DNA of 64,000 bases from Proteiniborus sp. DW1 (GTDB lineage: Bacteria; Bacillota; Clostridia; Tissierellales; Proteiniboraceae), in the NCBI RefSeq assembly GCF_900095305.1, contig NZ_FMDO01000028.1, positions 89,679-153,678 of the forward strand. The letters are read 5' to 3'. Positions 1 to 64,000 of the stretch are shown in pieces. Position 1 is the first letter of the stretch; each line of letters begins with the position of its first letter. The notes beneath the pieces were generated by a model, which had not been told where the DNA came from, did not search any database, and worked only from the letters and a program-made list of their open reading frames with translations. The translations under genes and the position numbers were made by a program.

Positions 1-1
1 A

Positions 2-538
2 GAAGAGATGGTCATAGCTAAAAGGATGATTCATACAACGGGAGACTTTGATTACAGAAAGATAATAGTTTTTAAGAATGAATTTATCCATGAAGCAAAG
101 GGGACTATCTTAAGCGGTACAAAGATTTTCACAGATACCAAGATGGCCTACATGGGAGTAAATAAGCCTGCCCTTGCAAAGGCAAACTGTGAGTTAAAAT
201 GTTTCATAGATGACGAAAGAGTATTCAAAATGTCCAAGGAATTAGGAACTACTAGATCAGCATGTGCAGTGGATTTAGCAGTGGAAGAAGGAATTGATGC
301 CTTTGTCATAGGAAATGCTCCTACAGCTCTATTTAGGATATTAGAGTTGGTGAAAGAGGGAAAAGTAAATCCTAAATTCGTAGTAGGTGTCCCAGTGGGA
401 TTTGTCGGTGCAGCTGAATCCAAAGAGTATCTAAGGGAATTTGATATACCATCCATATCCACAGTAGGCTATAAAGGTGGTAGCAATGTAGCTGCATCTA
501 TAATAAATGCCCTATTGTATATGGTAGTTGGAAGATGA
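2..538 (+). CDS. cbiC: Cobalt-precorrin-8 methylmutase CbiC (5' end outside window)
   Basis: CbiC moves the methyl group from C11 to C12 of cobalt-precorrin-8, giving cobyrinate in anaerobic cobalamin synthesis. The reading frame is open from the first bases (Glu-Glu before the first Met at base 8). The visible text begins at the conserved RMIHTTGDFDY segment, which normally lies some 30-40 residues into a roughly 210-residue protein, so the gene is cut by the window edge and base 8 is not its start. The central TRSACAVD and PVGFVGAAESK stretches and the GGSNVAAS-type tail fit the family. The stop overlaps the cbiD start by ATGA, implying translational coupling. Confidence 0.95.
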   Translation, partial: EEMVIAKRMIHTTGDFDYRKIIVFKNEFIHEAKGTILSGTKIFTDTKMAYMGVNKPALAKANCELKCFIDDERVFKMSKELGTTRSACAVDLAVEEGIDAFVIGNAPTALFRILELVKEGKVNPKFVVGVPVGFVGAAESKEYLREFDIPSISTVGYKGGSNVAASIINALLYMVVGR

Positions 539-1611
539 CTTTAGATCTATATGTAATAAAAGATGGAAAAAATCTCAGATGTGGTTATACTACTGGAAGC
601 TGTGCAACAGCTGCTGCAAAGGCTGCTGTGACAATGCTGGAAACTGGTAATATTGTAAACTATATAGATATAGACACTCCAGCCAATGTTCCCCTTAAAT
701 TAGAAGTTCATAATCCACAAATTGGGCAAGACTATGCAGCATGTTCAATTATAAAAGATGCAGGTGATGATCCTGATAATACAGATGGTATTCAAATATA
801 TGCCAAGGTTAGCAGAAGAGAAGATAGCCAAATAATTATAGATGGTGGAGAAGGTATCGGAAGAATCACTAGAAAAGGACTATTTGGAGAAATTGGTCAA
901 GCGGCCATTAACCCTGTACCTAGACAAATGATAAAAAAAGAAGTGAGAGAAGTAAGCCCTAAGGGTTATGATGTATTGATATATGCTCCAGAAGGAGAAG
1001 AAGTAGGCAAGAGAACCTTCAATGAAAACATAGGTATAAAAGGCGGCATATCAATTATAGGTAGCAAGGGCATAGTATACCCTATGAGTGAAGAAGCCTT
1101 ATTAAAAACCATTTATATGGAAGTAGATATGATAGCAGTAGAATATGGCTTGGATCATATAGTTTTAGTTCCAGGGAATTATGGTGAGAAAATTTCTGAA
1201 AAGATAGGAATAGATAAACCTAGGGTGAAAGTGTCCAATTTTATAGGAGATAGCCTACTATATGTCTATAATAAGGGATTTAAATCAATAACTCTAATAG
1301 GTCATATAGGTAAGTTTTCAAAACTATCCATAGGTGTATTCAACACCCATAGCAAGATTTGTGATGGCAGGATGGAAGCATTTATCTATCATTTAGCTAT
1401 GATGGATGCACCAAAGTCTTTGCTAGAAGAGGTAGATAATGCCATAACTGCTGAGGAAGGATTAAATATCTGTATAGAAGCCGGATATGGGCAAGTAGTT
1501 AAGGCTATGGAAAAAGGTGCAGAAAATAGGATTAGAAGATATTTAAAAGATGAAGACTTAAAAGTAAAAGTAATCATCTATTCCATGGAAAGGGGTGTTG
1601 ATATATGTTAA
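535..1611 (+). CDS. cbiD: Cobalt-precorrin-5B (C1)-methyltransferase CbiD
   Basis: CbiD methylates C1 of cobalt-precorrin-5B, a step specific to the oxygen-independent pathway. The 358-residue product is of normal length. The N-terminal LRCGYTTGSCATAAAKAA motif is the family hallmark, and DDPDNTDG and GGEGIGRITRKGL follow. It overlaps cbiC by four bases and cbiE by seven, so the cluster is one tightly coupled operon. CbiD, together with CbiG downstream, marks the pathway as the early-cobalt anaerobic one. Confidence 0.96.
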   Translation: MTLDLYVIKDGKNLRCGYTTGSCATAAAKAAVTMLETGNIVNYIDIDTPANVPLKLEVHNPQIGQDYAACSIIKDAGDDPDNTDGIQIYAKVSRREDSQIIIDGGEGIGRITRKGLFGEIGQAAINPVPRQMIKKEVREVSPKGYDVLIYAPEGEEVGKRTFNENIGIKGGISIIGSKGIVYPMSEEALLKTIYMEVDMIAVEYGLDHIVLVPGNYGEKISEKIGIDKPRVKVSNFIGDSLLYVYNKGFKSITLIGHIGKFSKLSIGVFNTHSKICDGRMEAFIYHLAMMDAPKSLLEEVDNAITAEEGLNICIEAGYGQVVKAMEKGAENRIRRYLKDEDLKVKVIIYSMERGVDIC

Positions 1612-2201
1612 CAGTTGCAGGGGTAGGACCAGGCAATCCTAGATATTTAACTGTGGATGTAGTAGAGAAGATAAAGGAAGCTGATACTATTATAGCCTTT
1701 GGAAGAGTTGGTCATTCTATTAAAACCATTAGAGATGACTATATAGAAGTCAATCGTGTAGACCAAGTCATAGAGATTTTAGATAAAGATAGAGACACCC
1801 TTCTCCTTGCATCAGGTGACCCTAATTTCTTTGGAATAGTAGAGTTTCTAAAGAGAAAAGGTGTCAAAGTAGATAGAGTATTACCTGGCTTGTCCTCATT
1901 TCAATATATGATGAGCAAATTACAGATGTCGTGGCAAGAGTGCATCTTTGTATCCCTACACGGTAGAGACCATGATTTAAAGGATATATTAGATCACAAG
2001 CTGACTATAATGTTAATAGATAAAATCAATAGCCCATCCTATATATCTGAGGAGTTAGATAAACTAGGCATGAAAGGAAGAATGTATGTAGGATTTAACC
2101 TTTCTTATGATGATGAAAAGATAATAAGGGCAAATATTGGGGATGAAATAGAGGATTATTCTTCCTTAGGGGTGGTGGTTATTGAAAATGAAATGGCTTA
2201 A
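1605..2201 (+). CDS. cbiE: Cobalt-precorrin-7 (C5)-methyltransferase CbiE
   Basis: This is the C5 methyltransferase half of what is CobL in fused organisms; here it is separate from CbiT. It is a 198-residue tetrapyrrole methylase with the N-terminal GVGPGNPRYLT glycine loop, the LLASGDPNFFG motif and the VLPGLSSFQYMMSKL segment. It starts inside the end of cbiD and its own end overlaps cbiT by 20 bases, consistent with the two enzymes acting in sequence on C5 and C15. Confidence 0.94.
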   Translation: MLTVAGVGPGNPRYLTVDVVEKIKEADTIIAFGRVGHSIKTIRDDYIEVNRVDQVIEILDKDRDTLLLASGDPNFFGIVEFLKRKGVKVDRVLPGLSSFQYMMSKLQMSWQECIFVSLHGRDHDLKDILDHKLTIMLIDKINSPSYISEELDKLGMKGRMYVGFNLSYDDEKIIRANIGDEIEDYSSLGVVVIENEMA

Positions 2202-2742
2202 AGATGAGGATTTTATAAGAGGAAATATTCCAATGACTAAGTTCAATATAAGAGTCCTTACTATTGGATACCTTGGAATTAACCAAGGGGATAGATTATT
2301 AGATATAGGAGCAGGTACAGGGTCCATATCCATTGAAGCAAGCCTGCAAGGAGCAAAGGTCTGGGCTATTGAACGTGAAGAAGAAGGAGTTCAGCTTATT
2401 AAAGAAAACAATGATAGATTTGCTACAGATATAGATATTGTACAAGGCTTAGCCCCAGAGGATTTACCAGATATTAAATTCAATAAATGCTTTGTCGGTG
2501 GTAGCGGAGGCAAATTAAAGGAAATATTTCAATATCTAGAAGGACATTTAGAGGACAAGGGAGTACTTTGTGGGAATTTTATAACCTTAAATAATTTAAG
2601 TCAGTTTTTAACTCTTTTAAAAGAATACGGCTATAAGGATATAGAAACTCAGCTTATTCAAAGTGCTTATATGGATAAAATAGGATTATTAAAGGGTCAA
2701 AACCCTATTTATATAGTAAAAGGAGTGAAGTCAAATGGTTAG
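2182..2742 (+). CDS. cbiT: Cobalt-precorrin-6B (C15)-methyltransferase, decarboxylating, CbiT
   Basis: CbiT methylates C15 and decarboxylates the C12 acetate side chain. It has a class I methyltransferase fold: the SAM-binding DIGAGTGSISIEAS loop is near residues 42-55, the acidic end of strand two (AIEREEEG) follows, then FVGGSGG. A TTG at 2182 sits about six bases after a GGGGTGG ribosome site and is preferred; an in-frame ATG at 2188 would remove two residues. It overlaps cbiE by 20 bases and cbiF by eight. Confidence 0.94.
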   Translation: MKMKWLKDEDFIRGNIPMTKFNIRVLTIGYLGINQGDRLLDIGAGTGSISIEASLQGAKVWAIEREEEGVQLIKENNDRFATDIDIVQGLAPEDLPDIKFNKCFVGGSGGKLKEIFQYLEGHLEDKGVLCGNFITLNNLSQFLTLLKEYGYKDIETQLIQSAYMDKIGLLKGQNPIYIVKGVKSNG

Positions 2743-3490
2743 TTTTGTAGGTGCTGGACCGGGAGATGTTGATTTAATCACTATAAAAGGCAGAAGATTG
2801 TTAGAAGAAGCAGATGTAGTTATATATGCTGGAAGTTTAGTATCAGACAAACACTTAGGATTTTGTAAAGAAAATGCGGATTTACACAATAGTGCTTCCA
2901 TGACCTTGGAAGAAGTGATTGAAGTAATAGAAACAAGTGTGGATAAAGGTTTAAAAGTTGTAAGACTGCATACAGGAGACCCAACTATATATGGAGCCAT
3001 AAGAGAGCAAATGGACCTATTAGACGAAAAGGGTATCTCATATAAGGTGATTCCAGGAGTAAGCTCCTTTACAGCAGCTTGTGCATCTATAAAAAAAGAA
3101 TTTACCTTACCAAATGTAAGTCAAACAGTAATCCTTACAAGGATAGAAGGAAGAACCCCTGTACCTGAAGGAGAGGACCTAGAAGATTTAGCAAGTCACA
3201 GAGCTTCCATGGCTATATTCTTATCAGTTCAGGAGATAGATAGAGTGGTGGAAAAATTAGCCAAAGGCTATGGCAGCTATGATATACCAGTAGCGGTAGT
3301 ATATAAGGCAACTTGGGAAGATCAAGATATGGTATTTGGAACTTTAAGAGATATAGCTGAAAAAGTGAAGAGCAAAGGCATTAAAAAGATGGGCCAAATA
3401 TTAGTTGGAAACTTCATAGAAGGAGCATATGAAAGATCTAAGCTTTATGATCCGACTTTTACCCATGAATTCAGAGAGGCAATAAAATGA
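2735..3490 (+). CDS. cbiF: Cobalt-precorrin-4 (C11)-methyltransferase CbiF
   Basis: CbiF methylates C11 of cobalt-precorrin-4. The 251-residue protein opens with the tetrapyrrole methylase loop VGAGPGDVDLITIKG, then VIYAGSLV, LHTGDPTIYGA and VIPGVSSFTAA, which together fit the CobM/CbiF type. The start overlaps the end of cbiT and the stop overlaps cbiG through ATGA. No unusual residues were noticed. Confidence 0.95.
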   Translation: MVSFVGAGPGDVDLITIKGRRLLEEADVVIYAGSLVSDKHLGFCKENADLHNSASMTLEEVIEVIETSVDKGLKVVRLHTGDPTIYGAIREQMDLLDEKGISYKVIPGVSSFTAACASIKKEFTLPNVSQTVILTRIEGRTPVPEGEDLEDLASHRASMAIFLSVQEIDRVVEKLAKGYGSYDIPVAVVYKATWEDQDMVFGTLRDIAEKVKSKGIKKMGQILVGNFIEGAYERSKLYDPTFTHEFREAIK

Positions 3491-4488
3491 AGTTAGCCTG
3501 TCTTTCCTTTACAGATAAAGGGAGATTGCTAGGGGAAAGACTTCTAGCCCTAGATAGTGATACTTATAAGATGGAGCATTTCCCTAACTCAGAAACTCCA
3601 GGTGGCATAAAGGAATTCTTAGAATCATCATGGAGTAAATATGATGGATTCATATTTATTTCAGCTACTGGTATTGCTGTTAGGATGTGCCAACCATATA
3701 TAAAGTCTAAAGATATAGATCCAGCAATAGTGGTCATAGATGATGAGGGTAAGTTTTCTATATCACTCTTATCAGGACATCTAGGAGGGGCCAATGGGAT
3801 AGCAAAATCCATAGGAGATTACCTTGAAGCTACTACAGTTATTACAACAGCATCAGATAATAGAGGTATAGAATCAATAGATATGTTCGCAAAGGAAAAT
3901 GATTATTATATTGAGGATTTATCTACCGTAACTAGGATAGTTTCAATGATGGTCAACAATAAAAGAGTAGGTATCTATACTGAAGATGGAAATTTAATAA
4001 ATTATCCAAATCTAATAAAGGTGGATGACTTAAATAATATTGCTCCATCAGTAGAAGGAATCATAATAGTAACATCAAGGGAGGATATAGGTCCCATAGA
4101 TATTCCACATACGATCCTAAGGCCTAAGAACATAAATATAGGTATAGGATGTAGAAAGGGAAAAGAAGTGGAGATTGTTTTAGGAGCTATAGAATTAGCT
4201 TTAAATAATAGCAATCTTTCAAATAAGAGTATTAGAGCCATGGGAACAGTTGAAATAAAAAAAGATGAGGCCGGTATAATCAAAGCGGCAGAACACTACA
4301 ATTGCCCCTTAGAGATATTCACAATAGAAGATATTTTACCACTGGAGGATATGTTTCAAAAATCCCAGTTTGTTAAGGATACCATAGGAGTGTATTCAGT
4401 ATCAGAACCCTGTGCATATCTTTTAGGTGGCAAACCAATATTAGGGAAGTTTATACACAAAGGAGTTACTATATCAATCAATAAATAA
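3487..4488 (+). CDS. cbiG: Cobalt-precorrin-5A hydrolase CbiG
   Basis: CbiG opens the delta-lactone of cobalt-precorrin-5A and releases the C20 fragment as acetaldehyde. The 333-residue protein has the N-terminal region (FISATGIAVRM, LLSGHLGGAN, ITTASDNRGI), a middle linker, and the C-terminal CbiG domain starting near GIGCRKGKEVE and ending with YSVSEPCAYLLGG. It is coupled to cbiF by a four-base overlap. An 11-base gap with an AGGAGG site precedes cbiH. Confidence 0.95.
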   Translation: MKLACLSFTDKGRLLGERLLALDSDTYKMEHFPNSETPGGIKEFLESSWSKYDGFIFISATGIAVRMCQPYIKSKDIDPAIVVIDDEGKFSISLLSGHLGGANGIAKSIGDYLEATTVITTASDNRGIESIDMFAKENDYYIEDLSTVTRIVSMMVNNKRVGIYTEDGNLINYPNLIKVDDLNNIAPSVEGIIIVTSREDIGPIDIPHTILRPKNINIGIGCRKGKEVEIVLGAIELALNNSNLSNKSIRAMGTVEIKKDEAGIIKAAEHYNCPLEIFTIEDILPLEDMFQKSQFVKDTIGVYSVSEPCAYLLGGKPILGKFIHKGVTISINK

Positions 4489-4499
4489 AGGAGGAAAAA

Positions 4500-5222
4500 A
4501 TGGCGAAATTATATGTAGTAGGAATCGGACCAGGTGGTCTTGAACATATGACTTATAAAGCAGTTGAAGTAATAAAAAATTCAGAAGTAATCGTAGGATA
4601 TACCCCATATATAGATTATCTAGGTGATTTGGTTGATGGGAAAGAGCTTATCTCTACAGGTATGAGGGGGGAAGTAGAGAGATGCAAAGCAGCCATAGAT
4701 ATGGTTAGACAAGGTAAGGATACTTCCATTATCAGTACGGGAGATGCAGGCCTATACGGTATGGCAGGTCCAATACTGGAACTAGCTACTGATATAGAAG
4801 TGGAGATAATACCAGGAGTAACAGCGGCATTCTCAGCGGCAGCAGAGCTAGGTTCCCCTATCATGCATGATTATGCATCTATTAGTCTAAGTGATTTACT
4901 TACCCCGTGGGAAGTAATACTTAAAAGACTTCATATGGCAGCTGAGGGAGACTTTGTTATATCCCTATATAATCCAAAGTCCAAAGGCAGAAAGACTCAT
5001 CTAGAAACAGCTATAGAAATCATCTTGAAATATAGAGACGGTTCCACACCAGTAGGTATTGTAAGGAATTCAGGAAGACCAGATACAAGTATCACCATCA
5101 CAACTCTTTCGGAAATAGATTATGAATCCGTTGATATGTTATGTGTCCTAATTATCGGTAACTCAAACACATTTATTAGGGATAAGCAAATAATAACACC
5201 GAGAGGATACAATATAAAATGA
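4500..5222 (+). CDS. cbiH: Cobalt-precorrin-3B (C17)-methyltransferase CbiH
   Basis: CbiH carries out ring contraction and C17 methylation. The 240-residue protein has the GIGPGGLEHMTYKA loop, VGYTPYIDYL, ISTGDAGLYGMAGP and IPGVTAAFSAAAELG motifs of CbiH/CobJ. A clear AAGGAGG site precedes the ATG. Its stop overlaps cbiJ through ATGA. It has none of the C-terminal fusion domains found in some clostridial CbiH proteins. Confidence 0.95.
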   Translation: MAKLYVVGIGPGGLEHMTYKAVEVIKNSEVIVGYTPYIDYLGDLVDGKELISTGMRGEVERCKAAIDMVRQGKDTSIISTGDAGLYGMAGPILELATDIEVEIIPGVTAAFSAAAELGSPIMHDYASISLSDLLTPWEVILKRLHMAAEGDFVISLYNPKSKGRKTHLETAIEIILKYRDGSTPVGIVRNSGRPDTSITITTLSEIDYESVDMLCVLIIGNSNTFIRDKQIITPRGYNIK

Positions 5223-5947
5223 TATGGATCATAGGTGGAACTTCAGAAGCAAGAAAGTTAATAGAAAGATTAGGGGATTTTAATAATTATATCTTAACAA
5301 TAGCCACTGAAGACGGGAAAGAATTCTTCGACACAGACAATCTATTTATTGGAAGATTAAGTAGAGATGAAATGGTAGACTTTGCAAAGGATAATCATAT
5401 AGATATGATCGTAGATTTATCCCATCCATATGCAAAGATAGTTTCTGAAAATGCAAGATTTATAAGTGAAAAGCTGGGCATAGAATATATAAAATATGCC
5501 CGCAGAAGAGCAGTACATGGTGGGGATCATATATATTTAAACTCCTATGAAGAAACCTATGATTTTCTGTCAAATATTCAGGGGACAGTATTTTTTACAA
5601 CAGGCTCAAAGAATATAAAGGACTTTGAAAAGGTTAGAGGAGACAATAGATTTATCTATAGAGTGCTGCCAGCCATCGAAAGCATAGAGCTTTGCAAGAA
5701 AAGTGATGTCCATATGAGGGACATAGTAGCTATCCTTGGACCATTTCCCAAAGAATTCAACAAGGCAATGCTAGCTGCTTATAATCCAGATTATTGTGTA
5801 ATGAAAGATAGCGGTCATGCAGGAGGGACAGTAGAGAAGATTCAAGCTTGTAAAGAATTAGGTGTAAAACCAATAATCATAGGTAGAGATGAAGAAGAGG
5901 GCATCGCTGATTTAGAGACAATAGAGAAGATTATAAGAGGTAAATAA
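5219..5947 (+). CDS. cbiJ: Cobalt-precorrin-6A reductase CbiJ
   Basis: CbiJ reduces the macrocycle of cobalt-precorrin-6A with NAD(P)H. The 242-residue protein starts with the family IWIIGGTSEARKLIERL segment and contains VDLSHPYAKIVSENA, FFTTGSKNIKDF and VMKDSGHAGGT. It is the last core cbi gene in the window; the steps after cobyrinate are not here. It overlaps cbiH by four bases. A repeat-like segment, not an obvious terminator, follows. Confidence 0.95.
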   Translation: MIWIIGGTSEARKLIERLGDFNNYILTIATEDGKEFFDTDNLFIGRLSRDEMVDFAKDNHIDMIVDLSHPYAKIVSENARFISEKLGIEYIKYARRRAVHGGDHIYLNSYEETYDFLSNIQGTVFFTTGSKNIKDFEKVRGDNRFIYRVLPAIESIELCKKSDVHMRDIVAILGPFPKEFNKAMLAAYNPDYCVMKDSGHAGGTVEKIQACKELGVKPIIIGRDEEEGIADLETIEKIIRGK

Positions 5948-5956
5948 AAGTCTAAG

Positions 5957-6027
5957 TTTGTCATCCTGAACCTTAGTGAAGTTTCTTGAATGTGCAACAA
6001 ACAGGGACGGTTCTTAATTATCGCACT
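5957..6027. repeat. Dispersed repeat-like segment between cbiJ and the CGGC gene
   Basis: Two motifs lie side by side. GTCATCCTGAACC-type sequence resembles a short repeat scattered through many bacterial genomes. Next comes a core reading ACAGGGACGGTTCTTAA, flanked by GTGCAACAA (5992-6000) and TTATCGCAC (6018-6026), which pair at seven of nine positions. Similar ACAGGGACGGTTCT segments occur as dispersed elements in clostridia from my general knowledge. Copy number in this genome cannot be judged here. Confidence 0.5.
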
Positions 6028-6068
6028 TAATTGTCGAAAATGGCATATATAATAAGGAGTTGACTCAA

Positions 6069-6389
6069 TTGAAAATAGCAATAGGAGTATGTGAGAAAAT
6101 TAATGGAAGGTGTTCCTCCATGGGATGCTTTAAAGCATATAATAAGAAGGACAAGCACTTCTCAAGATATGAAGATATAGATACAGAGCTACAAGCATTC
6201 TTTTCATGCAATATATGTTCTTCAGAATCAAAAGAAAACATCACAACATTAGCCACAAGATTGAAGGATGCTGATGTTAAGATAATTCACCTTGGAGCAT
6301 GTGCAGTGAAATGTAAGGCAGATAAATTATTAGAGATCAAAGAAGTATTTACATCTATGGATATGGAAGTTGTTGAAGGGACTCATTAA
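6069..6389 (+). CDS. CGGC-domain-like protein with a CNIC variant motif
   Basis: This small cytosolic protein of about 106 residues has the layout of the CGGC domain family: an N-terminal KIAIGVCEKI strand, a cysteine-rich GRCSSMGCFKA stretch, a central S-C-N-I-C where the family usually has S-C-G-G-C, then HLGACAVKCK and a terminal VVEGTH. It is probably a metal or iron-sulfur binding protein. A TTG at 6069 lies nine bases after AAGGAGT (6053-6059) and is preferred over a TTG at 6060 that is too close. It follows the cobalamin operon, so a link to cobalt handling is possible but inferred. Confidence 0.7.
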   Translation: MKIAIGVCEKINGRCSSMGCFKAYNKKDKHFSRYEDIDTELQAFFSCNICSSESKENITTLATRLKDADVKIIHLGACAVKCKADKLLEIKEVFTSMDMEVVEGTH

Positions 6390-6632
6390 ATTTATTTTAA
6401 GTGCCATTATTTACCTTGCCATAAAGTAAATAATGTTGATGAATTTAATTGTATGTTTTGTTATTGCCCACTGTATTTTTTTGATGAATGTGGTGGGAAT
6501 TATAAAGACAAATCCGGTATCAAGGATTGCTCAGACTGTCTAATACCTAATTCCCCTAAAGGGTATGATTATATCAATCAAAAAATTATGGGAGCAAATC
6601 AAAAAAGAAGAGAGTTTAATGGTATCGATTAA
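6390..6632 (+). pseudogene. Cysteine-rich small domain protein, in frame after a stop codon and without a normal start
   Basis: Directly after the TAA (6387-6389) of the CGGC-like gene, and in the same frame, the translation continues I-Y-F-K-C-H-Y-L-P-C-H-K, then FNCMFCYCPLYF, CGGNYKDKSGIKDCSDC and GYDYINQ, to a TAA at 6630. This is the pattern of the cysteine-rich small domain (PF04071 type) often found with cobalamin genes. No ATG, GTG or TTG precedes the first conserved cysteines; an ATT at 6390 with a GAAGG at 6375 is the only candidate, otherwise the first ATG is 6453, inside the domain. It may be a rare ATT start, stop readthrough from the gene before, or a nonsense-damaged gene. Confidence 0.65.
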
Positions 6633-6758
6633 AAATCGTATAAGACTGAAGAGATTGGAAGATAGCTTTTTGGATGAAAATTATTATTTAGTAATTCCAA
6701 TAATTTCATTTGTGAATTTGATGAAAAACAACACTTTAATCAATACAGACTGATAACA

Positions 6759-7118
6759 TTGAAAAGAGGATACCAGAATTCTATGTTTTCATTTGATTAT
6801 AATTCTTATTATGACTTATCCAGTAAATCTATTGTTAACCCAGGGAAAAGTGGTTTTCATAAATTAAAAAGTAAGGACATTTTATTTCCTGAAGTTCTTA
6901 AAGGAGACAAACAAGATAATAGAATAAGACAGAGAGCATTTAGGGATTATCTTAAAGATATTGTTCCTGTTAAATTAGGATACAACCCTACAGTTAGAAT
7001 AAGCTATAAGGTTACAAATAATAAGACTAAGGAATTTACAAATAAAGATTTAGAGGATGTAAAAGCATATTTATATAATATTGCTTTATTCAATAAAATA
7101 ATTTTACACTATAATTAA
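6759..7118 (+). CDS. Hypothetical protein, probably a 5'-truncated remnant
   Basis: This 119-residue open frame from a TTG is not recognised. It is basic and tyrosine-rich, with no membrane segment or known motif. The frame stays open upstream to about 6678 without a good start or ribosome site, then meets stops at 6663 and 6675. That suggests the surviving 3' part of a longer gene. It lies at the border between the cobalamin operon and the accessory zone. Confidence 0.35.
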   Translation: MKRGYQNSMFSFDYNSYYDLSSKSIVNPGKSGFHKLKSKDILFPEVLKGDKQDNRIRQRAFRDYLKDIVPVKLGYNPTVRISYKVTNNKTKEFTNKDLEDVKAYLYNIALFNKIILHYN

Positions 7119-7126
7119 TTAACTTC

Positions 7127-7165
7127 TATACAAAAATTAATTTTTTTAATTAATAAATTTGTATA
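7127..7165. terminator. AT-rich stem-loop after the hypothetical gene
   Basis: TATACAAAAATTAA pairs imperfectly with the TTAATAAATTTGTATA-type arm across a T-rich loop. It lies between a gene end and the next ribosome site. It may end transcription in both directions, but the arms are AT-rich, so this is weak. Confidence 0.35.
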
Positions 7166-7195
7166 ACAAAAAGTATGTAAGGGAGGGAATGCTGT

Positions 7196-7963
7196 ATGTC
7201 AAGAAATATTTACCTTAATGAAGATATAGCTTTAATAAATAAAAAATTTGAAGCTTCTGATGATGTAACAATATTTAGATACATGGATTTTAGTAAATTT
7301 ATGGACCTATTAGAAAATAAAAGTATTTATTTTTGTAGTTCAAAATATTTTGAGGATGATTATGAGGGTAAAATGCCAGAAGGGTTTTATAAAAATTGGC
7401 CAGAAGATATAACAAATGGTCATAAAGAAATATCAACTGAGTTTGAAAAGGTCTATAAAACTTATATTAGTTGTTGGAATGAAGCTAAGGGTGAGTCATA
7501 TGCATTATGGAAAATATATACTAATCCAAATACAGGTGTTGCAATTAAATCAACAGTTGGAGATTTGAAGAAGGCATTAAATAATGATAGGATAAAAATA
7601 TATAAAGTAAGATATATAGATTCATTTAGTAGTATTGATGAAGACTATGAGCCACCTTTTTACTTTAGGGAAACAGAAAGAGAACCCAATATATCAATTA
7701 ATAAACGAATAAAAGAAGTTTATAAATTCAAATCTTATAAATATGAAGATGAAATAAGAGCAGTATATGTAGATATTTCAAAATCGAGAGGAAAAACTTT
7801 TGAGATTGATATAAATAAATTAATTAATGAAATATATATAAGTCCATTTGCTCCTGATTGGTTTGCTAAGTTAGTAGAAAAAATTAAAAGTAATAAGAAT
7901 TACAATATTTTAGATAAACCTATATACAAATCACAAATTTTAATAAGAGGAAATAATGATTAG
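7196..7963 (+). CDS. DUF2971 family protein
   Basis: The 255-residue protein shows the DUF2971 pattern: FRYMDFSKFMDLLENKSIYF, then SSKYFEDDYEG, YISCWNEAKGESYALWKIY, GVAIKSTVGDLKKAL, KVRYID, and a C-terminal FKSYKYEDEIRAVY followed by INEIYISPFAP. The family has no settled function and is frequent in accessory and defence-rich regions. A GGGAGGG ribosome site lies about ten bases before the ATG. There is no obvious operon partner; the short frame that overlaps its end looks non-coding. Confidence 0.8.
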   Translation: MSRNIYLNEDIALINKKFEASDDVTIFRYMDFSKFMDLLENKSIYFCSSKYFEDDYEGKMPEGFYKNWPEDITNGHKEISTEFEKVYKTYISCWNEAKGESYALWKIYTNPNTGVAIKSTVGDLKKALNNDRIKIYKVRYIDSFSSIDEDYEPPFYFRETEREPNISINKRIKEVYKFKSYKYEDEIRAVYVDISKSRGKTFEIDINKLINEIYISPFAPDWFAKLVEKIKSNKNYNILDKPIYKSQILIRGNND

Positions 7964-8164
7964 ATTTATAATAAATAAAAAATTTATTGATAAAAGAAAC
8001 ATTTTAAACAAGCCTTATCTGAGGATAAAATCTAAGGTAACCTTGTTTAATTTACCTATAAATGAAGAATGCAGGAAAACAGAAGGTTTGGGGGATGGGG
8101 ATTTGAAGAATTTGTTTGAGGAGGATATCTTGTTGTCACCATAAAATATAGTTCTTCAACAAGT

Positions 8165-8413
8165 AAATAAAGTTCTTCAAAGCAGGAGAAATTTTAGAAT
8201 AAATTCTAAGAAATCTCCTGTTTTTTTAATCCCTTTTTCATTTCCCCTTAAGCATCAAGCTGTTGAAGTTCCTTGATTTCCTTCATCCTTAAACCTTATT
8301 TCCTAATTCTTATCCCTGTATAAATTCCTTGAAGAACTTTATTTTCATGATAAAATGGAAATGAGATGGATAGTGGGGTTGGGGGAATTGGGTTTTGAAG
8401 AACTTTATTTTCA
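8165..8413. repeat. Inverted and direct copies of a TTGAAGAACTTTATTT repeat
   Basis: TTGAAGAACTTTATTTTCA occurs identically at 8329-8347 and 8395-8413. Its 16-base reverse complement, AAATAAAGTTCTTCAA, is at 8165-8180, and a shorter relative (GTTCTTCAA) is at 8151-8159. The stretch from 7964 to about 8590 holds no supportable gene; it contains these copies, one strong hairpin and pyrimidine-rich tracts. The role is unknown; it could be a decayed mobile element or binding sites. Confidence 0.6.
8183..8228 (+). terminator. Strong 17-bp hairpin with T run
   Basis: CAGGAGA (8183-8189) pairs with TCTCCTG (8214-8220), and the inner arms extend this to about 14 of 17 matched positions around a four-base TAAA loop. 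Seven T follow directly. It fits a Rho-independent terminator for the DUF2971 transcript. Confidence 0.75.
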
Positions 8414-8590
8414 GGTTACAATATGCAGATAGAGAAACTTTTGAGAAACACACATACAATAATGCTGATTTTATAAGGAATATCTATAAGCAGGAGGAGC
8501 TGCCGATAAAGTTTTAAGACAAAACCTTTATCCTGTTTCTCCAATCCTTACTTCCTTAAAACTTTCATCCTGCTTCTCCTTTTATTCAAC

Positions 8591-8646
8591 TTCATGAAAA
8601 TATTCATGAAAATAATATTGAAAAAGTTAGTGTTTAGATGTATATT
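8591..8646 (+). promoter_or_regulatory. Toxin-antitoxin promoter with a tandem 12-bp operator-like repeat
   Basis: TTGAAA (8618-8623) and TATATT (8641-8646) are 17 bases apart, a good vegetative promoter. Immediately upstream, TTCATGAAAATA occurs twice in tandem without a gap (8591-8602 and 8603-8614), each copy carrying the palindrome TTCATGAA. Phd/YefM antitoxins repress their own operon by binding palindromes near the promoter, so this is a likely autoregulatory site; the assignment is inferred. Confidence 0.6.
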
Positions 8647-8682
8647 ATTAGTATAGAGATCATATATTAAAGGAGGATAGGA

Positions 8683-9096
8683 ATGCAACAAGGAGTTTTG
8701 GTGGATAGTTTGGAAAGGAAGAATGCTTTTATGACTGATAATACAATTGAAAGTTTGAAACATATTATAGAAAAGTTCATATCTATATCTGATTTAAGCC
8801 GTGGCAAGGCTTCTAAAGTAATACAAGATGTGGTAAAAGATGAAAGTCAATATATTATTATAAAAAACAATAAGCCTGAAGCTGTGATACTCTCATTAAA
8901 TGAATATATGCACCTTGTAGAAATTAAAGAAAAAATGAACGAGATGAAAGAAGATATTGAACTTATACGATTAGTAAATGAAAGAATGAAGAATTATGAT
9001 ATAGAAAATACCATGTCTCAAGATGAAATTTTGAAGAGATATAATATAAAAGAAGAAGAGATAGACGAATTAATTGATTTTGTGGAGCTTGAATGA
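8683..9096 (+). CDS. Type II antitoxin, Phd/YefM family
   Basis: The 137-residue protein has the Phd/YefM core: the ISDLSRGKASKVIQDV DNA-binding region, YIIIKNNKPEAVILSLNEY, then a long helical tail (KEKMNEMKEDIELIRLVNERM and a C-terminal DEILKRYNIKEEEIDELI) that would wrap the toxin. It is longer than the usual 80-95 residues because of this tail and an extra N-terminal segment. AAAGGAGGATAGG before the first ATG supports that start, though a second Met at residue 17 is possible. Its stop overlaps the toxin start by ATGA, the classic arrangement for such pairs. Confidence 0.85.
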   Translation: MQQGVLVDSLERKNAFMTDNTIESLKHIIEKFISISDLSRGKASKVIQDVVKDESQYIIIKNNKPEAVILSLNEYMHLVEIKEKMNEMKEDIELIRLVNERMKNYDIENTMSQDEILKRYNIKEEEIDELIDFVELE

Positions 9097-9461
9097 TGTG
9101 GGAAGTAAGATATATTGATGAAGCTTTAAAGGATTTGGATAAATTAGACGCATTCTTAAGAAAAATGGTTTTAGCTGGTATAAAAAAGGCTTCTCAAAAT
9201 CCATTACCTCAAAGCGAAGGAGGATATGGAAAGCCTTTAGGGAATAAGAATGGCAATAACTTAGTAGGCTTTTTAAAAATAAAGTATAAAAAAATTGGAA
9301 TTAGAGTAGTTTATTCATTAGTGAGAGACAAGCAAGTGATGAACATAATTGTTGTATCGAAACGAGAAGACGATACGTGCTATGAAGAAGCTGAAAAAAG
9401 AAAAAGGGAATATAAAGAAAAATTGTTTGAAGATTTGTTTCGAAGTATAAGTGATAGATAG
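9093..9461 (+). CDS. Type II toxin, RelE/ParE family
   Basis: The 122-residue product has the RelE/ParE layout: N-terminal WEVRYIDEALKDLDKL, a helical pair, PLPQSEGGYGKPLGNK, LVGFLKIKYKKIGIRVVYSLV and a terminal VMNIIVVSKREDD. RelE-type members cut mRNA on the ribosome, ParE-type ones poison gyrase; which applies cannot be decided here. The C-terminus is longer than usual and rich in Lys and Glu. It is coupled to the antitoxin by a four-base overlap. Confidence 0.85.
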   Translation: MMWEVRYIDEALKDLDKLDAFLRKMVLAGIKKASQNPLPQSEGGYGKPLGNKNGNNLVGFLKIKYKKIGIRVVYSLVRDKQVMNIIVVSKREDDTCYEEAEKRKREYKEKLFEDLFRSISDR

Positions 9462-9572
9462 GATGTTTAAGCAGGATTAGAGAGAAAGGATTTGTAGACA
9501 GGATTAAGGGTACAAGACAGGTTTTAGGACAAGGGGGAATAAGACAGGGTTAAGGATGAAGGAGTCAAGGTG

Positions 9573-9598
9573 CAAGGAATTATGCCTTGGCTTTTTTT
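9573..9598 (+). terminator. Terminator after the toxin-antitoxin pair
   Basis: CAAGG (9573-9577) pairs with CCTTG (9585-9589), followed by GCTTTTTTT. The stem is short, but the position and T run fit. Upstream, 9462-9570 is purine-rich low-complexity sequence without a gene. Confidence 0.55.
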
Positions 9599-9684
9599 CG
9601 TTAGGAAAGAGCTACTTTTTCAGCAAAAACAAAAAAATGGATATGGGAAATTATGGCACAACAAAATAACCTAATGAAATTAGA

Positions 9685-10519
9685 TTATTTTTTGTATTCG
9701 TAGTGAACACCACGAATACCAGTATAAGATTTTGGGGTCATAGTACCGTCACAAACTTGGCAATCAGGTTGTGGTGGAATAGATGGATCGAGTCCATCAA
9801 ACATATTATCTTCTTCTAGTTGCTGTACAATGAAACGAGGAACCCAAAGAGAATATCCACCCTTTTCAGTTGCTAGGTATAACATTTTCATTAGGCTTTC
9901 ATCATTAGGAAATATCAATTTCGTTTTTGTAACCTTTCTAAACTGGCTATGTAGGCTTTCTATGACATTTGTAGTGTACATAATTTTGCGGATATAATCT
10001 GGGAATGTTAAGAAAGTTATTAGATTATCCCAGTTATCTTCCCAGCTCTTAATTGCATTAGGATACTTATGTCCCCACTTTTCTTTAATACTTGCCAAAT
10101 TTTCCAATGCTTCATCAGCACCAACATAAGACTCTATAAGCATTTCACGATAAGCCTCATGAGCTTGGCGATGAAGATAATATTTTTTACGAAGAACACA
10201 TTGAGGTTCTTCTAAGCATCCGTTACAGACATATGGAGGTTCAAAGAGTTTGTAACAGGGTTATTCCTGGTAGTCTTCGTATGGTTCGTTGCAAAGGTTG
10301 CATAAAGAACAACGTCTAGTGCAATTTGGCTTGCCACTGCAAAGATAGCGCTTTTGACAATCATAGCGTTTCACACATCTATTGTGAGGGCGATATGGTG
10401 CATATTTGTTGCTGGTTACAGAACGAGAAAGAATTTCTCTTGAGATAGTTGAAGAGCTTTTATCAAGCTTCAAGGCGATTTGTTTGATAAGAATCAGTTA
10501 AATGATTGTTTTTGGCCAT
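9685..10519 (-). pseudogene. Chimeric transposase remnant: IS30-type N-terminus joined to IS256-type C-terminus
   Basis: Read on the minus strand from an ATG at 10519, MAKNNHLTDS is an IS30-type start. A deletion with frameshift near 10490 then joins it to KLDKSSSTISREIL, the IS30 helix-turn-helix, and a cysteine-rich segment (CVKRYDCQKRYLC, CTRRCSLCNLC). A TAA at 10261 interrupts the frame, which continues as FEPPYVCNGCLEEPQCVLRK and REMLIESYVGA. From about 10125 it becomes clear IS256/Mutator C-terminus: EKWGHKYPNAIKSWEDNWDNL, IMYTTNVIESLHSQFRKVTK, IFPNDESLMKMLYLATE. The final 58 residues match neither family to my eye and carry a C-x2-C pair. The element is dead and mosaic. Confidence 0.75.
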
Positions 10520-10611
10520 GACAAATTTCTTCACTTTTTAAATTGCGCAAGACACATGTGGTAGTAGTTACCATACATGTATTATTGTCAAAAAAGTGAG
10601 GTTTGTCAGAC

Positions 10612-10648
10612 TAAATGCAACCACTTTGATTCAATAAGGTTGCATTTA
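10612..10648. repeat. Inverted repeat beside the IS30-type remnant
   Basis: TAAATGCAACC (10612-10622) is mirrored by GGTTGCATTTA (10638-10648), 11 perfect pairs around a 15-base loop. It lies about 100 bases upstream of the IS30-type start, where a terminal repeat of that element would be expected, so it may be an IS end or the stem-loop target such elements prefer. Confidence 0.5.
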
Positions 10649-10748
10649 ACTTGTCAATTGACCTTTAAAATTGCCTAACTAAAGTTAATTAATTTCGATA
10701 CTTACTTCTAAAATTGCTTATACTATATAACAACATAGGAGTGGTATT

Positions 10749-11123
10749 TTGGATATTAAGTATAAAATTGCTATTACATTTGTTATATTATTAACTTTAA
10801 CTATTATATTATATATACATTATGCTCCAGTTAATTTTGATGCAGGATCTTGTTCTGGGGGATATAAGAAATGGATACTTAATAAATTTTCTTCTCAATT
10901 AGTTAATATGTTTATGGAAGAAAGAGGTCTTTCTACTAATTTAGAATATGAAATTATTGATAATCACGACAATGAAGATGAGCAAGTTACCTGGGATGGT
11001 AGAATAATTTATATTACATTAAGAATTAAAATAGACGATAATATCTGTATTGTAAATTATGAAGGTAAAAGATATTGGATAGAAAGATATAAGTGGAAAA
11101 TTAGTAGTATAAACTTATTATAA
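10749..11123 (+). CDS. Hypothetical membrane-anchored protein
   Basis: The 124-residue protein is not recognised. It has one N-terminal hydrophobic segment (about residues 6-24) without a clear cleavage site, followed by a polar domain containing VNFDAGSCSGG and several Tyr/Ile-rich strands, so it is probably anchored with its body outside. A TTG start at 10749 lies about seven bases after AGGAG (10737-10741) and is preferred. It stands alone between two insertion-sequence remnants, so its origin may be mobile. Confidence 0.5.
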   Translation: MDIKYKIAITFVILLTLTIILYIHYAPVNFDAGSCSGGYKKWILNKFSSQLVNMFMEERGLSTNLEYEIIDNHDNEDEQVTWDGRIIYITLRIKIDDNICIVNYEGKRYWIERYKWKISSINLL

Positions 11124-11184
11124 TAATAAGACGTTCTTCTTTATTAATAACTGAAGTAGCTAACTGTTACTGGCAAGTGTTTTT

Positions 11185-11713
11185 GGAGAAATTTTGGCAA
11201 ATAATTTTACTGAATTTTTCCCAGTTGGATATTAAAATAATGACTTTCTGTGTTCTAGTCTATAACTCTTGCCAGACATGCTAAAAAGCTCACATCTATA
11301 CGTAATCCCTGTTGTTAAAGCAGGGTTGCCTAATAGTTCTGTCCAGTCTTCTAAGCCTTTATTGGATGTGATAATAATTGAAGCTTGCTCATGAAGTACT
11401 GATATTAACTGAAAAAACAGATTTGCTTCTTCTCTTGTTATTAGAAGGTAACCAAGTTCATCTATTATGACAAGGCTAGAAGATAGTATTCTATTCATTT
11501 TTCCTTTGCTTTTCCTTGATATTTCTTGTGTTTTTAGTACGTGCATCAGATTATCTATTGTGACAAAGCTAACCTTATACCCTTGTTCTACTGCTTTATA
11601 TCCTAATGAAATTGATAAATGAGTTTTTCTTACACCTGGAGGGCCTAGGAAGATAAGGTATTATTGTATTAAGCTGGAAAATACTCTCCGTTTTTGTTTG
11701 CCAAAATTTCTCC
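11185..11713. mobile_element. Shrunken IS21-type element bounded by inverted repeats
   Basis: GGAGAAATTTTGGCAAA at 11185-11201 is matched perfectly by its reverse complement at 11697-11713. On both sides an ACTGG (or CCAGT) lies 11 bases further out. Between them is only a broken istB-like gene; no istA is present. This looks like an IS21-family element reduced by internal deletion to about 0.55 kb, possibly still a substrate for a transposase supplied in trans. IS21 elements often carry multiple end repeats, so these may be inner copies. Confidence 0.6.
11232..11660 (-). pseudogene. Truncated IstB-like helper ATPase of an IS21-family element
   Basis: On the minus strand the frame opens after a stop at 11661-11663 with YLIFLGPPGVRKTHLSISLGYKA, an IstB Walker A in which the usual G-K-T-H is R-K-T-H. 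It continues with VSFVTIDNLMHVLKTQ, the Walker B-like LVIIDELGYLLITREEANLFFQLIS and ASIIITSNKG. The usual segment around I-L-D-R before the tyrosine-arginine-cysteine motif is missing (ALTTGITYRCEL), so a small internal deletion is also present. The N-terminal domain is absent. IstB normally assists the IstA transposase in target choice. Confidence 0.8.
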
Positions 11714-12067
11714 CTTTTATTATACCAGTCACATATGCTCTTTTTTTCAGTTTTATAAAATACTAATTATGCAATTTCCTCGATTAATTATTTAAATGAT
11801 TTTATATTGCATTATAAAATTTTTAGAGCTTTTTACAAGTTTCTACATTGTTTTTTGTATTTTTATGATAATATTTACTAAGAATAGATATATTTACCAA
11901 AATAGAAAAGAGGGGTTACAAAATATTTAGTTTAATTTTAATGTAGTTTTATATTCTTTTTTAGTGGGTAAGGCTTTTTAAGCAATACAAGTATTCAAAA
12001 CTCAAGGGTTGTTAGAAACTTCTATTAAGATTTTTGACAATACCAAATTAAGTAAGGAGGATAATTT
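11714..12067. other. Gene-free stretch before the secreted peptidase pair
   Basis: About 350 bases of AT-rich DNA without a supportable gene. A TTGACA at about 12034 lies only some 20 bases before the AAGGAGG of the next gene, too close to act as a normal -35 box for it. No other clear signal was seen. Confidence 0.4.
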
Positions 12068-12613
12068 ATGAAAAAGCGATTAATAACGGTTACTTTAGTG
12101 TTACTAGGTATTTTAACATCACTTGTTTCAGCTCAAGCTCAATCTATTGAAGAACAAGTTGATATAATGGGTAATGCAGTAAGTGATATTGAATTTCATT
12201 ATCTAACTGAGAAGACTTTAGAACAAGGTGTTTATAATGCTGAATTAAATCGGATGGAATACATTGTGGAATCATTTGATGAAGCTACAGTTTTTGGAAG
12301 TGCAAATGACATAAAGGTTATAAGAACAGTGTATGCATATTACCCTCTCAATGACCGACAACACAAAGTTGATGTGATACACGTAAAGCGACAAGGTAAT
12401 GAAACATGGGAAGAAACAATTAGAAGTTACAATGAATCTCATAGCTTTTCTAAGGAATATACTTCTAGCTATAGGTCTGGTGAATACGGATACTATGAAT
12501 ATGATTATGTTTGTTCAAAATGTAAACACAGAAAAAAAGGTGGAGTGGATAAAATTTATATTGGCCCTGGGACGGGATTACCATTACCATACAATCAAAA
12601 ATTACAATATTAA
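12068..12613 (+). CDS. Secreted hypothetical protein with a C-x2-C pair
   Basis: The 181-residue precursor has a typical signal peptide (MKKRLITVTLVLLGILTSLV, then S-A-Q-A-Q, cleavage near residue 24). The mature part has no family I recognise. It contains a Tyr/Ser-rich region, a VCSKCKHRKKGG cysteine pair that could bind metal or form a disulfide, and a GPGTGLPLPY tail. A strong AAGGAGG precedes the ATG. The next gene starts 24 bases later and encodes a C39-like peptidase with its own signal sequence, so the two probably work together outside the cell. Confidence 0.6.
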   Translation: MKKRLITVTLVLLGILTSLVSAQAQSIEEQVDIMGNAVSDIEFHYLTEKTLEQGVYNAELNRMEYIVESFDEATVFGSANDIKVIRTVYAYYPLNDRQHKVDVIHVKRQGNETWEETIRSYNESHSFSKEYTSSYRSGEYGYYEYDYVCSKCKHRKKGGVDKIYIGPGTGLPLPYNQKLQY

Positions 12614-12637
12614 ATGAATGTTGAGGAGGCAAAAACA

Positions 12638-13834
12638 ATGTTGACAAGTAAAAGTAATAGAAATCTAAAATTAAGGTTAATATCACTCTTGTTAATTTTA
12701 ATAGCGTTATTTTCAATATTCAGTTATAATGCTTACGCTAAAAGTAGAGCAAATGTTGATATGGAAGATAATTATAGCTTTGCAAAAAGTCTCTTAAATA
12801 AAGATGGCGTTAGTGGCAATATTAGTGAAGGTTTACTGCCACAAAGGAGGATAGATCTATTAGATGTTAATTCAGAAGTTGTAGCTGAATATATAGAGTT
12901 TCAAAATGAATCGGGAGAATATGCAGGATATATAATTACAGATGTTTATAGTGGTCATATCTACGATTACAGCAATGAAGGGAATTTGTTTGAGGGACTT
13001 TTAATCAAATCCGGATTGACATATGATGATGTTTTGGCAGGAAAGGTTTATTTTGTAAATCCTTTTGAAATTTATGTTGAACTAGCTGATGGAAGAATTA
13101 TTGACTTAATGCCACAAAGTGGTATTTATTCTTCAGAAATTACCAGAAGTCAATTAGAGCAAACTTTTTCTTTACGACAAGTTGAATATAAGTCTCCTAT
13201 TGAACCTGAACTAAAGAGTTTAGAAATCCCAAATACAACTATTGAACCTGAGCTAAAGAGTGTAGAAGTTCCAAATACAACACTTATGCGCAGCACCTCT
13301 TTTACACCATGTGTTACATCAGATTTTGATAATTTAAAAATTACTGATGCAAATGGAAGAAGAGTGTATCCGCATGATCATTGTGCGCCAACAGCTGCAA
13401 CCACAATAATGAAATACTTTAAACATCTAGGAGAATCGAATCTTTCGAGTTCATACAGCAATAATGATGTTTTTGCAAAATTTTATATTGCTATGGACAC
13501 TAATGGAGGTGCAAGTGGTACAAGAGATGAAGGTACTGCGCGTTCTAAAATTGCACCTTCATACACAAAAGTTGGAAAAGATCTAGGAGCGAAACCTAAG
13601 AAATCTTCCAAACTTTCGGGGACATCATCCAATACGATGATTAGTGCGTTAAATGGAGGAAAACTTTTGCATGTTTCTGTGGATAAGTTGGGCTCATCTA
13701 GAGGAGGACACTCAATTGCTGTTGTATCTTACTCTAATGGTTATTTTAAGATAGCAGATGGGTGGAATGCTTATTTTAGGAATGTTTCTTATTCTGATAT
13801 GTCTGTTAAACAGGTTGTAGGAATCAACTATTAA
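12638..13834 (+). CDS. Secreted C39-like cysteine peptidase
   Basis: The start at 12638 has AGGAGG eight bases upstream; an in-frame ATG at 12614 adds eight residues without a ribosome site. The product has about 398 residues. The N-terminus is a signal/anchor (LISLLLILIALFSIF, then AYA). A middle prodomain-like region leads to a linker with two near-identical 14-residue repeats (residues 188-201 and 202-215, IEPELKSxExPNTT). The C-terminal domain has a papain/C39 pattern: Cys249 in HDHCAPTAATTIM, His358 in GGHSIAVV and Asp374 in IADGWNAY. The substrate is unknown. Export, processing of the partner protein, or adhesion are all possible. Confidence 0.7.
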   Translation: MLTSKSNRNLKLRLISLLLILIALFSIFSYNAYAKSRANVDMEDNYSFAKSLLNKDGVSGNISEGLLPQRRIDLLDVNSEVVAEYIEFQNESGEYAGYIITDVYSGHIYDYSNEGNLFEGLLIKSGLTYDDVLAGKVYFVNPFEIYVELADGRIIDLMPQSGIYSSEITRSQLEQTFSLRQVEYKSPIEPELKSLEIPNTTIEPELKSVEVPNTTLMRSTSFTPCVTSDFDNLKITDANGRRVYPHDHCAPTAATTIMKYFKHLGESNLSSSYSNNDVFAKFYIAMDTNGGASGTRDEGTARSKIAPSYTKVGKDLGAKPKKSSKLSGTSSNTMISALNGGKLLHVSVDKLGSSRGGHSIAVVSYSNGYFKIADGWNAYFRNVSYSDMSVKQVVGINY

Positions 13835-13858
13835 TTTAGACATGTGGTTATTATAAAG

Positions 13859-13893
13859 AAGCGACCAAGACTAAAAGTCTAAGTCGCTTTTTT
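13859..13893 (+). terminator. Terminator after the C39-like peptidase gene
   Basis: AAGCGAC (13859-13865) pairs with GTCGCTT (13883-13889), with an inner GACT-AAA-AGTC hairpin, and runs into six T. This ends the two-gene unit. Confidence 0.8.
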
Positions 13894-13915
13894 AATCTCA
13901 AGAAAGGAGAAAAAG

Positions 13916-13987
13916 ATGGCAGAAACGAAGAAAAAAGTAAAACTATCTATCGAAGAAAGTAAGAACCTATTTGACGCTTACAATTAG
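13916..13987 (+). CDS. Short 23-residue frame with a good ribosome site, probably a gene start fragment
   Basis: AAAGGAG precedes an ATG by six bases. The frame reads MAETKKKVKLSIEESKNL then FDAYN and stops. The clear ribosome site and ordinary protein-like text suggest the surviving head of a gene cut by a rearrangement, not a functional peptide. What follows is a patch of unrelated remnants. Confidence 0.35.
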   Translation: MAETKKKVKLSIEESKNLFDAYN

Positions 13988-14180
13988 TAAAAAGAGACTT
14001 ATAAACTAAAGGTAATGGATACATTTGGCATACTACAGGGACAGGAAACTTAGACTTAATAGGCTTAAGTTCCTTGCATCAGATAGCATTATGCAAAACA
14101 ACAGACATTCTCGGGACAAATCAAAATATCCTTCAGCATATAATGCATACAAAATACCTGATGGATATGATAAAATATAA
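13988..14180 (+). pseudogene. Remnant patch with an HsdR-like motif I
   Basis: From 14005 one frame reads LKGNGYIWHTTGTG and then loses similarity (NLDLIGLSS). The G-Y-I-W-H-T-T-G-x-G pattern is the ATP-binding motif I of type I restriction R subunits, which normally continues K-T-L-T-S-F-K. The essential lysine is lost. A second frame from ATG 14091 gives 29 residues to a stop at 14178. These look like leftovers of a removed restriction locus. Confidence 0.4.
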
Positions 14181-14238
14181 GAGTTAACTAATGGAGGAAA
14201 TAGTCAAGAGCCAGACCCATCAGATGACTACAATGATA

Positions 14239-14448
14239 ATGATAAAAGAATTGGATATATCTAAAATAGATAGTATAATGAAAATTTGGCTTGAAGCAAA
14301 TATTACTACACATGGTTTTATTTCTAAAGATTATTGGAAATCAAACTATGATTTTGTAAAGAAGATTTTGCCAGAATCTACTGTTTATGTATATGAGGAA
14401 GATGATGAAACTAAGGAAACTGAATATTCAATGGTGTGGGAACAATGA
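14239..14448 (+). pseudogene. GNAT acetyltransferase with the middle deleted in frame
   Basis: The first part (MIKELDISKIDSIMKIWLEA, then THGFISKDYWKSNYDFVK and STVYVYEED) is the N-terminus of a YjaB/GNAT-type acetyltransferase. The last part (ETKETEYSMVWEQ) is the typical C-terminus. The acetyl-CoA binding core that should lie between, roughly 80 residues, is absent although the frame is intact. The protein of about 69 residues cannot be an active acetyltransferase. The start at 14239 is chosen because family members begin MIRELDI; upstream Met codons exist. Confidence 0.7.
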
Positions 14449-14515
14449 TAAAGTTAAACTATATTGATAAGGCATATTCTTTAGGTTCATCTTAAATAAT
14501 GGAGGTAAACTAAAT

Positions 14516-15094
14516 ATGAGATGGAGTAAGTTGAAGAAACAATTAGAGGATTTTACTTGCCCATGCTTAAAGGGAAAGGTAGAATTTTGGATTACCAATT
14601 ATAGAAAGGCTCATGACCAGATGGGAAGGGCATATATAACGGTAAACGGAAAAGAAGTTGTAAATATGTGCACTATAAAGAAGGAAATTGAAGTATATAA
14701 AGTAGAAAAAGAATTAAAGAAAAGTAAAAATATTTGTTTTTATCAAGATGATTTTATGAGAGATAGAATATATGAGTTACTAAGAAAGGAAGGCTTTTCT
14801 GAAGATATATTACCTCAAATAGCTAAAAATAGAAATATCAATGATATAGCTCATAAAAAAGTAAAGGAACAAGATATTTTTGCACAATATGATTTTCTTG
14901 AGGCTGTAGAAAGATTTTTAAACTCTCCTATTGAAGAATCATTGAAATCTGATAATTTTATTGTTAAAACATTGGCATTAATTGATAGAAGAGTCGGGAA
15001 GAGAACCTTAAATACCCTTAAAGAATCTATAAAAGACGAAGGTGAACTTGTAAGATACTTTTATAGATTAAGATGCGAAGCAGAGCAAATATAA
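14516..15094 (+). CDS. SF0329-like conserved hypothetical protein
   Basis: The 192-residue protein begins MRWSKLKKQLEDF, then LKGKVEFWITNYRKAHDQMGRAYITVNGKEVVNMCT, a layout I associate with the SF0329 family of unknown function. The C-terminal half is helical and charged. A GGAGG site is about ten bases before the ATG. No signal peptide or membrane segment is visible. It stands alone. Confidence 0.6.
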   Translation: MRWSKLKKQLEDFTCPCLKGKVEFWITNYRKAHDQMGRAYITVNGKEVVNMCTIKKEIEVYKVEKELKKSKNICFYQDDFMRDRIYELLRKEGFSEDILPQIAKNRNINDIAHKKVKEQDIFAQYDFLEAVERFLNSPIEESLKSDNFIVKTLALIDRRVGKRTLNTLKESIKDEGELVRYFYRLRCEAEQI

Positions 15095-15797
15095 CAATGT
15101 GTTAAGAGATAATAATGTGGTGTTAGTACAGTTTTGTAGATACTATAATTCGAACAAGTTAGGGAACCTTTAATGAGGAGAATAAGTCAGTATCTTTAAA
15201 GATTTTAGGAGTTTGGCAGGGAATTTATTTAGAAAATAAAAGAGGTTTGTTCTGCCAAATAAAATTTTACAACAAAAAATAGAGTGTTGCATTCATCAGG
15301 AACATCTATGGGTAATTCTATAAATGTTCCTTTTTTAGACTCTTTATCAATAATTAAGGGGGCTTAACCTCAAAAGATACTGCTTTAATATTCTTGTTAA
15401 ATCCTTTAAAAGAATAAGAAATTATATAGAACAGATTAATTATATAGTTAAAAGATGATGAAGAATATTTCTAATATGAAGAATGTTTTTATAACAAATT
15501 TTGCTAAAATGAGATTATATTACAAATATTTTAAATATTAAGAAATATTAAGGGTTTCTAATGAAATATATAGTGCTTAAGGAACAAGAGCATCTGATTA
15601 ATTTAGCTGATGGGACTGTCTTTATAAAATTTTAAAAATGAAGGGATAATAGACAATAAAAAGTCAAAGTTTGACAAACATAGAGAATAGACGACAATAT
15701 TAATAACAGTACTAATAAACAATACTTGTAAAATACTCTAAGTTCATTAAAAGTAGTATATATATGGAAAAGTCAGACAAAATATGATAATATATTT
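15095..15797. other. 700-base region without a supportable gene
   Basis: The stretch is very AT-rich. It holds one terminator-like hairpin and a 24-residue frame (15561-15635, MKYIVLKEQEHLINLADG and so on) that lacks a ribosome site. No RNA gene was recognised. It may be the site of past gene loss. Confidence 0.45.
15298..15336 (+). terminator. Hairpin with T run in the intergenic region
   Basis: AGGAACAT (15298-15305) pairs perfectly with ATGTTCCT (15324-15331), followed by six T. It is about 200 bases after the SF0329-like gene, so it may belong to that transcript or to a lost gene. Confidence 0.6.
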
Positions 15798-15817
15798 TTA
15801 TGGAAGGTGGAAGGGTC

Positions 15818-16168
15818 ATGGATAGTAGAATAGAAGGAACTAAAAAGGCTGAAATAAATATGCGCTTTTCTGAATTTGAGATGCCTCCAATGCAGGATGT
15901 ATTATTAGTAGGGAAAAGAGCACCCATAGGTCCTGAGGCTGCAAGAAGAATGGTAGATATACTCTCACCAGAGCAATATGAAATAATTAGGGTTGAACAT
16001 GAATATATTGAGGCTATTGTTGTGAGAAGGTCTTTATTAAATATGCTATCAGAGGATAAACTTGTTTCTATAATTATGGAAGAAGGAGGGCGAATTGCTA
16101 ACGAATCGATGATTATAAAAGCTCAAGTGAACATAACTCTAAATGTTAGCAAAACAATTGACTTATGA
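15818..16168 (+). CDS. Hypothetical protein coupled to the CBS-GGDEF gene
   Basis: The start at 15818 follows GGTGGAAGGG; a frame ATG at 15800 overlaps that ribosome site. The product of about 116 residues is soluble and not recognised: MDSRIEGTKKAEINMRFSEF, then EMPPMQDVLLVGKRAPIGPEAARRM and a helical tail. Its stop overlaps the next start by ATGA, so it is co-translated with a CBS-GGDEF protein and may be its sensor or target. That pairing is the only clue to its function. Confidence 0.55.
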   Translation: MDSRIEGTKKAEINMRFSEFEMPPMQDVLLVGKRAPIGPEAARRMVDILSPEQYEIIRVEHEYIEAIVVRRSLLNMLSEDKLVSIIMEEGGRIANESMIIKAQVNITLNVSKTIDL

Positions 16169-17028
16169 TAAAGAAGGTTTATGATATTATAGAAAAAAAT
16201 TTCATGAAGGTTGATGTATTAAATGGGATTAGAAGAATTCAAGGAATTTTTCATGAAAAAGATATTGAATGCTTTATTGCCTATGAGGATGAGAGATTGG
16301 TCGGCATAGTGACAAAAAAGGAACTGGTTGGGGCACACTCAAATAGAATAGTTGCTGATGTTATGTCAGATAAATATATATGTGTTGATCACTGTATGTA
16401 CATATGGGAAATTAAAGAGATATTTGATTTGAATAAAGAGATTGATACTATTCTTGTTAAAAGCCAAGATAAGGTTATTGGGTATGTCACAAGAACAAAT
16501 TTAAATATAGAATTAGGTAAGCATATTGATTGCCTCACAGGACTGTATAAAAGGGAATACATATTTTATAATATTTTGAAGCTTGTAAAAAGCGGTAAGT
16601 ACGCAACAATAATGTTTATAGATTTGAATAATTTTGGTTGCATAGATAAAGAATATGGTCATATCGTTGGAGATGAAATACTAAAAAGTGTGGCTAATAT
16701 CTTAGAAAATAATCTTGAGGCAAACTCTTACCTATGTAGGTATGCAGGAGATGAGTTCGCAATAGTGACTCCGTATTGTATAGAAGATAGCAAACGAATT
16801 GCTGAGAAGATAATAAAATCTATAGAATCATACTCATATCTAAATAACATATCAGTCTCAGCATCATTGGGAATTACAGGATATAGGATGCAAAATAATA
16901 AAATTAGAGATGTTTCGGAGTTAGTAAATAAATTGGTGAATATTGCGAGTTTAGCATCCACAAAAGCAAAAAAAAATATTAACAATTCTATTATAGTTGA
17001 AAATATGAACATAGATGAAATTGCCTAA
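16165..17028 (+). CDS. Diguanylate cyclase-like protein, CBS pair plus GGDEF domain
   Basis: Residues about 5-115 form two CBS modules (IECFIAYEDERLVGIVTKKEL, then VADVMSD and DTILVKSQDKVIGYVTR), which usually bind adenine nucleotides. Residues 121-270 are a GGDEF domain: DCLTGLYKR at 122-130, the metal strand FIDLNNF at 151-157 and the active-site turn A-G-D-E-F at 194-198. AGDEF variants can be active cyclases. I see no RxxD inhibitory site at the usual distance. The protein has no membrane segment, so it is probably a cytosolic c-di-GMP synthase gated by nucleotides. Confidence 0.85.
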   Translation: MIKKVYDIIEKNFMKVDVLNGIRRIQGIFHEKDIECFIAYEDERLVGIVTKKELVGAHSNRIVADVMSDKYICVDHCMYIWEIKEIFDLNKEIDTILVKSQDKVIGYVTRTNLNIELGKHIDCLTGLYKREYIFYNILKLVKSGKYATIMFIDLNNFGCIDKEYGHIVGDEILKSVANILENNLEANSYLCRYAGDEFAIVTPYCIEDSKRIAEKIIKSIESYSYLNNISVSASLGITGYRMQNNKIRDVSELVNKLVNIASLASTKAKKNINNSIIVENMNIDEIA

Positions 17029-17030
17029 AT

Positions 17031-17080
17031 AAAAAAGTTAAGTAGTAGACTAACACCTTAACCGTACTTAACTTTTTTAT
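17031..17080. terminator. Bidirectional terminator
   Basis: AAAAAAGTTAAGTA (17031-17044) pairs perfectly with TACTTAACTTTTTT (17065-17078), 14 pairs, with T runs on both strands. It closes the GGDEF unit and could also end leftward transcription of the short frame next to it. Confidence 0.85.
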
Positions 17081-17083
17081 TCA

Positions 17084-17197
17084 TTAGAACATTTTACCAC
17101 GTTCTTCAAGTTTTAAGTAGATTTCTGTATTAGAAACTGATTTATGCCAGACCACTATTGCAATTCCTTTATGTCCATACCTACATACTAACATCAT
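17084..17197 (-). CDS. Short 37-residue frame, probably a gene fragment
   Basis: On the minus strand a frame reads MMLVCRYGHKGIAIVVWHKS, then SNTEIYLKLEERGKMF and a stop just before a bidirectional terminator. The text looks like the genuine C-terminal end of a protein, but no parent is recognised and no ribosome site is seen. Its upstream end coincides with the point where the mcrC-like gene begins on the other strand, so a rearrangement probably joined two unrelated pieces here. Confidence 0.3.
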   Translation of the reverse strand: MMLVCRYGHKGIAIVVWHKSVSNTEIYLKLEERGKMF

Positions 17198-18206
17198 GTT
17201 ATGCTATGCCTGGGACAGACTAAAGGAAAAAGACATTATTTCAGTAGACAATATTGAGGGAAATGACTTACTCCATCTCTTTTCAAGAGTTATGATAAGT
17301 GGACTGAATTATCTTGTAAAAAGAGGACTTGACAGAAGATACCTATGTGTTAATGATGATATCAGTTTTATAAGAGGAAAAATAGATTTCAATAATTCTA
17401 TAAAGACATTGCAATGGTTTAAGGGGAGAATGTCCTGTGAATATGATGATTTAAGTCATAATGTTTTGCAAAATCAAATAATAAAGACTACTATAGAGCA
17501 ATTAGTTAAGTATAAAGGATTAAATGATGAACTAAAAGATGGTTTATTAAACGTATATAAATACTTTAGAGACATTGACACTATAAAACTTAATAAGAGG
17601 GTTTTTAAAGAGGTTCAAATAAATAGGAACAATCAATATTACGATTTTTTGATAAAAATATGCGAAACTATTTATGATAATTTATTAATAGATGAAAATA
17701 CAGGTCAATCAAAATTCAAAGAATTTGAAAGAGACCCTAAGCAGATGCCTTACTTATTTGAAAACTTTGTTCGTAATTTTTATAAAAGAGAGCTAAAGGG
17801 CTGTAAGGTCTATAGAGAAAATATAAACTGGGATACTGATGATGACAATATTTTTAGCGAATATTTGCCCCAGATGCAGACGGATATTTCTATAGAAACA
17901 GATAAGAAAAAAATAATTATCGATACAAAATTTTATAAGGATGCATTTACTTATTATATGAATTCCAAAAAGTTAATTTCAAGTAATTTATATCAACTTT
18001 TTGCTTATCTAAAAAATGTTGAGGCAAAAGGTGGATTAAATACTAAGGCTGAAGGAATACTAGTTTATCCTATGGTCAATCAGCAGATAGACTATGACTA
18101 TTTAATTCAAGGGCATAAGGTTATGATTAGAACAGTAGATTTAAACCAAGAATGGAGACTAATACATAAAAGACTTATAGATATAGTTGTTGATGAAAGA
18201 AGCTAA
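17196..18206 (+). CDS. mcrC: Orphan McrC-like nuclease subunit, N-terminally clipped
   Basis: McrC pairs with the GTPase McrB to cut DNA carrying modified cytosine. The 336-residue product begins MLCYAWDRLKE, but McrC proteins usually have about ten residues (I-P-I-Q-N-I-Y-Y) before this, so the 5' end is lost. The nuclease motif is intact: Glu189 in YLFENFVRNFY, Asp230 in QMQTDIS and Asp243-x-Lys245 in IIIDTKFYK. No mcrB is present and no ribosome site precedes the ATG. It is probably a relic of a restriction locus, although the body of the frame is still open. Confidence 0.75.
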   Translation: MLCYAWDRLKEKDIISVDNIEGNDLLHLFSRVMISGLNYLVKRGLDRRYLCVNDDISFIRGKIDFNNSIKTLQWFKGRMSCEYDDLSHNVLQNQIIKTTIEQLVKYKGLNDELKDGLLNVYKYFRDIDTIKLNKRVFKEVQINRNNQYYDFLIKICETIYDNLLIDENTGQSKFKEFERDPKQMPYLFENFVRNFYKRELKGCKVYRENINWDTDDDNIFSEYLPQMQTDISIETDKKKIIIDTKFYKDAFTYYMNSKKLISSNLYQLFAYLKNVEAKGGLNTKAEGILVYPMVNQQIDYDYLIQGHKVMIRTVDLNQEWRLIHKRLIDIVVDERS

Positions 18207-18312
18207 ATGTAGAAAATAATAGAAAGGATCTAGATTAGGGTAATTTGTATTATAACAATTAGGAACTAACTAAATAAGAATAGACAATTTTTAGACAGAA
18301 GGAGCAAAGAAC

Positions 18313-19014
18313 ATGATTAAAAGGTCAATAAAAACATTTGTGTTGATATTTGTGTTAAGTGTAAGTTCACTTACTACAGGATGTAATAATGAAAATAAAG
18401 GTAAGGTAGCAGGGCTAACGAAGCAAATAGAAGAATTGAAAAGAGAAAATAGCAGGATAAAAGAAGAGCTAGAGAATTTGAAAAATGAGAGAGAAGCGAC
18501 TTTAGGCATAGAAGTAGAGAAGGTCATAGGTAAAGATGGGGAAAGTACAGATGAGGTTGGGACAAACATGAGCATTAAAGAAGTAAGGCTAGATGAAACT
18601 ATATTGATTGAAGATTTTGCTGAACTAACTATTAAAAAAGTTGAATTTACTAAAAGAGTAAATCCCCCAAATCCTGATTCATATTATTCATATTATCAAG
18701 TAAAAGAAGAGGGGCTAACATTTTTGCATGTAATTACTGAGGTTAAGAACTTACAGGCACAGTCCGTTGGAGCAGATAAGTTTTTGGATATTGAAGCTAA
18801 ATATAATAGCAAGTATATTTATAATGGATTTTCTACTATTGAAGAATCAGGTGGAGGAGACTTTAATTATACTAGTATTACAGGAATTGATCCATTAAAG
18901 AAAGGAAAGATACATTTCCTCATAGAAGTCCCTATAGAAGTAGAAACCGAGGCTAACCCATTAGAATTAAAAGTAAATATTAATGGAAAAAGTTATTCAT
19001 ACAAAGTTAGGTAA
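18313..19014 (+). CDS. Lipoprotein with coiled coil and DUF4352-like domain
   Basis: The 233-residue precursor has a lipobox (SSLTTGC, Cys24), then a coiled coil (residues about 34-62, KQIEELKRENSRIKEELENL) and a C-terminal beta-rich domain (AELTIKKVEF, then LTFLHVITEVKNL and KGKIHFLIEVP) of the sort seen in DUF4352/telokin-like lipoproteins. It would be anchored to the outer face of the membrane with the coiled coil as a spacer. Function unknown; no operon partner is visible. Confidence 0.7.
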   Translation: MIKRSIKTFVLIFVLSVSSLTTGCNNENKGKVAGLTKQIEELKRENSRIKEELENLKNEREATLGIEVEKVIGKDGESTDEVGTNMSIKEVRLDETILIEDFAELTIKKVEFTKRVNPPNPDSYYSYYQVKEEGLTFLHVITEVKNLQAQSVGADKFLDIEAKYNSKYIYNGFSTIEESGGGDFNYTSITGIDPLKKGKIHFLIEVPIEVETEANPLELKVNINGKSYSYKVR

Positions 19015-19061
19015 AAGTGTTGATTTTTTAAGTTGCTAAATAATATTAGAAGTTTAATAAG

Positions 19062-19217
19062 ATGAAGATATGGTTATTTCCAAAATTCTCAGAGGGACAG
19101 AAAAATGACTATTATATAAATCTCTTTAAGTCATGGGCAGGTCGTCAAATGAGCAGAGGCAAAGCAAAAAAATATGCTGAAGACTATGATTATGAAAAGT
19201 ATAAGCAATATAGTTAG
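19062..19217 (+). CDS. Short 51-residue frame, probably a 3' gene fragment
   Basis: The frame reads MKIWLFPKFSEGQKNDYYIN, then LFKSWAGRQMSRGKAKKYAE and so on to a TAG. The composition is protein-like, but there is no convincing ribosome site and no recognised family. It sits just before a strong terminator, as the end of a longer lost gene would. Confidence 0.3.
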   Translation: MKIWLFPKFSEGQKNDYYINLFKSWAGRQMSRGKAKKYAEDYDYEKYKQYS

Positions 19218-19241
19218 AAAAATAAGTTTGTATAATTAAAG

Positions 19242-19269
19242 CTAAACCCACCTAATTAGGTGGGCTTAG
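19242..19269. terminator. Palindromic bidirectional terminator
   Basis: CCCACCTAATTAGGTGGG at 19247-19264 is a perfect palindrome, with CTAA and TTAG extending the arms after one mismatch. It lies between convergent transcripts: the rightward lipoprotein region and the leftward ABC permease. Confidence 0.65.
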
Positions 19270-19296
19270 TAACTTTACTTAGTTATAGGGAATTAC

Positions 19297-21942
19297 CTAT
19301 ATTCCTTCATCTTTTAGCACATTAACTATTTCATCTTTATCAACTTTCTTGATTCCAAAATAGTATGCTAGATAGATACTCATAAAAATTATTGCAATAT
19401 AGATAGCTATGACTCTAAAATCTAAAAACATAAGTATATCTTTAACACTGAATACAGTACTTAATTTTGCAAAACCAATTATAATAATTAGAGATAGAGG
19501 TATTGAGAATAGGAATGGATAAATACAATAATAGATTCCTTCCAAGTTCAACATTTTCTTTAAGGTATTTTTGTTAATTCCAATAGATTTTAACATAGCA
19601 AATTCTCGTCTTCTATTTCTCAAATTATTATTTATGCTGGAATATGCATTAGATACGCCTATAATACCTAAGAAAAAGACAATAGAAAAAGTAATTAAGT
19701 ACAAGGTTCTATTTTGTATTTCCTCTTGTGCTATATCATCTAATATGTTCCATATATAATAATCCTCTTCTGGTAAATAATATTTGCTAATATCGTTAAC
19801 TTTTTTCTTTACTTCTTCAATGTTTTCCTCATCCACTAATAATCTTATACGTTCTGAATGAGCATAGTCTCCTGGCAAGTCAAAATCCTCCATCAAAGAG
19901 TTTAACATTTCTTTAGGTACAAACAGATAAATATTATAGTTCATCAAATAAAGATCTTTTATTGGTTTTTTACTGGATTTCAGTCCTATATCAATATTGA
20001 AGCTGTACCCTTCTCCATTAGCCAGTTCATTTAAAGATAGACTATTCACTTTATTGTTTAAAAATGGAATAAAATTAGCTCTAGCTAGAGGTTGGTTAGG
20101 ATTTTCTTTAACTAAATTTAAAAGTACAGCTTTAGGCTTATCTTTTCTATAATAATCAGATGGTTCATCGCCTTGAGATTTAACAAAATTATCAAAGCTA
20201 TTACTATCAAGACCTATTAACACAGTGTTGATCTCATATCCATCATCTAGTTTTTTATAATACTCGTTTGTACTGTCATTAAATCCACCAACATTATTAA
20301 ACTCATCTGATACGTATTCTGGCTTGACTTTAGAATATATATATGTAGACTTGTAAACTATACTTTCCTTAACTTCAGGTATTGCTGTGATTTCTTTAAT
20401 CATGTTTTCATTAGCTAATTCAGCAGTATACAAACCGACATTCATTGTATAATAATCCTCAATAGTATTCAAAGCACGACTTGCCTTGTTGACACTTACA
20501 CCTGTCATGAAAGTAACCATTATGATAAAACTGATACATATAGATACTATTGTAGTTCTAAAGCTTTTTTTGTTTCCATTCAATGAGTCTCTAGCTAAAC
20601 TAGATACTATATTTTTAGGGTTATAATTTTCTTTTTTCTTATTAAAGTGTTTATAATCTAGCCCGCCTTGCCTAATTGCTTCAATAGGCATTATTTTGCT
20701 GAGTCTTCTTGCAGGCTTGTAGATTGAAAACAATATAGCTATAAAAGCTAAGACTATAATTATTCCAATGATTATTGGTGAAGTCTTAAAGACCATTTTA
20801 AAAATATCCCCATCTATGTCTACATTGGAACTCTTTACTACGCTAGTTATTTTATCAGTCAAAAGGTAGCAGAATAAATGTCCCAGGATGACACCGGATA
20901 TTATGGGTGCTATGGAGAGAAAAACAGCTTCTAGTCTAACAGTTTTTCTAACCTGCTTTGGTGTAGCCCCTACACTCTTTAGTATACCCAACTGTTTTAA
21001 TCTATTGTTAGACCAGACAGTAAACACATTGTAGATTATAATTACAAATAGAAGCATAGCGAGCAATATAAATAAGATAAACCCAATGATATCTAAAGGT
21101 ATTTTTTCTACTAATTCAGCAGAAGGTGGTAAAATACCATGCAATTTTAAATAAGCAGTGTTATATGTTGTTTTATATAAGTATTCGCTATGCACATCTT
21201 CTCCTGAATCAAAACCTAGAGTTTCGCCTATTGTAGGTAAATCCTTATATATTGTTCTAGGGTTTTTCATACGCAAAAATGGAGTCAGTCTAATACTGTC
21301 ATCTATCAAGTCAATATCTAGAAAACCGAAGAAAGTATAAGATGGCTCGTAAGACTTGATTTTGCCAGATACTATTCCTACAATAGTATACTCTTTTTCT
21401 TTCTCTCTAGTAAAAGATTCTCCATCTTGCAATAAATCAAAAGGACCTAATTGTCTACCATTTTTATGTCTGTGCCCAAGTTCTACTTTTATTTTATCTC
21501 CTATCTTATATTCAGGATTTTCTCTCATAAAGTTTGCCATTACCACTATTTCATCTGTTTTTTCAGGGAGTCTTCCATCCATTAAGGTGTTTTTTGTTGG
21601 CATATTAGCTAAGTAGTTATTATCCATGTATGAAATACTTATATATGGCCTTTCTAGATTGATTTTTCCGCTAATAAACTCTGTCATGAAATAGATCTGA
21701 TCTACTTTTTGATTTTCTCTTAAATATGGAATTTGAGATTTATTTATATAGGCTTTAAAGTAGCCATGATAGTTTCCGTTTCTTAGTACTGCGCTTTTAA
21801 GCTGATGATCCCAAAGCATATATGACATTAGTACTACAGTACTTAATAATATAGTTCCTACAGTTATTGCAATCAGTATAGATAGGGTATTTTTCTTATT
21901 TCTTTTTAAGTGATTTAAGGTATACTCTGTGAGAATGTTCAT
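19297..21942 (-). CDS. ABC transporter permease with two FtsX domains
   Basis: The 881-residue protein has a MacB/SalY-type two-domain plan. A first membrane segment (residues about 20-41) is followed by an extracellular domain, an FtsX block with three segments near 290-405 (IGFILFILLAMLLFVIIIYN, GILKSVGATPKQVRK), a linking segment with another helix near 460, a second extracellular domain, and a second FtsX block near 755-865 (FAMLKSIGINKNTLKKML). Such permeases export or remove peptides and lipids and often give resistance to antimicrobials. It overlaps the ATPase gene by four bases. The two-component genes upstream probably control it. Confidence 0.88.
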   Translation of the reverse strand: MNILTEYTLNHLKRNKKNTLSILIAITVGTILLSTVVLMSYMLWDHQLKSAVLRNGNYHGYFKAYINKSQIPYLRENQKVDQIYFMTEFISGKINLERPYISISYMDNNYLANMPTKNTLMDGRLPEKTDEIVVMANFMRENPEYKIGDKIKVELGHRHKNGRQLGPFDLLQDGESFTREKEKEYTIVGIVSGKIKSYEPSYTFFGFLDIDLIDDSIRLTPFLRMKNPRTIYKDLPTIGETLGFDSGEDVHSEYLYKTTYNTAYLKLHGILPPSAELVEKIPLDIIGFILFILLAMLLFVIIIYNVFTVWSNNRLKQLGILKSVGATPKQVRKTVRLEAVFLSIAPIISGVILGHLFCYLLTDKITSVVKSSNVDIDGDIFKMVFKTSPIIIGIIIVLAFIAILFSIYKPARRLSKIMPIEAIRQGGLDYKHFNKKKENYNPKNIVSSLARDSLNGNKKSFRTTIVSICISFIIMVTFMTGVSVNKASRALNTIEDYYTMNVGLYTAELANENMIKEITAIPEVKESIVYKSTYIYSKVKPEYVSDEFNNVGGFNDSTNEYYKKLDDGYEINTVLIGLDSNSFDNFVKSQGDEPSDYYRKDKPKAVLLNLVKENPNQPLARANFIPFLNNKVNSLSLNELANGEGYSFNIDIGLKSSKKPIKDLYLMNYNIYLFVPKEMLNSLMEDFDLPGDYAHSERIRLLVDEENIEEVKKKVNDISKYYLPEEDYYIWNILDDIAQEEIQNRTLYLITFSIVFFLGIIGVSNAYSSINNNLRNRRREFAMLKSIGINKNTLKKMLNLEGIYYCIYPFLFSIPLSLIIIIGFAKLSTVFSVKDILMFLDFRVIAIYIAIIFMSIYLAYYFGIKKVDKDEIVNVLKDEGI

Positions 21943-22628
21943 TGGTGAATCACCTCATCAGAGACTATTCTGCCATCTTCCATAGTTATTATTCTATCTG
22001 TTTCTAGAGCCATTTTTTCATCATGGGTTATTAGCAGTATAGTTTGCTTATATTTTTGGTTTGATACTTTTAATAGTTCTACAATATCCATGGAGTTTTT
22101 TCTGTCTAAGTTTCCAGTAGGCTCGTCAGCTAGTATAATTGCTGGACGGTAGATTAAGGCCCTACCAATAGCTACCCTTTGTTGTTGTCCTCCAGAAAGC
22201 TGTCCTGGGTAATGCATTAGTCTATTACCTAAACCTAACATATTAACTATTTCATTAAAGTGGTCCATATCAGGAGTTCTTCCATCTAACAATAAGGGAA
22301 GTAAAATATTTTTCTTTACATCAATTGTTGGAATCAGGTTGTAGAACTGATATATCAGACCTACTTTTCTTCTTCTAAATAGAGCTAATTCATTTTCTTT
22401 TAAGGTTGATATCTCTCTATCTTCTATAAAGACCTTTCCTGATGTTGGTCTATCAACTCCACCTAGAATATGTAACAAAGTTGATTTACCAGAGCCGCTG
22501 GCTCCGACTATAGAGACGAATTGGCCTTTATCAACAGAAAATGTCACATCATTAAGAGCTATAACCTTAGATTCACCTTCTCCATAAGATTTTATAAGAC
22601 TTTCAGTTCTTAATATCTCCATTTTCAT
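21939..22628 (-). CDS. ABC transporter ATP-binding protein, MacB/LolD/SalX type
   Basis: The 229-residue ATPase has Walker A GASGSGKST (near residue 42), the Q-loop in LIYQFYNLIPTIDV, signature LSGGQQQRVAIGRAL, Walker B AIILADEPTGNLDRKN and the switch histidine in LLITHDEK. The QFYNLIPTIDVKKNILLPLL segment and the DEPTGNLD box are typical of this exporter class. It would power the FtsX permease encoded directly downstream. AGGAG precedes the ATG on the minus strand. Confidence 0.93.
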   Translation of the reverse strand: MKMEILRTESLIKSYGEGESKVIALNDVTFSVDKGQFVSIVGASGSGKSTLLHILGGVDRPTSGKVFIEDREISTLKENELALFRRRKVGLIYQFYNLIPTIDVKKNILLPLLLDGRTPDMDHFNEIVNMLGLGNRLMHYPGQLSGGQQQRVAIGRALIYRPAIILADEPTGNLDRKNSMDIVELLKVSNQKYKQTILLITHDEKMALETDRIITMEDGRIVSDEVIHQ

Positions 22629-22683
22629 TCCTCCTTATGGTTATAAGTTTATAGCATAAATGTGACATTTAAGTGACATTTTA

Positions 22684-23358
22684 TTAATTTTCACTATCCA
22701 AATAAATATCTATAGCCTTTGCTATAGCATTTACAATTATATCTTGATATTTTTCATCTACTAGTAATTCTGCTTCTTTCCTATTGGTTATAAACCCACA
22801 TTCCACTAATATAGCAGGCACTCTAGCTTGATTTAAAACTACTAAGTCCTTCCTCTCTACTATTCCCTTATTAGTGGCACCAGTACTTGTCAGCAGGTGG
22901 TCTAGTACTAATTGAGCAAGTGCTTTGTTATCCCAATCATTAGTTTCATTTGCTTTATTAGGGCAATATAGAACCTGTATACCATTCGTAACATTATCAT
23001 TGTCGAGAGCATTACAGTGAATACTAATAAATACCCTAGCTTTTTTTCTGTTGGCTATGTTAGCACGTGAGCTATTTTGAACATATTCATCGCTATCCCT
23101 AGTAAGAATGACTTTATAATTCATTGATTTTAGTTTCTGATATAGCTTTTTTGCTATCTCTAGATTTATATCTTTTTCGTAGATGTTGGTAATACTGGTT
23201 GCTCCAGGATCCCTTCCTCCATGTCCTGCATCTACTACAATGATATTATTAGGTTTTAAAATATTCCCTATTAGTGATATGAGAACATAAAAAGCAAATA
23301 AAGCACTTAAAATTATAATTATTGATAGAACTCTAGACCTCAATTTTTTTAATTTCAT
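22684..23358 (-). CDS. N-acetylmuramoyl-L-alanine amidase, CwlD-like
   Basis: This zinc amidase cuts the bond between muramic acid and the peptide stem. The 224-residue protein has one N-terminal membrane anchor (residues 10-31). The Amidase_3 domain follows, with His46 (VVDAGHGGRDPG), Glu67 (INLEIAKKL), His114 (FISIHCNA) and the catalytic Glu186 (VECGFITN). CwlD members act in spore cortex formation, but this copy lies between a two-component system and an ABC exporter in the same direction, so a role in the envelope stress response is equally possible. The AAAGGGGAT site before the ATG is clear. Confidence 0.88.
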   Translation of the reverse strand: MKLKKLRSRVLSIIIILSALFAFYVLISLIGNILKPNNIIVVDAGHGGRDPGATSITNIYEKDINLEIAKKLYQKLKSMNYKVILTRDSDEYVQNSSRANIANRKKARVFISIHCNALDNDNVTNGIQVLYCPNKANETNDWDNKALAQLVLDHLLTSTGATNKGIVERKDLVVLNQARVPAILVECGFITNRKEAELLVDEKYQDIIVNAIAKAIDIYLDSEN

Positions 23359-23486
23359 TTTGCTATCCCCTTTAGTTAGTTAATGAGTTTACTTTTATGA
23401 AGCTTTACATTTTACTAGAAGTTTGATTGTAGCTAATACTAACTTTTAGTTATATAATACAGATGAAAGACTATATTCAAGTGACA

Positions 23487-24680
23487 TTAAAGTATTTTGT
23501 AAAATTTAACTCTGAATCTTGCTCCGCCTTCTTTTATGTTTTCGGCAATGATTTCACCATTATGCTGTTCAATAATAGTCCTTGCCATAGAGAGACCTAT
23601 TCCTATACTATCTTTGCTGGCATTTTTTCCTTTAAAGAATCTTTTGAATATGTAAGGCAGTTCATTAGCCAAAAATCCACTTCCGTTATCTTCAATTCTT
23701 ACCTCTGTAAAAATTGGATTCGATTGAATAAATATATTTATTTGTCCATTCACTTTTAAATGTTCAACAGAGTTTTTTATGATATTTAGAAATGCCTCAC
23801 TTAGCCAATAGGCATCTCCTTTAATTTGTACACCTTTACCTTCTATATTTAAGGCAATATTCTTTTTACCTATTAAGGATATAATAGGTTCAACAGCTAA
23901 GTATATAGTATTTTTAATGTCTATGTTTTCTTTTTTAAGTTCTATTGCACCTGCATCTAGCTTTGACATAGTGAGCAAGGAATTAGTCAAGGCTTCAAGC
24001 CTTAATATTTGCTTCTTTAACCTTTGTATATATTCCATACTTTCTTCTTTAGAATCGCTATTCTCCATTAATTCAGACATTATATTAATAGAAGTAATTG
24101 GAGTTTTCAGCTGATGGGATATATCTGCTATATTATCTTTTAATGCTATCTTATCTTGTACAGCTTTTTCCTTTAGTTCTCTTAGGGCTATAATAGTTTT
24201 ATATAATTCATCTGATAGAATGGAAAAGTCATCGTCTATTTGGAAGTTAAGAGAGTAATCCCCTTTGTTAATTCTTTCTAGATAATCTTTTAATTTTTCT
24301 ATGTTTTTTATTTTATTTTTACGAGATGTATACATACTGATATAAAGCAATAAAGTAATAATAATCGAAAATAACAACCCTATATATACGACCTTATACT
24401 TACTTTTTACAAAAATAAAACTACTGTCGTTATATCCATATTTCTTTAGACTTTCTTTTCCGACGGAAGTATATTGACTATTTTCAGACTTAAGTTGAGC
24501 CATAGTCTTTATTTCTATATCTTTTGAATTTTCAGTTATGACCCCGATTACAGTAGCTAATTTTTCAAACAAGATTTTTTCGTAAATATTATATATTCCA
24601 ATAGAAATGAAAAAGGACAATAGAAAAACAAACCCTAAAAGTATTATTTTGTACAATATATTTTTTGTAAAACTACTCAT
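23487..24680 (-). CDS. Sensor histidine kinase
   Basis: The start at 24680 (MSSFTKNILYK) has GGAGA upstream and is preferred over a frame start 24 bases earlier. The product has about 397 residues. Two membrane segments (about 10-32 and 98-118) enclose a short extracellular sensor of about 65 residues. A HAMP-like linker follows, then the H-box DISHQLKTPITS, N-box FLNIIKNSVEH, and the ATPase motifs EDNGSGF and GIGLSMA. It partners the response regulator, whose stop codon it overlaps by eight bases. Confidence 0.92.
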   Translation of the reverse strand: MSSFTKNILYKIILLGFVFLLSFFISIGIYNIYEKILFEKLATVIGVITENSKDIEIKTMAQLKSENSQYTSVGKESLKKYGYNDSSFIFVKSKYKVVYIGLLFSIIITLLLYISMYTSRKNKIKNIEKLKDYLERINKGDYSLNFQIDDDFSILSDELYKTIIALRELKEKAVQDKIALKDNIADISHQLKTPITSINIMSELMENSDSKEESMEYIQRLKKQILRLEALTNSLLTMSKLDAGAIELKKENIDIKNTIYLAVEPIISLIGKKNIALNIEGKGVQIKGDAYWLSEAFLNIIKNSVEHLKVNGQINIFIQSNPIFTEVRIEDNGSGFLANELPYIFKRFFKGKNASKDSIGIGLSMARTIIEQHNGEIIAENIKEGGARFRVKFYKIL

Positions 24681-25365
24681 GTTCGTTCTCCATTCTATAT
24701 CCAATTCCTCTGATAGTTTTTATCATTGTGGGCTTATTAGGAGAGTCTTCAATTTTTTCTCTCAGCCTTTTTATAGTAACAGTGAGGGTGTTGTCGTTTA
24801 CAAAATCTCCTTCAATATCCCATAACTTGTCCAATAAAGTTTTTCTTGTTAATGTTTGATTCTGATTTTCCATGAATATTTCAAGTAGCTTATATTCTCT
24901 ACCTGTTATATCAATCTCATCTTTGTCTTTAAAAACCTTAGTTTGAGATTTTACTAGTTTTAGGTTCTGACAAAATAGTATATCATCAAAGGCTGTGTCT
25001 CTTTTTACTCTTCTTAGTACTGTATTAATTCTTGATTCCAGTACAGAAAGTTTAAAGGGTTTAGTGATATAATCATCTGCTCCTAAATCTAATCCCTTAA
25101 CTATTTCTTTTTCTTCATCTCTTACAGTCAAAAAGATTATGGGAGTTTTAGCTTTAAGTTTCACAAAAGATAGAAAATCATATCCAGTTCCATCTGGTAA
25201 ATTTACATCTAATATAATCAAATCATAGACTAAACTAAACATATTCTTTCCTTTAACCAAGCTATCAACTATGTCTACTTTAAAATCCTTTTTTTCCAAA
25301 TATGTTTTTATGCCAAAAGAAATATTATCATCATCCTCAACTAAAAGAATTCTTTTCATGGGCAT
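24673..25365 (-). CDS. Response regulator, OmpR/PhoB family
   Basis: The 230-residue protein has a receiver domain (LLVEDDDN acidic pair, phospho-acceptor Asp in LIILDVNLPDGTG, switch Thr in IIFLTVRD, Lys in YITKPFKL) and a winged-helix DNA-binding domain (EYKLLEIFMENQNQTLTR, then TVTIKRLREKIE and IRGIGYRM). It heads a leftward unit regulator-kinase-amidase-ABC and probably controls it. The preceding 296-base divergent gap to the chemoreceptor gene holds no other gene. Confidence 0.93.
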   Translation of the reverse strand: MPMKRILLVEDDDNISFGIKTYLEKKDFKVDIVDSLVKGKNMFSLVYDLIILDVNLPDGTGYDFLSFVKLKAKTPIIFLTVRDEEKEIVKGLDLGADDYITKPFKLSVLESRINTVLRRVKRDTAFDDILFCQNLKLVKSQTKVFKDKDEIDITGREYKLLEIFMENQNQTLTRKTLLDKLWDIEGDFVNDNTLTVTIKRLREKIEDSPNKPTMIKTIRGIGYRMENEHE

Positions 25366-25661
25366 ACCTCCATAATAGTTCTTTTAATATATATTGTATA
25401 ATAAAAGTAGATATAAAGTAATAATATGTTTTTTCTTGGATTAAAGAATAAAAATAAGCTGGGAAGAACCCTTATTAATATATATTGCTAGTTTAAACCT
25501 TTGAAATGGGGGAATGTATTCGTATATAATTAATACATAGTTATATTAATCAATAGATATTACTGCATAATAAATGTGTTCTATTAAGGATTATGGATAA
25601 ATAAACACTAGATAATGTCTATAATTATCGTATGAAAATAAATATTAAGGAAGGTGAAGCA

Positions 25662-27740
25662 ATGAAAAAGATTAGCACAAGAATCATCTTAACAGTTTTG
25701 CTTTGTTCCATCGTAATGTCTCTAATGGTTGGAGCTTCTAGTATTATCAGAAGCATGAATGTGATTGAAGAAGAGGCTAGAAACAACCTAATAGCTACAA
25801 CACAAACATATGCAAAGGAAATCAATGAAGACTTAGCAGTATATGAAGAAATAGTATTAAATATGCAAAAAATAGTTGAAGGTACTATAAACGCCTCAAG
25901 ACTATATGAAGAAGGGTACTTATCAGAATATACTAATAGTATACTAAGTCCTATAGTACAAGCTATGGCACAGGATACTAGAAAAAATGCAGGACTATAC
26001 ATAGTATTCGATCCAAAGTTTACTGGGAAATCAGAAGGAATTTGGGCTGCTTTAGACGAAAATGGGAAGATAATGCATTCTACTCCTACTAACATTGCAG
26101 GAATGAGTCAAGATGACCCTGCTGCTTCATTTTATTATGATGCTATAAAAGCAGGCAAGGGATTATGGAGTGATTTTTATGTCAACAATGCTAATCAAAA
26201 TGTAATGACTTATTCGACTCCTATAGTCATTAATGGCATGACTCTTGGGACTATGGGAGCAGATATGTATGTAGAAGAAATAGAAAAACAGGTACAAGAT
26301 ATAAAGCTATATAAGACAGGATATGCATATTTGGTAAATAAGGATTATGATTACCTAGTTCATCCTACCTTTGATAGAAGTGTTAATCTAAAAACATATA
26401 ACAATGGTCAGTTTAGTTCCCTAGTAGAGAAGATTGAAGCTAATGGTTCTGGCTTAGAAGATGTTTATTTTAATGAAGTAAATAGAATCATGGCTTATGC
26501 AAAGTTATATGATGGCAAAGTTTTAATGCTTTCTATACCAAAAGCTGAAGTATTTAGAGAGTTGAATATTACAATAAATATAATAATAGGAGTTATATTA
26601 GTATCTGCTCTACTATCAGTAATTATAGCTCTAATACAAGGTAAAAGGATATCCGGACCTATAGTTCTTGCTACTGAAATATTAAATACCACTTCTAATC
26701 TAAACCTTACAAATATAGAGGAAACTAAAAAAATTAAGGCTATGCTTAGTAGAAAAGACGAAGTTGGTTCGATATTTAGAGCTACAGCAAAACTAAGAGA
26801 AGAAATGCGAAGAGTTATAAAAGATATAGATGAAACTACGGATAATATTGTTGTAAATACTAATAGTCTTACTGTAGCAACTCAGGAAACTGCTCTATCC
26901 ATAAATGAAGTGGCTAGAACTGTAGAAGAGTTAGCTAGGGCGGCTATGGAACAGGCAGAAGAGGCTGAAAATGGTTCAATGAAGCTAGAAAAGCTGGCAG
27001 ATGAGATAAAACTAGCTGTGAAAAATGGCGAACTAGCTGTAAACAGTTCAATGCAGATTCAAATAATAAGTGAAGAAGGCTCAAAAGCCATGAATGATAT
27101 GGTAGAGAAGTTTAATATAACGAATAAATCAACTGATATAGTTTCAAAAAATGTCAATTCTTTATTAGAGAAATCAAACTCAATTGGAACTATTTTAAGT
27201 ACTATACTGGATATTTCTGAGCAAACAAACTTATTAGCATTAAATGCAGCTATAGAGGCTGCTAGGGCAGGAGAGGCAGGTCGAGGTTTTTCCGTAGTAG
27301 CTGAAGAAATAAGGAAGCTATCTGAGCAAACAGGACATGCTACTAGGAAGATAGAGGAGATTTTAAATTCAATACAGTCAGAGGTTGAAGCCACTAAGGA
27401 AAACATGGATATTTCAGAAAAGTCAATAAATGATGCTAATAAGACCTTAGACCAAACTATTAAAGCCTTTGAGGAAATAATTACTTCCATATTGACTTCT
27501 ATGGAAGCCATGGAGAAACTAAGTAAAGGCTTAAATATGGTAGATAATGAGAAGGATGAAGCCATATCGGCTATTCATAGCATATCTTCAATTACTGAAG
27601 AAACAGCTGCTTCTACAGAAGAATTATCTGCTTCTATGGAGCAACAGGCAGCGACTATAGAGACCATATCTAGTAATACTGAAAATTTGGCACAAACAAT
27701 TGAAAAACTGAACCAACTAATGGATAGGTTTACATTATAA
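25662..27740 (+). CDS. Methyl-accepting chemotaxis protein with Cache-type sensor
   Basis: The start at 25662 follows AAGGAAGGTG; a frame ATG at 25632 lacks a site. The receptor has about 692 residues: a membrane helix near 7-28, a dCache-like extracellular sensor to about 290 ([36 protein letters not shown]), a second helix near 300-320, a HAMP-like linker, and a cytoplasmic signalling domain whose tip reads [20 protein letters not shown]. Cache domains often bind amino acids or other small metabolites. No che genes are nearby. Confidence 0.93.
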
Positions 27741-27757
27741 TGCAATTTAGGGCCAAC

Positions 27758-27800
27758 TCACAAAGACTAGTATCTTATATGTATTAGTCTTTGTGATTTT
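27758..27800 (+). terminator. Terminator after the chemoreceptor gene
   Basis: TCACAAAGACTA (27758-27769) pairs perfectly with TAGTCTTTGTGA (27785-27796), 12 pairs, then TTTTAG. Confidence 0.8.
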
Positions 27801-27936
27801 AGTGACTGATACTTTTATCTGAGAAAAAACAATAAAAGAGAAATGACAAAGAAAATTATATTTAACAATATGTTCCAAAGGGTTATAATTATTCTTAAGT
27901 AAATATAAAAAAACAAATTAATCAGTGGAGGGACAA

Positions 27937-29124
27937 ATGCTTAATATAACGGATGAAGTAAAAAGAATTGAAAGCGAAATAATCAGCTGGAGGAGAAAGC
28001 TCCACCAAATACCAGAATTAGGAGTTAATTTACCTCAGACAGTTAAGTTCATTACTGGGGAATTAGATAAAATGGGTATAGAATACCATACCTTAGTAAA
28101 CGGAAATGCTGTAGTAGGTCTAATAAAAGGCAGAGAAGAAGGCAAAACTATGGCTCTAAGGGCTGACATGGATGCACTCCCAATCAAAGAAGAAACTGGA
28201 CTGGAGTTTCAGTCAACAAACGGATGCATGCATGCTTGCGGACATGATGGTCATACAGCTACTTTACTTGGAGTTGCAAAAATTTTAAGAGAAAACAGAG
28301 ATAAATTTAAAGGAAATGTAAAACTTTTATTTCAGCCGGGGGAAGAGTATCCAGGTGGGGCAAAGCCTATGATAGAAGAAGGTGCATTGGATGCCCCAAA
28401 AGTAGATGCTATAATGGGGCTGCATATGGGTAGTTTGGCTAAGGAGGCACCTGTAGGAACCATTTCAGTATGTTATGGAACAATGATGGCGGCAGTAGAT
28501 AAAGTTTTTATAAAAGTAATAGGCAGAGGGGCACATGGAGCATATCCACATCAATCAATCGATCCAATTGTAACTGCATCTGAAATAGTGCTAGCGCTTC
28601 AAACTATAGTTAGTAGAGAAATCATGCCAGTAGAGCCAGCAGTAGTATCCATTACAAGAATTCAGGGAGGATTTAATCAAAATATTATTCCAGATTCAGT
28701 GGAGCTAGAGGGCACTGTTAGAGCATTTAATGAAGACACTAGACGTAAAATAGCTAGAAGAATGGAAGAGATAATTAAAGGAATCACTATGGCACATGGA
28801 GCAACCTATGAACTGGACTATGAGTATTGCTATCCAGCAGTAGTCAACTCAGAGGAATTTACTAAGGGTTTTGTAGAGTCAGCCAAGAAGATAGTAAGGG
28901 AAGAGGATATAATAGAGATGAAAACACCTGTCATGGGAGCAGAGGATATGTCATATTTTTTACAAAAGGTTCCGGGTACATTTTTTTATTTAAATAACCC
29001 AAAGCAAATTGAAGGGGAATATTATCCTCATCATAGTCCTAAATTTGATATAGATGAGAAAGAGATTTGGAAAGGTGTAGCAGTTATGACACAAGCTACT
29101 ATAGATTGGTTAAACGAAAACTAA
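27937..29124 (+). CDS. M20D amidohydrolase (hippurate/N-acyl-amino-acid hydrolase type)
   Basis: The ATG at 27937 follows GTGGAGGG; an in-frame GTG at 27925 is part of that ribosome site and is rejected. The product has about 395 residues and carries the M20D metal site: LRADMDALPI, the Cys-x-His of MHACGHDGHTA, FQPGEEYPGGA, GLHMG and the C-terminal HHSPKFDIDE. The dimerisation domain (GRGAHGAYPHQSIDP) is present. Enzymes of this type remove acyl groups from amino acids. The precise substrate is unknown. It is followed 13 bases later by an acetyltransferase gene. Confidence 0.92.
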   Translation: MLNITDEVKRIESEIISWRRKLHQIPELGVNLPQTVKFITGELDKMGIEYHTLVNGNAVVGLIKGREEGKTMALRADMDALPIKEETGLEFQSTNGCMHACGHDGHTATLLGVAKILRENRDKFKGNVKLLFQPGEEYPGGAKPMIEEGALDAPKVDAIMGLHMGSLAKEAPVGTISVCYGTMMAAVDKVFIKVIGRGAHGAYPHQSIDPIVTASEIVLALQTIVSREIMPVEPAVVSITRIQGGFNQNIIPDSVELEGTVRAFNEDTRRKIARRMEEIIKGITMAHGATYELDYEYCYPAVVNSEEFTKGFVESAKKIVREEDIIEMKTPVMGAEDMSYFLQKVPGTFFYLNNPKQIEGEYYPHHSPKFDIDEKEIWKGVAVMTQATIDWLNEN

Positions 29125-29137
29125 TGGGGGTAGAGGC

Positions 29138-29680
29138 ATGGAAATATATCTACTAGACAAGAAAGAGTATAATAAATACAAGTTGGATTTCAAATATACA
29201 ACCAAATACTACTATGATGTAGAGGTAGACTCAAATGAAGTTTTCTCAATAAAGCTTGTAAAGAAGCCTTTCGAAAAAGAAGTTCAGAAAGGCTTTACAG
29301 GAATACTATATGAAGACTGGTTAGAAAATCCTTCAGCTTATGTACTTACTGAGGAGGAGCAGATACTAGGATACCTAGAAGTAGATAGAGAATCCTGGAA
29401 TAATAGATTGAGAATTACAGAGATTCTAGTGTTAGAAGACTTTAGGGCTAGTGGTTATGGAACTGTACTGATAAATAAAGCAAAGGAAATAGCAAAAGAA
29501 GAAGGCTTTAGAGAAATAATACTTGAGACACATAGCTGTAACACTAAAGCAATAGATTTTTATATAAAAAATGGCTTTAGAGTAAATGGCATTGACTTAA
29601 GCTGTTACACAAATGATGATGTAGCTAGAAAAGAAGTAAGGATAGAGATGGTTTATAGATTGTATAATAGCGTAGTTTAG
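29138..29680 (+). CDS. GNAT family N-acetyltransferase
   Basis: The 180-residue protein has a GNAT core: the LAYLEVDRESWNNRLRITEILV-like beta strands, acetyl-CoA loop region VLEDFRASGYGTVLINKAKE, and the C-terminal EIILETHSCNTKAIDFYIKNGF. A GGGGG site precedes the ATG. Its position behind the M20 amidohydrolase suggests the two act on related N-acylated compounds, one adding and one removing acyl groups; this is inference. Confidence 0.88.
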   Translation: MEIYLLDKKEYNKYKLDFKYTTKYYYDVEVDSNEVFSIKLVKKPFEKEVQKGFTGILYEDWLENPSAYVLTEEEQILGYLEVDRESWNNRLRITEILVLEDFRASGYGTVLINKAKEIAKEEGFREIILETHSCNTKAIDFYIKNGFRVNGIDLSCYTNDDVARKEVRIEMVYRLYNSVV

Positions 29681-30177
29681 GGAGTTTTATATATAAACCT
29701 TACATGTCAAGCTTTTATGAAGAACTATAATTTATTTAAATAAGTAGCAAATGTATTATTGAAATAATCAATTAGATAAACTTGAATAACTGCTATATAA
29801 TAGTAGTGATATTGTATTATACATGAGTTCTTGTTTGAAACAGAATTTATCCAGTAAGAAGAGATACAAGTAGCTAATTTAAGCATTTCATTGAAAAAGG
29901 TCAGGCTGTTTCAAGACGACTAACTATAGGTATCTTGTGGTGGGTTGTTTTTTTTTTGCTATTTTCTAGATATATAATCAAACTTTATTCTTTTGATACT
30001 CTATAATTCACCTTGATTTATTAAGAGTTTGAAAATACTACTTATTTATAGCGATAGAATTGAGCAATAAGCCAAACATGGAGAAGGTAAGTATTAAACA
30101 ATAGTTTGAAGCAAGACTGATTTAAATAAAGACTATCAATCAATAATCAATAGAAGAGTAGCAATTATTAGACTATA
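29681..30177. other. Long leader region upstream of the nucleoside-type operon
   Basis: About 500 bases without a supportable gene. A weak hairpin (CAAGA at 29912-29916 with TCTTG at 29933-29937) is followed by a ten-base T run at 29948. Together with the length of the region this could be a regulated leader, but no known riboswitch class was recognised. Confidence 0.4.
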
Positions 30178-30202
30178 AAACCTATTAGTAACTAATAGGT
30201 TT
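30178..30202 (+). promoter_or_regulatory. Perfect hairpin just before the operon's first ribosome site
   Basis: AAACCTATTAG (30178-30188) pairs perfectly with CTAATAGGTTT (30192-30202) across a three-base loop. It ends seven bases before AGGAGATG and is not followed by a T run, so it is more likely an operator or a leader hairpin acting on translation than a terminator. Confidence 0.55.
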
Positions 30203-30224
30203 ATTTATAGGAGATGAGAAGAGA

Positions 30225-30980
30225 ATGAACAAAGAATCAGAAATCCAGATAAAACCATTTGTAAAAGTGAAAAATATAACAAAGAGATTTGGCAGCATAG
30301 AAGCCCTCAAGGCTGTTAATTTGGAGTGTTATTTAGGCGAGGTATTAGCAGTTGTAGGAGATAATGGTGCGGGTAAGACTACTCTTATAAAAATTCTTTC
30401 AGGAGCATCTATACCAGACTCAGGTGAAATTTGGATTGATGATGAAAGGCAAAAGGAGATGAGTCCTAAGACCTCCTTAGACAAAGGAATATCTACAGTG
30501 TATCAGGATTTGTCACTAGTGGATACTTGTGATGTATCTTATAATATTTTTCTTGGTAGAGAGCCACTGAAGGGATGTTTTATAGATAAGAAAAAAATGG
30601 ATGAAGAATCTAAAAAACTAATTCAGAATCTAGGAATTCAAATATCAAGTATCAATGAACCTGTTGGAAGGATGAGTGGTGGTCAGAGACAAGGAGTTGC
30701 TGTTGCTAGAGCTGTTCATCAAGGTGGGAAACTATTGATTTTTGATGAACCAACTGCAGCTATGGGGTTAGTGGAATCTACTAAAGTACTTAAATTAATC
30801 AAAAAGCTTGCAGAAGATGGATATGGAATAATTATAATTAGTCATAATTTGCAACAGGTATTTCAAATTGCTCATAGGATATGTATAATGCGGCAAGGCA
30901 CTATTGTAGATATAGTAAAAACTGATGAGGTAAAAATTGAGGATGTAATTTCTATGATTACAGGGGCAATTCAAGTTTAA
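30225..30980 (+). CDS. Sugar/nucleoside ABC importer ATPase, single-domain
   Basis: The 251-residue ATPase has Walker A GDNGAGKTT (near residue 46), signature MSGGQRQGVAVARA, Walker B LLIFDEPTAAMG and the switch in IIISHNL. The DNGAGKTT and DEPTAAM forms match the RbsA/FrcA (CUT2) class. RbsA normally has two fused ATPase domains; this has one, so it must act as a homodimer, as in FrcA. It is the first gene of a seven-gene operon and lies 13 bases before the permease gene. Confidence 0.9.
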   Translation: MNKESEIQIKPFVKVKNITKRFGSIEALKAVNLECYLGEVLAVVGDNGAGKTTLIKILSGASIPDSGEIWIDDERQKEMSPKTSLDKGISTVYQDLSLVDTCDVSYNIFLGREPLKGCFIDKKKMDEESKKLIQNLGIQISSINEPVGRMSGGQRQGVAVARAVHQGGKLLIFDEPTAAMGLVESTKVLKLIKKLAEDGYGIIIISHNLQQVFQIAHRICIMRQGTIVDIVKTDEVKIEDVISMITGAIQV

Positions 30981-30993
30981 AAGGAGAAGAATT

Positions 30994-31956
30994 ATGAATG
31001 AGAATCTAAAAACAAGATTGGAACCATATAGAATGACTATACTATTATTTTCAATTTTATCTCTTATGGTAATAGTATTGAGTATCGTTTCGCCGTTTTT
31101 TTTGACATTAAGAAATATAAAAAATATACTGGACCAAACTTCTATATATATTATCTTGTCTGTTGGGATGACTTTTGTTATATGTTCAGGAGGCATAGAT
31201 CTTTCAATTGGGTCAGTAATTGCATTTAGTGCAGTTATATCTGGAATTGCTATGAAGGGGAATGTAAGTGTTGGAGTTTCTGTGTTATTAGGATTAGTTG
31301 TAGCTATGCTAATAGGTTGTCTTAATGGTTTTTTGATTTCCTTCATAAAGATAAATCCATTAATAGTGACTTTAAGTACTATGTCAATATTTAGAGGGAT
31401 AAATATATTAATCACAAATGGCAAACCAGTTTTTGGATTTTCGAAAGCTTTTACTTATTGGGGTAGTGGAAGTGTTGGATGGCTAAACTGGCCAATTATC
31501 ATATCTTTTATAATTACTCTATTGGGCATAATTATATTAAGTAAAACACGATTTGGATATTATACTATTGGAATAGGAGCCAATGAAGAGGCTTTAAGAA
31601 GAAACGGAATAAATACAAAAAGATACAAAATATTAATATATACATTATGTGGTTTTTGTGCAGGAATAGCAGGATTTATTATTAGTGCAAGATTAAATAC
31701 GGCAGAGCCCTTGGCAGGAACAGGCTATGAAATGGATGCTATTGCGGCAGTGGTTCTTGGTGGTACAGATATGAATGGAGGAAAGGGAAGTATAAGTGGT
31801 ACATTTATTGCTTGTCTAATTTTAGGAGTAATGAAAAATGGGTTAAGGATACTTTCTATTTCATCCAATTATCAACAATTATTAACAGGATTAATTATTT
31901 TATTATCAGTTGCATCTACAGAATACAAAGTTAGAAGAAAAGCAAAAGCACATTAA
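30994..31956 (+). CDS. Sugar/nucleoside ABC importer permease, RbsC family
   Basis: The 320-residue protein has eight to ten hydrophobic segments and the RbsC-family motifs: GMTFVICSGGIDLSIGS, INPLIVTLSTMSIFRG, then the coupling region GANEEALRRNGINTKRYK and AAVVLGGTDMNGGKGS. AAGGAG precedes its ATG. It would form the channel with the ATPase before it and the binding lipoprotein two genes later. The substrate class of this family covers pentoses, nucleosides, autoinducer-2 and purines. Confidence 0.92.
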   Translation: MNENLKTRLEPYRMTILLFSILSLMVIVLSIVSPFFLTLRNIKNILDQTSIYIILSVGMTFVICSGGIDLSIGSVIAFSAVISGIAMKGNVSVGVSVLLGLVVAMLIGCLNGFLISFIKINPLIVTLSTMSIFRGINILITNGKPVFGFSKAFTYWGSGSVGWLNWPIIISFIITLLGIIILSKTRFGYYTIGIGANEEALRRNGINTKRYKILIYTLCGFCAGIAGFIISARLNTAEPLAGTGYEMDAIAAVVLGGTDMNGGKGSISGTFIACLILGVMKNGLRILSISSNYQQLLTGLIILLSVASTEYKVRRKAKAH

Positions 31957-31986
31957 GATTATTTCAAAAAGGCAGGCGAGGATTTT

Positions 31987-32940
31987 ATGAGTAAAAGAAA
32001 AAGAGTTTTATCTCTTGGAACAGTAGCAATGGACATTATAATAGAGTCTCAAGAATTGCCGAGAGAAGATGGATTTGGTTTTATTGAATCAGAAAGATTG
32101 GTACCTGGTGGAAGTGCTGCTAATGTTTCTGTTGCACTTGCTCGTTATGGAATAGAAGCTTATCAGGCTGGGAAAATAGGTGAAGATAATTATGGATATG
32201 AATTTCGTAAGACATTAATAGAAGACGGAGTAAGTGATAAGTTTTTAGTTACAAAACCTAATGGGACAACCTTGCATAATTACATTATAACTGCTCCTGG
32301 AGGGAAACATTGTATTTTTGCAAACTTAGGGGACTCAGTGATAGACTTACAGCCAGAAGAGATTCCAGAAAATATATTGGATGGGATAGATGTATTTTAT
32401 ACAGATTTGTTTTCTTCTCGTGCAGCTATTTTTATAGCCAAATTAGCTAAGGAAAAGAATATCCCGGTTTTATACAATATGCAATGTGTACCAAGCTTTA
32501 TGGAAACTTGTGGTGTTGCTATTGAAGAAATAGAAGAAATGATAAGCTTATCAACTATATTTTCCAGTGGACGGGAAGGTTATCTTGAAATGACTGGTGA
32601 AAAAGATTATGGCAAGTCAATAGAAATGATTTTCAAAAGGTTTCCTTCATTACAGGGAGCAATCTGCACTGCTGGAAGTGAAGGAGCTTTATGGATAGAT
32701 AAAGAAGGGTTACTTAATGTAGAAGCATTTCCAATAGAAGCTGTAGATACAACTGGTGCAGGAGATTGTTTTTTAGCTGGATTTATTTATTCATACTTTT
32801 GTGAAAGAATGAATAAAAAGGATGCACTTGAGTTTGCTTCTGCGTCAGCTGCTATAAAATGCCTTCAAAAAGGGCCAAGAACAAAGGCGACTTTAGATGA
32901 TGTAAAAAGGTTTATTAATTCTGAAAAATACCAGAATTAA
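31987..32940 (+). CDS. PfkB-family carbohydrate/nucleoside kinase
   Basis: The 317-residue kinase begins SLGTVAMDIIIESQELP, has the sugar-binding GGSAANVSVALARYG motif near residue 44, and the anion-hole and catalytic DTTGAGDCF at 254-262 with Asp260 as base. PfkB enzymes phosphorylate ribose, nucleosides (including pseudouridine, PsuK) and related sugars at the 5' or 1' hydroxyl. Being placed between importer genes and a PsuG-like gene, it most likely phosphorylates the imported glycoside. The E. coli yegTUV set also joins a PfkB kinase to an ADP-ribosylglycohydrolase-family gene. Confidence 0.9.
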   Translation: MSKRKRVLSLGTVAMDIIIESQELPREDGFGFIESERLVPGGSAANVSVALARYGIEAYQAGKIGEDNYGYEFRKTLIEDGVSDKFLVTKPNGTTLHNYIITAPGGKHCIFANLGDSVIDLQPEEIPENILDGIDVFYTDLFSSRAAIFIAKLAKEKNIPVLYNMQCVPSFMETCGVAIEEIEEMISLSTIFSSGREGYLEMTGEKDYGKSIEMIFKRFPSLQGAICTAGSEGALWIDKEGLLNVEAFPIEAVDTTGAGDCFLAGFIYSYFCERMNKKDALEFASASAAIKCLQKGPRTKATLDDVKRFINSEKYQN

Positions 32941-32968
32941 TATATACTAAATTGAGGAGGAATAAAAA

Positions 32969-34087
32969 ATGTTAAAAAACAAAAGATCTTTAAAATTTAA
33001 ATCACTAGTATTTATGTTAGTGGTAGTTATGTCTATGAGTGTAATAGGTTGTTCTAAGGATAGCCAGACTACAGGCACTCCAGAGGTAAAGGAAAACAAC
33101 GAGGTAGGAGAAAAAGAAAGTAGTGACACAGTAGAAAAAGAAAATAGTGCCATAATAGAAGCAGAAAAAATGCTATTAGAAGCTTTAGCACCACTTCCAG
33201 ATAAAAATACAGGTGTTAAAATAGCTGCTATAGAAAGTACCTTAGCAAATTCTTTCTGGATTACAATGCAAGAAGGTTATGAAGATGCGGCAAAAGAATA
33301 TGGTGTTACTATAGATGTACAAGCAACAGAAACAGAAACAGACATTGAAGGACAGCTAGAGATTATGAGAGTGCTTCTCTCTAAGGATTATGATGCTATT
33401 GCAATATCACCACTAACAGAACAAAACTTAATACCAGGAATTGTAGAAGCCAATGAAATGGGAGTTAAGGTTGTAGCAGTAGGAAATGGTGTGAATGAAG
33501 AAGCACTAGCAGAAGCAAATGGAAAAATAGAAGCATTTATTACATCAGACTTCAAATATCAAGGAACATTAGGAGCACAATATATAATTGAAAAGACAGG
33601 TGGTAAAGGTAAAGTAGCTGTTATTGAAGGAATACCAGGAGCTACTCAAAGTGAGGCAAGAAAAAATGGTGCAGTAGAAGCATTTAAGGAAGCGGGTATG
33701 GAAGTGCTACCAGTACAAACTGCTAACTTTGACCGTCAGCAAGCTTATGATGTGACGACTGCAATAATTGAAGCAAATCCAGATATAGTAGGTATCACTT
33801 GTGGAAATGATATTATGGCTCTTGGTGCAGTAGAAGCATTGAAGGCAAAAAATATGAAAGATAAAGTAATGGTTGTAGGAGTTGACTTCATAGAGGAGGC
33901 AAAGGTATCCATTGAAAATGGGGAATTAGATGCTACAGTAGCAATGTCACCTTATTTATTTGGAAAAGCCGGATTAATTACAGCACTTAAAGCAATTAGA
34001 GGAGATGAATTTAAAGAGTCTGTAGTTTGGACACCGATACAACTTGTAAATAAAGATAATGTAACTTCTATGGAAGGCTGGAGATAA
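32969..34087 (+). CDS. ABC importer substrate-binding lipoprotein, RbsB-like
   Basis: The 372-residue precursor has a lipobox (SVIGC, Cys28), a short acidic linker (KENNEVGEKESSDTVEKENS) and a periplasmic-binding fold of the ribose/LacI type: AIESTLANSFWITMQEGYEDAAKEYGV, AISPLTEQNLIPGIVEANEMG, ITCGNDIMALGAVEAL and VVGVDF. It delivers the ligand to the RbsC-type permease. An attenuator-like hairpin follows the gene, which would give this protein more transcripts than the enzymes downstream. Confidence 0.92.
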   Translation: MLKNKRSLKFKSLVFMLVVVMSMSVIGCSKDSQTTGTPEVKENNEVGEKESSDTVEKENSAIIEAEKMLLEALAPLPDKNTGVKIAAIESTLANSFWITMQEGYEDAAKEYGVTIDVQATETETDIEGQLEIMRVLLSKDYDAIAISPLTEQNLIPGIVEANEMGVKVVAVGNGVNEEALAEANGKIEAFITSDFKYQGTLGAQYIIEKTGGKGKVAVIEGIPGATQSEARKNGAVEAFKEAGMEVLPVQTANFDRQQAYDVTTAIIEANPDIVGITCGNDIMALGAVEALKAKNMKDKVMVVGVDFIEEAKVSIENGELDATVAMSPYLFGKAGLITALKAIRGDEFKESVVWTPIQLVNKDNVTSMEGWR

Positions 34088-34100
34088 CGTAAAAAGATGA

Positions 34101-34146
34101 AGGGTAGGTTTTAGATAAGTGGCAACACATATTAAAGCCTACCTTT
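34101..34146 (+). terminator. Attenuator-like hairpin inside the operon
   Basis: GGGTAGGTTTTA pairs with TTAAAGCCTACC (11 pairs, one bulge), followed by TTTATTATT. It lies between the binding-protein gene and the first ADP-ribosylglycohydrolase gene and could let most transcripts stop after the importer part. Confidence 0.6.
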
Positions 34147-34169
34147 ATTATTAGAATGGAGGTATAGAT

Positions 34170-35207
34170 ATGTATAATAAAATATTAGGAGGGCTTATTG
34201 GTGCTGCAGCTGGAGATGCTATGGGAGCAGCGACAGAAGCACGATCAATTGAGCAAATTATGGAATATTTTGGGCATGAGGTTACTGATTTTGAAGTACC
34301 ACCTATGGATACTTTTGGTGCAGGCAACAAAGCTGGACAAGTAACAGATGATTTTAGCTCAGCGTATTTTGTTGCCAGAAAAATAGTAGAAGCTGGAGGA
34401 AAGGTAACAGAGCAAGCAATTAAAGATGCTTTGATAGAGTGGTCTAAGCATTCTGTGTTTTTTGATCGTTTTGCAGGTCCGACTACCCGTTTGGCTATTA
34501 GAGAATTTGAAGGAAAACTGGACGAAAATTCTGGGAAGACAGCGTTAGCTACTCGTCAGGCTACTAATGGCTCTGCAATGCGTATTTCCCCAATAGGACT
34601 ATTAAATCCTGGAAACTTAGATGCAGCTATTTCTGATGCAGCAAAGGTAACAATGCTAACCCATGACAATTACCTTTCGATTTCTGGTGCTTGTGCTGTA
34701 GCTGCAGCTGTAAGTAGAGCAATGATGGATGATGCGGATGTATATAATGTAATTCGTTCAGGGCTATATGGAGCTATAGAAGGGGAAAAGCTAGGAAGAA
34801 AAATAGGACGTGATGCAGCAGGACCATCCGTAGTAAAGCGTATGGAGTTAGCAATTGAGATAGGGTTTGGAAAAGGAACTCCAAGAGAAAAAATGGTAGA
34901 AATTGCCGAAAGGATTGGCACAGGACTTCATATTTCTGAGGCCGTACCATCAGCATTTGGAATATTCGCAGCAAATAACGGAGATGCCATGGGAACAATT
35001 ATTGGATGTGTAAATGCAGGATATGATACTGACACTTTAGCAACTATAGCAGGTGGGATTGCAGGAGCACTATGTGGCGCAGATTCTTTTCCAGAGCATT
35101 TTCTTCCCACATTAGAGGAAGCAAATGGTCTGGATATTCAAGGATTGGCCAAAGGTATTGAGCAAATTTGTTATAAAAAGATGGCAAATATGTTTGGAGG
35201 GAAATAA
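34170..35207 (+). CDS. ADP-ribosylglycohydrolase-family protein, intact metal motifs
   Basis: The 345-residue protein has the DraG/ARH fold motifs: GAAAGDAMGAATEARS near residue 11, the metal-binding T59-D60-D61 in GQVTDDFS, NGSAMRISPIGLLNPG, and the C-terminal metal motif D286-T-D288-T in GYDTDTLATIAGG. These binuclear Mg/Mn enzymes cleave N- or O-glycosidic bonds to ADP-ribose, but many bacterial members have unknown substrates. Here it accompanies an importer and kinase, so hydrolysis of a nucleoside or nucleotide glycoside is more likely than removal of ADP-ribose from proteins. A GGAGG site precedes the ATG. Confidence 0.88.
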   Translation: MYNKILGGLIGAAAGDAMGAATEARSIEQIMEYFGHEVTDFEVPPMDTFGAGNKAGQVTDDFSSAYFVARKIVEAGGKVTEQAIKDALIEWSKHSVFFDRFAGPTTRLAIREFEGKLDENSGKTALATRQATNGSAMRISPIGLLNPGNLDAAISDAAKVTMLTHDNYLSISGACAVAAAVSRAMMDDADVYNVIRSGLYGAIEGEKLGRKIGRDAAGPSVVKRMELAIEIGFGKGTPREKMVEIAERIGTGLHISEAVPSAFGIFAANNGDAMGTIIGCVNAGYDTDTLATIAGGIAGALCGADSFPEHFLPTLEEANGLDIQGLAKGIEQICYKKMANMFGGK

Positions 35208-35209
35208 AG

Positions 35210-36271
35210 ATGTATAACAAAATTTTAGGAGCATTAGTAGGTGCTGCTGTAGGAGATGCTATGGGTGCTGCTACAGAGCTTAGGTCTTTTAATCAGATAC
35301 GTGAAAGTTTTGGTGGGAAAGTAGTAGATTTTCATACTCCACCAAATGATACACCAGCAAAAGGTCGTGTAGCAGGTCAGGTAACAGATGCCTTTAGTAT
35401 TCCGTATATATTAATTAAATATATACTAAAAACTAATGGGAGTTTTACAACAGAATCTGCTCAAAAAGCTCTAATTGAATGGAGCACATATGAATGGTTT
35501 GAGCCTTTTGCAGGAATGACTACTCGAAAAGTAATTAATCGTATAACTGCAAGTAAAGAAAATAATACTTATTGGGCTTATGCAGGACATTTAGGGAATA
35601 AGCTTTTTAAAGGCCATTATTATGCCATGTCATCTAATGGGGCAGCCTGTAAAGCTTTTCCAATGGGTTTATTTAATCCAGGAGATATTGATAAGGCTAT
35701 ATACGAAACTATAGCAGTAACTATGTCATCTCATGATGATAAATATAGCATCTCAGGAGCCTGCGCTGTAGCAGCTGCAGTGAGTAAAGCTATGGAAGAA
35801 AAAGTTACAGTTTATGATATCGTTCAAGCAGGCTTTTATGGAGCAAAAATAGGAGAGGAAAGAGGTAACGAAATTGCACTTAATTATCCAGGGCCTTCTG
35901 TACAAAAGAGAATGGATATGGCTGTAAATATAGCAATGAAAGCAGGAGAACCTGATAAGATAATGGAGAACTTAGCAGAAACAATTGGAAGTGGACCAGC
36001 AATTGCTGAAACCGTACCAGTTGCTTTTGGACTATTTATAGCAAATAATGGTGAAACCATGCCATCTATCTATGGTGGAGTTAATATTGGGGATGAAACA
36101 AGTGCAATTGCTACTATTACAGGGGCATTGTCAGGAGCATGTAATGGAATAGATTCAATTGCTAATGGATACCAGAAGATTATTGAAGAAAAAAATGAAA
36201 TGGATTTATCAAAGCTATCTGAGGAAATATGCAAGTATATTGAAAAAGATTTAATGGATAGAAGGAAGTGA
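35210..36271 (+). CDS. ADP-ribosylglycohydrolase-family paralogue with altered metal ligands
   Basis: The 353-residue product is a clear tandem paralogue of the preceding protein, starting with the same MYNKILG and GDAMGAATE segments and sharing TPP(N/M)DT, GLFNPGDI and SGACAVAAAVS. The T-D-D motif is changed to T59-D60-A61 and D-T-D-T to D295-E-T-S, so at least two usual metal ligands are lost. It may be an inactive partner, a subunit of a heteromer, or an enzyme with a different metal arrangement. It begins two bases after the previous stop. Confidence 0.85.
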   Translation: MYNKILGALVGAAVGDAMGAATELRSFNQIRESFGGKVVDFHTPPNDTPAKGRVAGQVTDAFSIPYILIKYILKTNGSFTTESAQKALIEWSTYEWFEPFAGMTTRKVINRITASKENNTYWAYAGHLGNKLFKGHYYAMSSNGAACKAFPMGLFNPGDIDKAIYETIAVTMSSHDDKYSISGACAVAAAVSKAMEEKVTVYDIVQAGFYGAKIGEERGNEIALNYPGPSVQKRMDMAVNIAMKAGEPDKIMENLAETIGSGPAIAETVPVAFGLFIANNGETMPSIYGGVNIGDETSAIATITGALSGACNGIDSIANGYQKIIEEKNEMDLSKLSEEICKYIEKDLMDRRK

Positions 36272-37050
36272 TAAATATAGAAACTAAATTTCTAGTAGAA
36301 ACAGCTTTATTAACCCATGGTTTAAAATCCATTGAAGACGAAACTCTTATAAAGATATGGCCTTGGGAACATAAGTGCATAGCCTGGGTTGATGAAGGAG
36401 AGGTAATAGTTGGAAGCATGAAAGAATTTATTAGTTTTAGAAGTAAATCCAAGGAACTGATACGTATAGATAAGAATATTTTTATAGAATCATGTAACAA
36501 TGGCATAAGCGGAGCCTTAACTGCATCTGGAACTATGATGGCAGCAAAGGAAAAGGGAATTCATATTGCAGTAACTGCTGGAATGGGTGGCATTGGAGAT
36601 GTTTTAGGAGAAGAACTAAGTGCAGATTTGTCTGCCATAGCGACTATGGATGTAGTATTGGTAGCTACTTCACCAAAGGATGTAATAAATATAGAAGGGA
36701 CTATTAAGTGGCTATTAGAGCATGATGTTAGGATATGGGGAAGGGATACAGATATTATAGATGGATTTATGGTAAGTAATAAACCTATAAAAATTACAGG
36801 TAAATATGAGGGACAACCTTTAAAAAGCAAAACATTGCTTTTAAATCCTATACCGAATAAAGTTAGGTTGAAAGATTTGACCATAATAGAAAAGGCTAAA
36901 AGAGCGGGTAAAGAAGCTGAAAAAAGAGGAGAATACTATCATCCAGCTGCAAATGCTATGATAGATAGGCTTTCATATGGGAAGTCTTCTGAGCTACAAC
37001 TAAAATCATTAATTAATAATAGTATTTGGGCAAATGAGTTAACTAGATAA
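36268..37050 (+). CDS. Divergent pseudouridine-5'-phosphate glycosidase (PsuG) homologue
   Basis: PsuG cleaves or forms the C-glycosidic bond of pseudouridine 5'-phosphate. The 260-residue protein aligns by eye with E. coli PsuG (312 residues): Glu11 in VETALLTHG (E31), Thr103 in VTAGMGG (T130), Ser118 and Asp120 in LSADL (S147, D149), Lys137 in SPKDVI (K166) and the terminal NN pair. The loop holding H-R-G-A-E-H in PsuG is missing and K93 appears to be Arg66. Thus the bond-cleaving residues remain while part of the phosphate-side pocket differs. GTG start; GTGA overlap with the previous gene. E. coli numbering is from memory. Confidence 0.75.
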   Translation: MINIETKFLVETALLTHGLKSIEDETLIKIWPWEHKCIAWVDEGEVIVGSMKEFISFRSKSKELIRIDKNIFIESCNNGISGALTASGTMMAAKEKGIHIAVTAGMGGIGDVLGEELSADLSAIATMDVVLVATSPKDVINIEGTIKWLLEHDVRIWGRDTDIIDGFMVSNKPIKITGKYEGQPLKSKTLLLNPIPNKVRLKDLTIIEKAKRAGKEAEKRGEYYHPAANAMIDRLSYGKSSELQLKSLINNSIWANELTR

Positions 37051-37434
37051 AAGAAAGGGATTTTTTGAACAAACCTAATAGCGAAACAAATATTTATATG
37101 TTTATATAGGCAAGTGATTTGGGAAAAACAGCAAATAATTCTGCAAAACAAACACTAAATTAAACACCATATGTTCTTCTAACAAGCGTTCTCTTATGTT
37201 TGGTTAAAACTAAGAGAATGCTTTTTTTGTTATATTTAGCTGATACACTAACTGAGTTATGCTTAAGTCCTAAGCTTCTTCTATATAAAAGTATAAAATC
37301 TTTTTAGAAGGAGCTTTTGGTATTTCTAACGTTTTTTGGACAAATACTCCTTTTTTTGCTACAATAAATGATAAGATGAAAAAGTTAGCAAAAACTTTTA
37401 TGAAAATTCTAGATAGGGTTTTGGAGAATGAGCT
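37051..37434. other. Intergenic region between two operons
   Basis: About 380 bases without a supportable gene. It holds the terminator of the nucleoside-type operon and, presumably, the promoter of the following lipoprotein and two-component unit, which I could not place with confidence. Confidence 0.5.
37185..37229 (+). terminator. Terminator of the nucleoside-type operon
   Basis: AGCGTTCTCTTA pairs with TAAGAGAATGCT (12 pairs, one G-T), followed by seven T (37222-37228). Confidence 0.85.
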
Positions 37435-38703
37435 ATGAAAAAAACAATAGTTTTTATAGTATTTATATTTAGTCTACTCCTTTTACTAAGTTGTGAAAAA
37501 CAAGACTATAAAAGAATAGTAGTAGAAGAAAATGTAGAACTAGAAGGAGAAGCCCCTGTAGAACCTTCTAGTTTTGGACAAGTATATCTAGATTTAGATA
37601 GTAGTAATTGTTTTTATCCAGCCTTTTATTATGGAGATGAGATATATGGAAACCTTAAAAAAAATCACGATAAAGATATCAGTGGTAAAAAATATCTATA
37701 TAAATTAGATGTGTATAATAAGATATCAGAAACATTGAAAGAAAGCATAGACTTCAGACCAGGAATTAACAAGGTTGGACTTATAGAAGATAAGGCTTAC
37801 ATGATAGATTACACTATAAGAAGTAAACCAACTTTAATAAATGAATTGTCTATAATAATTAATGAACTAAGGGAAAATGAAAATCAATATGAAATATCCT
37901 ATGTATCCGGAAGTAATAGATACTTAGTCATTAATGAAATGTCGTCTAGTGGGGAGGTAATCAATGTCTTCTTATATGACTTAGTCGATAATAGATTTTA
38001 TAAAAATAACACCCATAGACATGGTGATATATGCTATATTTTTGAGCTAAGATCATTAATTTGGATAGATCAAAAAGATTTTAAGATTTATAAGATTCGA
38101 TTTGAAAATGACCATTATACTTTAGAAGAATATATTGATTTGGGAATAGATGAAGATATAAGTAGAGTTAGAGGAACTATGAAAAATGGTCATGAGTTAA
38201 TCCTTTTTCACGATATAAGATTAGGAAACAAAGAGAACTGGAATTTGATGGGAACATCTGTTGTTACTAGTTATAATTTTGAAAAAAAGGAATATACTTA
38301 TTTATTTAATAATTCTATTGACAAGAGCTTGAACATGGCAAATTTAAAAAATAAAAGCTCTGCAAAAGAAAGCTCTATTTCACTTAGTGCACCTATTGAT
38401 GAATACTCATACATAGAATATATAGGAAATGGTTTCTTTATAGAAGAAAGCTTTGATTTATTTAGAGACTACATTGAATTAACTAAGAGAAGTATATATT
38501 ACTATAAATATACTATACCTGTTTTAGTCTATGATGAAGAATTTAAAGAAAAATCACAACAAATTTATCCAGAAATAAATGTATTAGTTAACGAAGCTGG
38601 AAATGAAATATTTTCTACTAGGGAAATAAAGAAAATAATAGATGGTATTCCTGTCACTAAAGATGTTATTTACCAGAGAATTATTATATCAAGGTCTAGA
38701 TAG
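37435..38703 (+). CDS. Lipoprotein, possibly propeller-like sensor partner
   Basis: The 422-residue precursor has a lipobox (LLLSC, Cys20). The mature protein is rich in aromatic beta-strand text (KYLYKLDVYNKI, VINVFLYDLVDNRFYKN, LRSLIWIDQKDFKIYKI, SYNFEKKEYTYLF), spaced like the blades of a propeller, but no named family is recognised. It lies 34 bases before a response regulator and kinase and in the same direction as a transporter cluster that includes another propeller-bearing lipoprotein. It could sense ligand or cell-envelope state for that system; this is inference. Confidence 0.6.
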   Translation: MKKTIVFIVFIFSLLLLLSCEKQDYKRIVVEENVELEGEAPVEPSSFGQVYLDLDSSNCFYPAFYYGDEIYGNLKKNHDKDISGKKYLYKLDVYNKISETLKESIDFRPGINKVGLIEDKAYMIDYTIRSKPTLINELSIIINELRENENQYEISYVSGSNRYLVINEMSSSGEVINVFLYDLVDNRFYKNNTHRHGDICYIFELRSLIWIDQKDFKIYKIRFENDHYTLEEYIDLGIDEDISRVRGTMKNGHELILFHDIRLGNKENWNLMGTSVVTSYNFEKKEYTYLFNNSIDKSLNMANLKNKSSAKESSISLSAPIDEYSYIEYIGNGFFIEESFDLFRDYIELTKRSIYYYKYTIPVLVYDEEFKEKSQQIYPEINVLVNEAGNEIFSTREIKKIIDGIPVTKDVIYQRIIISRSR

Positions 38704-38737
38704 AATCTGAAGCTAAATAAGAGAAATGGGGGGTAAA

Positions 38738-39406
38738 ATGACAAAAAAGATCTTAATAGTAGAGGACGAATACTCAATTAATGATATATTGACAATGACC
38801 TTAATAAATGAAGGATATGAGGTAGAAAGCTATTTTGATGGAAAGACAGCATTAGAGAGGATAAAAATATTTAAGCCTGATCTAGTACTTTTAGATTTAA
38901 TGCTTCCAGATATAGATGGTTTTGAAATCTGTAAGCAAATATCTAATGACCATTTAGTTATTATGATTACAGCTAGGGATAGTATTTTCGATAAGATAAT
39001 AGGATTAGAGCTGGGTGCAGATGATTATATAGTTAAACCATTTGAAATTAAAGAAGTAATAGCTAGAGTAAAAGCATTATTTAGAAGTATTGAAAAGGAA
39101 AAACAGGTTTTATCAGAAGAGATTATTGAACTAGGAGAGGGCATAAAAGTAGATTTGTTTGGTGAGCGAGTATTTAAAAATGGTGTGGAGGTTCCGTTAA
39201 AGAGACAAGAATCTGCTTTGTTTTTCTTTCTACTGAAGAATAGAAACAGAGTATTTACTAGACCTGAACTGTTGGATAGTGTATGGGGCTATGATTACTA
39301 TGGAGATTCCAGAACAGTTGATGTCCATGTTAGAAGAATTAGAGCAAAACTAGGAACTCCCACTATTATAGAAACTGTGTTTGGGAAAGGCTATGTAATG
39401 AGGTAG
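38738..39406 (+). CDS. Response regulator, OmpR/PhoB family
   Basis: The ATG at 38738 follows a GGGGGG site; an in-frame ATG at 38726 is too close to it. The product has 222 residues with a receiver domain (LIVEDEYS, Asp in VLLDLMLPDIDG, MITARD, IVKPFE) and a winged helix (QESALFFFLLKNRNRVFTR, then DSRTVDVHVRRIRAKL and GKGYVMR). It is followed after four bases by its kinase gene and probably regulates the transporter cluster downstream. Confidence 0.92.
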   Translation: MTKKILIVEDEYSINDILTMTLINEGYEVESYFDGKTALERIKIFKPDLVLLDLMLPDIDGFEICKQISNDHLVIMITARDSIFDKIIGLELGADDYIVKPFEIKEVIARVKALFRSIEKEKQVLSEEIIELGEGIKVDLFGERVFKNGVEVPLKRQESALFFFLLKNRNRVFTRPELLDSVWGYDYYGDSRTVDVHVRRIRAKLGTPTIIETVFGKGYVMR

Positions 39407-39410
39407 AACA

Positions 39411-40844
39411 ATGCTAAATACTATTAGGGGTAAAATAACTACTGGAATAATTCTAATTAGTTTTATAATATTAATAATAATAAACTTTATAATATGGCAG
39501 ATATTTGAAGAAAATTTGCAAACCTTCATTTTAAATGACATGAAAAGAATCATGTCAATAATGTATTATGGGCTTGAAAGACAAGTATTAAATCTACAGG
39601 GAGATATAACTTTATATAATAGAAGTAATTTGTGGTCAATTATGAATAAAGAAAGTCTGCGATACGACATATATTTATCAATAATGTATGATAATGATGG
39701 TTATATACAGTTTGCAGGTAAGCTTATTGACAAGAACAGTATGGATAAAATTATAGAAGATAGCAATAACAAATCATCACTGTTATATATTCACAATGAG
39801 GATAATAGATATTTTGCAACCTATTCATATCCAGTATATGTAAAGAATAGTTATGTAGGTATATTCGTATTTCAGAAAGATTATTTGACTCAATATAATA
39901 ACTATAAGGATTTGATGAAGAGGATAATAGTTATTCAATTTATTTTATTCATAATAATGGTATTAATAAACTCTGTTTGGCTAAAGAAATCAACTAATTC
40001 ACTAAATACGTTGTTAAAAGGAATAAAGTCTATGGGCGAAGGAGAATATTCTAATAGATTAGAAGCAAAAAGTAATGACGAAGTAGCTATCATTATTCAC
40101 CAGTTCAATAAAATGCAGGATCAAATAGTATCACAAATGGAATATTTAAGACAGGAGAAAGTTAAGATAGAGGAGCTGGAGAAGTCCACTAGGAATTTTT
40201 TCAATTATGCGACTCATGAGATGAAGACTCCAATTACTTCAATTACAGGATATGCCCAGTTATTAAGTCAGGGCAAGATAGATGATAAAATAAAAGATAG
40301 AGCATATGAAAGAATAATAACAGAAGCTGATAGAATGAATAAAATGGTTCAAAACATGTTGATAGTAGCTAAAGGTAAAGAAATAGAAGAGGAACATAAG
40401 GAATACTTTGATCTAAATGAACTGATAGGCAAAATAATTAAAGAATATGGAGTAATATATAATAGAGGAAAGATAGAACTAAATTTAGAAAATGAAAGTA
40501 TTATAATCTTTGGAAATGAAGAAGAAATAAGAGCAGTTGTTTTAAATCTTATTGATAATGCTATAAAATATAGCGTAGATGGACAAATAAAAATTAGAGT
40601 TTGTCTAGATAACCATGCATATATAATACTTGAAAACAAGACATTACCTATACCAGAGGGAATAAAAAACACCCTGTTTGAACCATTTGTAAAGTATAAT
40701 CATGGCAACCAAAAACAAGCCAGCTCTGGATTAGGGCTTTATATATGTAGAGAATTAATTGAAAAAAATGAAGGTAAAATAAATTATAATTTATATGAGG
40801 ATACAATTAGTTTTACAATTGAACTACCTATAGTGAACGATTGA
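39411..40844 (+). CDS. Sensor histidine kinase with HAMP domain
   Basis: The 477-residue kinase has two membrane helices (about 8-30 and 166-186) around a sensor of about 135 residues, then a HAMP domain (LLKGIKSMGEGEYSNRLEAK), H-box ATHEMKTPITSITGYAQLL, N-box VVLNLIDNAIKYS and a catalytic G-box (SSGLGLYICRELIE). The usual D-x-G-x-G F-box is replaced by a short LENKTLPIPEGI segment, so the ATP site is slightly divergent. It pairs with the regulator just upstream. Confidence 0.9.
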   Translation: MLNTIRGKITTGIILISFIILIIINFIIWQIFEENLQTFILNDMKRIMSIMYYGLERQVLNLQGDITLYNRSNLWSIMNKESLRYDIYLSIMYDNDGYIQFAGKLIDKNSMDKIIEDSNNKSSLLYIHNEDNRYFATYSYPVYVKNSYVGIFVFQKDYLTQYNNYKDLMKRIIVIQFILFIIMVLINSVWLKKSTNSLNTLLKGIKSMGEGEYSNRLEAKSNDEVAIIIHQFNKMQDQIVSQMEYLRQEKVKIEELEKSTRNFFNYATHEMKTPITSITGYAQLLSQGKIDDKIKDRAYERIITEADRMNKMVQNMLIVAKGKEIEEEHKEYFDLNELIGKIIKEYGVIYNRGKIELNLENESIIIFGNEEEIRAVVLNLIDNAIKYSVDGQIKIRVCLDNHAYIILENKTLPIPEGIKNTLFEPFVKYNHGNQKQASSGLGLYICRELIEKNEGKINYNLYEDTISFTIELPIVND

Positions 40845-40883
40845 AATAGATGAGGAACTACAGGTGCCCATCTATTTTTTTTT
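40845..40883 (+). terminator. Terminator directly after the kinase stop
   Basis: AATAGATG (40845-40852) pairs with CATCTATT (40869-40876), running into nine T. It separates the two-component unit from the transporter operon. Confidence 0.8.
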
Positions 40884-40934
40884 GATCTAACCCGATTGTT
40901 TCGGACGCTTTTCCGAAAGAATCGTAGGTAGGTC
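40884..40934. repeat. Long GC-richer hairpin upstream of the transporter operon
   Basis: GATCTAACC at 40884 pairs with GGTAGGTC at 40927, and inside it CGATT-G-TTTCGG pairs with CCGAAA-G-AATCG around a short loop: about 19 pairs in 51 bases. It is unlike the AT-rich surroundings. It lies upstream of the presumed promoter, so it may be a DNA-level element or a dispersed repeat. Confidence 0.55.
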
Positions 40935-41047
40935 AAACGTACCAAGCACCAAACTTATGTAGGAGAACCGAGCAAATAAATTTATGTTGCGAGACTACGA
41001 AATTTAACAATTTGGAAACATCTGGGGCTCATTTGGCAAAAACCCTC

Positions 41048-41056
41048 TGGTATAAT
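41048..41056 (+). promoter_or_regulatory. Extended -10 promoter element for the transporter operon
   Basis: TGGTATAAT (TG-N-TATAAT) at 41048-41056 is a good extended -10 box, 57 bases before the GTG start. No strong -35 box is at the usual spacing, which is tolerated with an extended -10 and may indicate activation, perhaps by the response regulator upstream. Confidence 0.5.
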
Positions 41057-41112
41057 TTGTATTGAGGTATCTTTATTTTTAGCATTATGCAAGTTAAAAA
41101 GGAGGATATGCC

Positions 41113-41985
41113 GTGCTTTCTAGATTTAGCATGAAAGATAAGATTGTAGCTTTGCTACTTATTGCACCAAGTATAATTGGCATATTAGTGTTTTATGTAG
41201 CACCATTTACATGGATGGTAATATTTTCTTTCTTTGACAAGCCGGTAAATGGGAGCTTTGTAGGATTAAGTAATTATATTGATTTGATAAATAATGAAGT
41301 ATACAGAAAGGCGCTGTCTAATACTGCCATATTCACAGGAATCAGTGTCCCATTGATTATAGTATTATCTTTAATACTGGCAATCTTATTAAATCAGAAG
41401 ATACATTTCAAACACACACTAAGGACTTCTTTTATAATACCATTAGTTGTACCAGTAGCTTCAGTTATTTTATTCTTTGAGTACATATTTGATTATCATG
41501 GGCTTATTAATAAAATTTTTTCTATATTTAATATAAAAACTACTGACTGGCTAAACTCATCTTTTGCCATGGTTGTAGTGGTTATAATCTATGTATGGAA
41601 AAACCTTGGATATAACATGATATTATTTTTAGCTGGGCTTCAAGGTATCCCCAAAGAATATTATGAAGCTGCCGATATAGATGGTGCCGGAATTCTAACT
41701 AAGTTTTTTAATATAACAGCAGTTTATCTGATGCCTACTACTTTTTTCGTAATAGTCATATCTATAATTAACTCCTTCAAGGTATTTAAGGAAGTATATC
41801 TTTTATCAGGTAGCTACCCGCATGAAAGCATATATATGCTCCAGCATTATCTCAATAATATGTTTAATAAGCTGGATTATCATAAGCTAGTTACATCAGC
41901 AGTACTGATGGCTGTCATATTATATTTAATCATATTCATATTATTTAAGATTCAAAAAAGAGTAGAAAGATATATTGAGGGCTAG
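41113..41985 (+). CDS. ABC importer permease, MalF/UgpA type (CUT1)
   Basis: The 290-residue protein has six membrane segments and the EAA loop EAADIDGAGILTKFFNITA that contacts the ATPase. AAAGGAGGAT precedes a GTG start; an ATG follows at 41131. CUT1 permeases normally import oligosaccharides, glycerol-phosphate or similar solutes as MalF-MalG pairs. It is the first gene of a six-gene operon that also encodes exporter-type parts. Confidence 0.92.
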   Translation: MLSRFSMKDKIVALLLIAPSIIGILVFYVAPFTWMVIFSFFDKPVNGSFVGLSNYIDLINNEVYRKALSNTAIFTGISVPLIIVLSLILAILLNQKIHFKHTLRTSFIIPLVVPVASVILFFEYIFDYHGLINKIFSIFNIKTTDWLNSSFAMVVVVIIYVWKNLGYNMILFLAGLQGIPKEYYEAADIDGAGILTKFFNITAVYLMPTTFFVIVISIINSFKVFKEVYLLSGSYPHESIYMLQHYLNNMFNKLDYHKLVTSAVLMAVILYLIIFILFKIQKRVERYIEG

Positions 41986-41995
41986 GAGGATTAGC

Positions 41996-42862
41996 ATGAG
42001 GAAAAATAAAAAACTAGCAGTCACTATATTTCTAATTATAGTTGCCTTATTGGTGCTATTGCCTCTTATAGTGACAGTTACTAATTCTTTTATGAGAAGT
42101 TCTGAGATTAATGAAAGCTATGGTGCTTTTATAGGAGACAGCACTACCCAGGATAAAAAAGAAAAGTTTCGAAGTATTAAATTGATTCCAGATAATATAG
42201 TAATTGAACAGTACTATGAAGTTTTAGTGGGAAAATCAAAGTTCTTAAGAATGTTTTGGAACTCGGTTTTTCTAGCACTTCCCATAGTCATATTCCAGAC
42301 AATAATATCATCGTCAGCAGCATTTGTATTTGCAAAAATAAAGTTTAGAGGAAGAGATACGCTTTTTTTTATATACATAATAATTATGATGATGCCATTT
42401 CAAGTTACTCTTGTACCTAATTATTTAGTTTTAGATAAGCTAGGTATTTTAGATAATTACCTATCTATAATACTTCCAGGAATATTTGGAGCATTTGGAG
42501 TCTTTCTTTTGAGACAATTTATGATTTCTATTCCAAATGAATATATTGAGGCAGCAATGGTTGATGGATGCTCATTGGCGCAGATTTTTTTTAAGGTTAT
42601 TCTTCCACAGTCTAAGGGAGGAGTGGCTTCTCTTGCTATATTATTATTTATAGACAATTGGAATATGGTTGAACAGCCATTGATATTTTTAAAGGATGTA
42701 AATAAACACCCATTGTCCATATATCTTTCTGTAATAAATAGTTCCGAATTAGGCATTGCCTTTGCAGCTAGTGTTATATATATGATACCTGCTCTTTTAG
42801 TATTTTTATATGGGCAGAATTACTTAATCGAGGGGATATCTAACTCTACAATTAAAAAATAA
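41996..42862 (+). CDS. ABC importer permease, MalG/UgpE type (CUT1)
   Basis: The start at 41996 has AGGAGG at 41984-41989 and replaces an in-frame TTG at 41975 inside the previous gene. The product of 288 residues has six membrane segments and the EAA loop EAAMVDGCSLAQIFFKVILPQ. The segment between helices one and two is long and polar (SSEINESYGAFIGDSTTQDK), as in several clostridial homologues. It forms the heterodimer with the preceding permease. Confidence 0.92.
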   Translation: MRKNKKLAVTIFLIIVALLVLLPLIVTVTNSFMRSSEINESYGAFIGDSTTQDKKEKFRSIKLIPDNIVIEQYYEVLVGKSKFLRMFWNSVFLALPIVIFQTIISSSAAFVFAKIKFRGRDTLFFIYIIIMMMPFQVTLVPNYLVLDKLGILDNYLSIILPGIFGAFGVFLLRQFMISIPNEYIEAAMVDGCSLAQIFFKVILPQSKGGVASLAILLFIDNWNMVEQPLIFLKDVNKHPLSIYLSVINSSELGIAFAASVIYMIPALLVFLYGQNYLIEGISNSTIKK

Positions 42863-42875
42863 GGGGGGGATTATA

Positions 42876-44156
42876 GTGGAAGATACTAAAAAAATCGATA
42901 TGAGAAAGAAAAAAATACTTAAAGTTGGTCAGGTTTTTCTTGTAATAATAATATTTTTCACATTTACTTCAAAAAGCATTCGCAACTTAACTCTTCCAAA
43001 GGTTAGCACTGTGGATGCAAAGTCAGGAAGTTTAATTATAGAAATAGCCAGAGATGGCATAATAAATGCTGTAAAAAGGATAGAGCACTACATTGATTTT
43101 TCTGCAACAGTCAAAGAAGTAAAAGTTTCTGTAGGTGATTCGGTAGTTACAGGAGATACTATATTAGTTCTAGATAAAGAACCTTTAGAACGTGATCTAA
43201 TAAAAAAGGAAATTGCCCTTAAAAGATTAAAGCTCCAATACGACAATGCTGTGGCAGGAAATATAGAAGATATACTATATACATATGAGCAAAAAATAAA
43301 AGAAGCAGAAACTGAACTCTCAAAAATAGAAGAAGAAGTTAAGATAAAAGAACAATTATATAATGAAGGAGCTGTCGCTAAAAGAGAACTAGATAACGCT
43401 GTTAGCCAACTTGACCTAGCAAAAATTAAACTTGAAAATGCAAATAATGACTTAGAAAAACAATTAGAGAAGTCAGACAGGGAAAAAGAAAACAGAGAAA
43501 GAGAAATGGAGCTTATGAAGCTTGATATATCAAATGCTGAAATAGAAATCGAAGAGCTAAAAAAGATGATTAAAAACTGTACTGTAATAGCCACAAACGA
43601 TGGAATAATTAAAGAAATCAACTTTAAAGAAGGAATGGTTGCAAATAATTCAAAACCATTATATGTTTTAGACAGCCCAGACAAAGGATTTGAAGCCACC
43701 GTCGCAGTAAACAATGAGGAAAGTCAATATTTAGAGACTGGAGATAGGGTCCAAGTGTTTTTAAAAAGTGAAAGCAGCAGTTCATTAAATGGGGAAATAA
43801 AGACAATAAAAGATGCTGAAAATACAGACAAAAAACTAATAACAGTAGGACTCGAAGACCAGAACCTTAAGGGTGGAGAAGCAGTTGAAGTTTATATTAA
43901 AAAGCCTATAGGTTCATATAAATACCTTGTCCCTAGGCAGGCCCTAAGAACAGATGAACAAGGGAAGTTTGTTTTTATTCTTGAGGAAAGACAAGGACCA
44001 TTAGGGAAAGAATATTATGTTGTTAGAAATGGAGTCACAGAGGGCGATTCTGATAATAACAATGTAGGTATTTTTTCAGGACTAATGGGTAGTGAACGTA
44101 TAATTGTAAGAAGTAGCAAACCTATATCTGAGGGCAGTCTAGTTACAATAGAATAA
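42876..44156 (+). CDS. HlyD/MFP-type membrane fusion adaptor
   Basis: The 426-residue protein has one N-terminal membrane helix (residues about 14-30), a lipoyl-like half-motif (VKEVKVSVGDSVVTGDTILVLD), a long coiled-coil hairpin (about 120-215, with KIKEQLYNEGAVAKRELDNA), a second lipoyl half (IKEINFKEGMVANNSKPLYVLD) and beta-barrel domains. Such adaptors normally serve MacB-type exporters, not sugar importers. GGGGGGG precedes the GTG start. In this operon it sits between the CUT1 permeases and a MacB-like membrane protein. Confidence 0.9.
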   Translation: MEDTKKIDMRKKKILKVGQVFLVIIIFFTFTSKSIRNLTLPKVSTVDAKSGSLIIEIARDGIINAVKRIEHYIDFSATVKEVKVSVGDSVVTGDTILVLDKEPLERDLIKKEIALKRLKLQYDNAVAGNIEDILYTYEQKIKEAETELSKIEEEVKIKEQLYNEGAVAKRELDNAVSQLDLAKIKLENANNDLEKQLEKSDREKENREREMELMKLDISNAEIEIEELKKMIKNCTVIATNDGIIKEINFKEGMVANNSKPLYVLDSPDKGFEATVAVNNEESQYLETGDRVQVFLKSESSSSLNGEIKTIKDAENTDKKLITVGLEDQNLKGGEAVEVYIKKPIGSYKYLVPRQALRTDEQGKFVFILEERQGPLGKEYYVVRNGVTEGDSDNNNVGIFSGLMGSERIIVRSSKPISEGSLVTIE

Positions 44157-44174
44157 AATAGGGAGGAAGGTGAT

Positions 44175-45554
44175 ATGAGATTTAGATTTGAGAGAAGGTA
44201 TATATTTATGTTTTTATTCATATTCTCGTTATTCTTAAGCCAATCAATACATTTGTATATAAAAGACTTAAATAGCAGCGTAGGCTATGAAAAATTGACG
44301 ATTAGATTAAAAGAGAAGTTGCCTGCTGAAAGAGGATTCAATATTGACCAAATAAACAAGCTAAATATGATTGTATCACCAGACATGGTAACATACTATG
44401 CAGTCAAGGACTCAGCAATGCCCGGAGCTAAGCAAGTTCAAGTATATGGAGTATTAGGTAATTTTATCGAGTTTAACAGAGTCAAGCTAGTGGAGGGCTC
44501 TTTTATAGATGAAAACGATAATAGGCTAAGAAGAAAAGTTACAGTAATTGAAGATACAGTAGCAGAAAGCTTATTTGGTAGTAAAGAGGTCTTAGGATTG
44601 GAGACTGAGATATATAATGAAAAATTTAAGATAATTGGGATAATCTCTACAGAGAGAGCAGCAATAGAAAAATTGATTGATATAGGAAACCCACGTATTT
44701 ATATACCTCTTAATACTATGAATGACTTAACTGAAACCTATATAGGGAACCTTGAATATAAGAATGAAGGAAGTAACTTAGACATTGACGTTATAAAAGA
44801 CAAAATATCTTTAATAGGGAAGGCTGGTAATGATTTTTTAATTGAGAATTTAAATGAAATAGGTAGTCAGCAAAGGCAGAAGTACGATGTTTTATTATTT
44901 GTATTAGGAGTATATTGCTTGTATGTGATTATTAGGTTGCTTGGAGATATTATTAAACATACTGTGTATTATTCTAAGGATAGCTTAGAGAATAATTACC
45001 TTTTAGCCATGATAAAAAATGGGAAAAGAGTGTATATAAAAGGTTTTTTAGCTATAGCTGGAATATCAGCTTTGGGCTTTTTTATCTGGGAGAATGTCAC
45101 ATTCAATCTTTATGTATCATCAGATAAGATTCCTGATAATCCTGCTAGTATCACACAAAGTTTAAGTATGGTCGTGAGGTATATAACTGAGTTTGTTAAT
45201 TATAACTACAATCATCAGATATATGAAGTTAAAGTAAGTGGCTTTCTGCAGAAGTTCAATACTACAATGTTTTGTATAGGCTTAATTTTTGAAATATTAT
45301 GCTTAGCATCTTTAAAAGGAAAGAAACCAGACAAAATCAAAGAAATCATAAATATGCTGCTAAGAACTGGAATATGTTTGATAGCCTCAGTTTGGGTATC
45401 TGTTATGCTTATATACTTATTGGGTTTATCTGTTATGATTTCAATTGTAGATATATTGATTATATGGATTAGCATTATCATTGTGTACTTTTATCATCAA
45501 GGAGACTACTTAAGATGGCTCTTTAATGAGGAGAAAAAGGTACAGGAGATATAG
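44175..45554 (+). CDS. MacB-like membrane protein
   Basis: The 459-residue protein has an N-terminal membrane helix, then an extracellular domain resembling the MacB periplasmic core (RVKLVEGSFIDENDNRLRRKVTVIEDTVAESLFG, EIYNEKFKIIGIIS), then about five more helices (around 235-255, 285-305, 358-378, 396-418, 423-441). The C-terminal half does not show a clear FtsX coupling motif, and no LolD/MacB-type ATPase gene is adjacent. The only ATPase in the operon is of MalK type. It may be a scaffold for the adaptor, not a classical exporter. Confidence 0.7.
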   Translation: MRFRFERRYIFMFLFIFSLFLSQSIHLYIKDLNSSVGYEKLTIRLKEKLPAERGFNIDQINKLNMIVSPDMVTYYAVKDSAMPGAKQVQVYGVLGNFIEFNRVKLVEGSFIDENDNRLRRKVTVIEDTVAESLFGSKEVLGLETEIYNEKFKIIGIISTERAAIEKLIDIGNPRIYIPLNTMNDLTETYIGNLEYKNEGSNLDIDVIKDKISLIGKAGNDFLIENLNEIGSQQRQKYDVLLFVLGVYCLYVIIRLLGDIIKHTVYYSKDSLENNYLLAMIKNGKRVYIKGFLAIAGISALGFFIWENVTFNLYVSSDKIPDNPASITQSLSMVVRYITEFVNYNYNHQIYEVKVSGFLQKFNTTMFCIGLIFEILCLASLKGKKPDKIKEIINMLLRTGICLIASVWVSVMLIYLLGLSVMISIVDILIIWISIIIVYFYHQGDYLRWLFNEEKKVQEI

Positions 45555-45576
45555 ATAACTAAGGGGGGGGAAGGAT

Positions 45577-46677
45577 TTGGCATCTATTACACTCAAAAAT
45601 ATATGTAAAGTATATGCTAAAGAAGTAGTTGCAGTACAAGACTTTAATCTAGAAGTACAGGATAAAGAATTTATAGTTCTAGTAGGTCCTTCTGGCTGTG
45701 GTAAAACTACTACTTTGAGGATGGTAGCAGGACTAGAGGAAATAACCTCTGGAGAATTGTACATTGATGATGTACTAGTCAACGATGTTTTACCAAAGGA
45801 CAGGGATATTGCAATGGTGTTTCAAAACTATGCACTATACCCTCATATGACAGTTTATGACAATATGGCATTTGGACTGAAAATAAGAAAGATGGGAAAA
45901 GCTGAAATTAAAGAAAGAGTCGTAAATGCAGCCAAAATTCTAGATATAGAGGAGCTTTTGGATAGAAAACCTAGTGCATTATCAGGGGGACAGAGACAAA
46001 GAGTTGCCATAGGAAGAGCAATAGTGAGAAATCCTAAAGTCTTTCTAATGGATGAGCCTCTTTCGAACTTAGATGCTAAGCTTAGAAATGAAATGAGGAC
46101 AGAGATAATCAAGCTGCATAAAAGATTGCAGACGACATTCATATATGTAACCCATGATCAGACTGAAGCCATGACATTAGGAGATAGAATAGTGATAATG
46201 AAGGACGGACTTGTTCAACAAATAGCTTCACCTCAGGAAGTATACAATAATCCAGCTAATGAATTTGTTGCAACATTTATAGGTACACCAAAAATGAATT
46301 TGCTTGATGCTGAACTGATTATGGAAGATGATGAATATTTGATTTCTTTGAATGGGCATAAAATAAATATACCCATCAAGTATAGGGAAACACTGAAACT
46401 TAAAGACGTAAAGCCTCAACCTATTAGGATAGGAATTAGACCTGAAAATATTATAATATCAGAAAAAACACCAGAGAGTTTTGAAATAAATGTAGATGTA
46501 TGTGAGCTCATGGGATATGAAATGTTAATTCACAGCAAGTTATATAATAGTCATATAATTATAAAGGCACAATCTCGCTTAAATATTAAATCTAATGACA
46601 CAATAAACATATCCTTCATGATAGATGAAATGCATCTATTTGAGAAGGAGACAGGTTATAATTTACTACAAAAATGA
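45577..46677 (+). CDS. ABC transporter ATPase, MalK/UgpC type
   Basis: The 366-residue ATPase has Walker A GPSGCGKTT (near residue 37), Q-loop VFQNYALYPHMTVYDNM, signature LSGGQRQRVAIGRA, Walker B VFLMDEPLSNLDAKLR, switch FIYVTHDQTEA and a C-terminal TOBE/MalK-type regulatory region (IRIGIRPENI, ending ISFMIDEMHLFEKETGYN). It would drive the CUT1 permeases. A TTG start follows GGGGGGGGAAGG. A dead copy of its C-terminus lies at 48978-49200. Confidence 0.94.
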   Translation: MASITLKNICKVYAKEVVAVQDFNLEVQDKEFIVLVGPSGCGKTTTLRMVAGLEEITSGELYIDDVLVNDVLPKDRDIAMVFQNYALYPHMTVYDNMAFGLKIRKMGKAEIKERVVNAAKILDIEELLDRKPSALSGGQRQRVAIGRAIVRNPKVFLMDEPLSNLDAKLRNEMRTEIIKLHKRLQTTFIYVTHDQTEAMTLGDRIVIMKDGLVQQIASPQEVYNNPANEFVATFIGTPKMNLLDAELIMEDDEYLISLNGHKINIPIKYRETLKLKDVKPQPIRIGIRPENIIISEKTPESFEINVDVCELMGYEMLIHSKLYNSHIIIKAQSRLNIKSNDTINISFMIDEMHLFEKETGYNLLQK

Positions 46678-46733
46678 AAGGGAAATAATAACAAGCGAAT
46701 ATTTCAACTATATTTTATTTGGGGAGGAGAAAA

Positions 46734-48959
46734 ATGAGAAATAAAAAAGTAATAATTATTTTATCAATAGCTTTACTGCTGGTTATACTTTATGGATGCA
46801 CTAAAGAGAATAGGACGGCAAGTGTAAATAAGAAAACAGAAGTAAAATATAGAGAAGTCATATTAAATGATGCGTTGAAAGTAGAGGATGTATCTGGCAT
46901 AGTTCTAAACAAAAGCAATGAGCTAATAGCATATATTCCAGGGGATATTAGAAAGTATGTAGTCCTAGATGAAAATGTAGCGGTAAAAAAAGAGATGAAC
47001 ATAGACTTTGAGGGAAGAGCAAGTGTTTTTACTGTTGATAGTAATGATAATATGTACATACTATCAGAAATACCAGATACGAATGAGAATAATGACATAG
47101 TAAAGATAAGTAAAAGGCTCTTTTCTTATGATAATGAAACTAATTTAATTAATGAGAACAACGTAATAGGAGAGATAACTGATACTACAGCAAGGTCAGC
47201 AGAAGAAATCACAAAAAAGATAAGAATAGATAGCAAAGGCAATATTTATGCCTTGAAACTAGGTGGAAAAATAGAGATATTAGACAGTAATTTTAACTCT
47301 AAAAAAATACTAGACTCAACACTATATATGGATATAGATATAGATGAAGAAGATAACCTATTAGCAATACGCAGGAGTATAGAGGAAAGAGTTCTAGATA
47401 AGATAGATACAAGTAATTATAAGATAATATCAAGTAATGAATACGACTACAATGAATTCCCAAACCAAATATATTACAACAAAAACACTAAGAATCTATA
47501 TGGAATAAACACAAGCTGGATAGTGAAGTATGACTCAAAGGGAAATATGACAAATAGGCTGTTAAATACAGGTGAATTATCAGATATAGATTACATATTT
47601 GATTTCGTAGTAGATGATAGTGAAGAAGTATATGTAATAGCAGATGCAGGAGGAAACTATAAACTAATTAAATATACAACATCAGCTTCTGAAATAAAAG
47701 TGGATGAAGAAACCGCAGAAAACAAGACCGAAATATTTTTAGAAGTAACCCAAGATTATGGTAATCGATTAACAAAAGTAGCGAAGAAATTTGGAGAATT
47801 AAATCCTGATGTAAAGGTTACAGTTAATTTATATCCTGATCTTGATGTGATTCAATATAGAGATAAATTAAGTGCAGAGCTAATTGCAGGCAAGGGACCA
47901 GATATACTATATTTCCGGGGGGGAGAACCAATAAGAACATATATAGAAAAGGACATGCTAGTAAGCCTTGACGAAATGATAGAAAAAGACAATGAGTTTA
48001 ATATAAAAGACTACAATACACATATAATTGATAACTCAAGATACAAGGATAAACTATATACTATGCCTACAGACTACTATTTTCTTTATTGCTTTGTGCT
48101 AAACCAAGAGTTGCTAGATGAAAAAGGAGTGACTGTAGGCGAGGATTTAATTTGGAAAGATATATATGACCTTTCAAAAAGACTAAATGAAAATAGTGCA
48201 GAACAGATATATGTTTTACCTAAAATTGATGATTATATGCTATTTGATTGGATAGTACTTAGTGATTTAGATTATTATATAGATTGGGATAAAAAAGAGG
48301 CAAGGTTTAATAGCGAAGAGTTCATCGAAACACTAGAGTTACTTAAGGTAATAAAAGAAGATAATGTAATGCATCCAGACTTGGAGTGGATTGATATAGC
48401 AGATAATAAGAATAATAATGAAGAGGTAAAAAGGCTAGCAATATATCCAGGGCAAGCTCATTCATATCATTATATAAATAGTATTGGGGCTGTATTTAAT
48501 GGATTTAATGCGATACCAGTGCCTAAGGGAGAATATACAGGTAATAGGGGATATGGTAGTGATTTTATAGCTATAAATGCTAATTCTAAGCATCAAGAGC
48601 TAGTCTGGGAATTTATCAAATTCATAATATCAGAAGAGATGCAAACTATTGATGGATATACATTCCAAGCACATTTTCATGTTAATAACAATGCAAGTAA
48701 AAGACAAGTAGATGAACTAGTATTTGAAGAGCAGGAAAAAAACAAAGCGTACATGGAAAAACAAGGTTTATACATCGCAACAGAAGAAGATGTTGAAAGG
48801 CTTAACAAGATAATAGGCAGTCTAAAAAAACCTATGATATCTGATCCTTTTGAATCTATATTATATGAAGAAGTTCAACTGTTCTTAAATGGCGAAAAAG
48901 CAGCACAAGAAATAGCCGAACAGTTACAAAATAAAGCGGAAATATATTTACGTGAATAG
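46734..48959 (+). CDS. Lipoprotein fusing a beta-propeller to an ABC solute-binding domain
   Basis: The ATG at 46734 follows GGGGAGGAG; a frame TTG at 46719 is part of that site. The precursor of 741 residues has a lipobox (LLVILYGC, Cys20). Residues about 30-335 show repeated strand patterns of a six-bladed propeller (NDNMYILSEI, GNIYALKLGGKIEIL, KNLYGINTSWIVKYDSKG, EEVYVIADAGGNYKLIKY). From about 345 a family 1 extracellular solute-binding domain follows (LTKVAKKFGELNPDVKVTV, LIAGKGPDILYFRG, YTMPTDYYFLYCFVLNQELL, YGSDFIAINANSK). It would capture the solute for the CUT1 permeases, with the propeller perhaps binding a polymer or the wall. Confidence 0.85.
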   Translation: MRNKKVIIILSIALLLVILYGCTKENRTASVNKKTEVKYREVILNDALKVEDVSGIVLNKSNELIAYIPGDIRKYVVLDENVAVKKEMNIDFEGRASVFTVDSNDNMYILSEIPDTNENNDIVKISKRLFSYDNETNLINENNVIGEITDTTARSAEEITKKIRIDSKGNIYALKLGGKIEILDSNFNSKKILDSTLYMDIDIDEEDNLLAIRRSIEERVLDKIDTSNYKIISSNEYDYNEFPNQIYYNKNTKNLYGINTSWIVKYDSKGNMTNRLLNTGELSDIDYIFDFVVDDSEEVYVIADAGGNYKLIKYTTSASEIKVDEETAENKTEIFLEVTQDYGNRLTKVAKKFGELNPDVKVTVNLYPDLDVIQYRDKLSAELIAGKGPDILYFRGGEPIRTYIEKDMLVSLDEMIEKDNEFNIKDYNTHIIDNSRYKDKLYTMPTDYYFLYCFVLNQELLDEKGVTVGEDLIWKDIYDLSKRLNENSAEQIYVLPKIDDYMLFDWIVLSDLDYYIDWDKKEARFNSEEFIETLELLKVIKEDNVMHPDLEWIDIADNKNNNEEVKRLAIYPGQAHSYHYINSIGAVFNGFNAIPVPKGEYTGNRGYGSDFIAINANSKHQELVWEFIKFIISEEMQTIDGYTFQAHFHVNNNASKRQVDELVFEEQEKNKAYMEKQGLYIATEEDVERLNKIIGSLKKPMISDPFESILYEEVQLFLNGEKAAQEIAEQLQNKAEIYLRE

Positions 48960-48977
48960 GAAAAGAGAATCTAGCTT

Positions 48978-49200
48978 TCAATGACAAGGCAAAGATAGGC
49001 AAAAGTTAAGATACCAGATAAGTACAGAAAAGTAATGAAAAGTAAAAGGGTAGAACCAGAGGACATCAGGATGGAATCAGATCTGAAAATTTACTGACAT
49101 CAGAAAACCCTAGAAAGCACTGATAGTAAAAGCCACCTATTCTTCATGACAGATGAAATGCATCTTTTCGAAAAGAAACAGGTTACAGCATACTGCATAA
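48978..49200 (+). pseudogene. Decayed C-terminal fragment of a second malK-like gene
   Basis: Shifting between frames, the DNA encodes pieces matching the end of the MalK-type ATPase upstream: KIPDKYRK beside its IPIKYRE, VEPEDIRM(G)IRSENLLTSEN beside its VKPQPIRIGIRPENIIISEK, and FFMTDEMHLFEKK beside its SFMIDEMHLFEKE. Stops and frameshifts separate the pieces. It is not an exact copy, so it derives from a diverged paralogue, not a recent duplication. Confidence 0.75.
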
Positions 49201-49204
49201 ATAG

Positions 49205-49253
49205 AAAAAGTTGACCCTTAGTTCCTTAGAAAAAATAAGGGTCGACTTTTTTT
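49205..49253 (+). terminator. Terminator of the transporter operon
   Basis: AAAAAGTTGACCCTTA (49205-49220) pairs with TAAGGGTCGACTTTTT (49236-49251), one mismatch, with seven T. Confidence 0.85.
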
Positions 49254-49359
49254 GTTTGCAAGAGACCTAAATGTAAAAACTGATTTAGTTCTTTGCAATG
49301 AGTCTGCATTAATCTTATTAATCTATCAGATGTTACATTATGTTTATAATGTAATTAAA

Positions 49360-50244
49360 TTATTTATTAGCATTTTTCTTTATAAGTTCTATTAATTCTC
49401 TAGCTTCTTTGGGAAGATGGCGGTCTCGGCGATAAACCACAGATATTTGAGATTGTGGAGTCAAGCCCTTTATATCATAATAATTGAGCCCACCTACTAG
49501 GCGAGACATTAGATCGGGTATAATAGCTATTCCCACACCTGCCTTGACCATGTGCATAGCAGTCTCTAGATTATAGCACTCAACTACTGCTCTAGGAACA
49601 TAACCACTTCTTTTGCAAAGTTCATGGGTTACATTGTAGAGAAATTGTCCCTCTTCCATCATGACAAAAGGTGCATCTGCAAAATCTGCGAGATCAACTT
49701 CTTTGACATCCTTGTTTGCTGGGGAGAACTCGGGAGTTACTGCTAAGACTATTTTTTCATCATAAAGGGGTTCACTGCAATACGTAAATGTATCGGGATG
49801 GGTAAGTCCTATAATAAAATCGACTTCTGAATTCTCCAAGAGTTTTTGTATATCATTGCTACTTAGTTCGTGAATCTGTACTAATCGCTTAGGATTTGCT
49901 TCCCGAAAGGCTTTTAGAGGGGCTGGAAGAATAAAAGCACTACATTCGGGGAGTATACCTATTTGAAGAACGGAAGCCTCATTTTTTGAAAAATCTTGTA
50001 AGCTTCTCTCCATGTTTTCATATAAAGATATTATTTGGCGAGCCCAAAGAATATATTCATGACCTGCATCAGTGAGAGTTATAGGATTATTACTTCTGTT
50101 AAATAGAAAAACCCCTAGTTTTTTCTCCTCATTTTTGATTATTTGGCTCAAGGAGGGTTGGGCAATATAAAGTTTTTTGGCAGCTTTAGTAAAGCTGCCC
50201 TCTTCAGCTACTGTAATGATATAACGGAGTATGTTATAGTTCAT
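49360..50244 (-). CDS. LysR-family transcriptional regulator
   Basis: The 294-residue protein begins with the LysR winged helix (MNYNILRYIITVAEEGSFTK then AAKKLYIAQPSLSQIIKN) and continues with an effector-binding domain of the type II periplasmic-binding fold (ASVLQIGILPECSAFILP, VDFIIGLTHPDTF, MVKAGVGIAIIPDLMS). It is divergent from an isochorismatase-family hydrolase and a permease across a 247-base gap, the usual layout when a LysR protein activates its neighbours with a pathway metabolite as inducer. Confidence 0.93.
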   Translation of the reverse strand: MNYNILRYIITVAEEGSFTKAAKKLYIAQPSLSQIIKNEEKKLGVFLFNRSNNPITLTDAGHEYILWARQIISLYENMERSLQDFSKNEASVLQIGILPECSAFILPAPLKAFREANPKRLVQIHELSSNDIQKLLENSEVDFIIGLTHPDTFTYCSEPLYDEKIVLAVTPEFSPANKDVKEVDLADFADAPFVMMEEGQFLYNVTHELCKRSGYVPRAVVECYNLETAMHMVKAGVGIAIIPDLMSRLVGGLNYYDIKGLTPQSQISVVYRRDRHLPKEARELIELIKKNANK

Positions 50245-50491
50245 ATTTTCTTCCCCTTATATAATTAGGTAATGTTTGATAATAGCTAGTGCTATTCTAA
50301 ATAGATCTATAATAATACTAATTTTAAAGACAGCTATTGATTATTATAGGAAAAACCTATTGATTTTATAAATTATTATATATTATACACTATAATCTTG
50401 CAATGTTATAATTTAATTAATCAGAAAATTAAAAAAAGCATGACACTTACATGTGTATCACGCAAAATTTTAAAGAAAAGGAGAGGAGAAA

Positions 50492-51085
50492 ATGACTATA
50501 AACAACTTATCAAAAGTAAAAAAAGAGGATTGTGCACTAATTATTATTGATATGCAAAACGATTTCCTTGTGGAGGGAGCGCCTATTGAATGTCCTGGAG
50601 GCAGAGAATTAATTCCAAACATCTCCAAAATGAAGGAATGGGCATATGCTAATGATGTACCTGTTTTTTACACTAAGGAGATGCATAATAAAAAGAAAAC
50701 AGATTTTGGAATGGAATTAGAGAGAAGTGAACCAGAGCATTGTGTTGAAGGTACAAAAGGTGTAGAGATTATTGACTCATTAGCTCCTACTGAAAAGGAT
50801 TATGTAATTATAAAAAGAAGATATTCTGGTTTTTATCTTACAGATTTAGATATTTTAATGAAGGGATTAGATAAAAAAGCTCTAATCTTAACAGGTGTAG
50901 CAACAAATGTTTGTGTATTTGCAACAGTACTAGATGCTCATCAAAGAGATATGCGTGCTATTGTATTATCGGACTGTGTAGCAGGTACAAGCCCTGACCT
51001 ACATGATGCATATTTGAAAAATATAGACTATGTATTTGGTGACGTTGTTACAAGTGAAGAATTGATAAGTCATTTCTCAAAATAA
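50492..51085 (+). CDS. Isochorismatase-family cysteine hydrolase
   Basis: The 197-residue enzyme has the family's catalytic triad by pattern: Asp20 in IIIDMQNDF, Lys108 in VIIKRRYSGF and Cys141 in GVATNVCVFATVLDA, with the cis-peptide G-V-A. HCVEGTKG is reminiscent of the RutB (ureidoacrylate/carbamate) and nicotinamidase-like members, which hydrolyse amides or carbamates. An AAAGGAGAGGAG site precedes the ATG. With an NCS2-type permease next to it, a nucleobase-derived or related amide is a plausible substrate. Confidence 0.85.
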   Translation: MTINNLSKVKKEDCALIIIDMQNDFLVEGAPIECPGGRELIPNISKMKEWAYANDVPVFYTKEMHNKKKTDFGMELERSEPEHCVEGTKGVEIIDSLAPTEKDYVIIKRRYSGFYLTDLDILMKGLDKKALILTGVATNVCVFATVLDAHQRDMRAIVLSDCVAGTSPDLHDAYLKNIDYVFGDVVTSEELISHFSK

Positions 51086-51202
51086 AGAAGAAAGAGAAGC
51101 TTTTAAGGTTTTTTATGTCGTTCATTGAGGTTAAGTTCTTTAAGTGAGCTCTAATGAAAACTTTCTATTATTTATAAAAAACATATAAGGAGCGTGAGAA
51201 TT

Positions 51203-52267
51203 ATGTTTTTTCAAGATTTATTAGCTGCAATAGCTGTTGTGATAAATGGCCTACCTCAAGGCCTTTTGTCTCTTAGTTATGGTTTTGGATTATTACCAAC
51301 TGCAGCAGGTTTTTTAGTCGGTACAATAGGTATGTTGGTATTTGGACAGGTTGCTCCTATATCTTTTCAAGCAGAATCTATTGTAATGGCAGGTTCATTA
51401 GGTAAAAATAGAGTAGAAAGATTAAATATAGTATTCTTTACAGGTATCATGATGGCAGTTATTGGAGGATTAGGACTTCTTAATCCCACCATTGATTTTA
51501 TCGGACCAGCTATTCTAAATAGTATGATGGCAGGTGTAGGTATCATGCTTGCTAAGGCAGGTATCACGATGTGCAAGGAAAACAAAATAGCAGGTGGAGT
51601 TGCTATGATTTCGGCTATTTTGGTTTATTTTCTTACTGATAGTGATTTGATATACACTATTGTTATAAGTGTGTTTGTCAGCACAATAGTTCATATTTTA
51701 GTGAGTCGGTATTCACAAAAAACTGAAAAAGATGAAACACCTTTAGATTTGAGTAATGAGAAATTTGAACCAATGAAGTTTATTTGCAATTATAATGTCA
51801 TCCGTAGTGTTCTCGCTTTAGTTACTTTGCAAATAGGAGGCAATATTGCTTATGCAAGTGTTACAGGAAGTATTGCAGGAGCAGCTGTAGATGTTGACAA
51901 GATTACATTATATTCGGGTCTTGCTGACTCTGCAAGCGCTTTCCTTGGTGGTGGTCCGGTAGAAGCTATTATTAGCGGTACTGCAGCAGCACCGAATCCA
52001 GTAAGAAGTGGCGTATTGATGATGGTTATCATGGCTGCTATTCTTATTGCTAAGTTTTTACCTAAAGTAGCTAGATATGTTCCTAGTCAGTCTATTGCTG
52101 GATTCCTATTCGTTTTAGGAGCTTTGGTAGTATTTCCTAGTAATGTTAGTACCGGACTTAGTGATGCACCTATGGTGGCGGGAGTTACCACTATTGTTAC
52201 TTCTGCTACAGATCCTTTTATAGGAATGGTAGCAGGTTTGATAGTAAGATTTTTTATAGGCTTATAA
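51203..52267 (+). CDS. NCS2-like nucleobase permease
   Basis: The ATG at 51203 has AAGGAG ten bases upstream; an in-frame GTG at 51194 is only one base away from it. The 354-residue membrane protein has about ten to twelve hydrophobic segments (for example GFLVGTIGMLVFGQVAPISF and LNSMMAGVGIMLAKAGI) and the AGFLFVLGALVVFP region typical of NCS2/uracil-xanthine permeases. It is shorter than the usual 420-450 residues. It probably brings in the substrate of the hydrolase encoded just upstream. Confidence 0.7.
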   Translation: MFFQDLLAAIAVVINGLPQGLLSLSYGFGLLPTAAGFLVGTIGMLVFGQVAPISFQAESIVMAGSLGKNRVERLNIVFFTGIMMAVIGGLGLLNPTIDFIGPAILNSMMAGVGIMLAKAGITMCKENKIAGGVAMISAILVYFLTDSDLIYTIVISVFVSTIVHILVSRYSQKTEKDETPLDLSNEKFEPMKFICNYNVIRSVLALVTLQIGGNIAYASVTGSIAGAAVDVDKITLYSGLADSASAFLGGGPVEAIISGTAAAPNPVRSGVLMMVIMAAILIAKFLPKVARYVPSQSIAGFLFVLGALVVFPSNVSTGLSDAPMVAGVTTIVTSATDPFIGMVAGLIVRFFIGL

Positions 52268-52276
52268 GGTTAGGTT

Positions 52277-52309
52277 CAAAAGGTTCAGGAAGAGCACCTG
52301 AACCTTTTG
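52277..52309 (+). terminator. Terminator after the permease gene
   Basis: CAAAAGGTTCAGG (52277-52289) pairs perfectly with CCTGAACCTTTTG (52297-52309), 13 pairs, followed by TTCC; the T tract is part of the stem. Confidence 0.7.
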
Positions 52310-52335
52310 TTCCAGCTATTGAAGAGCGAAGATAA

Positions 52336-52366
52336 AACCTCAAAGCAAATCAGCTTTGGGGTTTTT
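52336..52366. terminator. Second hairpin, facing both directions
   Basis: AACCTCAAAGC (52336-52346) pairs with GCTTTGGGGTT (52353-52363), one G-T pair, with five T after it. It could close the remnant gene on the minus strand or back up the terminator before it. Confidence 0.6.
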
Positions 52367-52386
52367 AAAATCAGTGAAAAAACAAT

Positions 52387-52527
52387 TTGTTGATGTTCAT
52401 TCAAAGCACTGACTCCGATAATATTACCTTTCTTAATTTGCTTTCCAGGCACATATCATACCATATTTTTTCCATCCTTGATGAACCCAACTGCATTAGC
52501 TCCATAATTAAAGGCATTTAGATCCAT
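52387..52527 (-). pseudogene. Short remnant gene with an internal stop
   Basis: On the minus strand from an ATG at 52527 the frame reads MDLNAFNYGANAVGFIKDGK then NMV, a TGA at 52456-52458, and continues YVPGKQIKKGNIIGVSALNE and QQIVFSL. The composition is protein-like on both sides of the stop, which suggests a small gene with a nonsense mutation. The family is not recognised. The rest of 52310-52776 holds no other gene. Confidence 0.4.
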
Positions 52528-52776
52528 TTTCTTTCATCCCCTAAGGTAGTTTTATTTTTTGTTATACTAATTTGTATATGAAAAATACAGAATTCAACAT
52601 TCTATATTGAAACCTTGTTACAGATGGATTTAATGGTTTAAATGAACGCTAGATTTATTGAAATTATTTAAAAGTTCAAAATTGAATTATATTTTTCTGT
52701 AGAATATAATAAAGGTGAAAACTAGATGTTATTGTCCTAACAGTAGTATCTATATTATATGATAGGAGGCGTAACG

Positions 52777-53415
52777 ATGATTGAGCTAGTAGTTATCAGG
52801 CATGGACAATCTGTAGCCGATATTGAAGATAGGCATGAAGGAAGAGCAGATTTTCCTTTAACTGATTTAGGAAAAGAACAAGCAGAAAAGTTAGCTATGT
52901 GGTTAAAGGAAAGGTATAGCTTCGATATGATAATTGCAAGTCCATTAAAAAGAGCCAAGGAAACAGCGGAGATTATTAGTAGAAAAATGAATCACTCAGT
53001 TATTTTTAACGATAACTTAATGGAATGGAATAATGGGGTTTTAGCAGGACTTCTAAGGGAAGAAGCTAGACTTAAGTATCCCGAACCAGAAGGCGGAAGA
53101 AAGTATTTCCAATCAGTTGAAAAGGGAGAATCGCTAATAGATTTTAGAAGTAGGGCAGAGTATTTTCTTGCTAGCTTACTACATTCAATAAAGAATACAG
53201 AAGATAAAACTACTATATGCATAGTAGCCCATGGTGGAATAATAACTATGCTCTATAGGAGCTTTCTTAACTTACCTATAGATACTAACGTGTGGTTAGC
53301 AACAGGGGACACAGGAGTTCATATGTGGAGAATACAGGGCGATAGAAAGGTGATTGTTTATTCTAATAAGCAGGAGCATTTAAGTTTTAACCATCCTGCA
53401 AATAAAAAAATCTGA
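52777..53415 (+). CDS. Histidine phosphatase family protein
   Basis: The ATG at 52777 follows TAGGAGG; a frame start at 52759 lies before that site. The product of about 212 residues has the R-H-G signature (VVIRHGQSVADI), LTDLGKEQAEKLA, the ASPLKRAKETAEII motif and the second catalytic histidine in VAHGGIITM. The family removes phosphate from small molecules such as sugar phosphates or the cobalamin precursor alpha-ribazole phosphate. No link to the cobalamin operon is visible here. Confidence 0.88.
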   Translation: MIELVVIRHGQSVADIEDRHEGRADFPLTDLGKEQAEKLAMWLKERYSFDMIIASPLKRAKETAEIISRKMNHSVIFNDNLMEWNNGVLAGLLREEARLKYPEPEGGRKYFQSVEKGESLIDFRSRAEYFLASLLHSIKNTEDKTTICIVAHGGIITMLYRSFLNLPIDTNVWLATGDTGVHMWRIQGDRKVIVYSNKQEHLSFNHPANKKI

Positions 53416-53693
53416 TGTTTATGTGATTACAAAAAGCGTTGTATCATATGAATATATCTTGGGAACATGAAATTCTTTTAGATTTAGTTTTTGATTAGTT
53501 TTATTTATCTATTTTCATTTATATAAAAGAGAGTTTAGAATAGATATAGAAATATATTGTAAGTATTAGGCAAATGAGTTAATATAATATATGCAAGAGT
53601 TGTTTAATAATAAGGGATAAGAAACTTTTTATACAGTTTATAATACAAAAGCGTAGAAGAATAGAGGACATGAAAACTGAGGGGGTAATTAAA
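53416..53693. other. Gene-free stretch
   Basis: About 280 bases of AT-rich sequence. No gene, terminator or repeat was recognised. It presumably contains the promoter of the following gene. Confidence 0.4.
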
Positions 53694-54149
53694 GTGAAAT
53701 TAGCAGAGGCGCTTATATTGAGGGCGGAACTACAAAAAAGAATAGAGCAGTTAAAAACCAGGATTAAAAATAATGCTATGATACAAGAAGGGGATAGTCC
53801 AAATGAAGAACCAGAAGAGCTATTAGAAGAATTAGAAATGTGTATAACAGATCTTACATATATTATAAAGCGAATAAATAGAACAAATAGCCAAACCATG
53901 TTTGACAAGGAAATGACAATAGCAGATGCTTTAGCTGAAAGAGATGGTATATGGGAAAAAAGACTAGCTTTATCTCATATAATAGAGAGTGGAAGTATAA
54001 GATTTGACAGATATTCAAGAACAGAAGTAAAGTTTATAAGTACTATAGATGTAGGGAAATTACAAAAGGAAGTAGATCAATTATCTAAGGAATACAGAGA
54101 ATTAGACACCAAAATTCAAAGTCTAAACTGGACTATAGAGTTAATTTAA
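53694..54149 (+). CDS. DIP1984 family protein
   Basis: The 151-residue protein matches the DIP1984 pattern closely: VKLAEALILRAELQKRIEQL, QEGDSPNEEPEELLEELE, IKRINRTNSQT, IADALAERD, RFDRYSRTEVKF and the C-terminal YRELDTKIQSLNWTIEL. It is largely a helical coiled coil. The function is unknown, although some members are labelled septicolysin. A GTG at 53694 with GAGGGGG upstream is preferred over a frame ATG at 53670 before that site. Confidence 0.88.
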   Translation: MKLAEALILRAELQKRIEQLKTRIKNNAMIQEGDSPNEEPEELLEELEMCITDLTYIIKRINRTNSQTMFDKEMTIADALAERDGIWEKRLALSHIIESGSIRFDRYSRTEVKFISTIDVGKLQKEVDQLSKEYRELDTKIQSLNWTIELI

Positions 54150-54167
54150 ATAAAGATGGTAGCTTAA

Positions 54168-54258
54168 GTTATAAAGGTGAGTACAAACCCAGCAACAGGG
54201 TCAAGTTGCAGCTTGGCGGCTAAGGAGCAAGGCTAGTGGTTCGAGTCCACATATAACA
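54168..54258 (+). tRNA. tRNA-like structured RNA candidate, non-canonical or degenerate
   Basis: A perfect T-arm-like element, GTGG-TTCGAGT-CCAC, ends at 54250. The next seven bases pair at six of seven positions with GTTATAA at 54168, giving an acceptor-like stem and a discriminator A in 91 bases. Inside are two more hairpins, ACCC-AGCAACA-GGGT and GTCAAG-TTGCAG-CTTGGC. I cannot find a proper anticodon loop (no U33) or a D-loop GG, so it is not a normal tRNA. It could be a tRNA pseudogene, a tRNA-like regulatory RNA, or chance. Confidence 0.3.
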
Positions 54259-54397
54259 ACTTATGCTCATAATTGTCACATGAGTACAAGTAGAAAGTGT
54301 ATTGTAACTACCATGTACTAATTTATAATTTAAAGCGAGGGTGGGTAAGGGGATAGGCTAATATAATATGAAAAAGTGTTAAAAGGAGGTGGGTATT

Positions 54398-54526
54398 ATG
54401 ATGAAAGATACATTAGGTATCTATAAATCTAATACTTTATTGCAGGAGGTACTAATATTTGAGTTACAAGAAAGGTGTAGAAGTATTGCCAGCTCACCTT
54501 CTAAAAGAGGTACAGAAGTATATTGA
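54398..54526 (+). CDS. Possible 42-residue leader peptide overlapping the CD3324-like gene
   Basis: An excellent AAAGGAGGTGGG site precedes ATG-ATG at 54398. The frame reads MMKDTLGIYKSNTLLQEVLI and ends at 54526, overlapping the start of the next gene out of frame by 68 bases. The next gene's own ribosome site lies within it. It may be a translated leader that couples expression, or a chance frame. Confidence 0.35.
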   Translation: MMKDTLGIYKSNTLLQEVLIFELQERCRSIASSPSKRGTEVY

Positions 54527-54728
54527 CGGAGGGTTAATATATATACCTAAAAAGAGTAAGAGAGTTGGCTGGGGTCATTTAAATGGTTCAAAGAAGTTAC
54601 TAGAAAAACGAAATGAGAAGATATTTGAATTATATAAAAATGGTATACCTATAGATGAAATAGCCAACATGTATTATCTGAGTGAAGAAACCATTAAAAA
54701 GATTGTATATGGTAAAAAACAATTATAA
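54459..54728 (+). CDS. CD3324 family protein, small helix-turn-helix
   Basis: The 89-residue protein fits the CD3324 family: VLPAHLLKEVQKYIDGGLIYIP, then RVGWGHLNGSKKLLEKRNEKI and a C-terminal helix-turn-helix (IDEIANMYYLSEETIKKIVY). It probably binds DNA. A TTG start follows GGAGG (54445-54449) by nine bases. A short coding frame with a strong ribosome site overlaps its 5' end. Confidence 0.8.
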   Translation: MSYKKGVEVLPAHLLKEVQKYIDGGLIYIPKKSKRVGWGHLNGSKKLLEKRNEKIFELYKNGIPIDEIANMYYLSEETIKKIVYGKKQL

Positions 54729-54836
54729 TTATTCTCTTCCTATGATTTTAAGGCTATAAATGAGAAAATATAATTGACCGGTTAGTATGTAGGAAAGGGG
54801 ATGATTAAAATTAAAATAGAGGTGCTTTTAGCATAG

Positions 54837-54878
54837 CAAAAATAGTGGATGCTTATGTATCCACTATTTTTGTATATA
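54837..54878 (+). terminator. Strong terminator
   Basis: CAAAAATAGTGGAT (54837-54850) pairs perfectly with ATCCACTATTTTTG (54859-54872), 14 pairs around an eight-base loop, with a T run within and after the stem. Confidence 0.85.
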
Positions 54879-54962
54879 TTTTAGTTAGTTGAATAGGTTA
54901 GATTCTATGTTTAGATAATTATATATGACGAAAGTTGCTAATTATGGAGGGAGAATAACAGA

Positions 54963-55562
54963 ATGATCATTGCATATAAGGATATTATTCTAAGAGATTA
55001 TAAAGAGGAAGATATAGCCGATGATATTCGATGGATGACTGAAGAAATTGTTTGGCATGAATGGGATGCACCTTGGGAGGCTGAAGAAGATTTTAAGAAT
55101 TTCGATGCAGAAAAGTACTATGAGAATGCAATGAAAAAATTGAAAGACAAGAAATCTAACAATGAATTTCGTTGGAAATTTGAAATTGATACTAAGGAAG
55201 GAGCTCATATAGGAGGGGTCAACTCTTATCTTATTGATGAGGAATATAATTGGAAACCTGCTTCTCAAGGAGGGTGTTTACATACACTTGGAATAGATAT
55301 ATGTGAATCATCTTACTGGTATAAGGGTTATGGAACACAGGCTTTTGCTGCTTTCATTAATTATCACATTTCAAGTGGAGTTACAGATATTTATACACAG
55401 ACATGGTCTGGAAATTATCCTATGATTGCCATGGCAGAAAAAATTGGCTTTGAAGAATGTAATCGAGTAAGAAATTCTCGGATTGTAAGAGGAAACTCAT
55501 TCGATGGTTTAACATTTAAGTTAAACATCAAAAAATTTGAAGAATTCTTTAGCAAATACTAA
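54963..55562 (+). CDS. GNAT family N-acetyltransferase, RimJ/RimL type
   Basis: The 199-residue protein begins IILRDYKEEDIADDIRWMTE, the layout of RimJ/RimL-type GNAT enzymes, with HIGGVNSYLID, the acetyl-CoA region LGIDICESSYWYKGYGTQAFAAF and a C-terminal TWSGNYPMIAMAEKIGF. An insertion of acidic and aromatic residues (HEWDAPWEAEEDFKNFD) lies after the first strand. The substrate is unknown. GGAGGGAG precedes the ATG. Confidence 0.85.
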   Translation: MIIAYKDIILRDYKEEDIADDIRWMTEEIVWHEWDAPWEAEEDFKNFDAEKYYENAMKKLKDKKSNNEFRWKFEIDTKEGAHIGGVNSYLIDEEYNWKPASQGGCLHTLGIDICESSYWYKGYGTQAFAAFINYHISSGVTDIYTQTWSGNYPMIAMAEKIGFEECNRVRNSRIVRGNSFDGLTFKLNIKKFEEFFSKY

Positions 55563-55583
55563 TATGATAACGGGGGTTATTTA

Positions 55584-56615
55584 ATGATAATAAAAAGTCA
55601 GGGCAATAATGAAAAAAACATCTTTAATTGGATAGAAAAAGAACTAAATCCAGAGTCTTGTTCATCAGAGGATTTTATATATAACGAAATGGAATCACAG
55701 TCAGGATATAGCCTACCAGTTATTTATCAACCTTTTGATTCAACCAAAAGATGGCATTGGAATGATAGAGGAAGTCTCTATGATTTTCTATACTCAACAA
55801 ATGGCGCAGAGAAAAAACTATTAGACTTTGGGCCAGGAGATGGATGGCCTTCATTAATAGTGGCACCATTTGCTAAAGAAGTTATAGGAGTGGATTCATC
55901 TGAGAAGCGTGTGAAGATTTGCGCAGAAAATGCTAAGCGAATGGGTATTCAAAATGTCAGCTTTATAAGCTATAAATCTGGAACAAAACTACCCTTTGAA
56001 GATAACAGCTTTGATGGAATCATGGCAGCATCATCTATAGAGCAGACTCCAGACCCAAAGAAAACCTTAGAGGAATTATATAGAGTACTAAAGCCAGGAG
56101 GACGTATCAGAATTTTTTATGAGGCCTTAAGCGATTATAAAGATGGATATGAAAGAGATATATGGATAGAGGGACTAGGTGAAAGTTCATGTAAATTAAT
56201 TATATTTAATAGAGATTTGGAAAATGAGTATGCATTGCAATATGGATTAACAATTGCCATGTCGGAGGAAGAGTTAATAAAAAATTTATCTACTAGTGGA
56301 GAAGTTAGCTTTGACCAAGTTTCTATTTCCTTCTTAGAAAGGATAAAATGCATGATAACAAAAGCACAAGTATGTAAAACTATCCATCCTTCAGGAAAAA
56401 CCTTGGTTTCATGGCTAAAAGAAATTGGTTTTAAAGAAGTGCTAGCTACTTATAATGGAAGAAGTGCTGCTACAAAACTGTTTGATTTATATACAGATGA
56501 TAATCGACCTTCTGATTTAAATTCGGTAGATGAAGCAATTAAAAAAGTTGTAAAGATAGTGACAGAATTAGAGGCACCAATTGAAAGTGATCCTATGATA
56601 ACTGCAATTAAATAA
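55584..56615 (+). CDS. Class I SAM-dependent methyltransferase
   Basis: The 343-residue protein has a methyltransferase core at about residues 60-190: LLDFGPGDGWPSLIVAPFA (SAM loop), VIGVDSSEKRVKICAENAKR, SGTKLPFEDNSFDGIMAAS and LEELYRVLKPGGRIRI, the UbiE/Methyltransf_11 pattern. The flanking N- and C-terminal segments of about 60 and 150 residues are not recognised. It starts 21 bases after the acetyltransferase gene with a GGGGG site, so the two may be co-transcribed in a modification pathway. Confidence 0.85.
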   Translation: MIIKSQGNNEKNIFNWIEKELNPESCSSEDFIYNEMESQSGYSLPVIYQPFDSTKRWHWNDRGSLYDFLYSTNGAEKKLLDFGPGDGWPSLIVAPFAKEVIGVDSSEKRVKICAENAKRMGIQNVSFISYKSGTKLPFEDNSFDGIMAASSIEQTPDPKKTLEELYRVLKPGGRIRIFYEALSDYKDGYERDIWIEGLGESSCKLIIFNRDLENEYALQYGLTIAMSEEELIKNLSTSGEVSFDQVSISFLERIKCMITKAQVCKTIHPSGKTLVSWLKEIGFKEVLATYNGRSAATKLFDLYTDDNRPSDLNSVDEAIKKVVKIVTELEAPIESDPMITAIK

Positions 56616-56631
56616 TTAATTTTATAACTAA

Positions 56632-56671
56632 TAACTCTAGCATTTAAAGCTCTAATAGATTGCTAGGGTTA
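56632..56671 (+). terminator. Terminator-like hairpin after the methyltransferase gene
   Basis: TAACTCTAGCA (56632-56642) pairs with TGCTAGGGTTA (56661-56671), one mismatch, followed by TGTTTATTTTTA. Confidence 0.6.
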
Positions 56672-56838
56672 TGTTTATTTTTAAGTCTTATTTGAATAAG
56701 TATATTTGAAAATTTCTGATTATCTAATATAATGAAGCTAGAGATTTTGGGCGTGTGTCATAGGATTACTAATGATGATAATTTTAGGATTTTAATTCTA
56801 TAAACTTAAATTCTAATGAAATTTTAATATTTCTTGAA

Positions 56839-56866
56839 TTGTGCTTAAAGATTAGATTGTTATAAT
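56839..56866 (+). promoter_or_regulatory. Promoter of the DUF4342 and two-component unit
   Basis: TTGTGC (56839-56844) and TATAAT (56861-56866) are 16 bases apart, 33 bases before the ATG, with AGGAGG between. The -10 box is perfect, the -35 box moderate. Confidence 0.55.
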
Positions 56867-56898
56867 TAAACCATATTAAGGGATAGGAGGTTTTAAAT

Positions 56899-57474
56899 AT
56901 GGTTACATTGGAACAAGTAGAAAAATTACGTGAATATGCAAATATTTCTTATGAAGAGGCAAGGGCAGCTCTTGAAGAGACTAATGGTGATATTCTTGAA
57001 GCATTAGTCAACCTTGAAAAGCAAAATCGTATAATTGTTCCTAAAGGAGGGGGCTATTACAATTCAAGAAGCAAATACCAAGATACTTATGAGAATCGAA
57101 GTGGAGATAACTATAAGAATGAGTACAAGAAAGTTGATGGTTCATCTTTTGGAGAACTAGTAGGAAGGTTTTTTAGATGGTGTGGCGAAATAATAAACAG
57201 AGGGAATAGGAATAGCTTTGAGGTCATGAGAGGGGAGCAGAAAGTAATCTCTATTCCAGTGACTATCTTAGCACTATTGCTACTATTCATGTTTTGGGTT
57301 ACTATTCCTCTAATAATCGTAGGATTATTCTTTGGCTATAGATACATGTTTATCGGTCCTGATTTGGGAAAGGAAAATGTGAATCGTGCCATGGATTCAG
57401 TTGCAGAAGTAGCAGAGAGTCTAAAAAAAGAAGTTAAAGGTGATAAGTCTAATGGAGAGAATTTTGATAATTGA
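56899..57474 (+). CDS. DUF4342 protein with N-terminal UBA/TS-N-like domain
   Basis: The 191-residue protein begins with a UBA-like helical domain (VEKLREYANISYEEARAALEE then GDILEALVNLE, residues 5-41). A Tyr/Lys-rich linker follows, then the DUF4342 region with a strong hydrophobic stretch of one or two helices (ISIPVTILALLLLFMFWVTI then PLIIVGLFFGYRYMF). The tail is polar. It overlaps the response regulator gene by 23 bases. Proteins of this type often lie beside envelope two-component systems in clostridia; the role is unknown. Confidence 0.8.
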   Translation: MVTLEQVEKLREYANISYEEARAALEETNGDILEALVNLEKQNRIIVPKGGGYYNSRSKYQDTYENRSGDNYKNEYKKVDGSSFGELVGRFFRWCGEIINRGNRNSFEVMRGEQKVISIPVTILALLLLFMFWVTIPLIIVGLFFGYRYMFIGPDLGKENVNRAMDSVAEVAESLKKEVKGDKSNGENFDN

Positions 57475-58143
57475 GGATGAAGAGAAAATAGCACGTTTTA
57501 TTGAACTAGAGCTTAAGTATGAAGGCTATGAAGTAGAGAAAGTGTTTAATGGAAGGGATGGGTTAGAGCTTGCGACAACCCAGCCCTTTGACCTTATTTT
57601 ATTATTTTACTTGACATCATGTTGCCAGAATTAAATGGAATCGAAGTCCTTAGAAGAATTCGTAGAGTTTCGGATATACCCATTATACTTTTAACGGCTA
57701 GAGATGCTGTTGTAGATAAGGTTACAGGACTTGACGGTGGAGCAGATGATTATATCACAAAGCCTTTTGCAATCGAGGAACTACTTGCAAGGATTAGAGT
57801 AGCTCTTAGGAAAAGATCTAATACTAATTTGATAAAAGCACCAGCAGAGCTTAATGCAGGGATGTTAACTCTTGACCCTATTAAGAGGGAAGTCAGAGTA
57901 GGTGAAACTTCACTTGATTTAACAAAAAGAGAATTCGATTTGCTTCAGTATCTATTAGAAAACAAAAATATAGTTATTAGTCGTGAAACCTTGCTTCAAC
58001 ATATATGGGGTTATGACTTTTCAGGTGGAACAAATGCAGTAGATGTGTATATTAGATATCTTCGTTCAAAGGTTGAGGAGCCCTTTGGACTGAAGTTAAT
58101 TCATACTGTTCGTGGAGTGGGGTACGTGATAAAAGATGAATAA
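57452..58143 (+). pseudogene. OmpR-family response regulator with a frameshift in the receiver domain
   Basis: The frame from ATG 57452 gives a normal receiver start (ILIIEDEEKIARFIELELKY, DGLELATTQPFDLILL) and then shifts; the correct continuation (DIMLPELNGIEVLRRIRR, ILLTARD, ITKPFAIEELL and a winged helix ending RGVGYVIKDE) is in another frame from about 57612. The text ATTTTATTATTTTA near 57594-57607 has about five bases more than expected, as if slipped on a repeat. The phospho-acceptor Asp is encoded just after the shift. It is either a mutation, a sequencing error, or, less likely, programmed frameshifting. Confidence 0.85.
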
Positions 58144-59629
58144 TACCAATTCTAGCTCAACCAATATTACAAGAAAAATCCGTTCATCTCTGGTTTTAAA
58201 GCTTAATGCAAAAATGATAGCAAGAATGTTCTCTGGATTTTTATCTATTAATGTCCTTATTCTTTTAATGGGCTCTTTTGTTGTTTTTTGGAATACAGAA
58301 GAAGGAATAAAAGAAATCATTGAAATGATGAAGCGAGTTCCACAAAACTCGCAGCTAGTCTATGATAGTGTTGGGAGTTATAGAATATCTTCTAAGATAG
58401 AAGAGTTATATGGTTTTAAAATTCCTCAAAAAGTACAAAAGTATCTACCAGGTGGAAATGTTAATTGGGAAAGAAGTGTAGGATTATCAAATATAAGTGA
58501 AGAGATAAAATTGCTAGAAAAGGTTGAGCTAGTGAACTATTCTGTGATTACTAGAATTAACGGTGAAACCTATCAAATAGTATATGCATTAGGTCGTGAT
58601 TTGAAATTATTCCTAACTTTATTTTCTATTTTGCTGGTATTTGAGCTAATCATTCTAATTGGGGGAATTGGGAAAGGGTCAAGGATGATAAGGCAAACCC
58701 TTAAGCCTTTGTACGATCTTGCAGAAACAGCTAAGAATCTAAATGCAGAAGTATCATCCTTAGGTTCAAAATCGGAAGATAGACATATTAAAGACCTAGC
58801 TGGAGTTATCAGTAGTATTGATGCTAACAAGCTAGATAAACGAATATCTATAGATAGTTCTCAAGATGAGCTTAAAGACTTAGCATCTGCCATAAATGAT
58901 ATGCTTAATCGTATCAATGCTTCTTATCAGTCACAGGTAAGGTTTGTGTCAGATGCATCACATGAGCTGCGTACACCTATATCTGTCATACAAGGATATG
59001 TTAATCTACTTGATCGCTGGGGTAAGAATGATGAAAAAACTATGCAGGAATCAATTGATGCTATTAAGAGTGAGACTCAGAATATGAAAGAACTAGTAGA
59101 GCAGCTGCTTTTTTTAGCTCGTGGTGATAATGAAACTATTCAGCTAAATAGAGAAGATTTTGATGCTTGTGAAGTAGTTGATGAGATAGTTCGTGAAGCA
59201 CAAATGATAGATCCAGCTCATAGCTTTGATATAGATTTAAAGGGACCTGCTTATATCAGTGGCGACAAGCAGCTTATAAAGCAGGCTATACGAATACTTG
59301 TAGATAATAGTATAAAATACACTCCTGAAGGTGAAAAGATTATATTGAGGGTTGATAATGGAAATGATTCAGTTAGCATTACAGTTCAGGATAATGGCAT
59401 AGGAATAGCACCAGAAGATATTCCTAGAATCTTTGATCGCTTTTATCGTTCTGATGAATCAAGAGCAAGAAAAACAGGAGGTTCAGGCTTAGGATTATCA
59501 ATTGCTAAATGGATAATCGAACGTCATGGGGCTTATTTTGAAGTACTAAGTAGAGTAGATATTGGTACTCGTATTACAATTGTAATGCCGAGTACTAAAC
59601 TGACTTCTACTGAACTGATAACAGAATAA
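58136..59629 (+). CDS. Sensor histidine kinase with HAMP domain
   Basis: The 497-residue kinase has two membrane helices (about 32-52 and 160-180) around an extracellular sensor of roughly 105 residues, a HAMP region with an extended insert (LYDLAETAKNLNAEVSSLGS then KSEDRH), H-box SDASHELRTPISVIQGYVNLL, N-box IRILVDNSIKYTPEG, and ATP-site motifs VQDNGIGIAPEDIPRIFDRF and GGSGLGLSIAKWI. It overlaps the regulator by eight bases. If the regulator is truly broken, this kinase may lack its partner. Confidence 0.92.
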   Translation: MNNTNSSSTNITRKIRSSLVLKLNAKMIARMFSGFLSINVLILLMGSFVVFWNTEEGIKEIIEMMKRVPQNSQLVYDSVGSYRISSKIEELYGFKIPQKVQKYLPGGNVNWERSVGLSNISEEIKLLEKVELVNYSVITRINGETYQIVYALGRDLKLFLTLFSILLVFELIILIGGIGKGSRMIRQTLKPLYDLAETAKNLNAEVSSLGSKSEDRHIKDLAGVISSIDANKLDKRISIDSSQDELKDLASAINDMLNRINASYQSQVRFVSDASHELRTPISVIQGYVNLLDRWGKNDEKTMQESIDAIKSETQNMKELVEQLLFLARGDNETIQLNREDFDACEVVDEIVREAQMIDPAHSFDIDLKGPAYISGDKQLIKQAIRILVDNSIKYTPEGEKIILRVDNGNDSVSITVQDNGIGIAPEDIPRIFDRFYRSDESRARKTGGSGLGLSIAKWIIERHGAYFEVLSRVDIGTRITIVMPSTKLTSTELITE

Positions 59630-59640
59630 AAAGCAAAACT

Positions 59641-59670
59641 TCTTCCTTTTTAATTAGGGAAGATTTTTTT
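59641..59670 (+). terminator. Terminator after the kinase gene
   Basis: TCTTCC (59641-59646) pairs with GGAAGA (59658-59663), followed by seven T (59664-59670). Confidence 0.7.
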
Positions 59671-59671
59671 A

Positions 59672-59725
59672 TGCAAAGCAAACTTGACATATTTTGCAAA
59701 GCTTGCTATACTAAAAATGCAAAGC
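59672..59725 (+). promoter_or_regulatory. Promoter with three evenly spaced TGCAAAGC operator-like sites
   Basis: TTGACA (59684-59689) and TATACT (59707-59712) are 17 bases apart, a near-ideal vegetative promoter. TGCAAAGC occurs at 59672-59679, 59695-59702 and 59718-59725, exactly 23 bases apart each time: just before the -35 box, in the spacer, and just after the -10 box. This layout fits repression by the XRE protein encoded next. Confidence 0.75.
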
Positions 59726-59756
59726 AAACTATACATATATTTAAAAGGTGATGAAA

Positions 59757-59957
59757 ATGAAAACACGAATTAGGGAACTAAGAAAAGAAAGAAAATTGAC
59801 TCAGGAAGAATTGGCTTTAGCAGTGGGTACAACAAGACAGACAATCACATCAATAGAAGTTGGAAAGTATACGGCTTCTCTCGTACTAGCATATAAAATT
59901 GCACGTTATTTTGGGTTAACTATTGAAGAAGTTTTTGATTTCTCTGATGTGGATTAA
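59757..59957 (+). CDS. XRE-family transcriptional regulator
   Basis: The small protein of about 66 residues is a single helix-turn-helix: TRIRELRKERKLTQEELALAVG, TTRQTITSIEVGKY then LVLAYKIARYFGLTIEEVFDF. This is the short clostridial XRE type that often precedes a membrane protein gene. ATG 59757 is preferred, six bases after AAAAGGTG; ATG 59751 and GTG 59748 overlap that site. It probably represses its own promoter through the TGCAAAGC array. Confidence 0.9.
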   Translation: MKTRIRELRKERKLTQEELALAVGTTRQTITSIEVGKYTASLVLAYKIARYFGLTIEEVFDFSDVD

Positions 59958-59975
59958 TAATGGGGGTGTATAGAA

Positions 59976-60416
59976 ATGGAGCAATTTAAAATGAAAGTTA
60001 AGAGAAGAATAATGCTGTTATCTATAGGGATTCTAGGAGCAGTAGTGCTTTGTGCTTATGGATTTTTTGCAATGGGTAGTGAAGCTGTGGTAGATGGAAC
60101 TGTTACAGTATTCCAACTTGGGCTTATTTTTGGTATTGGAATAAGGGCACTTATTGAAATTATTAAGCTGAGAATGGTAATTAAAGACGATAGGAAGCTT
60201 AAGATGTTATATAACAAGGAAAATGATGAAAGGTTAAAACTCATACGCAGTAAATCTGGAATGCCAATGCTGATGATTACATCTATATTGATGCTTATAG
60301 CAGCAATTATCTCTGGGTATTTCAATACAGTAGTGTTTTCAACACTAGTTATAGCTGCAATGGTACAGCTATTATTAGGTTTAATTGTAAAAGTGTATTA
60401 TATGAAAACTATGTAA
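59976..60416 (+). CDS. Membrane protein co-transcribed with the XRE regulator
   Basis: The 146-residue protein has four hydrophobic segments (about residues 11-31, 42-62, 94-114, 120-140). Between the second and third lies a charged cytosolic loop with YNKENDERLKLIRSKSG, a pattern common in DUF2178-like or XRE-linked membrane proteins. The function is unknown. It starts 19 bases after the regulator gene with a GGGGGTG site. Confidence 0.7.
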   Translation: MEQFKMKVKRRIMLLSIGILGAVVLCAYGFFAMGSEAVVDGTVTVFQLGLIFGIGIRALIEIIKLRMVIKDDRKLKMLYNKENDERLKLIRSKSGMPMLMITSILMLIAAIISGYFNTVVFSTLVIAAMVQLLLGLIVKVYYMKTM

Positions 60417-60453
60417 AAGAGATTTGAGAGAAGAGAAATTAGGAGGTAACTTA

Positions 60454-60672
60454 ATGAGAAAAGAATTCAAATTAGGAGTTATGCTATTTGCTATTTTTAA
60501 TGTTGTGAGATTTATAACTAAAGATATACTGACAGAATTACCAGCTATACATTTTATCCTTGGGGTAATAGTAGGATTGGCACTTGTACATATAATGATT
60601 GGGTCATTACCAGAAGATAAGTATTTAAGAATAAAAGCTTTTAAAGGAAACTTTAGCTCTTTTGTAAAATAA
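60454..60672 (+). CDS. Small two-helix membrane protein
   Basis: The ATG at 60454 follows AGGAGG; a frame ATG at 60424 lacks a site. The 72-residue product has two hydrophobic segments (GVMLFAIFNVVRFI and FILGVIVGLALVHIMIG). It is the third gene of the XRE unit. It is not recognised further. Confidence 0.6.
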   Translation: MRKEFKLGVMLFAIFNVVRFITKDILTELPAIHFILGVIVGLALVHIMIGSLPEDKYLRIKAFKGNFSSFVK

Positions 60673-60683
60673 CAATAATTGAT

Positions 60684-60709
60684 CCTTAGACAATAAGTCT
60701 AGGGGTTTT
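60684..60709 (+). terminator. Terminator of the XRE unit
   Basis: CCTTAGAC (60684-60691) pairs with GTCTAGGG (60697-60704), one G-T pair, followed by GTTTTATTT. Confidence 0.7.
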
Positions 60710-60801
60710 ATTTCATGTTTATAATAATATTTCTATTTGCTTTTAGAGATATTATTATATAATATTATATAAACATTTACAGTTATACATAGGAGGAGAT
60801 T

Positions 60802-62175
60802 GTGATTAAAAAGAATGATATATTAGAAGTTTATATAGACGAAGTAGAGTTTCCGAGCAAAGGAATAGCAAAAGTAGGAGATAATAATATACTTATCAAG
60901 AATGCTATAAAAGGCCAAAAAGTCAAAATAAGAATTACAAAGAAAAGAAAGGATAAAATTGAAGGAAAGATATTAGAAGTTTTAGAAAGAGCACCTATGG
61001 AAAAAGAACCATTTTGTAAGCATTTTGGCATATGTGGAGGATGTTCATATCAGACAATTTCATATAATGACCAGCTAAATATGAAGAGCGATCAAGTATT
61101 AAAGCTATTAAAGGATGCAGAGATTGGTGATTTTGAATATCTAGGAATCGAACCAAGTCCCATAGAATACGACTATAGAAATAAAATGGAGTTTACTTTT
61201 GGTGATGTGGAAAAGGGCGGAGAGTTAACTCTTGGTATGCATCAAAAAGGCAAGTTTTATGAGATAGTTACAGTAGACGGCTGTAAGATAGTGGATGAAG
61301 ATTTTATAAAAGTACTGACCAATATTCTAGGCTATTTCAAAGAAAAAGGTGTAGCACTATATAATAAAAGGAGCCATGAAGGTGTACTTAGACATTTAGT
61401 AGTTAGAAAGGCTATGAAGACAGGAGAGCTTCTGATTAATTTAGTGACTTCATCACAACAACAGTTAAATCTTAATGAACTTATCGAGAGGCTTAAAGGA
61501 ATTGATTTTCAGGGAGAGCTTGTAGGCTTCTTACACACTATAAATGACAATCTTTCGGATACAGTTCAAAGCGATGAGACAAGGGTATTGTTCGGAAGGG
61601 ATTATATAATAGAAGAAATCCTAGGACTTAGATTTAAAATATCAGCATTTTCATTTTTCCAAACTAATACTTTAGGGGCAGAAAAGCTATATTCCATAGT
61701 TAGAGACTTTGCAGGAGATAAAAAAGATAAGCTTATATATGATCTATATTGTGGAACTGGTACAATAGCTCAAATCATGGCAGCTGTAGCTAGTAAAGTC
61801 ATAGGTATAGAGATAGTAGAAGAAGCAGTAGAAGCAGCAAAGGAAAATGCAAAGCTAAATGGACTGGACAACTGCCACTTCATAGCAGGAGACGTAATGG
61901 AAAAGGTATCAGAGCTCAAAGAACAGCCTGACCTAATAATCCTTGACCCACCAAGAGATGGCATTCATCCAAAGGCTATACACAAAATAATAGACTTTGA
62001 ACCAGAAGAATTCATCTATGTATCATGTAACCCAAGGTCTTTAGCGAGAGATTTGCCTATCTTTGAGGAAAGAGGGTATAAGGTAGAGAAGGTTAAATGT
62101 ATGGATATGTTTCCGCATACGCCGCACGTTGAGGCAGCAATTCTGATGACATATTGTGGTTCTGGGAAGGAATAA
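60802..62175 (+). CDS. rlmD: 23S rRNA uracil-5-methyltransferase, RlmD/RumA family
   Basis: The enzyme makes 5-methyluridine in 23S rRNA with SAM. The 457-residue protein has an N-terminal TRAM domain (VEFPSKGIAKVGDNNILIKNAIKGQ without gaps of note), an iron-sulfur cysteine set (CKHFGICGGC plus a later Cys), a central domain, the SAM motif LIYDLYCGTGTIAQIMA, the LDPPRDGIHP loop and catalytic Cys in FIYVSCNPRSLARDL. Gram-positive members of this group may methylate U747, U1939 or both, so the exact target is open. AGGAGG precedes the GTG start. Confidence 0.9.
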   Translation: MIKKNDILEVYIDEVEFPSKGIAKVGDNNILIKNAIKGQKVKIRITKKRKDKIEGKILEVLERAPMEKEPFCKHFGICGGCSYQTISYNDQLNMKSDQVLKLLKDAEIGDFEYLGIEPSPIEYDYRNKMEFTFGDVEKGGELTLGMHQKGKFYEIVTVDGCKIVDEDFIKVLTNILGYFKEKGVALYNKRSHEGVLRHLVVRKAMKTGELLINLVTSSQQQLNLNELIERLKGIDFQGELVGFLHTINDNLSDTVQSDETRVLFGRDYIIEEILGLRFKISAFSFFQTNTLGAEKLYSIVRDFAGDKKDKLIYDLYCGTGTIAQIMAAVASKVIGIEIVEEAVEAAKENAKLNGLDNCHFIAGDVMEKVSELKEQPDLIILDPPRDGIHPKAIHKIIDFEPEEFIYVSCNPRSLARDLPIFEERGYKVEKVKCMDMFPHTPHVEAAILMTYCGSGKE

Positions 62176-62228
62176 GAGACTTTGACCACAACATATAGTG
62201 GTTTGAGGATGAAATTTGGGTCAAAAAT

Positions 62229-62250
62229 TGGTGTAAAAACACCCTTTTTT
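62229..62250 (+). terminator. Terminator nested in a larger hairpin after rlmD
   Basis: GGTGT-AAAA-ACACC followed by CTTTTTT forms a compact terminator. GGGTCAAAAA before it (62218) and TTTTTTGACCC after it (62245-62255) would close a larger stem around it. Confidence 0.8.
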
Positions 62251-62373
62251 GACCCCTTAAAATGGGCCATTTGACAGATGACATTGGATAATTAGAGATA
62301 TAGGAAGAGTAAATGGTTAATTTTGGTTGATATTATGGTATGTGAAATATATACTAGAGGTGAAGATTTGTAG

Positions 62374-62391
62374 TATTATGTGCAACTAATA
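62374..62391 (+). repeat. Left copy of an 18-bp direct repeat around two acetyltransferase-like genes
   Basis: TATTATGTGCAACTAATA is identical to 63904-63921, in the same orientation and 1,530 bases apart. The two copies enclose exactly the two genes 62438-63292 and 63371-63874. They could be duplicated borders of an inserted segment. Confidence 0.7.
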
Positions 62392-62437
62392 GGTATTAAA
62401 TAAAAATTAAGAATTAATTTCAAAGGGGGTACAGACT

Positions 62438-63292
62438 ATGATAAAAACAGTTAGCAAATTAGATGAAGTGATGGATTTTGCATGGGAGTTAAGTCAAGAT
62501 GATTTATATGCAAGTTATCATAGGTTAAGTTCAATAGAAATGGTTAAGGAATATATTGACAGGGCTATAGTTTCAGAGTTTGAAAGAATAGTAGCTTGTT
62601 ATCGTCAGGATGTATTATGTGGAGTTTGTATATACTTTTGGGAATTCGACGAAAAATATGCACAAACAACAATGTTCTTAATAAAAGAAAATTATGATGA
62701 GATTGCAGATGAACTTATTGCTTATATAGGTGAGCAATTACCTGGACATGAATTATTCATAGGTGTACCTTTTTCTAATACCAATGCTAATAAATATTTC
62801 AAGAAAAGAAATTTTAGATGCACCGACTCTTTAATAGATACTAGATTATATAATTTACAATCACATATAAATCCTAAACATGATTTGGTAGAAAAGATTA
62901 CTAAGGAAAATTTTAAAGAATATGAAATGTTTCATGACAAATATGCGATTCCTTTAGGAATGTATTATAATAGCAAGAATTTAGAAAAAGAAATAGAAAG
63001 ATTTCGAGTATTTGTTTTTAAAGAAAACGAAGTGATTCATGCAAGCATTTTCGTTAAAACAGTTGAAGAAAGCGCAGAAATTTTTGGTTTGTTTATTGAT
63101 GATGAATATAAAGATAAAAATATTGAAAGCATTTTAATTGATGAAGTATTGATGCAATTATATAGCGAGTTTGGCACATTAAAGGAAGTCCTATATTTTA
63201 TTGATGAAGATAATACTGAAGAATTAAATTCAGCTTTAGCTGCAGGTTTTAGTATTAATGATACTTATAGATGTTATAGATGTCTACTTTAG
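62438..63292 (+). CDS. Tandem GNAT-like acetyltransferase protein
   Basis: The 284-residue protein looks like two weak GNAT halves. The N-terminal one has CYRQDVLCGVCIYFWEFDE, then LFIGVPFSNTNANKYFKKRNF; the C-terminal one has VFVFKENEVIHASIFVKT, IFGLFIDDEYKDKNIESILID and DEDNTEELNSALAAGF. A clear R/Q-x-x-G-x-G/A loop is not visible in either half, so activity is uncertain. AAGGGGG precedes the ATG. The next gene is another acetyltransferase. Confidence 0.6.
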   Translation: MIKTVSKLDEVMDFAWELSQDDLYASYHRLSSIEMVKEYIDRAIVSEFERIVACYRQDVLCGVCIYFWEFDEKYAQTTMFLIKENYDEIADELIAYIGEQLPGHELFIGVPFSNTNANKYFKKRNFRCTDSLIDTRLYNLQSHINPKHDLVEKITKENFKEYEMFHDKYAIPLGMYYNSKNLEKEIERFRVFVFKENEVIHASIFVKTVEESAEIFGLFIDDEYKDKNIESILIDEVLMQLYSEFGTLKEVLYFIDEDNTEELNSALAAGFSINDTYRCYRCLL

Positions 63293-63370
63293 ATACACAT
63301 TATTTATATTTAACAGTTTATCAGTATATTTATACGAAGCAGGAAATCTATATTTTGGGAGGTAGTCAAA

Positions 63371-63874
63371 ATGCCAATTTTAGATATAAAACAACCAGAA
63401 TATATAATTGTAAGCGATGATATTCGGTTACGCAAATTTGATAATAATTTTGAGTTTGCTCTTGAATGGTATCAAGATGAAGAAATGCTAATGCTGGTAG
63501 ATGGAGAGAATGAACCATATGATATGGAAAGATTGTGCAAAATGTATTCCTATCTGAATGAATATGGTGAATTGTATTTTAATGAGGTACAAGATGGTGA
63601 TAAATATATCCCGATAGGTGATGTGACATTTTCAAGCAAAGATATGCCTATTGTTATCGGTGTTGAGTCTTATCGTGGTCAAGGGATTGGTAATAAAGTT
63701 GTTACGGCACTCGTTGAACGCGGAAAACAACTAGAATATAGTTGTCTTATGGTTAATGAAATATATAAATATAATATTGGGTCACAAAAATTGTTTGAGG
63801 GTATTGGATTCCAAAAATATGAAGAAACAGAAGATGGTTATAGATATAAATTAAATCTTATATCAGGAATATAA
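63371..63874 (+). CDS. GNAT family N-acetyltransferase
   Basis: The 167-residue protein has IRLRKFDNNFEFALEWYQDEE at its start, then YIPIGDVTFSSKDMPIVIGVE, the acetyl-CoA loop YRGQGIGNKVVTALVERGKQL and the terminal NIGSQKLFEGIGFQKYEE. The R-G-Q-G-I-G pattern is intact, so it should be active. The substrate is unknown. GGGAGG precedes the ATG, 78 bases after the previous gene. Confidence 0.88.
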   Translation: MPILDIKQPEYIIVSDDIRLRKFDNNFEFALEWYQDEEMLMLVDGENEPYDMERLCKMYSYLNEYGELYFNEVQDGDKYIPIGDVTFSSKDMPIVIGVESYRGQGIGNKVVTALVERGKQLEYSCLMVNEIYKYNIGSQKLFEGIGFQKYEETEDGYRYKLNLISGI

Positions 63875-63903
63875 TAGATTCCCTAGTTAAGACGCAATAT
63901 TTA

Positions 63904-63921
63904 TATTATGTGCAACTAATA
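63904..63921 (+). repeat. Right copy of the 18-bp direct repeat
   Basis: This copy is identical to 62374-62391 and lies 29 bases after the stop of the second acetyltransferase gene. Confidence 0.7.
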
Positions 63922-63956
63922 AGAAAAATACTTAGACAAATTTAAAATGGAAATTA

Positions 63957-63998
63957 TAGATGTATTAGAATATAAAAGATTCTAATACATCTATTTTT
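63957..63998 (+). terminator. Strong terminator at the window end
   Basis: TAGATGTATTAGAAT (63957-63971) pairs perfectly with ATTCTAATACATCTA (63979-63993), 15 pairs, followed by five T. Confidence 0.85.
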
Positions 63999-64000
63999 AT

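Follow-up and report, generated by a model that had tools for sequence, protein, structure and literature searches.

A clostridial operon proposed to import and cleave a nucleoside-like riboside by means of a short PsuG-family protein

What compound is handled by an operon that joins an ABC importer to a PfkB-family kinase, two ADP-ribosylglycohydrolase-family (ARH) proteins and a PsuG-like protein? The question is raised by a locus in Proteiniborus sp. DW1, analyzed here within a stretch of 64,000 nucleotides that we call the window. ORF calling recovered the seven co-directional genes that a sequence-only reading had described, with the same boundaries, and Pfam searches confirmed their content: ABC_tran, BPD_transp_2, PfkB, Peripla_BP_4, two copies of ADP_ribosyl_GH, and Indigoidine_A (Table 1). 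Successive genes are separated by 13, 30, 28, 82, 2 and -4 bp, the last value reflecting overlap of the ORF encoding the short PsuG-like protein (sPsuG) with that of ARH2. A scan for promoters and terminators found no excess over shuffled sequence, so the operon limits rest on spacing, and no RNA element in the window reached its gathering threshold. An identical seven-gene order was found in four further loci (L050, L056, L060 and L094, with ARH2 of L060 split by a frame change), which argues that the set is more than a chance assembly. We propose, with a probability of about one half, that the operon imports and splits a nucleoside-like riboside by way of a lysine-imine glycosidase, and that it is probably tied to sulfur or selenium salvage.

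Table 1. Genes of the seven-gene operon, with positions in the window.
Feature	Position	Strand	Match
ATPase of a CUT2/sugar-type ABC transporter, 251 aa, one nucleotide-binding domain	30225..30980	+	PF00005, 107.6 bits
CUT2-type permease, 320 aa	30994..31956	+	PF02653, 160.7 bits
PfkB-family kinase, 317 aa, GAGD Asp260, not PsuK-like	31987..32940	+	PF00294
Substrate-binding lipoprotein, 372 aa	32969..34087	+	PF13407
ARH1, ADP-ribosylglycohydrolase family, metal motifs intact	34170..35207	+	PF03747, 188.4 bits
ARH2, ARH paralogue, metal motifs altered	35210..36271	+	PF03747, 145.9 bits
sPsuG, short PF04227 protein, 260 aa, GTG start	36268..37050	+	68 bits

The importer had been called RbsABC-type. 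Its assignment to the CUT2 type stands, and the narrower label does not: the ATPase is not a two-domain protein, its match to RbsA/MglA-type models of about 500 positions being confined to their first half, and the binding lipoprotein scores higher with the allose protein model (239 bits) than with RbsB (134 bits against a cut-off of 337), both scores lying below cut-off. The best NCBIfam match of the permease was ribose permease, at 250 bits and under the cut-off of 398. The closest solved relative of the lipoprotein is D-allose-binding protein. Identity of the lipoprotein to its counterparts in six kinase/ARH cassettes was 52-76%, and to binding proteins of importer-only loci 34-42%. We considered importer homology as a tie between these two kinds of locus and rejected it, as the latter values are similar to the identity with allose-binding protein (40%). 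Importer type varies among sPsuG loci, and six of 60 (L015-L019 and L041) encode a Bmp/Nup nucleoside-type importer. These six, along with the gene set of locus L130 (a canonical PsuG with PfkB, ARH, GntR and a Bmp/Nup importer), favor the earlier proposal that a nucleoside-like glycoside is imported and broken down.

The PfkB protein has the conserved Asp260 that had been noted, and its closest models are ribokinase and ribose-1-phosphate kinase, each matched below cut-off. The pseudouridine kinase model NF007355 (NCBIfam) scored it at 24.1 bits against a cut-off of 540. Elsewhere in the same genome, apart from the window operon, lies a canonical PsuG gene with an adjoining PsuK-like PfkB kinase, which scored 265.5 bits with NF007355, also below cut-off. 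Given this separate pair, the window operon is probably not the pseudouridine pathway of its genome.

The sPsuG protein matched PF04227 well above the cut-off of 25.2 bits and falls in a separate clade of short PF04227 proteins of about 260 aa. The bond-breaking residues attributed to it are present, with E11, D120 and K137 occupying the positions of E31, D149 and K166 in E. coli PsuG. On the substrate side, K93 and N289 (E. coli numbering) are replaced by R66 and Q244, and H137 is lost. This pattern held across 60 short sequences, one of them from the window. All 60 retained Lys166 and Asp149, and position 31 was Glu in 56 and Asp in three, one row being without that stretch; K93 was Arg in every sequence, H137 was kept in none and D145 in one. 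Asn289, a uracil-contact residue of PsuG, was Gln in 60/60, a further argument for the earlier view that the substrate is probably not plain pseudouridine. Among canonical PsuG proteins, K93, D145 and N289 were kept in 13/13 and H137 in 12/13. An AlphaFold2 model of sPsuG (pLDDT 95.4) matched PsuG structures 4gik-4gim with a TM of about 0.8 (Foldseek). Alignment and model together suggest that sPsuG is likely a lysine-imine enzyme of the PsuG family with altered substrate-side residues.

The two ARH proteins differ at the metal site. ARH1 carries the expected motifs, TDD at 59 and DTD at 286, while alignment placed TDA and DET (GDETSA) at the matching positions of ARH2. Despite these changes ARH2 exceeds the PF03747 cut-off, and the altered motifs recur in ARH2 of other cassettes. 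By its sequence, ARH2 is possibly a non-catalytic partner.

The sequence-only reading had staked its case on the four enzyme families recurring outside the source genome. They do: among 60 sPsuG loci besides the window, ten have both kinase and ARH genes, five (L016, L017 and L139-L141) have the kinase only, and 45 have neither, the cassette appearing in several sPsuG lineages. Its further claim, that the substrate requires a PsuG-like as well as an ARH-like step, is not supported by the same counts, as 5/15 kinase-bearing loci are without ARH and 45/60 loci are without either. These 45 consist mostly of an importer and sPsuG, and none has a close relative of the window kinase adjoining, although a distant PfkB gene (58 bits) is present in L132. 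ARH1 and sPsuG co-occurred above expectation in genomes sampled regardless of sPsuG. In a class sample (n=291; ARH1 at E<=1e-70, sPsuG at E<=1e-25), three genomes had ARH1 and four had sPsuG, with all three ARH1 genomes among the latter (p 7e-5 without the own genome). A phylum sample (n=398) yielded six genomes with close ARH1 orthologues and 15 with sPsuG, four being common to both (p 3e-4 without the own genome, and 1.8e-3 using all nine ARH1 hits); the other two close-ARH1 genomes were without sPsuG at the threshold used. In three newly found genomes with both, the genes lie within one cluster. One genome (G1061, locus L127) has the cassette and a reductase gene, and sPsuG was not found there.

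Neighboring genes suggest the chemical nature of the compound. Markers of sulfur or selenium type, defined as UroD-type methyltransferases, corrinoid proteins, RACo and double-cubane or nitrogenase-like reductases, were found in 12 of 15 kinase/ARH loci versus 0 of 40 canonical-PsuG control loci; the markers were picked after the loci had been seen, their queries came from the same loci and kinship was uncorrected, so p-values for this contrast overstate it. A first scan, which used one non-overlapping frame set and overlooked URO-D genes in L036 and L126, placed URO-D or corrinoid genes in 8/15 kinase/ARH loci and 0/45 others. Rescanning all frames added L036, and showed a URO-D gene directly 3' of sPsuG in both L036 and L126. 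The same rescan gave six of the 45 loci lacking kinase and ARH a marker, of which only four (L020, L051, L063 and L142) were convincing; the corrinoid matches of L043 and L046 lie in frames of 796 aa, possibly methionine synthase. By pattern, all 12 URO-D proteins checked beside sPsuG cassettes of relatives carry the His-x-Cys...Cys motif, which the available text of PMC10418091 ties to S/Se-methyl transfer. Double-cubane reductases over cut-off occur in L020, L036, L051, L128, L140 and L142, and in L041 NifH-like and nitrogenase-component-1-like genes lie inside the cassette. The reductase and activase genes of Cult1 (L071) adjoin its cassette. Because relatives so often adjoin putative S/Se genes, sulfur or selenium is probably part of the compound.

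Three of the 15 kinase/ARH loci (L016, L019 and L050) have no S/Se marker within 9 kb, L050 having a glycyl radical enzyme gene instead, and markers are likewise absent within 9 kb of the T. praeacuta cassette (L070). The 64-kb window itself gave no match to URO-D, double-cubane, activase, glycyl radical enzyme or NifH queries. L142 is a selenium cluster in which sPsuG and its binding protein stand in line with YedE/YedF/SelD-type genes, and YedF and double-cubane genes also occur in L051 and L063. SelD was found in 38/39 sPsuG genomes checked versus 52/75 sampled, and is common across the phylum (56/79). That of the window's genome lies on another contig (G000:C42), scored 403.7 bits, over its cut-off, and has one in-frame TGA. 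Selenocysteine within cassette proteins, suspected where ARH2 is split (L036 and L060) or sPsuG is broken (L063), was rejected on three-frame reading, the breaks being frame changes rather than single in-frame TGA codons. The operons of L034 and L039 are preceded by LysR genes, which were discarded as selenium regulators (90 and 83 bits against a model cut-off of 250), and no selenocysteine tRNA was found near sPsuG in 43 loci scanned.

In the pathway we propose, the ABC importer would carry the riboside into the cell, where the PfkB kinase likely phosphorylates it, by analogy with PsuK. Lys137 of sPsuG would then form a Schiff base with C1 of the ring-opened sugar and expel the aglycone. Hydrolysis of a related ribosyl bond likely falls to ARH1, and ARH2 is probably its non-catalytic partner. 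In cassette relatives, the aglycone would go to a thiol/selenol methyltransferase (UroD, corrinoid and RACo), to a low-potential reductase, or to both. A more specific version, which we hold only tentatively, makes sPsuG a glycosidase that releases selenium or sulfur: a seleno- or thio-riboside, such as a selenonucleoside or Se-sugar, would be imported and cleaved through the PsuG-derived lysine imine, and the freed compound would feed demethylation by UroD/corrinoid proteins, reduction by double-cubane enzymes, and SelD. On this version, the window's kinase/ARH cassette would be the form of the route that handles nucleosides.

Plain pseudouridine degradation was set aside on account of the canonical PsuG/PsuK-like pair elsewhere in the genome and the fixed residue changes of sPsuG, and we retain salvage of pseudouridine or methyl-pseudouridine as an unlikely rival. 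Here the kinase would play the role of PsuK, sPsuG would be a PsuG with its pocket retuned for modified C-nucleosides from RNA turnover, and ARH would remove other ribosides of the mixture. The PsuG fold and catalytic Lys/Glu/Asp of sPsuG agree with this, as do the six nucleoside-type importers, the composition of L130, and three genomes (G056, G053 and G023) in each of which the sPsuG query gave a single match, so that no canonical PsuG was seen. The kinase is not PsuK-like, however, and close relatives of it are missing beside sPsuG in three quarters of the loci; uniform replacement of Asn289 and loss of H137 also count against this rival.

The S/Se-type neighbors also accommodate anaerobic salvage of 5'-methylthioadenosine, methylthioribose or their seleno analogues, in which import, ribosyl hydrolysis by ARH and phosphorylation would come before nitrogenase-like, double-cubane, glycyl-radical or UroD/corrinoid enzymes cleave the C-S or C-Se bond and remove the methyl group. 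The nitrogenase-like genes of L041 and the UroD motif point this way, methionine salvage has been proposed for related UroD clusters (PMC10418091, in the text available), and L130 includes an IF-2B-family gene of the methylthioribose-1-P/ribose-1,5-bisP isomerase group. We regard this reading as distinctly doubtful, since a PsuG-type C1 imine enzyme would have no evident role on methylthioribose, no IF-2B or MtnK type is among the window's seven genes, and L041, over the extent of sequence available, shows a single component-1-like gene and no D/K pair. Least probable is an ordinary sugar operon, in which a simple pentose or hexose is imported and phosphorylated, with the PsuG-like and ARH proteins as accessories or passengers. 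The allose-like binding protein and ribokinase-like kinase are compatible with such an operon, but sPsuG, kinase and ARH recur together over several sPsuG lineages and co-occur in the unselected genome samples, and importers differ by locus, six being of nucleoside type.

The proposed riboside pathway resembles, in parts, several described systems. E. coli psuT-psuG-psuK (b2164-b2166) likewise unites a PfkB kinase, a PF04227 glycosidase and a transporter, and its PsuG shares with sPsuG the catalytic residues and the modeled fold. It differs in the greater length of PsuG (312 versus 260 aa) and in K93, V113, H137, D145 and N289, all changed in sPsuG; the window adds an ARH pair, uses an ABC importer and has a kinase unlike PsuK. 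E. coli yegTUV, whose function the available text of PMC10819704 describes as unknown, also combines an ARH protein (YegU), a PfkB kinase (YegV) and a transporter, the predicted nucleoside symporter YegT. As presented in that text, it differs in having a single ARH, an MFS transporter and the adjoining GntR regulator YegW, with no PsuG-family gene named. Type 1 mlp clusters (PMC10418091, Kountz and Balskus 2023), to judge from the portions available, resemble cassette relatives in their His-x-Cys...Cys UroD proteins and, at some loci, in a corrinoid protein, RACo and a double-cubane protein, whereas no mlp core gene that was searched for turned up in the window; the main text available mentions neither pseudouridine, ADP-ribosyl, PfkB, ribokinase nor glycyl radical. 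The selenium-utilisation genes YedE, YedF and SelD, as covered in the accessible part of PMC5322559, have likenesses in L142, L051 and L063, the window differing in having SelD at genome level only, on another contig. We found no paper joining pseudouridine, ADP-ribosylglycohydrolase and PfkB, and none of the titles and abstracts listed in further searches describes the set.

The distinct short clade, the recurring altered metal site of ARH2 and the S/Se-type partners of relatives had no place in the sequence-only reading. Among enzymes of this fold that break carbon-glycosidic bonds, PsuG is the best known. That a separate clade keeps its catalytic lysine, has a consistently altered substrate side and in most loci comes with an importer of its own suggests a second use of lysine-imine chemistry in anaerobes, gut clostridia included. 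If the S/Se link is functional, it would supply the entry step so far missing for organic selenium or sulfur, and the orphan yegUV-like ARH/PfkB pair, double-cubane reductases and UroD clusters would gain a common test substrate. The fold of sPsuG is also that of the prealnumycin C-glycosynthase AlnA (4ex8 and 4ex9; Foldseek TM 0.74-0.76), which differs in being, by name, a C-glycosynthase.

Collectively, our data support a view of the window operon as a catabolic cassette for a nucleoside-like riboside, built around a repurposed PsuG-fold enzyme and with activities that are predicted. The most promising clue to its substrate is a putative link to sulfur/selenium salvage, seen only in the gene neighborhoods and co-occurrence patterns of relatives. 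The window (G000:C28:89679-153678) belongs to a 3.12-Mb genome in 62 contigs, and Pfam assigns the operon, in order, an ATPase, a permease, a PfkB kinase, a binding lipoprotein, two ADP-ribosylglycohydrolase-family paralogues (ARH1 and ARH2), and a short PF04227 protein, termed here sPsuG. Genes for an M20 peptidase and a GNAT protein lie 5' of the operon, and 384 bp separate its 3' end from a gene of 422 aa with no Pfam match. Rfam found no RNA element in the window at the gathering threshold.

Coordinates of features in the window and in loci of other genomes (L numbers)
Feature	Location	Strand	Remarks
Seven-gene set	window 30225-37050	+	intergenic gaps 13, 30, 28, 82, 2, -4 bp
422-aa gene, then genes reading as response regulator and sensor kinase	window 37435-40844		downstream of operon
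ARH2 split by frame change	L036:12916-13952, L060:8941-9980		both MAGs; adjacent cassette genes full-length
Glycyl radical enzymes	L050:1567-3837, L056:7229-9520		55% identical; GCVE and glycine loop
YjjI glycyl radical enzyme and YjjW activase	L017:7618-9988		between nucleoside-type importer and sPsuG
Remnants only of YjjI and YjjW	L015:8903-9988
NifH-like and nitrogenase-component-1-like genes	L041:5955-10085		interleaved with sPsuG, kinase and ARH pair; Oscillospiraceae MAG
Frame like reverse transcriptase by eye	L142:8111-8740		just 5' of shortened binding protein
Two 221-aa genes directly 5' of sPsuG	L038:8519-9949		the one scanned is an ECF S-component (PF12822)
GntR-ARH-PfkB-Bmp-Nup ABC-AIRS-IF-2B-PsuG	L130 353-10988 (G876:C45:42000-61000)	-	apparent operon, PsuG last

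The window sPsuG scored 68 bits against a Pfam cut-off of 25.2 and had no NCBIfam match. Its solved sequence relatives are PsuG chains, AlnA and TM1464, and Foldseek with an AlphaFold2 model (pLDDT 95.4, from an alignment of 35 homologues) returned PsuG structures as top matches (TM ~0.8). Among the 120 of 423 homologues listed, identity ran from 43% up and length was mostly ~260 aa; the short proteins form a clade separate from canonical PsuG with 100/100 support. We compared 60 short sequences, including that of the window, with 13 canonical PsuG proteins (E. coli numbering). Lys166 and Asp149 were conserved in all 60 and Glu31 in 56, with Asp in three and the stretch absent from one row. 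K93 was replaced by Arg and N289 by Gln in 60/60, V113 by Ala in 57/60, while H137 was retained in none and D145 in one. In PMC7722734, Lys166 is described as forming the imine with help from Glu31, and Asn289 as providing the only uracil hydrogen bond observed in the crystal structure. Thus, sPsuG keeps the bond-breaking residues and has an altered aglycone contact.

The same genome encodes a canonical PsuG on contig C32 (308-aa frame, 459 bits). The gene in front of it, which overlaps it by 8 bp, combines winged-helix and PfkB domains. Against the pseudouridine-kinase model (cut-off 540), this PsuK-like kinase scored 265.5 bits versus 24.1 bits for the window kinase. Pseudouridine is therefore probably handled by genes other than the window operon, and the sequence-only reading was right to doubt that the substrate is plain pseudouridine.

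A scan of genome contigs yielded 55 loci, with five (L065-L069, canonical or distant) excluded; addition of loci from genome searches and removal of duplicates gave 60 sPsuG loci besides the window. L063 and L064 are fragments, and L040, overlooked by the frame picker, lies outside the 60 loci although its protein is among the 60 aligned sequences. Both kinase (threshold at least 150 bits) and ARH genes occurred in 10 loci (L019, L036, L041, L050, L056, L060, L094, L125, L126, L128), kinase without ARH in five (L016, L017, L139-L141) and neither in 45, which include L132 with a distant PfkB gene of 58 bits. These 45 showed CUT2 importers in 33, Nup permeases in two and, in the sequence available, neither in 10. 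Contig ends cut many of the 60 loci. The gene set of the sequence-only reading, proposed to import and degrade a nucleoside-like glycoside, is real and recurrent, its seven-gene order being repeated in L050, L056, L060 (ARH2 split) and L094. Tissierella praeacuta (L070) and Clostridium Cult1 (L071) carry the six-gene set without sPsuG at a site separate from an sPsuG locus of the same genome; Tissierella sp. P1 has a kinase near sPsuG and, on a genome search, no ARH match. The sPsuG proteins of cassette loci are scattered over several places in the tree. An ECF S-component at L038 represents another kind of importer beside sPsuG.

ARH1 has intact TDD and DTD motifs. TDA with GDETSA or GDETCA is common to ARH2 of the window, L036, L050, L056, L060, L070 and L071; the second ARH of L019 is differently altered, and L041 has TDD in both. 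Recurrence of the altered site suggests, at the sequence level, a partner role for ARH2.

Co-occurrence of ARH1 and sPsuG was sampled at three ranks, with hypergeometric p-values (own genome dropped) serving as guides only since genomes are non-independent. Of 291 genomes sampled from the class, three had ARH1 (E<=1e-70) and four had sPsuG (E<=1e-25), with both present in all three ARH1 genomes (p 7e-5). Of 398 genomes sampled across the phylum, nine matched ARH1 (six >450 bits) and 15 sPsuG, and four, the own genome among them, had both (p 3e-4 for close ARH1, 1.8e-3 for all); ARH1 without sPsuG was seen in G871 (81% complete) and G1061, both close, and in all three distant cases. An order sample of 392 genomes around F. 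contorta, searched for ARH1, had two with ARH1, each with sPsuG in a cassette (L050, L094).

Genes for MtaA/CmuA-like URO-D proteins lie directly 3' of sPsuG in L036, L125, L126 and L139-L141 and nearby in L017, L056 and L094; the two scored (L056, L140) fell under NCBIfam cut-offs. Corrinoid proteins were found in L017, L094, L126 and L141 (Pfam) and L140 (similarity), RACo genes in L017 and L094, and double-cubane-type reductases in L036, L060, L128 and L139-L141, with an activase in the first three. L036 reads sPsuG, URO-D, importer, kinase, ARH1, split ARH2, activase, reductase. L071 has activase and reductase beside ARH2 on the opposite strand. In L041, the NifH-like gene separates sPsuG from kinase, and the nitrogenase-component-1-like gene precedes the ARH pair. 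The glycyl radical enzymes of L050 and L056, one 5' and the other 3' of a cassette of the same seven genes, are glycerol-dehydratase-family members, although neither reaches the cut-off of any NCBIfam model listed. E. coli yjjIW adjoins deoCABD.

URO-D or corrinoid genes marked 8/15 loci with kinase, with or without ARH (9/15 counting L036), versus 0/45 others. A wider set (double-cubane, URO-D, corrinoid, YedF, YedE, SelD, NifH) marked 12/15 versus 6/45, two of the six resting on possible methionine synthases; markers were chosen post hoc with queries drawn from the same loci, and p-values overstate these differences. Forty canonical-PsuG loci of the same order had none of the wider markers and no kinase or ARH match. 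The 64-kb window had no URO-D, double-cubane, activase, glycyl radical enzyme or NifH match; two double-cubane genes lie elsewhere in its genome.

A His-Ile-Cys motif followed by another Cys 73-81 residues on was present in each of the 12 URO-D proteins checked. PMC10418091 interprets His-Cys-Cys as marking S-methyltransferases of this superfamily, suiting S or Se, and ties related clusters (corrinoid, RACE, in many a double-cubane protein) to methyl-Se/methyl-S metabolism; its main text nowhere mentions pseudouridine, ADP-ribosyl, PfkB, ribokinase or glycyl radical. In L142, sPsuG is part of a selenium cluster whose genes share a strand and encode a binding protein, sPsuG, YedE (scoring 475 bits against a cut-off of 200), a double-cubane reductase, its activase, a second reductase-like protein, a member of the cysteine-desulfurase family, SelD and a YedF-like protein. 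YedF and double-cubane genes also occur in L051 and L063. PMC5322559 places YedE, YedF, a 2-hydroxyglutaryl-CoA dehydratase subunit and an activase in selenium contexts. SelD exceeded its cut-off in 39/40 genomes scanned, or 38/39 sPsuG genomes including the own (G1061, with cassette but no sPsuG found, removed), versus 56/79 sampled genomes, or 52/75 minus four sPsuG-positive ones (38/39 versus 52/75, Fisher p 1.8e-4, uncorrected for kinship). The reverse-transcriptase-like frame beside the shortened binding protein makes L142 look as if an element had inserted into the importer genes of its selenium cluster.

Bmp/Nup-type binding proteins bind nucleosides. Importer genes of this type occur in six loci (L015-L019, L041), and solved relatives of the L017 lipoprotein include BmpD, BmpA and TmpC. 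In L130, PsuG chemistry is again found together with ARH, PfkB and a nucleoside-type importer, here as yegTUV-like genes joined to a true, canonical PsuG that retains K93, H137, D145 and N289; its IF-2B gene falls in the ribose-1,5-bisphosphate/methylthioribose-1-phosphate isomerase group.
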